Assembly (NCBI GenBank): GCA_014859655.1
Contig: JACUTT010000020.1
Location: 1-38,145 of the forward strand
Reading direction: 5' to 3'
Origin: Campylobacterales bacterium
Lineage (GTDB): Bacteria; Campylobacterota; Campylobacteria; Campylobacterales; Sulfurimonadaceae
Length of the DNA: 38,145 nt
The first letter of the stretch is position 1. Each line of letters starts with the position of its first letter. Below are positions 1 to 38,145 of the stretch, one piece after another. The notes beneath the pieces are model-generated. The model had not been told where the DNA came from. It ran no database searches and saw only the letters and a program-made list of their open reading frames with translations. The translations under genes and the position numbers were made by a program.

Positions 1-1140
1 GATTTTACCTATTACAACCCGACAAGAATAGAATTTGGCCGCGGCAAAGAGAAGAAGATAGGCCACCATATCAAAGAGGCCGGAATACAGAGTGTTTTGC
101 TGGTCTATGGAGTAGGAAGCATTAAAGGTATCGGTCTCTACGACAAGGTCATTGCTTCGCTTAAAGAAAACGGCATTGCTTACGAAGAACTTGACGGTGT
201 CGTCAGCAATCCTCTTTTGAGTCGTGTAAACGACGGAATCAACATCGTAAAAGCAAACAAACTCCAGGCCGTACTTGCTGTCGGTGGAGGTTCTGTCGCT
301 GACTCGGCCAAGGCGATTGCTGCGGGTGCCTGCTATGAAGGAGATGTTTGGGATTTTTACATCCAAAAAGCACAGATCACGCAGGCCCTGCCCCTCTTTG
401 CTATCATGACCCTGGCTGCAACGGCGAGCGAGATGAACGGGAATTCAGTCTTGATGAACGATGAGACAAAACAGAAGTATTCATTCTCGTCTGTTTTGGT
501 AAACCCGCTTCTCTCCATCATCAATCCCGAACTGATGGCCTCCGTCACGCAGGAGTATCTGGCCTACTCCGCTGTTGATATCATCGCACACAGTATAGAG
601 GTCTACTTCACCGCCTCGCATCACCCTAACTTCAACTCCAGAATCGTTGAGTCCATCGTAAAAAGCGTCATGGAGACAACTGAGATACTGCTGGAAGATC
701 CTAATGATTATGATGCAAGAGGCGAGTTTGCCTGGGTCGCAATACAGGCACTCAACGGCTTGACTCCCGCCGGTACGGAAGGCGGAAACTTTCCCAACCA
801 TATGATAGAACACTCGCTTTCAGCTCTTTTCAATGTCGCACACGGGGCAGGACTCTCTATCGTTATCCCGGCATGGATGAAGTGGTACAAAGAGAAAAAC
901 CCTCAGCAATTCGAACGCTTTGCAGCAGAGATATTTGCTCTTGAAAATGCGGACCTTGGTATAGAGAAGCTCGAAGCCTGGTTCAAAAAGATAGGCTCTC
1001 CGGTAAGCCTGGCCGATGCAGATATCCCAAGAGAAGCCATAGCTTCGCTGGCCGAAAATGCCGCCGGATCAGCCAAATTATGGGGAATGGACGGTATGTA
1101 TACCGTAGAGGTCATCGCCGAGATACTGAAAAAGGCATAA
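1..1140 (+). CDS. Iron-containing alcohol dehydrogenase, 5' end cut by window
   Basis: Group III (iron-type) alcohol dehydrogenase, probably a cytoplasmic NAD(P)H-dependent enzyme of the butanol dehydrogenase/YqhD branch that interconverts aldehydes and alcohols. The frame is open from base 1 and the first visible residues (DFTYYNPTRIEFG) are the usual family N-terminus, so only a few codons lie outside the window. A TTG at 97 is internal and not the start. The nucleotide-binding motif GGGSVADSAK is at about 283-312. The expected metal ligands are visible: Asp at 577, His at 589, His at 799 and His at 841, with the last two 14 residues apart as in the family. The physiological substrate cannot be read from sequence. 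It stands alone before a 166-base gap. Confidence 0.93.
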   Translation, partial: DFTYYNPTRIEFGRGKEKKIGHHIKEAGIQSVLLVYGVGSIKGIGLYDKVIASLKENGIAYEELDGVVSNPLLSRVNDGINIVKANKLQAVLAVGGGSVADSAKAIAAGACYEGDVWDFYIQKAQITQALPLFAIMTLAATASEMNGNSVLMNDETKQKYSFSSVLVNPLLSIINPELMASVTQEYLAYSAVDIIAHSIEVYFTASHHPNFNSRIVESIVKSVMETTEILLEDPNDYDARGEFAWVAIQALNGLTPAGTEGGNFPNHMIEHSLSALFNVAHGAGLSIVIPAWMKWYKEKNPQQFERFAAEIFALENADLGIEKLEAWFKKIGSPVSLADADIPREAIASLAENAAGSAKLWGMDGMYTVEVIAEILKKA

Positions 1141-1193
1141 AAAATAAAAAATTGCATCATCTTGCCTCTGCTTAAGAGGTGTAGCCTTAGCTG

Positions 1194-1238
1194 TTGCGCG
1201 CAAATAGTCACAAAATTGTGAGAAATAGCTCTTTTTTT
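1194..1238 (+). terminator. Possible terminator region after the dehydrogenase
   Basis: The gap after the dehydrogenase holds a perfect palindrome TTGCGCGCAA (1194-1203), an inverted repeat TCACAA-AA-TTGTGA (1208-1221) and a run of seven T (1232-1238). The T-run lies 10 bases past the second repeat, so this is not a textbook intrinsic terminator. The TTGTGA repeat could instead be a protein site. Confidence 0.3.
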
Positions 1239-1306
1239 ATAAAGTATTAATCGTGATAAACGCATAATGCGCAGACTATTACGAAATATTACAAGGTTAT
1301 GGCACA

Positions 1307-2503
1307 ATGAGCAAGATGTTTTTAGCGCGCCAAAAGATCGTCAATATCAACGGAAAGATCTTTGCCTATGAACTGCTTTTTCGTGACAGCAGTACGGGAA
1401 TCAAAAAACTTCCCTCAGACATCAAGGCCACCGCGCAGGTGATGCTGAACAGTTTGTCACATATCGATCTGGATGGATTGCTCACAAAAGAGGGTATCGC
1501 TTTTATCAATGTTGACAGCGAGATCATTGAATCCGATGTTTTAGAACTTCTCGATCCCAAACGTTTTGTTATCGAAATACTCGAAACTGTCCAGCTCACC
1601 TCTGCTCTGTATAATAAAATAGTCTCTTTGAAAAAGAAGGGCTACAAGATCGCTCTGGATGATTTCGACTGCAGTGAAGAGATGCTGAAAAACTTTCAAC
1701 CGCTTCTCAAATACCTGAACGTCATCAAAATCGATGCCCTCACCGTCAACAAAGACAATCTCAAAAAGCTCCTTCCTAAATTCAAGGCAGCGGGCATCAA
1801 ACTTCTGATCGAAAAAATAGAGAACCCCAAAGAGTATCTTTACTACAAAGAGCTCGGCTTTGACCTTTTTCAAGGCTACCATATCGGCAGGCCGGAGTCA
1901 TTCGAGTTTGAATCCATTCAAGACCCCATAGAAGTGATCATACTCAAACTTATCTCCATCATCAAAACTGACAAAGAGACGGCAGAGATAGAGAGGTTCA
2001 TAAAACTTCGTCCCGACCTCGCCTACAATATCATCAAGTTTATCAACAATCAGAACACGACAAAGGAGAGGATCTCTTCTATTGTTCAAGCCGTCACACT
2101 GATGGGAAGGGACTCGCTTCTGCGCTGGCTGCTGGTCTACCTCTATGCGGAAGTCTCCGGCAATGAGTTTTCAAAACCCCTTTTGCATGCAGCAGTCTTG
2201 CGGGCAGAGACGATGGAGGAGTCCGCAAGCAGAGGAAATAAAGAGGAAGCCTTTATGGTCGGGATGTTTTCGATGCTCGACTCGCTCTTCAAGGTTCAAA
2301 TCAAAGATATTTTCAAAGGACTGAACCTCTCCCCTGCGGTCACTAATGCACTTTTGTATAAGACAGGCGAGTTGGGAAAAGGGCTGACGGAAGCGATTCA
2401 GATAGAAAAAGATTATTTCAAAAAGGTCTTTTTGGCCAATTTCAACAAGATCAATCCCGCCGATATCATTATCGCCTTTGAAAACAACGATATTGACTAC
2501 TAA
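1307..2503 (+). CDS. EAL-HDOD domain signalling protein (YuxH/CdgJ type)
   Basis: 398 residues with an N-terminal EAL domain (about 1-195) and a C-terminal HDOD domain (about 200-390), the architecture of YuxH/CdgJ proteins that link cyclic-di-GMP to motility or other outputs. The EAL signature is degenerate (ELL at 22-24), but several residues that bind metal or substrate in active phosphodiesterases appear kept: Glu22, Asn68, Glu90, the Asp pair 118-119 in LDDFD, and Lys141 in IKID. FQGYHIGRP closes the EAL fold. Many EAL-HDOD proteins are thought to act as binding or scaffold proteins rather than enzymes, so activity is open. The ribosome site is weak (AAGG about 10 bases upstream). Its TAA stop overlaps the TAG stop of the convergent fusion gene. 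Confidence 0.88.
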   Translation: MSKMFLARQKIVNINGKIFAYELLFRDSSTGIKKLPSDIKATAQVMLNSLSHIDLDGLLTKEGIAFINVDSEIIESDVLELLDPKRFVIEILETVQLTSALYNKIVSLKKKGYKIALDDFDCSEEMLKNFQPLLKYLNVIKIDALTVNKDNLKKLLPKFKAAGIKLLIEKIENPKEYLYYKELGFDLFQGYHIGRPESFEFESIQDPIEVIILKLISIIKTDKETAEIERFIKLRPDLAYNIIKFINNQNTTKERISSIVQAVTLMGRDSLLRWLLVYLYAEVSGNEFSKPLLHAAVLRAETMEESASRGNKEEAFMVGMFSMLDSLFKVQIKDIFKGLNLSPAVTNALLYKTGELGKGLTEAIQIEKDYFKKVFLANFNKINPADIIIAFENNDIDY

Positions 2504-5500
2504 AGAGCACCTCTTTTAGGATTAGCCCTGTAAAGATAAAGATAGCCATCCTTGTCGAGATACCCCCTGTCATGTGTCTTATGCCAGCAAATACCCGCTA
2601 TCTCCATAGTTTCTTCGGCGCTCTTTGGCGCCTCCTTGAGGTAGCTCTTCATCACCTGCGCCCCGCCGATCAAAACCAGCCCCTCTTCGTCACAGCCAAG
2701 CTCGCGCAGGCTTTGGGGGTCTACGATCTTGAAGGCCGTACCCGGAAGCGGCAGACCAACACTCCCCTCTTTTTGTCCGACCTGAAGACCAAGACCCTTT
2801 GCATCGAGGACATCAGGCAGATTGACACTCGCCACCAAAGCGCATTCGCTCATACCGTAACCCTCAAGCAGCTCCTTGTGAAACTTCATCCGGAAAGCCT
2901 TTTTGAGCTCGGGAGTGAGCATCTCTCCTGTTATAGCAATGCGCAGGCTCTTAAACATCTCTGGGTGCACTTTCTCGTTTTTGACGCAGAGTCTGAAAAA
3001 AGCGGAGCTTCCAAGCAGGAGCGTTGCCCTGTGTTTTTCTGCCGCCCTGCCGATGCCTGCCACATCTTTCGGATCGCCATGGCAGACCATCGGGATGCCT
3101 TCTACCAGCGGCAAAAGTATCGTGACCGTCAGGCCAAAGGGATTATAAAGCGGAAGCGAAGCCAACACGACATCCTCATGGCGCATATTAAAGAGTTCCG
3201 AGAGCTGTTTGATGTTGGCCATAAGGTTCTTGTGCGTCAGCATCACCCCTTTTGGCTCCTCCGTTGAGTCTGAAGCAATGAGGATTGCTACGACTTCCTC
3301 ATTGGAGACTCTTTTTAGATACAGAAGCTTCAGGAAAAAAGCAGGTAGGAGTCTAACCGCCAGCAGGGCAAGCAGCCTCTTAAACTGGGGAATACTCGCT
3401 TTTAGTTCTTCAAGATAGACGAGCTCGCACCCGTGCAAAAGCGCCTTTGTATCACACCCCTTGGCCTCAAGGCTTTCCATGAATGCTCTTGTACTATAGA
3501 GCGTTTTTATCTCCGCTTTTTGCATAGCAGATGCGAGAAGGCTGATGGGAAGCGTATAGTTTAGATTTAGCACCGTTTTTCCCGCCATAAGTACGGCTAT
3601 CATCGCCATGGCGCCCGCGGAACTTGTCGGCATCAAGATGGCGATATTTTGCTCCTCGTGCTTTTTGATTGAGGCGGAAAGCAAAATAGTATGCGTCAAT
3701 GCCCTTAGATAAGTAAAACTCTCCTCTTTGGAGTCGGCTATGCAGAACTTTCCGCGAAGACGGCAGGCCGTCTCTACCCAGGCTTCAGCGAGCGTCGCAA
3801 GACCCTTCGCATGTTCCGCCCAGGCGCTATAAGAGAGTTCAAAGACCTTCTGCTTGACGGCTGTCGCACGGCTTCCGATGGCCATAGGCTCTCCAAAGGC
3901 GACGATCACCTCACGTTTGCCGCTCTTTCTGGCCTCTTTAAACCTGGCTGAGGAGCGTGATAGGCGGCTTCCCCACATTCCGCGCAGGTAAAAAGGGAGG
4001 ATGTGCGCGGCGGCATCTTTGGCCATAAACTCAAAACCGCGGCGAAACTCCCCCATCTGGGCATTCCGGCTGATAGCGCCTTCTGGAAAGATACAGACGA
4101 CTTCGCCCCGGTTCAAGAGTTCCTTGACCCTCTGCGTAGCCTCTTTGACGCTTTTCGGCGAGACGGGAACGACATGGAAAAAGTCCAAAAAAAGTCGGAG
4201 ATACCACTTCTCGTAGATCTGCCTGTCCATCACAAAACGCACCCGCCGCGGCACTGCCATCTGAACGATCGCCCAGTCAAGCCAGGAGATGTGGTTGCCA
4301 AGCAGTAGGACACCGCCGTTTTGAGGGATATTGTCAAAGCCGATCACCTCGAGTTTTACACGCCGTGCTATCAGTGAAGAGAGCAGAAAGATCACCATCG
4401 ACTGCGGAAGGTGGCGCAGGACATAGGCCGAACCCAGCAGCGCAACAGCGAGCATCAGGTAAAAAAGTCCGATGCTTCCCATGCCAGCAACCGCAAAAAG
4501 CACCGTCAGGGTCAAGAAGCAGAGCATGCCGACATTTTGAATAAAGTTGTTTCCCGCCAGTACAAGGCCTAGTTCATGCTCTTTGGAGCTAAACTGGATC
4601 AGCGCATTCAGGGGTACGACAAAGAGTCCCGCAAAAAATCCGAAGGCAAAGAAGTTGAAGGCGTGAAAAAGCGGCTCCTCCAGAACGACAAGCAGCAAAA
4701 GCGATACGCTGATGCCCAAGGCACCCAGAGGAATAGTGCCCGTCTCGATATAGTTTCTGGATGCTTTTCCCGAGACGAGCGAACCGATGACGATCCCGAT
4801 GCCCGCCAGCGCCATCATCCCCTGGACCAGGACCGTGTTGCTCATGCCCAGCACCTCTTTGGCGTGTGCTGGAAAGCTGGCCAGCACCACCTGGGAGACG
4901 GACCAGAAGAGGCTCAGGCCGATGATAGAATACAGTATCGTGCTGTTTTCAAAGAGGATGGCCATATTTTTTTTGAGGTAGGCTCCGGTGTAATATTTTT
5001 TAATATCAAAGACGATATCGCTGCACACCTTCGTGTCGGGGATCTTGTAGGCAAGCAGAAGTTCAAGCAGCGAGCCCAGGACCAAGACCCAGCCTACAGG
5101 CGCGATATGACGCAGGATATCCCCGCTGTCACGGTAGGTCTGCTCGAACAAAAGACCCTCAAAAAAGAGCGAATAGATGACAATACCGCCCAGAATCGCC
5201 ACCATCGTCACCGCCTGAACGATGCCGTTGCCAAGGGTGAGGAAGCGCTGGCCCACAAGCTCCTTGATGTAGCCGTATTTTGCGGGCGAATAGATAGCCG
5301 ACTGGGCCGCCAGAACAAAGGTGAGGAAAAATGCAAATTCAAAGGCGCCGATAGTGTAGGCATAGGTGATGCCCAGCGTTACAGCTACCGCTGCCCAGGC
5401 CGAGAGGCGCATCACCCTGTTCTTGGCAAATCTGTCCGAGAGAAAGCCCGAGGGCGTAAAAAGAAGGATAAAAGGAAGTAGGACAAGAGCGTTGACGACA

Positions 5501-5658
5501 GCCGTCAAAATGATCTGCGTCTGGCCGTCGTAGATCTTGAAGATCGTGTTCTGGATGATGATCTTATGACCCAAATCCGTAAACGCGTTTAAAAAAACGA
5601 CCGTCACATAGGGCAAAAGCCCCGCAATAGACCAAATGGAGTTACTCTTAGAGCGCAT
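2500..5658 (-). CDS. MFS transporter / PlsC acyltransferase / AMP-binding fusion (LplT-Aas-like)
   Basis: A 1052-residue inner-membrane protein with three parts. Residues 1-400 resemble an MFS lysophospholipid flippase (LplT-like). Residues 430-620 are a PlsC-type acyltransferase with the HX4D motif (His456, Asp461) and FPEG (Glu526). Residues 640-1052 are an AMP-binding acyl-ACP synthetase-like domain ending in GYLDKDGYLYLY. E. coli encodes LplT and Aas as separate proteins that import and re-acylate lysophospholipids, so this one chain could do both. Two oddities: the adenylate P-loop reads DSTEEPKGV instead of the Gly/Ser-rich TSGSTGxPKG form, and the protein stops about 80-100 residues early, without the C-terminal subdomain that carries the catalytic lysine. 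The synthetase part may be weak or non-catalytic. AGAGGA lies upstream of the ATG. Confidence 0.88.
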   Translation of the reverse strand: MRSKSNSIWSIAGLLPYVTVVFLNAFTDLGHKIIIQNTIFKIYDGQTQIILTAVVNALVLLPFILLFTPSGFLSDRFAKNRVMRLSAWAAVAVTLGITYAYTIGAFEFAFFLTFVLAAQSAIYSPAKYGYIKELVGQRFLTLGNGIVQAVTMVAILGGIVIYSLFFEGLLFEQTYRDSGDILRHIAPVGWVLVLGSLLELLLAYKIPDTKVCSDIVFDIKKYYTGAYLKKNMAILFENSTILYSIIGLSLFWSVSQVVLASFPAHAKEVLGMSNTVLVQGMMALAGIGIVIGSLVSGKASRNYIETGTIPLGALGISVSLLLLVVLEEPLFHAFNFFAFGFFAGLFVVPLNALIQFSSKEHELGLVLAGNNFIQNVGMLCFLTLTVLFAVAGMGSIGLFYLMLAVALLGSAYVLRHLPQSMVIFLLSSLIARRVKLEVIGFDNIPQNGGVLLLGNHISWLDWAIVQMAVPRRVRFVMDRQIYEKWYLRLFLDFFHVVPVSPKSVKEATQRVKELLNRGEVVCIFPEGAISRNAQMGEFRRGFEFMAKDAAAHILPFYLRGMWGSRLSRSSARFKEARKSGKREVIVAFGEPMAIGSRATAVKQKVFELSYSAWAEHAKGLATLAEAWVETACRLRGKFCIADSKEESFTYLRALTHTILLSASIKKHEEQNIAILMPTSSAGAMAMIAVLMAGKTVLNLNYTLPISLLASAMQKAEIKTLYSTRAFMESLEAKGCDTKALLHGCELVYLEELKASIPQFKRLLALLAVRLLPAFFLKLLYLKRVSNEEVVAILIASDSTEEPKGVMLTHKNLMANIKQLSELFNMRHEDVVLASLPLYNPFGLTVTILLPLVEGIPMVCHGDPKDVAGIGRAAEKHRATLLLGSSAFFRLCVKNEKVHPEMFKSLRIAITGEMLTPELKKAFRMKFHKELLEGYGMSECALVASVNLPDVLDAKGLGLQVGQKEGSVGLPLPGTAFKIVDPQSLRELGCDEEGLVLIGGAQVMKSYLKEAPKSAEETMEIAGICWHKTHDRGYLDKDGYLYLYRANPKRGAL

Positions 5659-5721
5659 AAATATCTATTCCTCTTATTTTTCTAAACAGGTATGAGGAAT
5701 TGTATCTTTTTATGTTCTGTT

Positions 5722-6128
5722 TTATCGAATCGTGTCTAAAGCTTCTTTGCATAGGCGCGTGACTTCTTTGAAGTTCTTCTGTGCTATCGCCTGCCTAGGT
5801 AGGATCCAGCTTCCGCCCACGCACAGCACGTTTTCAAGTGAAAGAAAGTCATTGAGATTGTCCAGACTCACCCCGCCCGTTGGACAAAAATGCATCGACG
5901 CAAAGGGGCCGCTAAAGGCCTTGAGCGTCCCTACCCCGCCTGCTGCCGTCGCCGGAAAAGCTTGCAGTAATCAAAACCGCTGTTGTGGGCGAGCATCACC
6001 TCCGAGGCCGTAGAAACACCGGGGATGAGAGAGATGCTCAGGTTTTTCGAGGTCTGCATCAGCTCGGTACTGATACCCGGGCTGAAGACGAACTGCGCGC
6101 CGTGATCGACGGCACCTTTGAAAAACAC
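5722..6128 (-). pseudogene. eda: Eda (KDPG/KHG aldolase) remnant, N-terminus missing and frameshifted
   Basis: The minus strand encodes the C-terminal two thirds of 2-keto-3-deoxy-6-phosphogluconate aldolase, the last Entner-Doudoroff enzyme. Visible family landmarks are GAQFVFSPGIS, IPGVSTASEVM and, after a frame change, PATAAGGVGTLKAF, then FCPTGGVSLDNLNDF and the C-terminal helix to a TAA at 5722. At about 5955-5960 the Lys-Leu-Phe codons of the Schiff-base lysine segment run into CGG; one extra C would restore the family sequence PATAAGG, so one base appears lost. The first 70 or so residues are absent and replaced by the start of a HAD phosphatase gene. A functional aldolase is very unlikely. 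The single-base change could be a sequencing error, but the missing N-terminus could not be explained that way. Confidence 0.8.
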
Positions 6129-6354
6129 CCGCGCCGTTTTCGATGATCATAGATCCTGTAATCCCAAGACGCTTCTGTATGCGCAGAACCTCCTCTTTTA
6201 TCTTGCTGGTGACGATGATCAGGGGGATATTGTGGATTTTTAGAAAGTTCAACATCTCATGCGCAGGTGCGAAACTGCAGCTCTCATACTCAAGCAGCGT
6301 TGCATCGAAGTCCGTAAAAATGAGTGTGTTTTTGCTTGGCTTATGTGAAGGCAT
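6121..6354 (-). pseudogene. HAD phosphatase fragment (mannosyl-3-phosphoglycerate phosphatase-like), 3' part lost
   Basis: The first 78 codons are a good HAD-IIB N-terminus: FTDFDATLL (motif I with the nucleophile Asp and general acid Asp), PLIIVTSK (motif II) and IIENGAGVF, which resembles mannosyl-3-phosphoglycerate phosphatase/YedP. Right after GVF, where the family normally continues with a proline and a cap domain, the sequence becomes eda in another frame. Motifs III and IV and the cap are missing, so the product would be inactive. Read on, the frame gives a 127-residue hybrid with a nonsense tail ending at 5971. No clear ribosome site precedes the ATG. The phosphatase substrate class is tentative. 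Confidence 0.72.
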
Positions 6355-6405
6355 GTAAAAAGCATAGCAAAAGATTTGGAAATTGAAGTTTATATTTATT
6401 TTTCA

Positions 6406-6422
6406 GAAGAGGGGCCCTCTTC
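6406..6422. repeat. Inverted repeat GAAGAGGG-G-CCCTCTTC
   Basis: An eight-base perfect inverted repeat around a central G lies just downstream of the RraB-like gene. As RNA it would form a GAAGAG/CTCTTC hairpin with a GC-rich loop. No T-run follows on the minus strand, so it is not a classical intrinsic terminator, but the position suits 3'-end formation. Confidence 0.45.
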
Positions 6423-6428
6423 CGGCAT

Positions 6429-7151
6429 TTACTCTTCTTCGTCGCCCTCTTCGTCGATGTTGACCGCGTCTGTTCCCCAGCCCTCATAGCGCCCGTGTTC
6501 TTGCTTGATCAGCGGGAAGATATCCTCGGTCTGTTTGGCCAAAATCTCAAAGCTCACTGCGGAGAGTTTCGTAAAGACGACGCCGTAGACATAATCATCC
6601 TCGCTCGTCTGCACAAGAAACTCGCTTAAAACGTCAAACCCTGCCTCCGATACCGCCTCACTAAAACGTGTCCGCTGCGTTTTGGTCATAAAAAGCGCAT
6701 GGTGTTCGATGCGGTGTTCGGCGTCCAGGTCGTCGCCGACCTCTTCAAGTTCGGAGATGATCATCTCGCTTTGGATGGTGTGGTACTCTGCGGCATTGGG
6801 CAGAAGAAGAGTGTTGTAGGTCTCGTACTTCTTGTCGCGACGCGAACCGCTTTCAAACTGATATTTTGGCTTAAGCGCTTCGCTCAGTGCGTTTTCAAAG
6901 CCTTTGGCAGACTCCCCATAGAAGTAAAACTCTGCCCACCCCTCAAAAAGCCGCCATCCGGCATAGTCCAGGTTTAGATGTTTCGTGTGCGCGAGTATCT
7001 TCTGCTCGATGTGCAAAAGCTCCTCATCGTCACCCTCCATCTTCACAAAAGCCCATAAAAGGGTGTATTTCTCTTCATAGATGTTTTCATCGGGGTAAAG
7101 TTCATTGGCAAAGACGCGTGCGCCCTCTTCGTCGGTGTAGAGTAAAGACAT
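6429..7151 (-). CDS. RraB-like / DUF695-like protein
   Basis: 240 residues, soluble and very acidic, ending in DEEGDEEE. The C-terminal half (about 140-232), with FLVQTSEDDYVYGVVF and YEGWGTDAV, resembles RraB-type domains, which in E. coli bind and inhibit RNase E. The N-terminal half (WAFVKMEGDDEELLHIEQKI) looks like the DUF695-type domain often found with it. The link to RNase E is doubtful here, because well-studied Campylobacterota rely on RNase J and RNase Y. The start is well supported: AAGGA lies 6 bases upstream of the ATG, and a TATAAT is at 7173-7178 on the same strand. It is divergent from the small membrane protein at 7191. Domain assignment is by eye. Confidence 0.68.
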   Translation of the reverse strand: MSLLYTDEEGARVFANELYPDENIYEEKYTLLWAFVKMEGDDEELLHIEQKILAHTKHLNLDYAGWRLFEGWAEFYFYGESAKGFENALSEALKPKYQFESGSRRDKKYETYNTLLLPNAAEYHTIQSEMIISELEEVGDDLDAEHRIEHHALFMTKTQRTRFSEAVSEAGFDVLSEFLVQTSEDDYVYGVVFTKLSAVSFEILAKQTEDIFPLIKQEHGRYEGWGTDAVNIDEEGDEEE

Positions 7152-7172
7152 TAATTTTCCTTGTTAAGCGAA

Positions 7173-7178
7173 ATTATA
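7173..7178 (-). promoter_or_regulatory. -10 box of the RraB-like gene
   Basis: A perfect TATAAT on the minus strand lies 22 bases before the ATG of the RraB-like gene, in a 39-base divergent gap. No convincing -35 was seen. Confidence 0.55.
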
Positions 7179-7190
7179 CTATGATTTGCT

Positions 7191-7577
7191 ATGACAATCG
7201 AACTTCTGCTCTTTATTCTTTTTATCGCTGCCGAGCTCTTTGAGATGCTCTGGCAAAAGTCGCAGACCCTTTTGCAGATGCTCGAAAAGATCTACAGCTA
7301 CTACCAAAGAAGTCCCTACCTGCTCTACCTGATGCATCCGAGCTATATCTTTTCGCTCTATCTCCTCTTCATCAGCGACTTCAGCCTATGGATAGCGGCG
7401 ATCGTGGCGATCAAGAGCCTTGACATCGTTTTCAAAATCCTCCTGATCCATAAACATTTTGTGCAGCATGAACTGAGTGAGGAGATGGAGCTGATCCTTG
7501 CACAGCGCCTGCACCCTTTCATACTCTCTGCAGGGCTCTTCTTCTACCCCTTTTTGCTTTTTCAGGCACTGTTTTAG
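7191..7577 (+). CDS. Small integral membrane protein of unknown function
   Basis: 128 residues with about three to four hydrophobic helices (residues 1-18, 48-65, 66-83 and 108-127) and basic/polar loops containing LLIHKHFVQHEL. I do not recognise a family with certainty. The length and codon use look like those of the neighbouring real genes. It starts 39 bases from the divergent RraB-like gene, with a TATGAT only 5 bases before the ATG and no ribosome site, so the mRNA may be leaderless or start differently. It ends just before the Fur-box-like promoter of the porin gene, with which it is unlikely to be co-regulated. Confidence 0.7.
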   Translation: MTIELLLFILFIAAELFEMLWQKSQTLLQMLEKIYSYYQRSPYLLYLMHPSYIFSLYLLFISDFSLWIAAIVAIKSLDIVFKILLIHKHFVQHELSEEMELILAQRLHPFILSAGLFFYPFLLFQALF

Positions 7578-7594
7578 AAAATGAAAAGTTTTTT

Positions 7595-7609
7595 TGATAA
7601 TAATTACCA
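7595..7609. promoter_or_regulatory. Fur-box-like palindrome 1
   Basis: TGATAATAATTACCA matches 14 of 15 bases of the 7-1-7 Fur consensus TGATAATnATTATCA. It sits immediately upstream of the -35 box of the porin promoter, where a bound repressor would block RNA polymerase. Confidence 0.72.
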
Positions 7610-7615
7610 ATACTC

Positions 7616-7644
7616 TTGACATTGATAATAGATATCAGTATTAT
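7616..7644 (+). promoter_or_regulatory. Sigma70-type promoter of the porin gene
   Basis: A perfect -35 TTGACA (7616-7621) is separated by 17 bases from a -10 TATTAT (7639-7644). It is the strongest canonical promoter noticed in the window. The start codon of the porin follows about 30 bases after the -10, with AAAAAGGG as ribosome site. Confidence 0.8.
7623..7637. promoter_or_regulatory. Fur-box-like palindrome 2
   Basis: TGATAATAGATATCA matches 13 of 15 bases of the 7-1-7 Fur consensus and fills the spacer between the -35 and -10 boxes of the porin promoter. It starts 28 bases after palindrome 1, so the two sites would lie on nearly the same side of the helix. Confidence 0.68.
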
Positions 7645-7674
7645 TACGTAATTAAAAATAAAAAGGGTTTAATA

Positions 7675-8994
7675 ATGAAAAAAATAGCACTTTCCCTAGG
7701 GGTAGCTACGGCTATCGGCTCAACGCTTTTTGCAGATACACAGACGGATGAACTCAAAGCGCAGTTAAAACTGATGAGCGAGCGTTTAAGCACGCTTGAG
7801 CAGCAAAACAAAGAGACCGAAGAGAAGACAAATATTCTTATCGATGAGACCGCCGATCTGAAAACCGGCTTTAATTTCAATGTGGTCGACAGCGACAAGT
7901 CGCACAACGGCCTGGGCGCCGCAGCGTCCAAGGTCTACTACTCAAAATCGCCGCTCTCCATCGGGGGATATGGCGAGATGTACTATGCCGCGCCGGACAA
8001 TGGAGACAATTTTGCGGATATCTACCGTTTTGTTCCCTACATCGGCTACCGTTTCAGCGACAATATCATCCTGAACGTCGAGCTTGAGATCGAACACGGC
8101 AGCACGGATGGCGGCACGGTTGGAAGTGACGATAAGGTTTCGGGCGGCGGCAAGTTCGTTGTCGAGTTTATGTACCTTGACTTCTTGATCGATCCTGCCT
8201 TTAACCTTCAAGTCGGTCATCTTCTTGTACCGATGGGCTTGACCAACCTCCGCCATGAGCCAACACTCTTCAACACCGTCCAGCGTCCCGAGACGGAGCG
8301 ACAGATCATTCCTTCCACATGGCATGAGAACGGGATCATGGCCTACGGAACCCTGGGCGAGAGCGGCCTGAGTTATAACCTCGGTTTTGTCAATGCGATC
8401 GACTATACGGTTAACTCTCCAGCGACAACGACAACGCGAGACGGACGCATCGGCTCAGAAAGAGACGGGACGATGAACCGCGTCGCCGGTGTGGGACGTT
8501 TGGACTATGAGGGCCTCGCCGGGCTTCTTGTCGGAGGATCGCTCTATTACGGTGACGCGGCGCAAGGCAAGGTCAGCGGCGCTTCGGCTTTTACTTATGA
8601 GCTACACGGGGTCTATGAGAACTCCGGCTTCAAGTTCAAGGGGCTCTACGCTGAGACTAATGTCAATGGCCTTAATGAGAACGGCGCCTACCCCGAAGCA
8701 CTCAAAAAAGCATCGGGCTACTATGTGAATGCGGAGTATGACCTCTTAAACCAGATGAATTCAGAGTACCGGCTGCCGCTCTTTGTGCAATATGACACGC
8801 ACAACAAAAAGCAGACCCTGGCCAGTGCAGCCGATCCCGAGGCCAAAGAGAGCGTGACCACCGTCGGTCTCAACTTCTTCCCGCATGAGCAGGTCGTACT
8901 GAAGCTTGACTATGCGATGAAAGCGTATGAGAAGCAAACAGAAACAATCAAAGATTTCAACACCCTCAGTGTCAGCCTGGGCTTCATCTTCTAA
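7675..8994 (+). CDS. Outer-membrane porin with N-terminal coiled coil, probably iron-regulated
   Basis: 439 residues. A Sec signal peptide (MKKIALSLGVATAIGSTLFA, cut before DTQ) is followed by a short coiled coil (about 25-58, ELKAQLKLMSERLSTLEQQN) and a long beta-rich region of alternating aromatic and polar strands, such as YGEMYYAA and YRFVPYIGYRFS. It ends in an aromatic beta-signal (SLGFIF). This layout suits trimeric DcaP/OprO-like porins whose coiled coil sits in the periplasm. The frame is open upstream to 7594, but the ATG at 7675 is chosen because it begins the signal peptide, has AAAAAGGG upstream and lies after the promoter. Two Fur-box-like sites over the promoter suggest induction in iron limitation. 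The solute is unknown; an iron chelate is a guess from regulation. Confidence 0.87.
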   Translation: MKKIALSLGVATAIGSTLFADTQTDELKAQLKLMSERLSTLEQQNKETEEKTNILIDETADLKTGFNFNVVDSDKSHNGLGAAASKVYYSKSPLSIGGYGEMYYAAPDNGDNFADIYRFVPYIGYRFSDNIILNVELEIEHGSTDGGTVGSDDKVSGGGKFVVEFMYLDFLIDPAFNLQVGHLLVPMGLTNLRHEPTLFNTVQRPETERQIIPSTWHENGIMAYGTLGESGLSYNLGFVNAIDYTVNSPATTTTRDGRIGSERDGTMNRVAGVGRLDYEGLAGLLVGGSLYYGDAAQGKVSGASAFTYELHGVYENSGFKFKGLYAETNVNGLNENGAYPEALKKASGYYVNAEYDLLNQMNSEYRLPLFVQYDTHNKKQTLASAADPEAKESVTTVGLNFFPHEQVVLKLDYAMKAYEKQTETIKDFNTLSVSLGFIF

Positions 8995-9001
8995 GCCGTC
9001 A

Positions 9002-9024
9002 AAAGAGGCCCTCGGGCCATCTTT
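9002..9024 (+). terminator. Hairpin between porin and FMN-binding genes
   Basis: AAAGA-GGCCC-TC-GGGCC-A-TCTTT can fold into a GC-rich hairpin with one bulged A, followed by a short U-rich tail (TCTTTAT). It probably ends or attenuates porin transcription before the next gene. Confidence 0.5.
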
Positions 9025-9025
9025 A

Positions 9026-9034
9026 TGGTACAAT
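9026..9034 (+). promoter_or_regulatory. Extended -10 before the FMN-binding gene
   Basis: TGGTACAAT, an extended -10 of the TGnTANAAT type, starts directly after the hairpin and 23 bases before the ATG at 9058. It suggests that the flavin operon has its own promoter besides any readthrough from the porin. Confidence 0.5.
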
Positions 9035-9057
9035 TCCAACAAAAAAAGTATTGACTT

Positions 9058-9579
9058 ATGAAATTTATAATTTTTCTTGCCGCCGCTTTGAGCCTGCACG
9101 CACAGCTCCTTCTCTCCCCTTTTGATGCTATGGCGCTGAACTACGGCGAGGGCGCCGAGGTAAAACAAAAGAACATCATGCTCTCCAAGGCAAAGGCGAG
9201 TGAGGTGAGCAGACTTTCGCAGGTAAAGCTCGACACCAACATCTACAAGATCTACAGCGCGACAAAAGGGGATGAACTTCTGGGCTACGGGGTTCTGGTC
9301 ATGCAAAAAGTCCGCAGCAAAGATGCCGCCGTTCTCTCCCTCATATCGCCCGAGGGAGAGCTCAAGGGCATCGAGATCATCGCCTTCAACGAGCCGCCCG
9401 AGTACATTCCTTCAAAAAACTGGACTGAGCTCTTCAAAGGCCTCCGATTAAGCGAGCAGCTGGTCTTGGGAAAAGATATTCCCACGATCTCCGGCTCCAC
9501 CCTCTCCGCACGTTCAGCCACAAAGGCCGCACGCGTTGCACTCGCTATCTATGAGATTGAGCTCAAACAACAGCCATGA
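9058..9579 (+). CDS. Exported FMN-binding domain protein, likely ApbE substrate
   Basis: 173 residues with a short signal-like N-terminus (MKFIIFLAAALSLHAQ) and a domain like the FMN-binding domain of NqrC, RnfG and NosR. ApbE attaches FMN by a phosphoester bond to the Thr of an SGAT-type motif; here the motif is S145-G-S-T148-L-S, so Thr148 is the predicted site, with Ala changed to Ser. Other family-like stretches are LLGYGVLVMQKVRSKD and LKGIEIIAFNEPPEYI. The protein should carry electrons on the outer face of the cytoplasmic membrane. Its stop overlaps the ATG of the next gene by 4 bases (ATGA), and an apbE gene lies convergently 0.8 kb downstream, supporting covalent flavinylation. The electron donor and acceptor are unknown. 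Confidence 0.83.
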   Translation: MKFIIFLAAALSLHAQLLLSPFDAMALNYGEGAEVKQKNIMLSKAKASEVSRLSQVKLDTNIYKIYSATKGDELLGYGVLVMQKVRSKDAAVLSLISPEGELKGIEIIAFNEPPEYIPSKNWTELFKGLRLSEQLVLGKDIPTISGSTLSARSATKAARVALAIYEIELKQQP

Positions 9580-10055
9580 AGTTTCTCGTCTCTAAAAACC
9601 TCCATGCCAACCCCAACTATACTCTTCTGCTTGGCTTTTTTGCGGTGATGCTGCTGCTCTATTTTGCAGGCGATCTTTTCTATCTTGCCAACTTTTTCGG
9701 CCATACTCCGCTAGCTGTTTTGCAGACGCTTAGAGGAGATCTTGATGCCTTTGTGGAGCCCTTGAGCCTTGCAAGCCTGCTGGAGCATCTGCATGTCTCT
9801 CTTTTTTTGGCGATCCTGGCCATCTTTACGACTATGGCCATCGTTTTGCGCCTGAACCTTCAGTTTAGACACAAACAGTTGCTTATTTTGGTGAGCATGA
9901 GCTCTCTTTTTTTAGCCTCGCTCAGCCTTTTGGGAACCTACTTCTTTTGTGACGCGCTGGTCTATGCCTATCTTTTTTTTACGCTTCTATGGCATCTTGG
10001 CGCTAGTTACGCTTTGGCGCTCATCCTCTTTGAGCTCTGGGTCAAAAAAGCGTGA
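9576..10055 (+). CDS. Four-helix membrane protein A of flavin operon
   Basis: 159 residues with four predicted membrane helices (about 16-35, 72-92, 101-120 and 127-154). No known family is recognised. It is paralogous to the next protein: T44-P45, G54-D55, LLE at 68-70, KQLLI at 100-104 and S117-x-L-G-x4-C125 recur there at matching spacing. His71, His73 and His140 lie in or next to helices and might bind heme, though this is speculative. It is translationally coupled (ATGA) to the FMN-binding gene and GTGA-coupled to its paralogue, so the three form one operon. A role as the membrane part of a transmembrane electron-transfer module is inferred from context. Confidence 0.78.
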   Translation: MKFLVSKNLHANPNYTLLLGFFAVMLLLYFAGDLFYLANFFGHTPLAVLQTLRGDLDAFVEPLSLASLLEHLHVSLFLAILAIFTTMAIVLRLNLQFRHKQLLILVSMSSLFLASLSLLGTYFFCDALVYAYLFFTLLWHLGASYALALILFELWVKKA

Positions 10056-10513
10056 TCTCTCCGCGCCTCTTTAAACTTCTGCTCTTTTTTGCCCTGGGGC
10101 TGATTTCTCTGCAGCTTCTCAGCGGCATCTGGCTCTTTATCGAGAAGTACGGGCTGACTCCGGGCGAGGTCTATCTCTATTTTGCAGGCGACGAAGCAAA
10201 CTTTATCATGGCCAAAAGTGTTGAGGGCTTGCTGGAGACAGCGGTACCGCACTTTGTCGCGGTCTCTGCGACCATCTTCGTTTATGCGCACTTTTTGCTC
10301 TTTACCAAGGAGATCTCGGAAAAAAGAAAACAGCTGCTCATCTTTGGACTCTTCCTTACCGCGCTTATTGATATCTTCTCGCCCCTTGGCATCCTTTACG
10401 GCTGCGAACTCTTCGCCTGGCTCAAAGTCCTCTCCTTCTGGGGCTTTGAAATCTTAATGGGAGTGCTTCTATATATGCTTTTTTCTCTCTACCTTCTTCA
10501 AAAAAGAGCCTGA
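10052..10513 (+). CDS. Four-helix membrane protein B of flavin operon (paralogue of A)
   Basis: 153 residues starting at a GTG that overlaps the TGA of protein A. Four helices are predicted (about 8-30, 65-84, 95-113 and 122-149). It shares with protein A the blocks T36-P37, G46-D47, LLE at 60-62, KQLLI at 93-97 and S110-x-L-G-x4-C118, and the 30-residue stretch before the second helix aligns without gaps with about 11 identities. Tandem duplication with retention of both copies suggests a heterodimer in the membrane. The single conserved Cys and nearby His residues (His67, His80) are candidates for metal or heme contact. Its 3' end overlaps the convergent apbE by 92 bases. Confidence 0.75.
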   Translation: MISPRLFKLLLFFALGLISLQLLSGIWLFIEKYGLTPGEVYLYFAGDEANFIMAKSVEGLLETAVPHFVAVSATIFVYAHFLLFTKEISEKRKQLLIFGLFLTALIDIFSPLGILYGCELFAWLKVLSFWGFEILMGVLLYMLFSLYLLQKRA

Positions 10514-11447
10514 ACTCTCGGCTCAAACCTCTGAAAGCCCCATTGATATAGACTTTTTTGTCGTTGGTGAGGATCAGATACCCCACTTTTCTCAGCCCAT
10601 CTAAAAAACGCAGCGCCTTTTCCTTGGGCATCACCGAAGCCGCCGTCGCGTAGGCATCGAGGTCGCTGTTGCCAAGATGCGCGCTTAACAGGGTTATGGA
10701 GGCGAACTCTTGCTGCGAAGAGTGAGTTTTAGGGTTGATGAGATGGTTATACTCCCTGCTCTTGACAAAACGGCGGTAGTTTCCGCTGGTGGAGATGGCC
10801 GTGTTGTGTTGCGCCATCATAAAGCTTGCCAAAATATTCTCCGAAAAGGGGTCCTGCACGGCCATCTCGCACGCATGCAGACAGAAGATATCCCCGCTCA
10901 GCGCGACGATGCCCTTTTTTACCCCCTGGGCACGCAGAAGTTCGGCCGCCTTGTCTACCCCAAAACCCTTCCCCATTCCCCCAAGATCGACCACTATCCC
11001 CTCATCGCTCCAGGCCCACTCTTCGTTGAAGTGCAGCCCCTTGAAGTTCACAGCGGCCTTTTTGAGTTCATTTGCATGCGGAACCCTCTCCGCCTCGCCA
11101 AAGTGAAAAAGTCCCCTGGTAATGGAGCCCACAGTGATGTCAAAATAGCCCTGCGTCTCTTTGTAATAGCGCGAACAAAGCCTCAAAGCCTCGTAAGTGT
11201 CGCGCGAGATAGAGACTTCATGGTCGCGGTTGAGCCGGTAGATCTCGGCCGAAGGGTCGTAGGAGGAGAGAGAGAGCTCCACTTCTTTTAGACGCGCAAA
11301 GAGTGAGTTGGAGAGCGCGGTCTGCTCTTTGGGCAGACTGATGGAGGCATAAGTTCCCATCATCACCTGTGTTCGCGCAACAAGCCCCTCGGCCTGCGCT
11401 GCTATAGCAAGAAAGAGGAGTCCGAATATACCGCTTTTCTTCAGCAT
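10422..11447 (-). CDS. apbE: FAD:protein FMN transferase ApbE
   Basis: 341 residues with a signal peptide (MLKKSGIFGLLFLAIAAQA), so it acts outside the cytoplasm. ApbE splits FAD and moves FMN onto a Thr or Ser of target proteins in a Mg-dependent reaction. Family motifs in order: MGTYASISL near 30, FDITVGSITRG, DLGGMGKGFGVDKAAELL, IVALSGDIF, ISTSGNYRRF, HLINPKTHSS, and LGNSDLDAYATAASV, which includes the metal-binding Asp and Thr region. The closest target visible is the FMN-binding protein at 9058. Its ATG abuts the TAG of the upstream coiled-coil gene, so the two are probably co-transcribed. The C-terminal 30 codons overlap the convergent membrane gene. Confidence 0.94.
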   Translation of the reverse strand: MLKKSGIFGLLFLAIAAQAEGLVARTQVMMGTYASISLPKEQTALSNSLFARLKEVELSLSSYDPSAEIYRLNRDHEVSISRDTYEALRLCSRYYKETQGYFDITVGSITRGLFHFGEAERVPHANELKKAAVNFKGLHFNEEWAWSDEGIVVDLGGMGKGFGVDKAAELLRAQGVKKGIVALSGDIFCLHACEMAVQDPFSENILASFMMAQHNTAISTSGNYRRFVKSREYNHLINPKTHSSQQEFASITLLSAHLGNSDLDAYATAASVMPKEKALRFLDGLRKVGYLILTNDKKVYINGAFRGLSREFRLFFEEGREKKAYIEALPLRFQSPRRRGL

Positions 11448-12695
11448 CTACTCTTCGCTGTAGCTTTTTTTCAGCTGTGCCTTGGCTGAGAGCGTTTTGA
11501 CTGTGCTGCTCACCTCGTTTTCGGCGAAGTGGTAGTGGGTCTGCAGCTCTTTGAGCGAGGCGTCTATTTTGGCGTGCATGTCCTCGCCGAGGGCATCGAT
11601 CTTCTTGTCCATGATCTCAAAATGGCGCTCTTCGGCATTTCCCAGCTCCGAGGCCAAAACATGTAGCTCCTTCTTCGCATGCTTGTACTCCGTATAGATA
11701 TCCATCAGGCGTGAGACCAGTTCGTTGAGCGAGGCGTAGACGGGGCGGATCTTCTGCGACTGTGCATAGGTGTCCTCCATGCTCTCGTGGATGGTGTCGG
11801 ACTTTTGCAAAAGCTTACTGCCTTGCTTGTTAAGCTCTTGCATCTTCATCTCATACTCCTGCAGCGATAGCATCAGCGTCTCGCTGAGCTGCTTGGAGTT
11901 TTCAAGGCCGCCAGCCATCTTTTGCGCGGTCCCTTTCAACTGTTCTTTAGCCTCATCTGTGATCTCTGCGACACTGCTCTGCACGGTTTGCTCAACACTG
12001 TACAGGTGCTCTTTGACAGAAGCCAGAAGCTCTTTGTACTGTTTCTGCGCACTGCCTTCACTAATCTCGTTTAGCAAAGTGTGAAGTTTGTTGAAATGCT
12101 CCTGCTCCGCAATGCGCAAAAGATCGATATGGCGATGGACAACGGCATCGAGGTCGACGATATCCTTGGAGATAAACTTCTGAATGTTGATCAGCGCAGA
12201 CTCTTCTTGAACATACATCTCCTCAAGCTTCTGTGAAAGCTTCTCTTGCTGCAAAGAGAGCTGCCTAAAGACCGAAAATTCGTTTTTCAAGGCCAGTTGA
12301 ACCGCATCGAATGTCTTCTCATCAGTGCTTGCTATGGCGCTAAGTTTTTCATCCAGCAGGAGAAGATGTTCCTCGATCGTGGAGCCCATACGCAGCAAAA
12401 GTTTCTCCTGCTCGGCCTGTTTTGCTTTAATACTGTTGGTCTTAAACTGCACCAGCAGATACATCACCAGATAAAAGATCAAAGCAATCAGCATCGGCAT
12501 CAGCGCATCCTGAATATCGCTTTTGAGTTCGCTCTCATGCGAAGAAAAGAGAAAGAGACAGACAGAGGAGATGGCGCCGACAGTCAGCACCAAAGGCGCA
12601 TAATCGATCTTTCCCTGCAGCTTCAAAACAGCAAGTTGACGCCAGAAAAGAAAAAGGATGATAAGACCCGTTAATGCGATCCATAGTTCAGGCAT
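11448..12695 (-). CDS. Membrane-anchored coiled-coil protein, unknown
   Basis: 415 residues. The N-terminus has three hydrophobic segments (about 4-18, 34-50 and 66-86); from 90 to about 400 the sequence is charged and heptad-like, for example QEKLSQKLEEMYVQEESALINIQKF and repeated Glu/Lys/Leu stretches, as in chemoreceptor-like or RmuC-like coiled coils. No methyl-accepting hairpin tip or nuclease motif is seen, so no family is assigned. GAGGTG lies upstream of the ATG, and a TGGCATAAT extended -10 is at 12722-12730 on the same strand. The gene abuts apbE and likely shares its transcript, which hints at but does not prove a link to the flavin system. Confidence 0.78.
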   Translation of the reverse strand: MPELWIALTGLIILFLFWRQLAVLKLQGKIDYAPLVLTVGAISSVCLFLFSSHESELKSDIQDALMPMLIALIFYLVMYLLVQFKTNSIKAKQAEQEKLLLRMGSTIEEHLLLLDEKLSAIASTDEKTFDAVQLALKNEFSVFRQLSLQQEKLSQKLEEMYVQEESALINIQKFISKDIVDLDAVVHRHIDLLRIAEQEHFNKLHTLLNEISEGSAQKQYKELLASVKEHLYSVEQTVQSSVAEITDEAKEQLKGTAQKMAGGLENSKQLSETLMLSLQEYEMKMQELNKQGSKLLQKSDTIHESMEDTYAQSQKIRPVYASLNELVSRLMDIYTEYKHAKKELHVLASELGNAEERHFEIMDKKIDALGEDMHAKIDASLKELQTHYHFAENEVSSTVKTLSAKAQLKKSYSEE

Positions 12696-12734
12696 AGAAG
12701 CACCTCGATTTTAAGTGGCTTATTATGCCATAAC

Positions 12735-14462
12735 TTAGATATGCAGCTTGTGATGAAAATGTTTGTCGATATCAAAATAGATTTCACCGCTTCTGTCTTT
12801 GAAAGTGAGGTGGGATTTGTTGAGCTCTTTGATGCTTTTTATCCCCATAATTGCCAGCAGCACCTTCATACTTTTGACAAGGTTCTTATGATAGTTTCCT
12901 ATCTCTTTACCCTTTTTAACGACAAGGTATGAGGCTCTTTTCTTTGGATCTTGCGTCGCCATTCCCACCGGACAGACGTGCGAGCCGAAGCCTGAGCACA
13001 TGCGTGCACGGATGCAGCCGCCGCTCATCATAAAACCCCGGGCGATACCGATAGCGTCCGCGCCCATGCACATTGTGATGACAGCATCGTCGGGCGTAAG
13101 GATCTTGCCGCTGGAAATGATCTTGATGTCCCCGCGCAGCTTCTGCCTTCGCAGCATCGTATCGAGGACATAGAGTGCGTTGTTGGTCGTCAGTCCGACG
13201 GACTCCATCATCTCAAGCGGGGCCGTTGCACTTCCGCCCTCCCCGCTGTCCACGGTGATAAAATCGGGGATATTTCGGCCGGATTCTTTTCGCAAGGCGA
13301 TCTCTTTGGCCATCTCTTCTACGGCATTTGCATCCGAAACAACGATCTTGAAACCGACCGGTTTTTGTGAGAGTTCTTGCAGCTTTTCAACAAAATCAAG
13401 CAGCTGCGCCGTCGAGTCGGCATAAGGAAAGCGGTTGGGAGAGAAGAGATCTTTGCCCTCCGGTACGCCCCGGTAGTAGGCAACATCGGCATTAACCTTG
13501 CCCGCAGAGAGCTTGCCGCCCGTCTGCTTTGCCCCCTGGGCGATCTTGATCTCCGTCATCTTGCAAAACCGCATCACTTTTTGGTATTTGAGCGGATCGA
13601 ACTTCCCCTGCTCGTCCCTGACCCCGTAAAGCCCTGAGCCCATTTGGAAGATGATGTTGGGGATATCGCTCGGCACTTCTTTAGGAAAGGCCTCCAGCGG
13701 CGCCTTCCAGTTGACGCGAAAGAGGACATGCGAGATCGTGTCGTAGATGTAGGTGTTCTGCGTTTTTTTGTTGAGCAGGATCGTGCGGTACCATTTCAGC
13801 GCGACCGCATGGTTGAAAAAGAGACTCACCGTTTTATAGGCCGCCTCTGCAAAAAAAGTACTTTTAACGATCTCAAGATAATCGCAGTCATTTAGGTTTG
13901 GCTTGTGGGTAAAAAGGTGGTTGGAAGTTAGCGAACCCTCGCCCGTATTTATCGTCAGCTGTGAGGCAGCGCCGGCTATAGAAAAGGCGCGTACTGCCTC
14001 AGGAGAAAGCGAGCCGTCACTCATGGCAGAGCGGATAATGGGCGTATGCGAGACAAAGGGGATCTCCCGGTCTTGTCCGAATACGACCGATAGATCCTCG
14101 CTGACCTCGTCGTCATTGAGCACACTCGAGGCATGTTTGAGGATAAAACGCGAACCAGAAAAGGGCTGGTTGACGGAGAAGGACTGATAGTTGGGCACAT
14201 CTTTTGCCGCCTTGTAGACCCAGTCGACCTTGTCCTTTGACTCGTAAAAGGTCTCCTCCGCGAAATACTGGCGAAGCGGCTCACGCAGGGCCTCAAAAAG
14301 ATAGCGCATCCGCCCGATCACGGGGTAGTTGATGAGCAGAGAGTGTTTCCTCTGGATAAACTTGTCATAGACAAAGGTAAACAGAAGCACCAAAAACAGA
14401 ACCAAGATAAAAAACTCGGCAAAGTCTGCAAACAGTTCCCACGTGCTGTGAATAAATGCCAT
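12735..14462 (-). CDS. Membrane-anchored glutamate synthase domain (FMN-binding GltS-like) protein
   Basis: 575 residues with one N-terminal membrane helix (about 14-32) and then a TIM-barrel domain of the ferredoxin-type glutamate synthase family. Landmarks are TINTGEGSLTSNHL (FMN side), IKIAQGAKQTGGKL, DFITVDSGEGGSATAP, GDIKIISSGKI and a cysteine cluster CIRARMCSGFGSHVCPVGMATQDP that resembles the 3Fe-4S loop. Glutamine amidotransferase and GXGXG domains are absent, so it is the stand-alone family whose reaction is not well established. AAAGGGAG lies before the ATG. It is the same strand as the helicase upstream, but a 204-base gap separates them. Confidence 0.9.
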   Translation of the reverse strand: MAFIHSTWELFADFAEFFILVLFLVLLFTFVYDKFIQRKHSLLINYPVIGRMRYLFEALREPLRQYFAEETFYESKDKVDWVYKAAKDVPNYQSFSVNQPFSGSRFILKHASSVLNDDEVSEDLSVVFGQDREIPFVSHTPIIRSAMSDGSLSPEAVRAFSIAGAASQLTINTGEGSLTSNHLFTHKPNLNDCDYLEIVKSTFFAEAAYKTVSLFFNHAVALKWYRTILLNKKTQNTYIYDTISHVLFRVNWKAPLEAFPKEVPSDIPNIIFQMGSGLYGVRDEQGKFDPLKYQKVMRFCKMTEIKIAQGAKQTGGKLSAGKVNADVAYYRGVPEGKDLFSPNRFPYADSTAQLLDFVEKLQELSQKPVGFKIVVSDANAVEEMAKEIALRKESGRNIPDFITVDSGEGGSATAPLEMMESVGLTTNNALYVLDTMLRRQKLRGDIKIISSGKILTPDDAVITMCMGADAIGIARGFMMSGGCIRARMCSGFGSHVCPVGMATQDPKKRASYLVVKKGKEIGNYHKNLVKSMKVLLAIMGIKSIKELNKSHLTFKDRSGEIYFDIDKHFHHKLHI

Positions 14463-14666
14463 CTAAATACTCCCTTTAGCCTGCTACAGCTGCTGCTTTT
14501 TGATTGTTAAGCGGATTGTAGCGCGTAAGCTCTTAATCATCGATGTTTCCACCTTAAAAACCAAGTCCCTAAAACTACCCATGAGGACAGAAAGCAGTTG
14601 GACACGGTGAGGTGTCTGTTGGGAGTGCGACTTGTGTTTGGGGCGGAATAGGCGTCTGCAGGCACA

Positions 14667-17600
14667 CTATTGTCTAAAAAGGTCCAGCAGGTCCTTCTCG
14701 TTCATTTTTGCGAAGCCCTGCTCTTTGCCCTCGTAGATGGCGTCCGCCAGGGAGCGCTTGTCCTCTTGCATCAAAACGATCTTCTCCTCAACGCTGTTTT
14801 CAACGATGAGTTTGTAGACAAAGACCGGCTTCTCCTGGCCGATGCGGTAGGCTCTGTCGGTGGCCTGATCCTGAGCGGCGGGGTTCCACCAGGGGTCATA
14901 ATGGATGACGGTGTCGGCGGAGGTGAGATTGAGCCCTACTCCGCCGGCTTTTAGCGAGATCAAAAAGACCTCCTTCTCGCCCGAGGTGAAGCTGTCGATC
15001 TCTTTTTGGCGGTTGCTCGTGGAGCCTGTGAGTTTGCTATAGGGGATTTGGGCCTTCATCATCTGCTCTTCGATGATCTCGAGCATCGTCGTGAACTGCG
15101 AGAAGATCAAAATGCGGCGATTCTCTTCGCGCAGCTCCTCGACCAGTTCAAGAAGCATCTGCAGCTTAGCCGACTCGGTGATCTTCTGCGCCTCTTCGGT
15201 CTTGAGCAGGCGCGGATCACAGCAGACCTGGCGCAGTTTCAACAAGGCGGCCAAAATGGAGATATGGCTCTTCGCCAGGCCCATCTGCGCTATCGTCTCG
15301 CGCACACTCTTCTCCATCGAGACACGGATCGTTTCATAAAGGCGCGCCTGTTCACCCTCAAAACTCACCAAACGTATCATCTCCGTTTTCATCGGCAGCT
15401 CTGTGGCAACCTTCTCTTTTGTGCGGCGTAGCATAAAGGGCGCTATGCGGCGGTTGAGTCGCTCTTGGGAGCCAATGTCGCGCTCTTTTTCTATGGGGTT
15501 TTGGTAGAGGGTTTTGAACTCTTTGAGTGTTCCCAAAAATCCTTCCATCACCGTATCGAAGATGGAGTGCAGCTCGCCCAGATGGTTCTCCATCGGCGTG
15601 CCGCTGAGTGCTAGGTGGTGCTCTGCTTTTATCTTTTTGGCTGCTTTCGCAGACTCTGAACGCGCGTTTTTAATCTTCTGCGCCTCGTCTAAGATCAGGT
15701 AGTAAAAAGAGACCTCTTCAAGTAAATCGGCGTCGAGGTTGAGCAGGGTATAGGTCGTGATAAGAAGGTCAAAATCGGTAATGTTTTCCATGATCTCTTT
15801 ACGGTTAGGGCCGTAGTAGAGGGCGACTTTTAGCTCAGGGGTGAACTTCTGCGCTTCGTTCTTCCAGTTACCCAGAAGCGAGGTCGGCGCGACGATGAGC
15901 ACCGGTTTGTTCAGTCTACCGGCCTCTTTTTCTATCTGCAGGTGCGCCAGGGTCTGGATGGTCTTTCCCAGTCCCATGTCATCCGCGAGTATCCCGCCGA
16001 AACCATACGCTCTGAGAAACTGCATCCAGGCCACGCCCTCTTCCTGATAACTGCGCAGGGTAGCCTTGAGCTGTTTTGGCGCTGGTATTTTTCTGTCTTG
16101 TGAACGCATTTCCTTGCTGAGCCTCTCCAGGCTCGTCTTGTCCTCGATCTGAAAACGGCTGTTGAGATTTCCCATGGCCTGCGCCTCGTATCGGCGCAGC
16201 TTGAAACCCTGAGAGTTGGGCTTGTCGATGAGCTCGTAAAACATCTTCAGTATCGGGCGCAGTATCTCGCAGCTGAGCGAGACATAGCTCTCCTCATCGA
16301 GTTCGAAACAGACCTCCTCCTCTTTTTCAAGGTCCGTCCCCGCCTGCAAGAGCTGTGTGATGATGGGAAGCAGAGGAAGTTCCTGCTCTTCGACGCGGAT
16401 ATGCATGCCCAGGCTGAACCAGTGCGAGGTTTCTTTGACATTCACGCTCACCTTCTCTACCGTGTGAAAGTCGAGCTTGAAGCCCTTTGCTCTGATAAAT
16501 TCATACCCCTCTTCGCTCAGCGCATCCTCATCATCCAAAAGCCTTTTCCACGTGAGGATGTTCTGCGCCTTGAGCACTGTTTCGCTTTGGACAAATCCGT
16601 AGGCTTTTATCCGTTCGATAAAGCGGGCCTCTTCGTGCAGGTCGCGCTCTATCTTGAGCTTCTCTTGGCTTAAAATATGCGAGGCAAAGGCCGGGTAGGC
16701 CTTGATATAAAAGCCCTTGTACTTAAAGCCCGGCTCAATATAATAAACATCGTTTCTGCGCAAGAGCGTCAGACAGGGTGCAGGCCTGAGATTTTCAAGA
16801 CTTTCAAGCTTGAGACTCATCGGTGACTGTATCTCGAGTTCAGGCAAATGAGAGGCCAGTTCCAGTGCAAAGCCCTCAAGTTCAGAACGGCTGACCTTGG
16901 GCGCTCTGCAGAGCAGTTCGAGCTGCTGCACATCAAGACTTGTTGCGACGGTGCCGACGCTCTTGTTTTTTGCATCGACGTAGAGCGGCGGGGTCGTTGT
17001 GAGAAGATAGCTCTTCTCACCCAGTCCCAAAGAGATCTGCGCGAACTCCGCCTCTTCCTTCCATTTCAGCCTTAAACTTCTCTCTTCTGAGTACTCCAGT
17101 GCTTTTTTGTAGCCCTTCTGCCAGTAGCAGCGTCCCGTTTTCACCGCCGCTTCGAGTACTAAAGCACCCAATCTTCCGCGCAGCACTGCCGTCGTCTTGA
17201 TCCCCTCGGCCAGCACCTTATACAGAAGAATCGCCTCCTTGTCGCTTTCGCGCAGGTATTCGGGGGCTTTGTAGGCGTGAAATAAGCTGTTTGGGCGCGC
17301 ACGGTTCACCTTGCCGTAGCCGCCGTCTTTGAGCTGGCGCGCGGTAAAGAGGCTCAGTTCGATATTTTTTTCGTAGTTGTCAAAATGGAGCTCATAAAGC
17401 AGGATCGTCGAGGTCTCAAAAGACTCATCGGCTTTCAAAAAGGAGGCGCGAAGGCGGAAGAGCCAGTTTTTCTTCTCATCCTCACTGCTGGGTGCAAAGC
17501 TCTTTTTTACCGCTTTCTCTTCAAGCTCGCTTGAACGATCGAGGTAGGCCAATGCGGAAGAGATGACATGCTTGCAATTTTTTCCCACAGGACAGGAGCA

Positions 17601-17819
17601 CTTGCCCAGTATGCGGGTACCCTCGTTTTGGGTGTAGACGTTGATGGTCTGCTTGTAGAGTTTGCTGCCCTGGGTCGTGGAGAGGATCTGCATGATACCC
17701 TCGGAGATCATGGTGGTGCTTTTGATCTCGCTGAGCGAGGCTTCGTTGTAGTCATAGCCGCGCGAAAAAGAGGAGGCGTCGGCGATGGATCGGATGTCGG
17801 AGAGAGAAAAGAGGATCAT
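14667..17819 (-). CDS. SWIM zinc finger / SNF2-family DEAD-like ATPase (HepA/RapA type)
   Basis: 1050 residues from the chosen ATG. An N-terminal SWIM finger (CSCPVGKNCKH) is followed by a long middle region and a SNF2 motor: ADDMGLGKTIQT (Walker A, about 15964-15990), DEAQKIKN (Walker B), SGTPMENHLGELHSIFD, FSQFTTML, and motifs V-VI with SLKAGGVGLNLTSAD and QATDRAYRIGQ. SNF2 ATPases translocate on DNA and displace bound proteins; the bacterial substrate is unknown. The frame is open to an ATG at 17870, but 17819 is preferred: an extended -10 TGGTATAAT lies between the two, and the longer form would nearly reach the divergent gene. Bacterial SWIM-SNF2 genes are common and not in themselves a defence system. 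Confidence 0.92.
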   Translation of the reverse strand: MILFSLSDIRSIADASSFSRGYDYNEASLSEIKSTTMISEGIMQILSTTQGSKLYKQTINVYTQNEGTRILGKCSCPVGKNCKHVISSALAYLDRSSELEEKAVKKSFAPSSEDEKKNWLFRLRASFLKADESFETSTILLYELHFDNYEKNIELSLFTARQLKDGGYGKVNRARPNSLFHAYKAPEYLRESDKEAILLYKVLAEGIKTTAVLRGRLGALVLEAAVKTGRCYWQKGYKKALEYSEERSLRLKWKEEAEFAQISLGLGEKSYLLTTTPPLYVDAKNKSVGTVATSLDVQQLELLCRAPKVSRSELEGFALELASHLPELEIQSPMSLKLESLENLRPAPCLTLLRRNDVYYIEPGFKYKGFYIKAYPAFASHILSQEKLKIERDLHEEARFIERIKAYGFVQSETVLKAQNILTWKRLLDDEDALSEEGYEFIRAKGFKLDFHTVEKVSVNVKETSHWFSLGMHIRVEEQELPLLPIITQLLQAGTDLEKEEEVCFELDEESYVSLSCEILRPILKMFYELIDKPNSQGFKLRRYEAQAMGNLNSRFQIEDKTSLERLSKEMRSQDRKIPAPKQLKATLRSYQEEGVAWMQFLRAYGFGGILADDMGLGKTIQTLAHLQIEKEAGRLNKPVLIVAPTSLLGNWKNEAQKFTPELKVALYYGPNRKEIMENITDFDLLITTYTLLNLDADLLEEVSFYYLILDEAQKIKNARSESAKAAKKIKAEHHLALSGTPMENHLGELHSIFDTVMEGFLGTLKEFKTLYQNPIEKERDIGSQERLNRRIAPFMLRRTKEKVATELPMKTEMIRLVSFEGEQARLYETIRVSMEKSVRETIAQMGLAKSHISILAALLKLRQVCCDPRLLKTEEAQKITESAKLQMLLELVEELREENRRILIFSQFTTMLEIIEEQMMKAQIPYSKLTGSTSNRQKEIDSFTSGEKEVFLISLKAGGVGLNLTSADTVIHYDPWWNPAAQDQATDRAYRIGQEKPVFVYKLIVENSVEEKIVLMQEDKRSLADAIYEGKEQGFAKMNEKDLLDLFRQ

Positions 17820-17830
17820 TAAAAGGCTTT

Positions 17831-17860
17831 TTGGCAGATTATACCAAATCCCACTATAAT
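17831..17860. promoter_or_regulatory. Divergent promoter pair
   Basis: On the plus strand TTGGCA (17831-17836) and TATAAT (17855-17860), 18 bases apart, serve the small gene at 17885. On the minus strand the extended -10 TGGTATAAT (TATAAT at 17838-17843) serves the SNF2 gene, about 20 bases before its ATG at 17819. The two overlap, so the genes may compete for polymerase. Confidence 0.6.
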
Positions 17861-17884
17861 TAGGACTCATCTAAAAGGATTTTA

Positions 17885-18325
17885 ATGGACAACGAATATC
17901 TTTTGACTATGCTCGACGCGTGCATCTCCCATGCCACAAAACAGCTCACCGGAGATGAAAAACTCTCGCCTTTTGCCATGGTGCTGGAGCAGGACAATGC
18001 CATACGAACGCTTGATCATCATGAAGAAGAGGATGCCCTGCACTATGAGCTCTTGCTGGAGATGCTGCGCTTTGAGGCCAAAGAGGAGATCATAAGCGCT
18101 ATGGCGCTGGTCTCGCATGTCACGATCCCTGAGAACTTTTCGCCCGCTGTCTCAAGCGGCATCCGTATCCATGTCGAAGAGCGCACATTTGAGGCCAAAA
18201 ACACCCTCTCGGCGCGCCTACTCTACGTCCCCTACCAGCTCTTCAAGACAAAAGATGACCCGACTGTACAGATCCATCTGCATGACCCCATTCCTGTCGG
18301 TCTGGCCTGCGAGGTTTTTGTCTAA
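17885..18325 (+). CDS. Conserved-looking hypothetical protein
   Basis: 146 residues, soluble, acidic, without signal peptide or recognised domain. The N-terminal half is helical (MLDACISHATKQL, EEEDALHYELLLEMLRFEAKEE); the second half (GIRIHVEERTFEAKNTLSARLLYVPYQLF) looks beta-rich. The ATG is well placed, with AAAAGGA 7 bases upstream and a TTGGCA/TATAAT promoter before it. The stop overlaps the convergent YHS gene by 4 bases (CTAA). A function cannot be given. Confidence 0.75.
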   Translation: MDNEYLLTMLDACISHATKQLTGDEKLSPFAMVLEQDNAIRTLDHHEEEDALHYELLLEMLRFEAKEEIISAMALVSHVTIPENFSPAVSSGIRIHVEERTFEAKNTLSARLLYVPYQLFKTKDDPTVQIHLHDPIPVGLACEVFV

Positions 18326-18816
18326 TCCTGCGCTGAGTTTTCTTCACTAGGAGTATTCATAAGCTCCCACTGCTTCTGTCCCGCATCGAGTCTCGTTTCG
18401 ATCTCTCTGAACCACTCCTCTTTTGCCTCTTTGTCTTCAAAGAGATAGAGGGTGTCGTTATGGATCTGCCAGTTTTCGGGATTGCTATTGCGCAAGCTTC
18501 CCTCAGAGAGTGCGTAGGCGCAGAAGCCCCCGAAGGCCGGGATGTAGTTTTGCGGCGCCTCTTTGAAGGTTTCAAGGTTTTCGGCCGTTTCAAAATGCCA
18601 GTTTATTCCCTCGTATGCATAGCTGTAGCGTCCGTCCGCCTTGACGGCCTTGGCCGAGCTAAAATAGGCCACCGCATCGTAGCCCTTGAGCGCGACCTTT
18701 TCTACGCTCATCACCGCTGCAAGCTCCGCCTTCTGGGCGCACCCTGCCATAGCAAAGAGAAGAACTGCGCCGCACATCGCTCTGACTATATTTTTACTAA
18801 AGATTATAAACATCAT
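18322..18816 (-). CDS. YHS-domain lipoprotein
   Basis: 164 residues with a lipobox (LFAMAGC, lipidated Cys26) and a YHS-type domain: VALKGYDAVAYFSSAKAVKADGRYSYAYEGINWHFETAENLETFKEAPQNYIPAFGGFCAYALSEG split over about 40-105, in which Tyr, His, Ser and Cys positions resemble those of YHS proteins thought to bind metals. It is probably anchored in a membrane facing the periplasm. Two adjacent ATGs at 18816 and 18813 compete; AAAAAGG lies 3 bases before the first and 6 before the second, so the second may be used. An extended -10 TGGTATAAT is upstream. The gene is convergent with 17885 and divergent from 18863. Confidence 0.85.
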   Translation of the reverse strand: MMFIIFSKNIVRAMCGAVLLFAMAGCAQKAELAAVMSVEKVALKGYDAVAYFSSAKAVKADGRYSYAYEGINWHFETAENLETFKEAPQNYIPAFGGFCAYALSEGSLRNSNPENWQIHNDTLYLFEDKEAKEEWFREIETRLDAGQKQWELMNTPSEENSAQD

Positions 18817-18833
18817 TTACCTTTTTAAGTGCA

Positions 18834-18839
18834 ATTATA
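18834..18839 (-). promoter_or_regulatory. Extended -10 of the YHS lipoprotein gene
   Basis: The minus strand reads TGGTATAAT (TATAAT at 18834-18839), 17 bases before the first ATG. It is the same nine bases as upstream of the SNF2 gene and of 25284. Confidence 0.55.
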
Positions 18840-18862
18840 CCAATCTTCTCTACAATGTCGAA

Positions 18863-19756
18863 ATGAATAAGACAAATACGATCAACGGACTTTTCCACAT
18901 CCCCGACGAGGGAAGTTTCCTTAAAAAACTCATACTCAGCCACCCAAGCGTCTATAACCCCGACATTGTTCTCGCCTTCAAGCTTTTGCACGAGGCCTAC
19001 CCTGAACTTCAGCTTGTCCACAAGGAGCACTACTTTGCCCTTCTTCTGCCGAGCGAGTCCGAGGGCGTGACGCTTGAAGCGATGCTGATCACCACCCAAA
19101 ATGGCGACGAAAAGCTTTTGAGCATCTATCACCGTCTCCATTTTGACGAGGAGCTCTACCCGCAGGGGCCGCGCGTCATCGAGGCCGACGCCTTTTTGCG
19201 TCTGAGCGCCGTCCTTGTCAATGTGCCCATAAAGTGGCGTGTCGAGGCCCTGGCCTCCTTGCTGAACTATCAGGTCAAAGAGGCGCTCTCCATCGAGATC
19301 ACCATGCTCAGCCTGGCTGATGGCAATATGCAGATCGCGGAAGAGAACATCATCCCCTTCATCAACAATGCCATAGGCCGCTATATGCTCGCGAGCACGC
19401 TTGACGGGCTGGACTACATTCGTCCGATGAACAGCGAGGATCTAAGCCGGCTTGTTTCGCGCTACTGCGACATCCCGCTTCTCAGCGCGGCTGCAGGAGT
19501 GGAAAAGCTTGAGGATTTTGCGCTGGATGTGCGCCGTTCGGAGGATGTCTTTATCCCCAACTTCGCCTCCTCAACGATCTGTCTGATGTTTTTGCTGATC
19601 GAGAAGAAGACCTCTTCGGCCATGCTTGAGAAGGGGAGTTTTAAGACGATAAAAGAGTTTCTGCTCGACAAACACGCGCTGTATAAACTGCGCGATATAA
19701 GCGGTAAGGGAGAGATGCTGGGAAATTTTCAGCAGCTCAGTGAGCCCTCTGCCTAA
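18863..19756 (+). CDS. Hypothetical protein, unknown
   Basis: 297 residues, soluble, no recognised motif. The open frame extends to 18686, but that part overlaps the lipoprotein gene and its promoter; the ATG at 18863 (MNKTNTINGLFHIPDEGSF) is preferred. The ribosome site is weak. The sequence is helical and acidic with regions such as FKLLHEAYPELQLVHKEHYF and IPFINNAIGRYMLAST. It is convergent with the MerR gene, with two bases between them. I could not attach a function. Confidence 0.72.
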   Translation: MNKTNTINGLFHIPDEGSFLKKLILSHPSVYNPDIVLAFKLLHEAYPELQLVHKEHYFALLLPSESEGVTLEAMLITTQNGDEKLLSIYHRLHFDEELYPQGPRVIEADAFLRLSAVLVNVPIKWRVEALASLLNYQVKEALSIEITMLSLADGNMQIAEENIIPFINNAIGRYMLASTLDGLDYIRPMNSEDLSRLVSRYCDIPLLSAAAGVEKLEDFALDVRRSEDVFIPNFASSTICLMFLLIEKKTSSAMLEKGSFKTIKEFLLDKHALYKLRDISGKGEMLGNFQQLSEPSA

Positions 19757-19758
19757 GC

Positions 19759-20100
19759 TTACATGCTTTCGACATCTTTGATGTCCTTGCCCGAAAGCGC
19801 TTCCATCTTTTCCTCGATCATTGTCAAAAAAACCTCTCTGTTTTCCTCTTGCATATAGCTGTTTAGTATCTCCAGGATACATTTTATGCCGTTTGCATTG
19901 ATTTTGTTAACGCTGGCAAGATAGTGCACAAAGGTGATCAGTTTCACGTCGTTTATCGAATAAAGTTTTTTAATTTGCTCTTTGTGGTGAGGAAAAAGTC
20001 CCTTCTCCTCATACATCTTCAACGTACGCACCTTTGCGCTTAGAAGTTCAGCGATGCTGCTAAGAGGAAGAACATCCTTATTGTTGTCCAGTATTGCCAT
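19759..20100 (-). CDS. MerR-family transcriptional regulator
   Basis: 113 residues. The N-terminal helix-turn-helix (LSSIAELLSAKVRTLKMYEEKGLFPHH) and wing (KLYSINDVKLITFVHYL) are typical of MerR proteins; the rest is a short dimerisation helix (NREVFLTMIEEKMEAL). No conserved Cys in the effector region, so it is not a classical metal sensor, and it is closer in size to HspR-like or small stress regulators. It is divergent from a small cytochrome c, with 184 bases of AT-rich DNA between them that carry alternating TGTAAA/TTTACA half-sites. GAGAAGG lies upstream of the ATG. Confidence 0.83.
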   Translation of the reverse strand: MAILDNNKDVLPLSSIAELLSAKVRTLKMYEEKGLFPHHKEQIKKLYSINDVKLITFVHYLASVNKINANGIKCILEILNSYMQEENREVFLTMIEEKMEALSGKDIKDVESM

Positions 20101-20173
20101 GCCTTCTCCTTTTTGATTTATAAATAGATTTATACCCTTATCAAGCTTATATTAACTGAAACAGTTTTTATAT

Positions 20174-20213
20174 TTTACAAACAAAGTGTAAATATTTTAC
20201 ATACTATATGTAA
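20174..20213. promoter_or_regulatory. Array of alternating TTTACA/TGTAAA half-sites
   Basis: Four half-sites alternate in orientation: TTTACA (20174), TGTAAA (20187), TTTACA (20196) and TATGTAA (20207). They make three overlapping inverted repeats: spacing 7 (20174-20192), spacing 3 (20187-20201, a perfect 6-3-6) and 7-3-7 TTACATA-CTA-TATGTAA (20197-20213). This looks like an operator cluster between the MerR gene and the cytochrome c gene. Confidence 0.55.
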
Positions 20214-20284
20214 TTTATTTGCATTTAACACAATCTATCGTATCATAAAACTCGTTTATACAAATCAAGCTAAAAAGGAAAAAA

Positions 20285-20608
20285 ATGTTACAAAAAACAA
20301 TTTTTGTTGTACTGGCCTTGGCCTTAAGCATTATCCCGGCACAGGCAGATATTAAAAAAGGCTCAAAAGCCTATCTGAAACAGTGTAAAAAGTGTCACGG
20401 AAACGGGACAAAAGGGGCTTCAATGAAAAGCCAGGCAGAGTGGAATGAGGCATTTGCAGACAATGCAAAAGTGTTCAAACAGTGGCACGCAGGCACCAAA
20501 GGCGAAAAGTACGTTAGCAGTAAGAAGTTTTCCAAATTTGCGCCCCACCTGAAGGACTTTTTGCACGAATATGGAAATGACTCGGGAAATGTGCCTTCTT
20601 GCGGCTAA
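20285..20608 (+). CDS. Small periplasmic cytochrome c (monoheme)
   Basis: 107 residues with a signal peptide (cut after IIPAQA) and one heme site, C34-K-K-C37-H38, as in class I cytochromes c. Met47 or Met residues near GASMKSQ are possible sixth ligands, but the short length leaves this open. The C-terminus has an extra Cys (VPSCG). It should act as an electron carrier in the periplasm. The ATG follows AAAAAGGAAAAAA, a clear ribosome site. An AT-rich region with inverted repeats precedes it, so expression is probably controlled by the divergent MerR protein or another factor. Confidence 0.88.
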   Translation: MLQKTIFVVLALALSIIPAQADIKKGSKAYLKQCKKCHGNGTKGASMKSQAEWNEAFADNAKVFKQWHAGTKGEKYVSSKKFSKFAPHLKDFLHEYGNDSGNVPSCG

Positions 20609-20637
20609 ATCGCGATTAAACTCCAAAACTCCCGACT

Positions 20638-20664
20638 AAAAAGGGCAGGCTCTATGCCTCGCCC
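20638..20664 (-). terminator. Intrinsic terminator of the DUF420-like gene
   Basis: On the minus strand GGGCGAGGC-ATAGA-GCCTGCCC forms a GC-rich hairpin with one bulge, followed by TTTTT. It starts 12 bases past the stop at 20676. Confidence 0.75.
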
Positions 20665-20675
20665 GCAGCAATCCT

Positions 20676-21149
20676 CTAAAGTATGAACATAAAGTAGTAG
20701 ATCGATGCCGCCTGTATCAGTGTGACCGCGATACCCAGCATTAAAAACTTCGCAATCTTCTTGTGTCTTTGGGCCGTTTCGCCTGTTAGTGTCCCTTTTT
20801 TATACGCCTTAACCGAGGCAATGATCTGATATGACCAGAGGTTTACCGTCGCTATAGCAACAATGATATGCACGATCAAGAAGGTGATAAAATAGTTATA
20901 AGAGATCGAGCTCTCTTTCATATACTCGCCAAACCCGCCGGCCATACGCATTCCCACCTCAAAGACGACGATCATCACCAGCGTCATTGCAAAAACAGCC
21001 AGCTGCGACTTGAGATGCTTTTTGATCTCCCCTTTTACCGCAAAACGAACCGAAAAAAAGAGAAGAAAAGGAAGCAGCATAAAGTAGACCGCCACAAGAT
21101 CGAGATACATCGGAGCACGTGTGCCCAAAAAACCGGGTTCAAAAAACAT
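20676..21149 (-). CDS. DUF420-like membrane protein
   Basis: 157 residues with four membrane helices (about 15-35, 48-68, 86-110 and 132-156). The pattern, with FITFLIVHIIVAIATVNLW and a final GIAVTLIQAASIYYFMF, resembles DUF420 proteins, a family that includes CtaM-like factors for heme-copper oxidase assembly; assignment is by eye. The frame is open to 21200, but the ATG at 21149 (MFFEPGFLGTRAPMYLD) is preferred because an extended -10 TGCTATCAT (TATCAT at 21172-21177) lies inside the longer version. It ends in an intrinsic terminator. A link to the neighbouring cytochrome c is possible. Confidence 0.68.
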   Translation of the reverse strand: MFFEPGFLGTRAPMYLDLVAVYFMLLPFLLFFSVRFAVKGEIKKHLKSQLAVFAMTLVMIVVFEVGMRMAGGFGEYMKESSISYNYFITFLIVHIIVAIATVNLWSYQIIASVKAYKKGTLTGETAQRHKKIAKFLMLGIAVTLIQAASIYYFMFIL

Positions 21150-21276
21150 GAAAAGCCTTAATTTTTTTTGTATGATAGCAGTTTTTGAGCGCCAGGACAA
21201 AGCTTATACACAAAATCAGGCGCGGTGTCTGTATGTTTGAGTAATTATGCTAATATAAATCTAAAAAAGACAGCCC

Positions 21277-22185
21277 ATGCAAGCGAAAATAGAAAATATT
21301 ATCAGCGAAGTCGAAAAACGCATCGTCGGCAAGCGCGACAAGATCCAGCTCGCGCTCTGTGCTTTTTTGGCCGATGGCCATCTGCTCATCGAAGATCTTC
21401 CCGGCGTCGGCAAGACCTCCCTCGCAAAGGTCTTCAGCCATGTCCTGGGGCTCAAATATTCCCGTGTGCAGTTCACCTCTGACCTTCTTCCCAGCGATAT
21501 TCTGGGCGTGAACTATTTTGACACGACGATCTCGGCCTTTCGTTTTAAAAAAGGACCTGTCTTCTCGCAGTTTTTGCTCGCCGACGAGATTAACCGCGCC
21601 ACGCCAAAGACCCAGTCTGCGCTTTTGGAAGCCATGGAGGAGCATCAGGTCAGCATTGACGGGAACACGATGACCCTTCCCGAGCCCTTTTTTGTCATGG
21701 CGACGAAAAATCCCTTTGAAGAGGTAGGGACCTTCGAGCTGCCCAGCTCCCAGCTTGACCGTTTTGCCCTCTCCTTTTCGCTGGGCTATCCCGACCATGA
21801 GGCCGAACGTACGATCTTGAGTACCCATTCTCAGCTCAACCTCGACGCCCTTCAAAGCGTCGACATCAGCGTCCTTCACAGCCTGCGCGAGGCGGCGCAG
21901 AAGGTGCACATCAGCGAGCCTTTGCTTGACTACCTGCAGGAGATACTCGCCTTTACCCGCCAAAGCGGGCTTTTCAGCAGTGGCCTTTCGACACGCGGCG
22001 CGCTTACGCTTAGCCGACTCTCCAAGGCCTGGGCGCTTATTCAGGGCAGAGAGTATGTCATCCCTTCTGACATTGCTTTCCTGCTCCCTTTCGTCACTGC
22101 GCACCGTTTAAAATCCAAAGACGGCTCAAGCAGCCCAAGCGACATTGCCAATGAAATACTTAGCCACGTTCATCCGGATAGTTAG
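21277..22185 (+). CDS. MoxR-family AAA ATPase
   Basis: 302 residues. The Walker A motif is GVGKT (Gly43-Thr47 in EDLPGVGKTSLAKVF) and Walker B is LLADEINRA (Asp103, Glu104), followed by the family signature TQSALLEAMEEHQVSIDG and sensor 1 in FVMATKNPFE. MoxR ATPases act as chaperones in the activation of protein complexes, usually with DUF58 and von Willebrand factor proteins. It is the first gene of a three-gene operon; its 3' end overlaps the DUF58 gene by 35 bases. The -10 is TGCTAATAT (21248-21256); the ribosome site is weak. Confidence 0.94.
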   Translation: MQAKIENIISEVEKRIVGKRDKIQLALCAFLADGHLLIEDLPGVGKTSLAKVFSHVLGLKYSRVQFTSDLLPSDILGVNYFDTTISAFRFKKGPVFSQFLLADEINRATPKTQSALLEAMEEHQVSIDGNTMTLPEPFFVMATKNPFEEVGTFELPSSQLDRFALSFSLGYPDHEAERTILSTHSQLNLDALQSVDISVLHSLREAAQKVHISEPLLDYLQEILAFTRQSGLFSSGLSTRGALTLSRLSKAWALIQGREYVIPSDIAFLLPFVTAHRLKSKDGSSSPSDIANEILSHVHPDS

Positions 22186-23029
22186 ATCGATCCACACCCG
22201 GCCGACGAAATACTTTTTCATGGTCGTGTTGGGGATTGTCGGGCTCTTTTTTTTAGCCTATATGCACAACTACAACATCGTCTACCTCATCATGTTCTTC
22301 GTTTTTGCTCTGGCAGGAGCATCGAGTATCATCGGGCGGCTCAATCTCTATGAACTCGAAGCCTCAGTACTGACGGCCCAGAACTTTTTTGCCAACACCG
22401 TTTCCTCTTATACCCTCAGTCTGTACAATCCCACACCAAGGGAACGCTACGCGCTGGAGTGCTCCAACGCCGAGAGTTCTCTCACCGTCGATCTTCTGGG
22501 TGCGCAGCAGAGCAAGAGTCTCACACTCAGCTGCACCCCTTCGCGGCGTGGGCCCTTTTTCCTTCCCTCTTTGCAGATCGGCAGCTATTTTCCCCTGCCG
22601 CATGAGCTTCTCTACCGCCGCCTTGACCTCTCGTATGAGGCTCTTGTCTATCCCGAGCCAAAAGGGGAGCCTCTGGAGAGTTTCAGAGCAAAAAACCGCT
22701 CTTTTTTTGGCGAGCATGATGATTTTGAGGGGATACGCAGCTTCATCGAGGGGGAGTCGCCGGCGCTTATTCATTGGCCCTCTTATGCCAAAAACGGCGA
22801 ACTGATGGCAAAGGAGTTTGTCCTTCTCGAAGAAAGTGAAACACTGCATTTTTATTTTCAAGCGTGCGGAAAGGATGATGAGCAGAGGCTCTCGCAGCTG
22901 TGCCTGTGGGCACTGGAGTGCAGGGCCAAGGGCATCGGCTATAGCATCCATTTTCCCTCGCAGGTTCTGAGTTCACGTCAAAGGAGCCATCATGAGATTC
23001 TCAGCTTTCTCGCAGGCTACGCCCTCTAA
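22151..23029 (+). CDS. DUF58 domain protein
   Basis: 292 residues with two N-terminal membrane helices (about 24-42 and 47-65) and a C-terminal DUF58 domain: RRGPFFLPSLQIGSYFPLP and then EHDDFEGIRSFIEGESPALIHWPS, the family hallmark. A TTG at 22145 is in frame, but the ATG at 22151 is preferred. DUF58 proteins partner MoxR ATPases; their exact role is unproven. The ORF overlaps MoxR by 35 bases and the transglutaminase gene by 38, so translation is coupled. Confidence 0.9.
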   Translation: MKYLATFIRIVRSIHTRPTKYFFMVVLGIVGLFFLAYMHNYNIVYLIMFFVFALAGASSIIGRLNLYELEASVLTAQNFFANTVSSYTLSLYNPTPRERYALECSNAESSLTVDLLGAQQSKSLTLSCTPSRRGPFFLPSLQIGSYFPLPHELLYRRLDLSYEALVYPEPKGEPLESFRAKNRSFFGEHDDFEGIRSFIEGESPALIHWPSYAKNGELMAKEFVLLEESETLHFYFQACGKDDEQRLSQLCLWALECRAKGIGYSIHFPSQVLSSRQRSHHEILSFLAGYAL

Positions 23030-24929
23030 GGTTTTTCTGCTCGACGCGGCCCTTTTTTTGGCGCTTCTGCCGCATCTCTTTACGCTCAAACTGCCTATGC
23101 TGGTCTATCTTCTGTTAGCACTTTTTTTCATACTCAAGAAGAAAAGCTCAAAAGCGGTGCTTCTCGCCTTTGGCCTTCTCGGTCCGCTTGCCATAGCGGC
23201 GAGTTTTTTTGCGGAGTACAATTTTTCAAACTTTTCCAGACTCCTTGTCTTTGTCTCCGGGATCCTCTCCCTGCTTATCTACGCCCTTGTTCTGCAAAGG
23301 CTAACGCGCAGTATCAACTTCTATCTTCTGATCTCGCCCGCACTTTTAATGGTGCTCTCTTTTTTCTTTTTCAACTCCATTGGCATGCTCTTTTATGCGC
23401 TTTTTACCCTTTTTTGTTTTACTTTTTTGCTTCTGTACGCGCGGATGATGAGCTCCTTTGCCAGGGTCCTGCGCATCAACACCCTGCTCTATCTCTTCAG
23501 CCTTCCCATTGTCGTTCTGCTTTTTCTGAGCTTTCCGCGCATCTCCCATAAAAATGCCAGTTTCGGGTTCAAGGCGGAGATCAGCAAGCGCACCGGTCAT
23601 GACGGCACCATGTACCTTGACTCCAATGCCCTGCTGGTCCCCTCGCCCAAACTGGTCATGGAGGTGAGTTTTGACACACAAGTGCCCCCGGACAATACGC
23701 TCTACTTCAGGGGATCGACCCTTTATGTGGACAAGGGAACGCAGTGGGAACGCGGGGAGCTTCAACGCGCAAAGAGCGAGGTTTCGGGAAGGGAAAATAT
23801 CGTAAACTACAGCGTCAAACTCTATCCGCATCACAAACGCTGGCTCTATATGCTCGACGTCCCGATTTCACGCGTCGACAAGAGCCGCATGGATCAGGAC
23901 TTCATCACCCTCTTTGACAAGCCTCTGGAGGAGACCACCTACTATAAAGGACGCTCGGCGCTGGAGTTTGACCTCGCTCAGGAGCCCTCAACCCTGCACA
24001 AGGATGCGCTCTCAGTGGACACAGCACGTGACAAACGAAGCTATGAGGCCCTGCAAAAAGCCGTCGATCCTCAGGCCGTAGACGAGGTGAAGGCGGCGCA
24101 GCTGATGCAGTTTTTCTCCTCCTTGAACCTTTCGTACGCGTTGAAGCCAAAGGAGATAGACCTGGCGTATCCCGTGGACTCCTTCTTGTTTGACTCCAAG
24201 GTCGGCTACTGTGTCCATTTCGCCGCCGCCTTTGCCAACAGTGCCCGGATGGTAGGACTGCCCTCGCGCATCGTCACCGGCTACAAGGCAGACCGTTCCA
24301 ACAGTATCAACACCTACCTCCTTGTCAAAGAGTCCGACGCGCATGCCTGGGTAGAGCTCTATCTCAGTGGCAAGGGATGGACACGCTTCGAGCCGACGGC
24401 AACGGCAAAGCAGATACTCTCTGTCGACAACACGGCAGACTCGGGCGGCTACAGCTCTGCATCCTCATCCGACTCGACCCTGCAAAAACTCTTCAAACAG
24501 GCGAACATCTACTACATGTATTCGCGCTATATCATCAACGCCTGGGTCTTGAATTACACCCGTTCCAAGCAGATGGCCCTTCTGGACGAGCTGCTAAACA
24601 ACACCTTCTTTCTGTTGAAGTTTGTCGCTGCTATAGCGGCTCTTGTGTTTGTCTCGGTGCTGCTCTTTGTCGTGCTGCAGAAAAAACAGTATGGCGATCC
24701 GCTGGTGCGCGAGATGCAGGTGTTGATGAGGCTGCTGAAAAAAGAGGGCTTTGTCAGAACTTCGGGGGAGACGATGTCTGATTTTTTACAAAGGGTTGCA
24801 AAGGCGCAAAGCCGCTACCGCGCACTGCTTGACATCAGCAGTCTCTACCATCGGCAGCGCTACGGCAAAGAGGAACCGGAAAACAAGAAGCTTCACTCTG
24901 AGATCCTCGCCTTTAAGAAGAGTCTCTAG
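22992..24929 (+). CDS. TgpA-like transglutaminase-domain membrane protein
   Basis: 645 residues. Six or so N-terminal membrane helices (about 12-190, DUF3488 part) precede a periplasmic transglutaminase domain and a further helix near 540-565 with a cytoplasmic C-terminus. In TgpA of Pseudomonas aeruginosa the triad is reported as C404, H448 and D464. Here Cys407 (in GYCVHFAAAFANSARMVGLPSR), His451 (in DAHAWVELY) and Glu467 (in RFEPTAT) fall at the same spacing (44 and 16), with Asp replaced by Glu. TgpA is an essential protein of unclear substrate, presumably in the cell envelope. It closes the MoxR-DUF58-TgpA operon, and its stop overlaps the convergent ppiC-like gene by 4 bases. Confidence 0.9.
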   Translation: MRFSAFSQATPSKVFLLDAALFLALLPHLFTLKLPMLVYLLLALFFILKKKSSKAVLLAFGLLGPLAIAASFFAEYNFSNFSRLLVFVSGILSLLIYALVLQRLTRSINFYLLISPALLMVLSFFFFNSIGMLFYALFTLFCFTFLLLYARMMSSFARVLRINTLLYLFSLPIVVLLFLSFPRISHKNASFGFKAEISKRTGHDGTMYLDSNALLVPSPKLVMEVSFDTQVPPDNTLYFRGSTLYVDKGTQWERGELQRAKSEVSGRENIVNYSVKLYPHHKRWLYMLDVPISRVDKSRMDQDFITLFDKPLEETTYYKGRSALEFDLAQEPSTLHKDALSVDTARDKRSYEALQKAVDPQAVDEVKAAQLMQFFSSLNLSYALKPKEIDLAYPVDSFLFDSKVGYCVHFAAAFANSARMVGLPSRIVTGYKADRSNSINTYLLVKESDAHAWVELYLSGKGWTRFEPTATAKQILSVDNTADSGGYSSASSSDSTLQKLFKQANIYYMYSRYIINAWVLNYTRSKQMALLDELLNNTFFLLKFVAAIAALVFVSVLLFVVLQKKQYGDPLVREMQVLMRLLKKEGFVRTSGETMSDFLQRVAKAQSRYRALLDISSLYHRQRYGKEEPENKKLHSEILAFKKSL

Positions 24930-25201
24930 CTTCGCGCAGTGACTTCGACGATGTGGTGACCGAACTGTGTCTTGACGATATGGAGCTCGCCGACGGCTTC
25001 GTTGAAGCAGACCTGATCGAACTCACGCACCATCTGCCCCGGAGAGAACTCTCCAAGCTCGCCGCCGTTTGCCTTTGAAGGACAAGAGGAGTTTTCCTTT
25101 GCCACTGTAGCAAAATCGGCCCCCGCTTCGATCTGGGCTTTTAGCTCCAGACATTTTTCTTCGCTCTCTACCAATATGTGACGCGCACTGGCTCTTGCCA
25201 T
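24926..25201 (-). CDS. PpiC-type peptidyl-prolyl isomerase, single parvulin domain
   Basis: 91 residues, a stand-alone parvulin domain without signal peptide, so cytoplasmic. It matches E. coli PpiC (93 residues): ASARHILVESEEKC, GADFATVAKENSSCPSKANGGELGEFSPGQMV, FDQVCFNEAVGELHIVKTQFGHHIVEV. The two active-site histidines of the parvulin core, in ARHILV and GHHIVEV, are present. AAAGGAGT lies before the ATG, the best Shine-Dalgarno in the window. It catalyses cis-trans isomerisation of prolyl bonds; specific clients are unknown. The convergent TgpA gene overlaps by 4 bases. Confidence 0.93.
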   Translation of the reverse strand: MARASARHILVESEEKCLELKAQIEAGADFATVAKENSSCPSKANGGELGEFSPGQMVREFDQVCFNEAVGELHIVKTQFGHHIVEVTARS

Positions 25202-25245
25202 GGTGACTCCTTTTTTTCAGATTGTACAAAATAAGTCTTACAAGT

Positions 25246-25254
25246 TGGTATAAT
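25246..25254 (+). promoter_or_regulatory. Extended -10 before 25284
   Basis: TGGTATAAT starts 38 bases before the ATG at 25284. No good -35 at the usual spacing. It is identical to the elements upstream of the SNF2 and YHS genes. Confidence 0.6.
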
Positions 25255-25283
25255 ACAAAAAATAAATTTCACGGAAAAGAGAT

Positions 25284-25808
25284 ATGAGTCTTATTGCAAC
25301 ACTGAAAAATCCGATCATAACGTTTACACAGACACGTATTATCCCCTTTGTGTTTACGACTTGTAAACAGCCGATGCTTTTCAAGGAGCTGATGCATGCC
25401 AACAAGATCTACAATGACGGCATGAACCTCGAGTACAACATGAAAGGCTTCCGTGTGCGTCTGGGCCGCATCTATCTTGTCTTTCTTGTTCTATGGCTGC
25501 TGGTCCTTACCCCGCCCTCTTTGATCTTTCACACCCTGCTGGCCAAGATAGACTGCCACGCGCTGATCCTCTCCTCCATCGTCTTTACTGTGCTCTTTTT
25601 CTCCACCTTCGCCCTGTTTAAGGCCTGGCTTATCGAACAGGTCTCCAAACGCCTTATCATGGAAGCATGGAAAAACCACTTTCCGCATTTCGACTACAAC
25701 AAAAACAGTGAAAAGGTCTCAAAGATCTACTCTCAGGCCATAGAAAATGGCGTCCAGAACAAAGACCTTCAGCACCACATCATCACCAAGATGGTCAGCG
25801 AAGAGTAG
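25284..25808 (+). CDS. Small membrane protein, unknown
   Basis: 174 residues with two membrane helices (about 61-82 and 92-115) between a basic N-terminal part and a C-terminal helical tail (WKNHFPHFDYNKNSEKVSKIYSQAIE). No family is recognised. The promoter and a GGAAAAGAG ribosome site before the ATG support a real gene. It is convergent with the acyltransferase-hydrolase fusion, overlapping by 14 bases, with no terminator between. Confidence 0.72.
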   Translation: MSLIATLKNPIITFTQTRIIPFVFTTCKQPMLFKELMHANKIYNDGMNLEYNMKGFRVRLGRIYLVFLVLWLLVLTPPSLIFHTLLAKIDCHALILSSIVFTVLFFSTFALFKAWLIEQVSKRLIMEAWKNHFPHFDYNKNSEKVSKIYSQAIENGVQNKDLQHHIITKMVSEE

Positions 25809-27948
25809 TAGCCTTTGCTACGCTCTGCATAAAGGCGTAAACCCTCTCAAACACTTCGCTCTTTCCTTCGCCCAAGACAATGACGTGGCGCGAGAAGGGA
25901 AGCATTTTCATCTCTTTGTGCTTCGAGTTTATCTTTTCCATGATCTTCTGCGCGCTTTCGGGTTTAACTACGGGGTCCTTGTCGGCCTGTAGCACAAGCA
26001 CAGGCGCGGTGACTAAGGGAAGCGAAGCATTGCACTCTTGCATCAGCTCATAGAGCTGGTTGAGCGACGTGATGTAGCTTCGGGTGTAGTTGAACTCCGG
26101 GAACTCCGGCTCGTTCGCTACATACTCCATATCCGCATTGAAGAGCGAGAGAAAATTGTTCATGCGGTTTAGCGTCGGTACGACATAATTCATGCGCATA
26201 TCCTGCAACTCAAGAGCAGCATTGATAACGATAAGCCCCTCCACCTTGTTGAGCTTACGCACGGTGGCCAAAATAGCCAGCAGTCCGCCGGTGGAGAAGC
26301 CTGCAACAAAGAGCTTCTCGCTGACCTGACGCATCGCCGCAAAGCCGCGGTTGAAGCTGTCATACCACTCTTCCCAGCTGCTATCGCGCATATCTTCGCT
26401 CAGTGTGCCGTGGCCCTCAAGTCTGACACCGTATACGTTGATGCCGCGTTCATGCAGGTATAAGGAGAGCTCCTTGATCTCAGAGGGAGAAGATGTGAAG
26501 CCGTGAGAGATGACGATGCCGGTGGTGAAGTCAGGGTTGTAAAGGACGAAGGGAGTACCTATCTCTTTGGGTTTAGAGAGGATGACCGAATAGAAGGTGT
26601 TATAGGCCTTAGTATAGCGCTTCTCATCGCTCTTATAGATCGCATAAAAGACCTCCTCTTTGATCTCTCGCGCAGTTTTGCCCAGGGTCTCTTTGACACT
26701 CTGCGTGACATTGGAAAAAAGAGAGACTTCGTTTAAGATAACGCGCAGGGTATTTTTAATGCGGATCGTATGAAAATCATGCTCCTGCTTATAGACCTCT
26801 TTGTTGATCCTATAGAGCTCTTCTTCGACATGGACCAGCACCTTCTGCTCCAGCGCCAGGGCAAGAACGCTATCAAACCAGGGATCTTTTTCATCGGTGA
26901 GGAGTTTGTAGAGTGCATCGGTGATGCTGTGGTGCAGATGATAAGCATTTAGGGCATCAACCTCTTTTGCCGAAAGGTAGATGGCACGTTTGAGCTCAGA
27001 GCTGCTGATAAACTCCTCGCCGTAATACTCCAGAACCAGGGCAAAGATATGGTCAAAGTTGATCATGATATTTTTGTAGATTGCATCCATAAAACGCGTG
27101 GTGAGATCATGCCGGGTGAAGCTGCTGATCGCCAGCTCACCAAGAGGTTTATTGAGATACTCCATCTTTTTTTGCACATAGTAGAGGTACTCCGCGATGT
27201 CAATGGGCTTGTCAAAGCGGATGTGGATCTCGGAGTTAAGCAAGATATTCCCCTCGATCTCAAGCTCCTCTTTCAGCCGCGCGTCCATAGGCTCGACAAT
27301 CCTCTCTCCCAGACTCATCAAAGGATTTATCCCCGGGCGCAGAGGGACATAGGTGATATTGACGGGAACGACGACGCTGTTTTTGTAGGCCATGCTTTCT
27401 GTGGGAGAAATGCGATACTTTTCGCGCATTGCACGTACTTTTACGATGTCTCCCGCACGCTGAGCCTCTTTGAACTCCTGCTTTAGAAGTTCAGACATCA
27501 TGGCCAAAACCGCCGAACCCGTGCGAACGGCGGAGGCCTCACCATCAATATGGAGCATAAACTCCTTCTCCTTGCTGACCTTCTTGTTCTTTATCATTGC
27601 GCCCTCAGGGTAGATGATCCAGTTGTCGCGCCCGGTCATCAGATCGCCTAGAATGATCTCGTTGCGCTGGGGGTTTTGCGTCGAAACGGTACCGACGCGG
27701 TCGAGATATTTTGAATAATTGCCGACGAAAATAGAGTGGTCCGCCAAAGAGCGCACACTCATATGCGCGTAGGTATCGATGATGTGGGGCATCACTAAGG
27801 TCTCAAAACGCGTAAAGTGGTTGGAGACAAAAAGCATAGGAGAGTCTTTTAACAGGTTCTCCTCGCCGTGGAGGTGGATGTTTGTCTCCAACACCGATTC
27901 TATCATTCCGACCAGATAGGAGCTGGAGTTATAAAATATGTTTTTCAT
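25795..27948 (-). CDS. PlsC-like acyltransferase / alpha-beta hydrolase fusion
   Basis: 717 residues. An N-terminal PlsC-like domain (about 20-260) carries SNHFTRFE, a HX4E instead of HX4D (His44, Glu49), and YPEGAMIK (Glu115-Gly116). A middle region to about 470 is helical. The C-terminal alpha/beta hydrolase resembles monoacylglycerol lipases: HGFTSSPSEI (oxyanion side), GFSTGG with nucleophile Ser552, an Asp near 655 (QADKDPVV) and a His near 690 (SRHVIV). The pairing suggests one protein that both cleaves acyl chains from lipids and re-esterifies them. It is the last gene of the fad operon, 11 bases after fadE, with AAAAGGAAAAGA before the ATG, and would feed or drain the acyl-CoA pool. 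Confidence 0.86.
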   Translation of the reverse strand: MKNIFYNSSSYLVGMIESVLETNIHLHGEENLLKDSPMLFVSNHFTRFETLVMPHIIDTYAHMSVRSLADHSIFVGNYSKYLDRVGTVSTQNPQRNEIILGDLMTGRDNWIIYPEGAMIKNKKVSKEKEFMLHIDGEASAVRTGSAVLAMMSELLKQEFKEAQRAGDIVKVRAMREKYRISPTESMAYKNSVVVPVNITYVPLRPGINPLMSLGERIVEPMDARLKEELEIEGNILLNSEIHIRFDKPIDIAEYLYYVQKKMEYLNKPLGELAISSFTRHDLTTRFMDAIYKNIMINFDHIFALVLEYYGEEFISSSELKRAIYLSAKEVDALNAYHLHHSITDALYKLLTDEKDPWFDSVLALALEQKVLVHVEEELYRINKEVYKQEHDFHTIRIKNTLRVILNEVSLFSNVTQSVKETLGKTAREIKEEVFYAIYKSDEKRYTKAYNTFYSVILSKPKEIGTPFVLYNPDFTTGIVISHGFTSSPSEIKELSLYLHERGINVYGVRLEGHGTLSEDMRDSSWEEWYDSFNRGFAAMRQVSEKLFVAGFSTGGLLAILATVRKLNKVEGLIVINAALELQDMRMNYVVPTLNRMNNFLSLFNADMEYVANEPEFPEFNYTRSYITSLNQLYELMQECNASLPLVTAPVLVLQADKDPVVKPESAQKIMEKINSKHKEMKMLPFSRHVIVLGEGKSEVFERVYAFMQSVAKATTLR

Positions 27949-27959
27949 TCTTTTCCTTT

Positions 27960-30353
27960 TCAGGCTCTTTTGAGGTAGTCGCTGAGGCTGAACGCGTCCA
28001 CCATAATCGCCTCTTCCCGGACCTTTTTGGCCTCACACAGCAGCGCATACTCTGCCTCGTCTATCACCCCCGAAGCCAAAGCGTCCGCATAGAGCCTTTC
28101 GCCCTTTTGCAGCACTTTGGAACGGAGTGCTTTTTTCACCTTGGCGGCGACAAGATCGGCCTGGCATGACAGCCTGAAGGCATGCTCCAGGCGGCCCAGG
28201 GCCTCCTGCGTGTTCTTTGGCAAGTAGATCCCCTCTGTCAGATTTTCACGTTCACGCCCCTCGCTTACCAGTTTTTCCGCCAGTGCCTTTGAAAAGGCAT
28301 CACTCGGCGCTTTTGAAAGAGAATTAAGGCGCATATACCAGCCCACCGGATAGGCGAAAAAGAGGCCTACTAATGAGCGGTCGATGTTGTTGCTAATCTC
28401 TTCGTAGGCCGTCTGTATCTGATGCAGGGCATACTCCCCTATCCATGCAACATAGATCCTGTCCTCTTCGCGTTCGCCCTCCGCCTGAAAACGCTTCAAT
28501 GTTGCCGTAAGCAGGTACATCCAGGAGAGAACATCGCCAAAGCGTGCCGTGATCTTCTCCTTTTGCTTCAGACTTCCGCCGTAATACCCCATCACAAAGT
28601 CACTCAAAAAAGCAAAGCTCGCACTACTCCAGACCAGTTTGCGCTCATATTTTGAAACCAGAGAAGAGCGTTTTGAAAAATGCAGATAGCCCCGTGTCAG
28701 GCTCAGTAGCAGCATGCGCACCATGTTTCGAAGCGTAAAGCCGATGTGTTTGAAAAAGTTCTCGTCAAAGGCCTCTATATCTTGCTCTTCGAGGGCTTCG
28801 ATCTCTTTGTAGACATAGGGATGGCACCGTATAAGCCCCTGGCCGAACTGGATAAGCGTGCGGGTCATAATGTTGGCCCCTTCTACCGTGATGGCGACGG
28901 GAGCGCCGAAATAAGCATTGGCAAGAAGGTTTTTTGGCCCAAGAGAGATCGCGGCACCGCCTTGGATGTCCATCGCGTGGTTGATTACCTCTCTGAATTT
29001 CTCCGTCGAATGGTACTTCATCACGGCGTTGATAACGGCCGGTTTTCCCCCCTCGTCGATGGCGCCTATCGTAAACTTTCTCGCCGCGTCCATCATGTAG
29101 GTAAAGGCGGCAATTTTGGCAAGTTCTATCTCGATCCCCTCAAACTTCGCAATGGAGATGCCAAACTGTTCACGCACCTGGGCATAGGCGCCGGCAACTC
29201 TGGCAGCGAGCTTCATGCCGCCCGTGCTTGTCGAAGGCAGAGAGATGCCGCGGCCAACCGAGAGCGACTCCATCAGCATCATCCACCCCTCGCCTACTCC
29301 CTCTTCTGCGCCGATGATGTCCTCTATGCCAATGATCACATCCGTGCCGCTGATCGGAGAGTTGATAAAGGGCACGCCCAGAGGGTCATGCTGGCGGCCT
29401 TGAACGATCCCTTTTGTCTTTGCGGCCACCAAAGCACAGCAGATGCCAAGCTCCTCTCCCCGGCCCAGAATCTTCTTCGGATCTCTCAGAACAAAGGCCA
29501 AACCGATGAGGGTAGCGACGGAGCCCAGCGTAATGTAGCGTTTTTCAAACTGAAGGCGGATCTTGATCTCTCCTTTCTCGTCTTCGAAGAGTTCACCGCT
29601 GGAACGGATAGAGGTCGCGTCTGAACCGGCCAGAGGCTCAGTAAGTGCAAAACAGGGGATCTCTTTTCCCTCAGCCAGACGTGGAAGGTAGTGCTCTTTT
29701 TGCGTCTGACTTCCGTAATGCAAAATAAGCTCGGCTGGCCCCAGTGAGTTGGGTACCATCGTTGTTATAGCCAGCACCTGGGAGCGCGAGGCCATTTTCT
29801 GGATCACGGCACTGTGACCCAGCGCTGAGAAACCAAGCCCTCCGTAGGATTTGGGAATGATCATGCCGAAAAACTTCTGCTCTTTGAGATACTGCCACAC
29901 TTCTTTACTAAGGTCGCGTTCACGGTAGACAGTCCAGTCATCTGTCATTTCGCAGACGCGCTCGACCTCATTGTCCAAAAAGGCCTGTTCCTCCTGGCTC
30001 AAGGCCGGATAGCTCTGCGCAAAGATTTTATCGAAGTCCGGCTTCCCGCTGAAAAACTCCCCGTCCACCCAGACAGTGCCCGCGCGTAGAGCTATCTTTT
30101 CGGTCTTAGAGATGCTCGGCATCAGATGCAGCCTCTGTATCAAGGTGACCAGATGGCGTGTTATAAGCTCTCTGCGGATGCTCGGAAGAAGCAAGACGAT
30201 GTTGAGCGGAATGTAGAGCAGCCAGAAGAGAAAACCCGGCTCCGCACCCAGGTAGATGATGAGTGCGAGCAGCGCCGCCCAGTAGACGCCCTTTGCGCCG
30301 ACATACCAGAGCGCAAGCACTCCTATCGATAAGGCGATAATCATAAATTGCAT
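27960..30353 (-). CDS. fadE: Acyl-CoA dehydrogenase, FadE type
   Basis: 797 residues, close to the 814 of E. coli FadE, with two N-terminal membrane helices (about 4-20 and 25-60) and the FadE signature order: FGMIIPKSYGGLGFSALGHSAV, PGTE-like FALTEPLAGSDAT, GTDVIIGIEDIIGAEEGVGEGWMMLME, and the C-terminal RESAEKFRE-like MKYHSTEKFREVINHAMDIQGG. It is the flavoprotein that performs the first oxidation of each cycle, acyl-CoA to trans-2-enoyl-CoA, passing electrons to an acceptor such as an electron-transfer flavoprotein, whose genes are not seen here. AGGATAGGAT lies before the ATG, and fadJ ends 10 bases upstream. Confidence 0.93.
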   Translation of the reverse strand: MQFMIIALSIGVLALWYVGAKGVYWAALLALIIYLGAEPGFLFWLLYIPLNIVLLLPSIRRELITRHLVTLIQRLHLMPSISKTEKIALRAGTVWVDGEFFSGKPDFDKIFAQSYPALSQEEQAFLDNEVERVCEMTDDWTVYRERDLSKEVWQYLKEQKFFGMIIPKSYGGLGFSALGHSAVIQKMASRSQVLAITTMVPNSLGPAELILHYGSQTQKEHYLPRLAEGKEIPCFALTEPLAGSDATSIRSSGELFEDEKGEIKIRLQFEKRYITLGSVATLIGLAFVLRDPKKILGRGEELGICCALVAAKTKGIVQGRQHDPLGVPFINSPISGTDVIIGIEDIIGAEEGVGEGWMMLMESLSVGRGISLPSTSTGGMKLAARVAGAYAQVREQFGISIAKFEGIEIELAKIAAFTYMMDAARKFTIGAIDEGGKPAVINAVMKYHSTEKFREVINHAMDIQGGAAISLGPKNLLANAYFGAPVAITVEGANIMTRTLIQFGQGLIRCHPYVYKEIEALEEQDIEAFDENFFKHIGFTLRNMVRMLLLSLTRGYLHFSKRSSLVSKYERKLVWSSASFAFLSDFVMGYYGGSLKQKEKITARFGDVLSWMYLLTATLKRFQAEGEREEDRIYVAWIGEYALHQIQTAYEEISNNIDRSLVGLFFAYPVGWYMRLNSLSKAPSDAFSKALAEKLVSEGRERENLTEGIYLPKNTQEALGRLEHAFRLSCQADLVAAKVKKALRSKVLQKGERLYADALASGVIDEAEYALLCEAKKVREEAIMVDAFSLSDYLKRA

Positions 30354-30363
30354 ATCCTATCCT

Positions 30364-32466
30364 TTAGTAAAATGTTTTTTTGTCTCTGGCCATCTCTTGG
30401 AGCAGTCTGGCAGGCTCGAAACGCAGACCGTAGTTCGTGCTGAGTGATTGCAGGGTAATGACGATGCGCTCTATCCCGATCGCATCTGCATAGCGAAGAA
30501 GGCCGCCTCTAAAAGGAGGGAAACCGGTTCCCATCACCATCGCCATGTCCAGGTAGTGGGCATTCTCAACTATTTTCTCTTCCAGACACATCGCGGCTTC
30601 ATTGACCATGATCAAAATGCTCCGATCCAGGATCTCCTGCGCTTCAAAAGTGCGTTTAGAGTAGACGAGGTTTTTCACTTCCTCGTTGGCCTTGGGTTTG
30701 CCGGCCGTGTGGATATAAAAGCCCTTGCCGCCTTTTTTACCCAGCAGCTGCATCTGATGATAGACGCGGTCAAGAATAGAGCTGACCTTCATCCTCTCGC
30801 CGTAGGCTTCTTCAAGGACCTTGGCAACCTTGTAACCCACATCCAGACCTACCTCATCTGCCAAAGCAAAGGGACCCATCGGCATACCAAAATCCAAAAT
30901 GACTCGGTCGATACGCTCAAAATCAGCACCCTCTTCACAGAGTCTTGCGGCCTCGTTGATGTAAGGAAGCAAAATCCGGTTGACCAAAAAGCCGGCGCAA
31001 TCTCCCACGACAATGGGCGTTTTACCGGCTTCTTTTACAAGCTCTACCACCGTTGAAATGGTCTTGTCTGAACTTTTTTTGCCCGGGATGATCTCGACCA
31101 GCGGCATCTTGGAAACCGGATTGAAAAAGTGCATGCCTACAAAGCGCCCGGGATGGGCCATCTTCTCACTCAGCATCGAAATGCAGAGCGAAGAGGTGTT
31201 CGAGGCAATGATCGCTTTTTCATCCGCAACAGCTTCAAGCTGCGCATAAAGCTCCTGCTTTGCCTCTATGTTCTCGACGATCGCCTCAATGAGCAGATCG
31301 CAGTTTTTAAAGCCGTCGAACGCGGTGGTGTACGAGATATGGCCCATTCTCATAGCGGCCTCGTCAGGGCGCAGACGGCCGCGCTTGATGACCGCATCGT
31401 ACATCTTTTGAATACTCTTCATCGTACTCCCCGCCTGCTCGTAGCCGCGCAGCTTCATCCGTACCAGTTTGCCGATAAGCGAGAACTGGTAGACTATCCC
31501 CGAGCCCATTACGCCCGCACCTATTACGGTGAGTATATTGATACGCACAGGATTGACTTTGCGCTTGACCCCGCGCTCTTTTTTGAGCGCCTCGGAGGTG
31601 TAAAAGAGACCGATAAGGTTTTTGCAGATATCGCCAACGACGAGGTTCGCAAAGGCCCTGGCCTCCTCGCTCAGTCCTGATTCTACCTCCTTGTACTGTG
31701 TCCTTTCAAAAAGCTCCAGTACTGCCAGGGGTGCGGGATATTTCCCTTTTGTCTTAGCCATGACATTTTTGCGCGCGATATAGAAGATAAGCTGCGGAGC
31801 AAAGCGCTCTATCACTGTTTTGGTGGGTCTTTTTTTCACAATCTCTTCGGGATGGTTTAAGATCTCTTCGACAAAACTCTTCTCTTTAAAAGCAAGATAG
31901 CCTTTAGGCACGCACCCGTCCACCAGACCCAGTTTCTCCGCTTTTTTGCCCTTGAGTATCTTCGCGCCAAGGATCAGTTCCAGCGCTTTGGAAAGGCCGA
32001 CAAGACGTTTTAGCCGCTGTGTCCCGCCAAATCCCGGAAGCACGCCGAGATTGACCTCAGGAAGGCCCAACTTCGTCTTCGCGTCTTCCGTGCAGATACG
32101 GTAGTCGCAGCACAGGGCCAGTTCAAGTCCCCCGCCCAGACAGGCCCCGTCGATGATAGAGAGTGTAGGAAAGGGAAGTGCGCAGAGCTTACTCAGGATC
32201 TTTTGGCCTTCGCGCACCTTCTCGTAGGCCTCCTCTTCGTCACGCAGTCCTTCGATTTCGGCAATATCCGCGCCCGCTATAAAGATCCCCTCTTTGGCCG
32301 AACTGATCTTGAGAAGCCTGATCTCTTTGGCGGTTTTGAGCTCATCGAGTTTTGCGTCCAGGGCCTTTAGCGCCTCGGATGAGAGAATGTTGACACCCCC
32401 GTCTTCGCGCGAAAAACAAAGCGTCGCGATACCGCTACTGTCCATTGTAAAATCAAAAAAATTCAT
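30364..32466 (-). CDS. fadJ: Enoyl-CoA hydratase / 3-hydroxyacyl-CoA dehydrogenase (FadJ/FadB type)
   Basis: 700 residues from the chosen ATG. The hydratase part (about 1-190) has the oxyanion-hole stretch FIAGADIAEIEGL and LPEVNLGVLPGFGGTQRL with the catalytic Glu. The dehydrogenase part (about 300-600) has the NAD Rossmann motif VIGAGVMGSG, MHFFNPVSKMPLVEIIPG and GFLVNRILLPYINEA. It performs hydration and NAD-dependent oxidation of the beta-oxidation cycle in the cytoplasm. The frame is open to 32514, but 32466 is right: GGAGGT at 32473-32478 is 6 bases before the ATG, and this ATG overlaps the thiolase stop (TAATG), so translation is coupled. Partnering with FadI-like thiolase suggests FadJ rather than FadB. 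Confidence 0.94.
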   Translation of the reverse strand: MNFFDFTMDSSGIATLCFSREDGGVNILSSEALKALDAKLDELKTAKEIRLLKISSAKEGIFIAGADIAEIEGLRDEEEAYEKVREGQKILSKLCALPFPTLSIIDGACLGGGLELALCCDYRICTEDAKTKLGLPEVNLGVLPGFGGTQRLKRLVGLSKALELILGAKILKGKKAEKLGLVDGCVPKGYLAFKEKSFVEEILNHPEEIVKKRPTKTVIERFAPQLIFYIARKNVMAKTKGKYPAPLAVLELFERTQYKEVESGLSEEARAFANLVVGDICKNLIGLFYTSEALKKERGVKRKVNPVRINILTVIGAGVMGSGIVYQFSLIGKLVRMKLRGYEQAGSTMKSIQKMYDAVIKRGRLRPDEAAMRMGHISYTTAFDGFKNCDLLIEAIVENIEAKQELYAQLEAVADEKAIIASNTSSLCISMLSEKMAHPGRFVGMHFFNPVSKMPLVEIIPGKKSSDKTISTVVELVKEAGKTPIVVGDCAGFLVNRILLPYINEAARLCEEGADFERIDRVILDFGMPMGPFALADEVGLDVGYKVAKVLEEAYGERMKVSSILDRVYHQMQLLGKKGGKGFYIHTAGKPKANEEVKNLVYSKRTFEAQEILDRSILIMVNEAAMCLEEKIVENAHYLDMAMVMGTGFPPFRGGLLRYADAIGIERIVITLQSLSTNYGLRFEPARLLQEMARDKKTFY

Positions 32467-33755
32467 TATTCTACCTCCAAAATAAGCGCAGCACCCTGCC
32501 CGCCGCCAATACACAGCGTTGCCAGACCTCTGTTCTTGCCTCTTCGGCGCAGCTCTTTGAGGGTGTGGATGACCAGACGTGTACCTGTCATACCGACGGG
32601 GTGGCCCAGCGCGACGGCGCCGCCGTTGACATTGAGGCGTGTCGTATCGATGCTGCCCAGGGCTTTGTTTCTGCCCAGATGTGTTTTCGCATAGGCATCG
32701 GAATCAAAGGCGACAAGATTGGCCAGCACCTGCACCGCAAAAGCCTCGTTCATCTCGATAAGGTCGATATCTTTCATGCTAAGGCGGTGATGCTTAAAAA
32801 GTTTTGCCGTGGCGTAGGCCGGCCCCATCCCCATTCGCTTCGGATCAAGTCCCGCGTAGGCATAGTGGCTGAGGTATCCCATAGGCTCCAGCCCCATCTG
32901 TTTAGCCTTGGACTCGCTCATCACCACGACCGCCGCCGCCGCGTCGGATATCTGCGAGGAGTTCCCCGCCGTCACCGTGCCGTTTTTACGGTCGAAGAAG
33001 GGGCGAAGTTTGCCAAGGGCTGGCATGTTTTGTCCCAGGCGCACCCCGTCATCATCTTCCATGACCTTCCCCGCTTTCGTGTCATACACAATAGGGGCTA
33101 TCTCTTCTTTAAATATCCCCGCCTTGATCGCGGCTTCGGCTTTTTTGTGGCTTTGCAAGGCGTAGGCATCCTGCTCTTCCCGGCTTATCCCGAAGTCCTG
33201 GGCCAGTATCTCCGCTGTCGATCCCATCACCAGACCGCTGACGGGATCGGTAAGCCCCTGCATCAGTCCGATGATCGGTTTGATGTGCCGTGGCCTGAAG
33301 TGCGTGAGCGTGTAGAGCTTTTCACTCAGGCTCTTTGCCTTGGATAGGGTCTCAAAGAGGGCCTTCATCTTGTCGCTGTACATCAGCGGCACATTGCTCA
33401 TCGACTCCACCCCGCCGCACAAAAAGATCTCCCCCTCGCCGCTGAGTATCTTGCACGCAGCCGAGGTGATCGACTCCATTCCCGAGGCGCAGTTTCGATG
33501 CACCGTATACGCAGTCGTCGAGTTTGGAAATCCCGCTTCCAGGGCAATGACACGGGCCACATTGGCCGCATGCGCGGGCTGGGAGACATTTCCCATGATG
33601 ACCTCGTCATACAGGCCAAAAGGCAGTCCCACCCGCAGGGCCAGCTCCTGGACAATATGCGCGCCCAGACGTTCGGCCTGAAGATCTTTGAGTTTCCCGC
33701 CCGCTTTGGCGATGGGGGTACGCAAACCGTCTATGATGGCAATTCTCTCTTTCAT
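32466..33755 (-). CDS. fadI: Acetyl-CoA acyltransferase (3-ketoacyl-CoA thiolase, FadI type)
   Basis: 429 residues, near the 436 of E. coli FadI. The nucleophile Cys89 sits in VHRNCASGMES; the C-terminal active-site His and Cys are in NGGAVALGHPVGMTGTR and LATLCIGGGQGAAL. It cleaves 3-ketoacyl-CoA with CoA to acetyl-CoA and a shortened acyl-CoA. Its ATG overlaps the stop of fadD by 4 bases and its TAA overlaps the fadJ ATG, so it is coupled on both sides. Together with fadJ it would form the trifunctional-like complex. Confidence 0.94.
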   Translation of the reverse strand: MKERIAIIDGLRTPIAKAGGKLKDLQAERLGAHIVQELALRVGLPFGLYDEVIMGNVSQPAHAANVARVIALEAGFPNSTTAYTVHRNCASGMESITSAACKILSGEGEIFLCGGVESMSNVPLMYSDKMKALFETLSKAKSLSEKLYTLTHFRPRHIKPIIGLMQGLTDPVSGLVMGSTAEILAQDFGISREEQDAYALQSHKKAEAAIKAGIFKEEIAPIVYDTKAGKVMEDDDGVRLGQNMPALGKLRPFFDRKNGTVTAGNSSQISDAAAAVVVMSESKAKQMGLEPMGYLSHYAYAGLDPKRMGMGPAYATAKLFKHHRLSMKDIDLIEMNEAFAVQVLANLVAFDSDAYAKTHLGRNKALGSIDTTRLNVNGGAVALGHPVGMTGTRLVIHTLKELRRRGKNRGLATLCIGGGQGAALILEVE

Positions 33756-35443
33756 GACTCACTCCTGTAAAAATTTTCAATCTGTTCTTTGTAGTGCTCT
33801 TCGACCTTTTCGCGCGCTATCTTCATCGAAGGGGTCAAAAGACCGTTTTGGATGCTTACACTCTGCTTGGAAATATAAAACTTCTGTATCTGTTCCCAGC
33901 GGTTTAGCCTTGTGTTGACCCTGTCGACAAGCGCCTGCACAAGTCTTTGCAGATGCTCCTGTGTCAAGGCAGCGCACTCGGCTTCGTCCATAAAGACAAG
34001 CGCGGAGACAAAGGGCCTGCCGTCGGCGATCACCACCGCATAATCGATCCATTTGTTGGCCGTGATCTTCTGCTCTATCGCCACGGCCGAAATGTACTTG
34101 CCCGTAGAGGTCTTGAAAAGCTCTTTTTTGCGGCTTAAAACGGTGATGTAACCCTCGGCGTCGATGCTCGCCAGGTCTCCCGTGTGCAGCCATCCCTGCT
34201 CATCTATGACCTCTTTTGTCATTTCGGGTGCCTTGTGATAGCCGCGCATAACGCTCTGCCCGCGCACCAGAAGCTCGCCGTCCTCTGCCAGTTTCACCTC
34301 CACATGGGGGTAGGCTTTTCCGCAGGTTCCGACTCTGTTATAGCGCGCTGTATTAACACTGATCACCGGGGAGCTCTCGGTGAGGCCGTAGCCCTGATAG
34401 AGAGGAAGGCCTATGTTATGAAAAAAGCGGTAGACGGCCAGAGAGAGCGGTGCGCCCCCGCTGATCAGGTAGCGCAGTTCGCCGCCGAAGACATCAAGAA
34501 GTTTAGTGTAGACCAGGTGAGCGAAGAGTCTGTCTATGAAAGAGTCTGCTTGCGTGCTGGGGTCTTTGTGATCGGCGTGGTAAAAAGCGGCTTTTGCCAC
34601 CAGCCACTTCAGCCCCTTTGCCCCAGCCGCACCCTCATGCATCTTGGTGTAGACCTTGTCCAGAAGACGCGGAACGACCGTCATCACATGGGGCTTCACC
34701 TCTTTAAGAAGCACGGCTACGTTTTTTACATCATCCACAAAATAGACGGAGATGCCACGCATCAGATAGTAGCTCATCACCATCCGCTCAAAGATATGCG
34801 CCAAAGGAAGAAAACTCAACGCCCTGAAAGAAGGCTCCAGATCAAACCTCATTTGCGTGTCTTCGAGCTGGGTGATGATGTTATTATGCGAGAGCTCGAC
34901 GCCTTTGGGACGGCCCGTCGAACCGCTGGTGTAGATGATGGTGGCCAGGTCATCCGCATGGATTTCAGGCCTGCTATAGCGCAAATCCTCTCCTATGAAG
35001 GTTTCCCACTGCTGCACATTTGCGCCCTTGGCATGGATATCTTTGACCAGCACCAGCTCCATCTTTTGCAAGAAAGGCATGAGCTTCTCATAATGCAGCT
35101 TCGTCGAGACAAAGGCATAGCGTATGGCGGCATCTTCGAGCTCAAACTGCAGGTTTTCGGGAGAGATGTCGGCAAAGATCGGCACCGATACCGCCCCCAG
35201 ACACTGCAGGGCGTAGTCCGTTATAAGCCAAAAAGGAGAGGAGTCGGCAATGATGGCGACCGTGCTCCCCTGCCCTATCCCGCTCTTTTGAAAAGCGCTT
35301 GCCAGAGCACGCACGCTACGCACAAACTCTGCTGAAGAGATGCTTTTGAACTGCTGCTCGTGCAGGTAGTTCAGGTAGGTCTCGTTCGCTACACTGTTCT
35401 CTATGTGCTTAAGAAGTTCTGAAAGATTTTTTGCCTCAAACAT
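33752..35443 (-). CDS. fadD: Long-chain acyl-CoA synthetase
   Basis: 563 residues. The adenylate-forming signature is intact: IYTSGSTGRPKG (171-181), YQGYGLTESSP, GWLHTGDLASIDAEGYITVLSRKKELFKTSTGK with the C-terminal lysine region. This contrasts with the degraded P-loop of the 2500-5658 fusion. It activates fatty acids with ATP and CoA. As the first gene of the operon it provides acyl-CoA to the enzymes downstream. AAGGAAG lies before the ATG, and a TATAAT (35481-35486) is about 38 bases upstream. The sequence is of the FadD15-like long-chain branch rather than E. coli FadD; chain length is not readable. Confidence 0.9.
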   Translation of the reverse strand: MFEAKNLSELLKHIENSVANETYLNYLHEQQFKSISSAEFVRSVRALASAFQKSGIGQGSTVAIIADSSPFWLITDYALQCLGAVSVPIFADISPENLQFELEDAAIRYAFVSTKLHYEKLMPFLQKMELVLVKDIHAKGANVQQWETFIGEDLRYSRPEIHADDLATIIYTSGSTGRPKGVELSHNNIITQLEDTQMRFDLEPSFRALSFLPLAHIFERMVMSYYLMRGISVYFVDDVKNVAVLLKEVKPHVMTVVPRLLDKVYTKMHEGAAGAKGLKWLVAKAAFYHADHKDPSTQADSFIDRLFAHLVYTKLLDVFGGELRYLISGGAPLSLAVYRFFHNIGLPLYQGYGLTESSPVISVNTARYNRVGTCGKAYPHVEVKLAEDGELLVRGQSVMRGYHKAPEMTKEVIDEQGWLHTGDLASIDAEGYITVLSRKKELFKTSTGKYISAVAIEQKITANKWIDYAVVIADGRPFVSALVFMDEAECAALTQEHLQRLVQALVDRVNTRLNRWEQIQKFYISKQSVSIQNGLLTPSMKIAREKVEEHYKEQIENFYRSES

Positions 35444-35480
35444 ATTTCTTCCTTGGCAGGTGTATGCTGTATTAGAATAG

Positions 35481-35486
35481 ATTATA
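35481..35486 (-). promoter_or_regulatory. Candidate -10 of the fad operon
   Basis: A TATAAT on the minus strand lies about 38 bases before the fadD ATG. No clear -35 and no convincing FadR- or PsrA-like operator was recognised. Confidence 0.42.
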
Positions 35487-35534
35487 GCTCATTTATTTGG
35501 CGAATGCAGACGTATGAAGATAAAAAAATAAATC

Positions 35535-35543
35535 TGATATAAT
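35535..35543 (+). promoter_or_regulatory. Extended -10 before the MoCF-domain gene
   Basis: TGATATAAT (TATAAT at 35538-35543) precedes the GTG start at 35573 by 29 bases. AGGA at 35563-35566 is the ribosome site. Confidence 0.55.
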
Positions 35544-35572
35544 CGTACTCCATATCCGCAATAGGACGTATT

Positions 35573-36316
35573 GTGATACAAGAACCCCATTTTTACGCCG
35601 TTATTATCGGAAGCGAGATACTCAATCGCCGGCGCGAGGATAAGCATTTCGATTTTCTCACTCAGGCGCTCAAAGAGAAGGGCTTTGACCTTTTTGCCTC
35701 CTTTATCATCAAAGACGACAAAGAACTGATCGCGCAGACCTACGAGCTGGTCAAAAAAGACCCCTTGGCGATAATGTTCAGCTTCGGAGGCATCGGCTCG
35801 ACGCCGGATGATCTTACCCGAAAGATCGCTGCAGAGGTCTTTTGCGACGGCGTGCTCTATCGCCATCCGCAGTTTGAAAAAGATATCTTAGCGCGCCTGG
35901 GCGAACGTGCCTACCCTTACCCCATTACCATGTCCGACCTGCCTAAAGATGCCTGCCTTCTTTTCAACCCAATCAACAATATGTCGGGTTTTTTTCTGGA
36001 CGAGCGCTACTTCTTCATGCCCGGTTTTCCCGAGATGGCCCAGCCTATGATAGGAGAGATCCTCTCGAAATACTGCCCGCAAAGCCTGCCCAGTTTCAGC
36101 CAAAGCCTCATCGCCGAGGTCGGCGAAAGCAGGCTCACGACGCTGATGATGCAGCTAAGCGACACCATCGAACTCTCCTCCTTGCCGATGATGAATGACG
36201 GCCATCCCAGCGTCGAGCTCACCCTCAGCGGAAGGGATGAGCAGGAGATAAAAAAATATTTCAAGCGCTTCACCGATTTTCTTGAGAGCGAAGCGATAAG
36301 ATACCGCCTATTATGA
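35573..36316 (+). CDS. MoCF-domain (molybdopterin-binding, CinA N-terminal-like) protein
   Basis: 247 residues starting at GTG, with AGGA 6 bases upstream. The N-terminal domain (about 8-165) resembles MoaB/MogA and CinA: AVIIGSEIL, FSFGGIGSTPDDLTRK (the GGxGxTxDD loop) and FFMPGFPEMAQPMI. In the family this fold binds molybdopterin or nucleotide-like ligands; the CinA amidohydrolase domain is missing. The C-terminal part (VELTLSGRDEQEIKKYFKRF) may be an extra alpha-beta domain. It overlaps the next gene by 4 bases (ATGA), so the two are co-translated, an unexplained pairing. A role in molybdenum cofactor metabolism should not be assumed. Confidence 0.85.
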   Translation: MIQEPHFYAVIIGSEILNRRREDKHFDFLTQALKEKGFDLFASFIIKDDKELIAQTYELVKKDPLAIMFSFGGIGSTPDDLTRKIAAEVFCDGVLYRHPQFEKDILARLGERAYPYPITMSDLPKDACLLFNPINNMSGFFLDERYFFMPGFPEMAQPMIGEILSKYCPQSLPSFSQSLIAEVGESRLTTLMMQLSDTIELSSLPMMNDGHPSVELTLSGRDEQEIKKYFKRFTDFLESEAIRYRLL

Positions 36317-37440
36317 GGATCTCGTTCTTTTTAATTTTCTTTGTTGTTGTGATGGCTCTGCTCAACTACTACATCTATAAACGCTTTTTCAAAAAGCTGG
36401 ACTATCCCTTCAACCGCTACGCCAGCGTGATCCCTTCGCTCCTGATGTTAGGCGAGTTTGTCTTTGTTATAGAGGCGATTAGCCGCATCTTTATCGACTC
36501 TCTCGCACTTTATTGGCTCTTCTCCGCCACCATTGGGATCACCTTTGTGCTCTTTGTTATCACTCTGGTCTATGATCTCAATCTCTCGCTTTTCAAGCGC
36601 ATCCCCTACCAGCACAAACGCCGTAAATTCATCAAGATCATGTTCGATACGACCATGCTTATTCTGGCTCTCAGCTACCTTTTCAGAGGGTTCAAAGGGG
36701 GATTTTCAGAACCTGTTCTCAACACTGTCGATGTTGCTATAGAGGGCTTTTCCAAAGAGGGGTATGTCATTATGCAGTTGAGCGATCTGCATGTCGGTCG
36801 GACGATAAAAAAGAGCTTTGTCGAGACACTGGTCACACGTACCAATGCGCAGCATCCCAACATCATAGTCATCACCGGCGACCTCGTCGACCACAGCCTC
36901 GACGCGATCAAAGAGGACCTCTCGCCGCTGCAAAAGCTCAATGCTCCGACCTACTTCATTCTGGGCAACCACGAGTATTTTCACGGTGCGACGGAGATCA
37001 TCGCACATATGCGTAGCTTGGGGATCACTGTCTTGCTCAACGAATCCTTGCGCATTAAAAATGGGGAGTCTCACTTCAATCTTATCGGACTGACGGATGT
37101 GCTGGGCGAGCGTATCGGTGAGTATCCGATGGAGATCGAGAAGGCCTACCAAGAAACAGACTCAACCTTGCCGTGCATTATCCTGGCCCATCAGCCAAAG
37201 ACGATACTTCGCCTGGAGAAAAGAGCCTGCGACCTGATGCTCAGCGGCCATACCCACGGCGGGCAGATCTTTCCTTTCGGCCTGCTGGTGATGCTTGATC
37301 AGCCCTATCTCTCGGGGCTTCACCGCCATGACACGCAAAAGCAGATCTTTGTCAGCCGGGGCACGGGCTACTGGGGGCCACCGCTTCGCGTTCTCGCTCC
37401 CAGCGAGATCTCAAAGATCGTTATCCGCGGTAGTGTTTAA
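36313..37440 (+). CDS. Membrane-anchored metallophosphoesterase
   Basis: 375 residues with about four N-terminal membrane helices (1-16, 40-60, 65-90, 110-125) and a calcineurin-like domain from 150. Metal-binding motifs are complete: SDLHVGRT (Asp158, His160), TGDLVDHS (Asp190), GNHEYF (Asn219, His220) and GHTHGG (His313, His315). Such YkuE/YaeI-like proteins hydrolyse phosphomonoesters or pyrophosphate bonds, some in lipid metabolism; the substrate cannot be told. The ATG overlaps the stop of the MoCF-domain gene. Confidence 0.9.
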   Translation: MRISFFLIFFVVVMALLNYYIYKRFFKKLDYPFNRYASVIPSLLMLGEFVFVIEAISRIFIDSLALYWLFSATIGITFVLFVITLVYDLNLSLFKRIPYQHKRRKFIKIMFDTTMLILALSYLFRGFKGGFSEPVLNTVDVAIEGFSKEGYVIMQLSDLHVGRTIKKSFVETLVTRTNAQHPNIIVITGDLVDHSLDAIKEDLSPLQKLNAPTYFILGNHEYFHGATEIIAHMRSLGITVLLNESLRIKNGESHFNLIGLTDVLGERIGEYPMEIEKAYQETDSTLPCIILAHQPKTILRLEKRACDLMLSGHTHGGQIFPFGLLVMLDQPYLSGLHRHDTQKQIFVSRGTGYWGPPLRVLAPSEISKIVIRGSV

Positions 37441-37474
37441 AACCAAATCCTGCTATAACGATGCCAGAGAGGGC

Positions 37475-37615
37475 TTATACGGAGGTTCTTGAAAACTCGG
37501 TAGTGACCTGGATCGTATCGAGCAGCATTGTTTCAAAGGCCGCTTTTTCTATCTTGTGTTTTGAAATGAAGGCATCTATCGTTTCCGTCTCGAAATTATT
37601 GTAGTATTGATTCAC
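37475..37615 (-). CDS. Candidate small protein downstream of DUF4143 gene
   Basis: A 46-residue ORF with GTG start at 37615, preceded by AGAAGGAAG at 6 bases, a strong ribosome site. The protein (MNQYYNNFETETIDAF then SKHKIEKAAFETMLLDT) is helical and polar. It lies just 28 bases past the DUF4143 gene on the same strand. No family recognised. It could be a real small gene or a remnant of a longer one. Confidence 0.4.
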   Translation of the reverse strand: MNQYYNNFETETIDAFISKHKIEKAAFETMLLDTIQVTTEFSRTSV

Positions 37616-37643
37616 TTTTGTCTTCCTTCTATTCTGCAAAAAA

Positions 37644-38090
37644 TCACAAAAACACCCCAAACGGCAAAGCCACCAGATCATCCCCAAACTCTATAACTAT
37701 CTCACCATTGTAAAACACCACGCCCAGGCATTTTTGCTCACATCTGCTTTGAAAGTCGATGATATGTTTGAAATCATCTTTTTTGACACTGCTGCTCTGT
37801 TTTACCTCTATGGCGAGTATCTCGTTGTCAACTTCGATGATAAAATCTATCTCTTTTTTGTCGTTTGTCCGGTAGTGGTAGAGTGTGCCGCTTTTTTGCA
37901 TGTAAGAGAGATGTTTTTGGAGCTCGCAGAATATATAGGTCTCAAACACTTGTCCGCTATAGGGTGAGCTGAGAAGTTTCTCTCTTGAGTCGATTCTTAG
38001 CAAAGAACAAAGCACTCCCGTGTCGTTGAAAAACACTTTTGGAGATTTTGCAAACTGTTTGCCGATGTTCGCAAAATAGGGCTTAAGAAG
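37644..38090 (-). pseudogene. DUF4143 ATPase C-terminal fragment, cut by mobile element
   Basis: 149 codons encode the C-terminal part of an AAA-type ATPase with DUF4143: LLKPYFANIGKQFAKSPKVFFNDTGVL at the start, GQVFETYIFCELQKHL, then a restriction-endonuclease-like core YHYRTNDKKEIDFIIEVDNEILAIEVKQSS (Asp and Glu-x-Lys). The N-terminal AAA domain of roughly 220 residues is absent: at 38091 the sequence turns into what looks like the end of an IS3-family element, with an in-frame stop at 38130-38132. The junction falls exactly between codons. Such ATPases are commonly mobile and of unknown role, and this copy is presumably dead. Confidence 0.75.
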
Positions 38091-38145
38091 TGAGCTGGAC
38101 CCCAAAAACCGAACAACAATGCAGTAAAATTAAGGTGTAACTGCA
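38091..38145 (+). mobile_element. Probable left end of an IS3-family insertion sequence
   Basis: TGAGCTGGACCCC at 38091-38103 is like the terminal inverted repeat of IS3/IS150-group elements (TG...GACCCC type). After it come 42 bases of non-coding DNA ending in AAGGTGTAACTGCA, where AAGG would be the ribosome site of a transposase whose ATG falls at the window edge. TGCAGT (38120-38125) and ACTGCA (38140-38145) form an inverted repeat. The element continues outside the window. Confidence 0.55.

Follow-up and report, generated by a model that had tools for sequence, protein, structure and literature searches.

A putative trans-envelope electron-transfer module of a flavinylated carrier, a porin and two membrane proteins resembling a split cytochrome b in Sulfurimonas-like Campylobacterota

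In the published surveys of flavinylation-linked systems, the classes of membrane components include NapH-, MsrQ- and PepSY-like proteins, DsbD, Nqr/Rnf and DUF4405 (Meheust 2021, PMC8238504; 2024 preprint, PMC10979944). In the DUF4405, PepSY-like and MsrQ-like cytochromes, conserved intramembrane histidines are, by prediction or by experiment, ligands of heme b (PMC8238504, PMC10979944). For DUF4405, which is found in apbE clusters and has four central conserved histidines, the binding of heme b has been shown (PMC10979944).

Here we analyse a locus in the genome (2.17 Mb, 99.6% complete) of a Campylobacterales bacterium, the relatives of which are Sulfurimonas-like Campylobacterota. The window, i.e., the whole stretch of DNA that was analysed, is a contig of 38,145 nucleotides (C66). 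A preliminary description had placed in it genes for an FMN-binding protein, two membrane proteins (TM1 and TM2) and ApbE, and all four open reading frames are found where it placed them. Together with the porin gene and a candidate promoter, the features are as follows.

7616 to 7644, + strand: candidate promoter of the operon, sigma-70-like, TTGACA-17-TATTAT (11/12 in a consensus scan, a pattern match only)
7675 to 8994, + strand: outer-membrane porin (Porin_O_P, PF07396, 1.4e-6; AF2 model; Foldseek)
9058 to 9579, + strand: exported FMN_bind flavoprotein, predicted FMN carrier (PF04205 near the threshold; RnfG-like, 5e-5)
9576 to 10055, + strand: TM1, four-helix inner-membrane protein (histidine conservation; paralogue of TM2; no Pfam match)
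10052 to 10513, + strand: TM2, four-helix inner-membrane protein (histidine conservation; no Pfam match)
10422 to 11447, − strand: ApbE, exported FAD:protein FMN transferase (PF02424, 2.4e-58)

The claimed coupling of the three genes is seen in both overlaps, with the stop of the FMN gene and the start of TM1 sharing ATGA (9576-9579) and the stop of TM1 and the start of TM2 sharing GTGA (10052-10055). The apbE gene is convergent, as had also been claimed, and overlaps TM2 tail to tail by 92 nt (10422-10513); overlapping 3' ends recur in 33 of the 53 relatives that have both genes. A gap of 63 bases separates the 3' end of the porin gene from the FMN gene, and the sigma-70-like promoter lies 5' of the porin. 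Elsewhere in the window, a hydrophobic open reading frame of 128 residues upstream of the porin (7191-7577), having no Pfam match, has a counterpart at this place in none but the closest relatives (L014, L017, L062 and L069); 2500-5658 encodes a protein of 1052 residues in which MFS, acyltransferase and AMP-binding domains are fused; and two genes beyond apbE there is a glutamate-synthase-domain protein (12735-14462; PF01645, 6.8e-61) with an N-terminal hydrophobic segment.

The gene order porin-FMN-TM1-TM2, in most cases with a convergent apbE after it, recurs in Sulfurimonas and its relatives in a scan of 75 loci that were found via the FMN protein, the counts being for the Campylobacterota loci with enough flank. 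TM1 lies beside the FMN gene in 58 of 60 such loci and TM2 in 55 of 59, with two more having a short unmatched open reading frame at the place of TM2, so the association of the three genes is no matter of chance. Because the locus sample was itself found with the FMN protein, the converse searches matter: with TM1 or its natural fusion to TM2 (see below) as the query, an FMN gene is present at every locus examined (30/30, 30/30 and 20/20). TM1 occurs in 38 of the 397 Campylobacterota genomes sampled; its matches in L012 and L013 were rejected as chance ones, having internal stops and other genes at those places. The co-occurrence with apbE across genomes, on which the preliminary description had staked its proposal, is strong: in 46 of 50 Campylobacterota loci apbE is no more than 4 kb away from the FMN gene, and in Aquificota ApbE is present in 46 of the 50 genomes with a TM1-TM2 fusion versus 7 of the 20 without it (Fisher p=2e-6, which is optimistic because Aquificota genomes are related). 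ApbE, porin and FMN genes are also adjacent, without the membrane pair, in Planctomycetota and Myxococcaceae (L079, L080, L081, L082, L084 and L087), and at L085 (3137-5452) a single open reading frame appears to have an ApbE-like N-terminus followed by the porin, which may be a fusion or a run-on frame.

ApbE is full-length, the match to PF02424 covering profile positions 1-259 of 266, and its N-terminus, as that of the FMN_bind protein, reads as signal-peptide-like. The FMN_bind protein of the window scores 21.4 bits against PF04205 (cut-off 22) by hmmscan and passes the curated cut-off in the whole-genome search with 22.6 bits, while orthologues reach 25.6 and 27.6 bits, over the cut-off. 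Its Thr148 (codon 9499-9501) sits in PTISGSTLSA, where the SGST variant of the flavinylation motif had correctly been recognised (ISGSTLSA). In the family the Thr is conserved in 91 of 91 sequences and the motif Gly in 90 of 91, [ST]GAT occurs in 83 of 92, and the motif is P-x-x-[ST]-G-A-T. Compared with the canonical ApbE substrate motif, D-x-x-[S/T]-G-A-[S/T] with Thr as the acceptor, position −6 is thus mostly Pro instead of Asp, and the window protein departs twice, with Pro for Asp at −6 and Ser for Ala at −1. In a model substrate the change of Asp to Ala has a minor effect and that of Ala to Val leaves about 50% of the activity (review, PMC12052999), and because such motif changes are minor or cost about half of the activity, it is still likely, as predicted from the sequence, that Thr148 is flavinylated with FMN. 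Since the genome has a single FMN_bind match and a single copy of ApbE, and DUF2271 and DUF3570 were not found in the genome search, the FMN_bind protein is the only evident substrate of ApbE. The porin, considered as another substrate, was rejected, [ST]GA[ST] being present in few members and at varying positions.

The two membrane proteins had been taken for a paralogous four-helix pair, and this holds: they are true paralogues by hhalign (97.3%, E 1.8e-11), each consists mostly of hydrophobic helices, and the model of the fusion gives four helices per protein. In about 50 Aquificota genomes TM1 and TM2 form a single protein of 300-320 residues adjoining the flavoprotein, and from this natural fusion a physical complex is therefore implied. 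The AlphaFold model of the fusion (pLDDT 91.5, pTM 0.88) has eight long helices as two sets of four, in both of which the first helix is followed by a short additional one; judged by hydrophobicity and charge, the topology would be N-in with acidic periplasmic loops. No Pfam family was found for TM1 or TM2; the NapH-, MsrQ- and PepSY-like, DsbD, Nqr/Rnf and DUF4405 classes give no Pfam match at E<=1 for the window pair, nor at E<=0.1 for 55 TM2 and 46 fusion proteins. Profile searches of the PDB with TM1, TM2 and the fusion gave no credible relative, and homology to a characterised transporter, the other point on which the preliminary description had staked itself, was not found by the family and structure searches.

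It was also stated at first that no cytochromes are present. This is probably wrong, as the pair has three invariant and one near-invariant intramembrane histidines and c-type cytochrome genes are present in some relatives. In TM1, H73 (9792-9794), within E70-x-x-H73, is conserved in 82 of 82 sequences and H140 (9993-9995) in 76 of 81, the latter position being Gln or Asn in Aquificota and a few others. In TM2, H67 (10250-10252) and H80 (10289-10291), both on helix 2, are each conserved in 77 of 77 and are the only invariant columns among 55 aligned sequences. When 46 natural fusions are aligned, the equivalents of H73, H67 and H80 are invariant, with position 140 being mostly Gln. H73 and H67 lie at roughly equivalent places, on helix 2 near the periplasmic side, and H80 lies 13 residues further towards the cytoplasm. 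The pair has, then, conserved intramembrane histidines of the kind that serve as ligands in membrane cytochromes b in general, and this pattern suggests that the invariant histidines of TM1 and TM2 bind heme b. Heme b is the best reading because conserved intramembrane histidines led in the same way to DUF4405, for which heme b was then shown. Note also that two bis-His hemes are not required, because only three histidines are strictly invariant and position 140 of TM1 is Gln or Asn in some proteins.

Further redox proteins are encoded in relatives. Six Sulfurimonas-type loci have a pentaheme cytochrome gene placed between TM2 and apbE. Of 20 Aquificota regions, six encode a diheme protein that in most cases carries a lipobox-like signal; its gene separates the porin and FMN genes in five of them and adjoins the porin in the other. 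This Aquificota diheme c-type family (proteins of 540-660 aa, the majority of which begin with a lipobox-like sequence, beside the porin as at L174:6381-8006 and L189:7977-9959) has no Pfam or NCBIfam match. Imelysin and DHOR genes are present in L045, L048, L057 and L071, the last having also an MbnH-like di-heme enzyme; at L045 (1178-5831) imelysin, DHOR di-haem oxidoreductase and fatty-acid-hydroxylase-like genes lie beside the module and are followed by a porin gene.

We propose a model in which the locus encodes a trans-envelope electron-transfer module composed of a split cytochrome b-like pair, a covalent-FMN carrier and a porin, a reading that we favour with modest confidence. In the model, TM1 and TM2 would form one pseudo-symmetric eight-helix inner-membrane complex, which would bind heme b via the invariant helix-2 histidines and take electrons from, or give them to, the quinone pool. 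Once flavinylated at Thr148 by the adjacent ApbE, the FMN_bind protein in the periplasm would ferry electrons across this compartment, and the porin would be the outer-membrane end, either as a docking site for the flavoprotein or for a lipoprotein cytochrome, or as an entry for a small acceptor or a metal. The c-type cytochrome or di-heme oxidoreductase encoded in some relatives would there be the downstream partner. The model takes directly from the sequences the set of genes and its conservation, the paralogy and the natural fusion of TM1 and TM2, the invariant histidines and the association with apbE. To these we add by inference heme b, covalent FMN in vivo, the direction of the electrons and the acceptor, with the outward direction from quinol being assumed; no electron acceptor is encoded nearby in the window. 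Several points count against the trans-envelope module: no cytosolic electron donor is encoded, no sequence or structure relative with known heme-binding function was established for the pair, the flavinylation motif departs from the canonical one at −6 (no Asp) and at −1 (Ser in place of Ala), the Planctomycetota and Myxococcaceae loci lack the membrane pair, and 8 of 53 loci have no porin directly 5' of the FMN gene.

The porin, in its AF2 model (pLDDT 82.8), has a signal peptide, a coiled-coil helix and a 16-stranded barrel, and Foldseek relates it to general porins and OprP (1e-13 to 1e-12). The locus had been described as a minimal three-gene operon; the flavinylation module with its membrane pair stands, and the porin, which is directly upstream of the FMN gene in 45 of 53 Campylobacterota loci, had been omitted from it. 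Read from gene order, the porin is part of the unit with FMN, TM1 and TM2. That it is an ordinary solute porin, which shares the promoter and has no role in the unit, is less likely than not, and would be compatible with the module otherwise. The resemblance to a general 16-strand porin and the want of a conserved flavinylation motif are consistent with such a bystander, while its adjacency in the Campylobacterota loci, its presence in 15 of 20 Aquificota regions and its retention in the Planctomycetota and Myxococcaceae loci that have only ApbE and FMN besides argue against it.

Another reading is the assimilation of iron or other metals, in which the membrane pair would feed the flavoprotein and the latter would reduce ferric iron entering via the porin, for uptake and not for respiration. 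At L045, L048, L057 and L071 imelysin-family, DHOR and fatty-acid-hydroxylase-like genes lie beside the porin and/or FMN genes, and flavinylation is linked to iron uptake in other systems that the survey treats (PMC8238504). By contrast, the module has no adjacent iron transporter or imelysin gene in the window and in most relatives, L048 and L071 lack the membrane pair, and the rest of the neighbourhood is housekeeping; we regard iron assimilation as rather unlikely.

It is likewise unlikely, in our estimate, that the covalent-FMN protein binds inside the porin or at its surface and that electrons exit the cell through such a flavin-based trans-outer-membrane conduit. If it is true, Sulfurimonas-type and Aquificota bacteria would be capable of extracellular electron transfer while lacking a classical porin-cytochrome complex, which could bear on the reduction of solid Mn(IV) by Sulfurimonas. 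Sulfurimonas reportedly uses solid Mn(IV); in the MAG examined no complete porin-cytochrome set was found, and an 'undetected porin' was suggested (PMC11748539). The module is a candidate for this Mn(IV) reduction.

It is improbable that the membrane pair is not redox-active and instead exports FAD or otherwise supplies ApbE for loading the periplasmic flavoprotein. Periplasmic ApbE requires exported FAD, for which Listeria uses a dedicated ECF transporter (PMC9973259); however, translational coupling links the pair with the FMN gene and not with apbE, its most conserved positions are intramembrane histidines, which is unusual in a nucleotide exporter, and no transporter family matched. The heme A synthase CtaA has an architecture of two sets of four helices. 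That the pair has this CtaA/COX15 fold and modifies or handles heme, with the flavoprotein as the reductant, is very improbable: CtaA (6a2j) is the top Foldseek match of the fusion (E 0.38, prob 0.41, the rest being helical-bundle background) and shares the 2x4 pseudo-symmetry and, in the CtaA sequences compared, the ExxH of TM1 helix 2, but the fold match is weak (VIA Z 5.4 for 124 aligned residues in the N half, within the helical-bundle background), there is no profile similarity (hhalign 0.1% or less, with a CtaA profile of only four sequences), and PF02628 never matches the window pair, the 55 TM2 or the 46 fusion proteins.

With the trans-envelope module, flavinylation-based electron transfer would gain an undescribed membrane component that is tied to the outer membrane and conserved in two chemolithotroph-rich phyla, which include sulfur- and hydrogen-oxidising bacteria. 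Moreover, the module provides a concrete gene set for the question of the route by which electrons get through the envelope to acceptors in the periplasm or outside the cell in the absence of a standard conduit. Literature searches on FMN-binding proteins or ApbE with Sulfurimonas, porin or Aquificae found no description of this system; such clusters may stand, unnamed, in the supplementary tables of the 2021 survey. Within the libraries searched, the module is apparently an undescribed variant of flavinylation-based extracytoplasmic electron transfer.

Finally, we compare the module with the known systems. As the preliminary description had maintained, it does not match Nqr, Rnf or Nos: the FMN_bind protein weakly resembles RnfG (5e-5), whereas the membrane proteins are unrelated to those of Rnf/Nqr by profile search and no other Rnf/Nqr subunits (B/D/E/F) are among the neighbouring window genes scanned. 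With the Mtr/Pcc conduits it shares an outer-membrane barrel, a periplasmic redox carrier and an inner-membrane quinol-side component, as well as lipoprotein cytochromes in some relatives. The Mtr barrel is a large conduit barrel; by contrast, here the barrel is a general 16-strand porin and the carrier a flavoprotein, with no multiheme cytochrome in the window. As with the DUF4405, PepSY-like and MsrQ-like cytochromes, the membrane genes adjoin apbE and a flavinylated protein and encode conserved intramembrane histidines, while here there is no detectable sequence similarity to them, the membrane component consists of two four-helix paralogues or their fusion, in both halves most of the histidines lie on helix 2, and the operon includes a porin.
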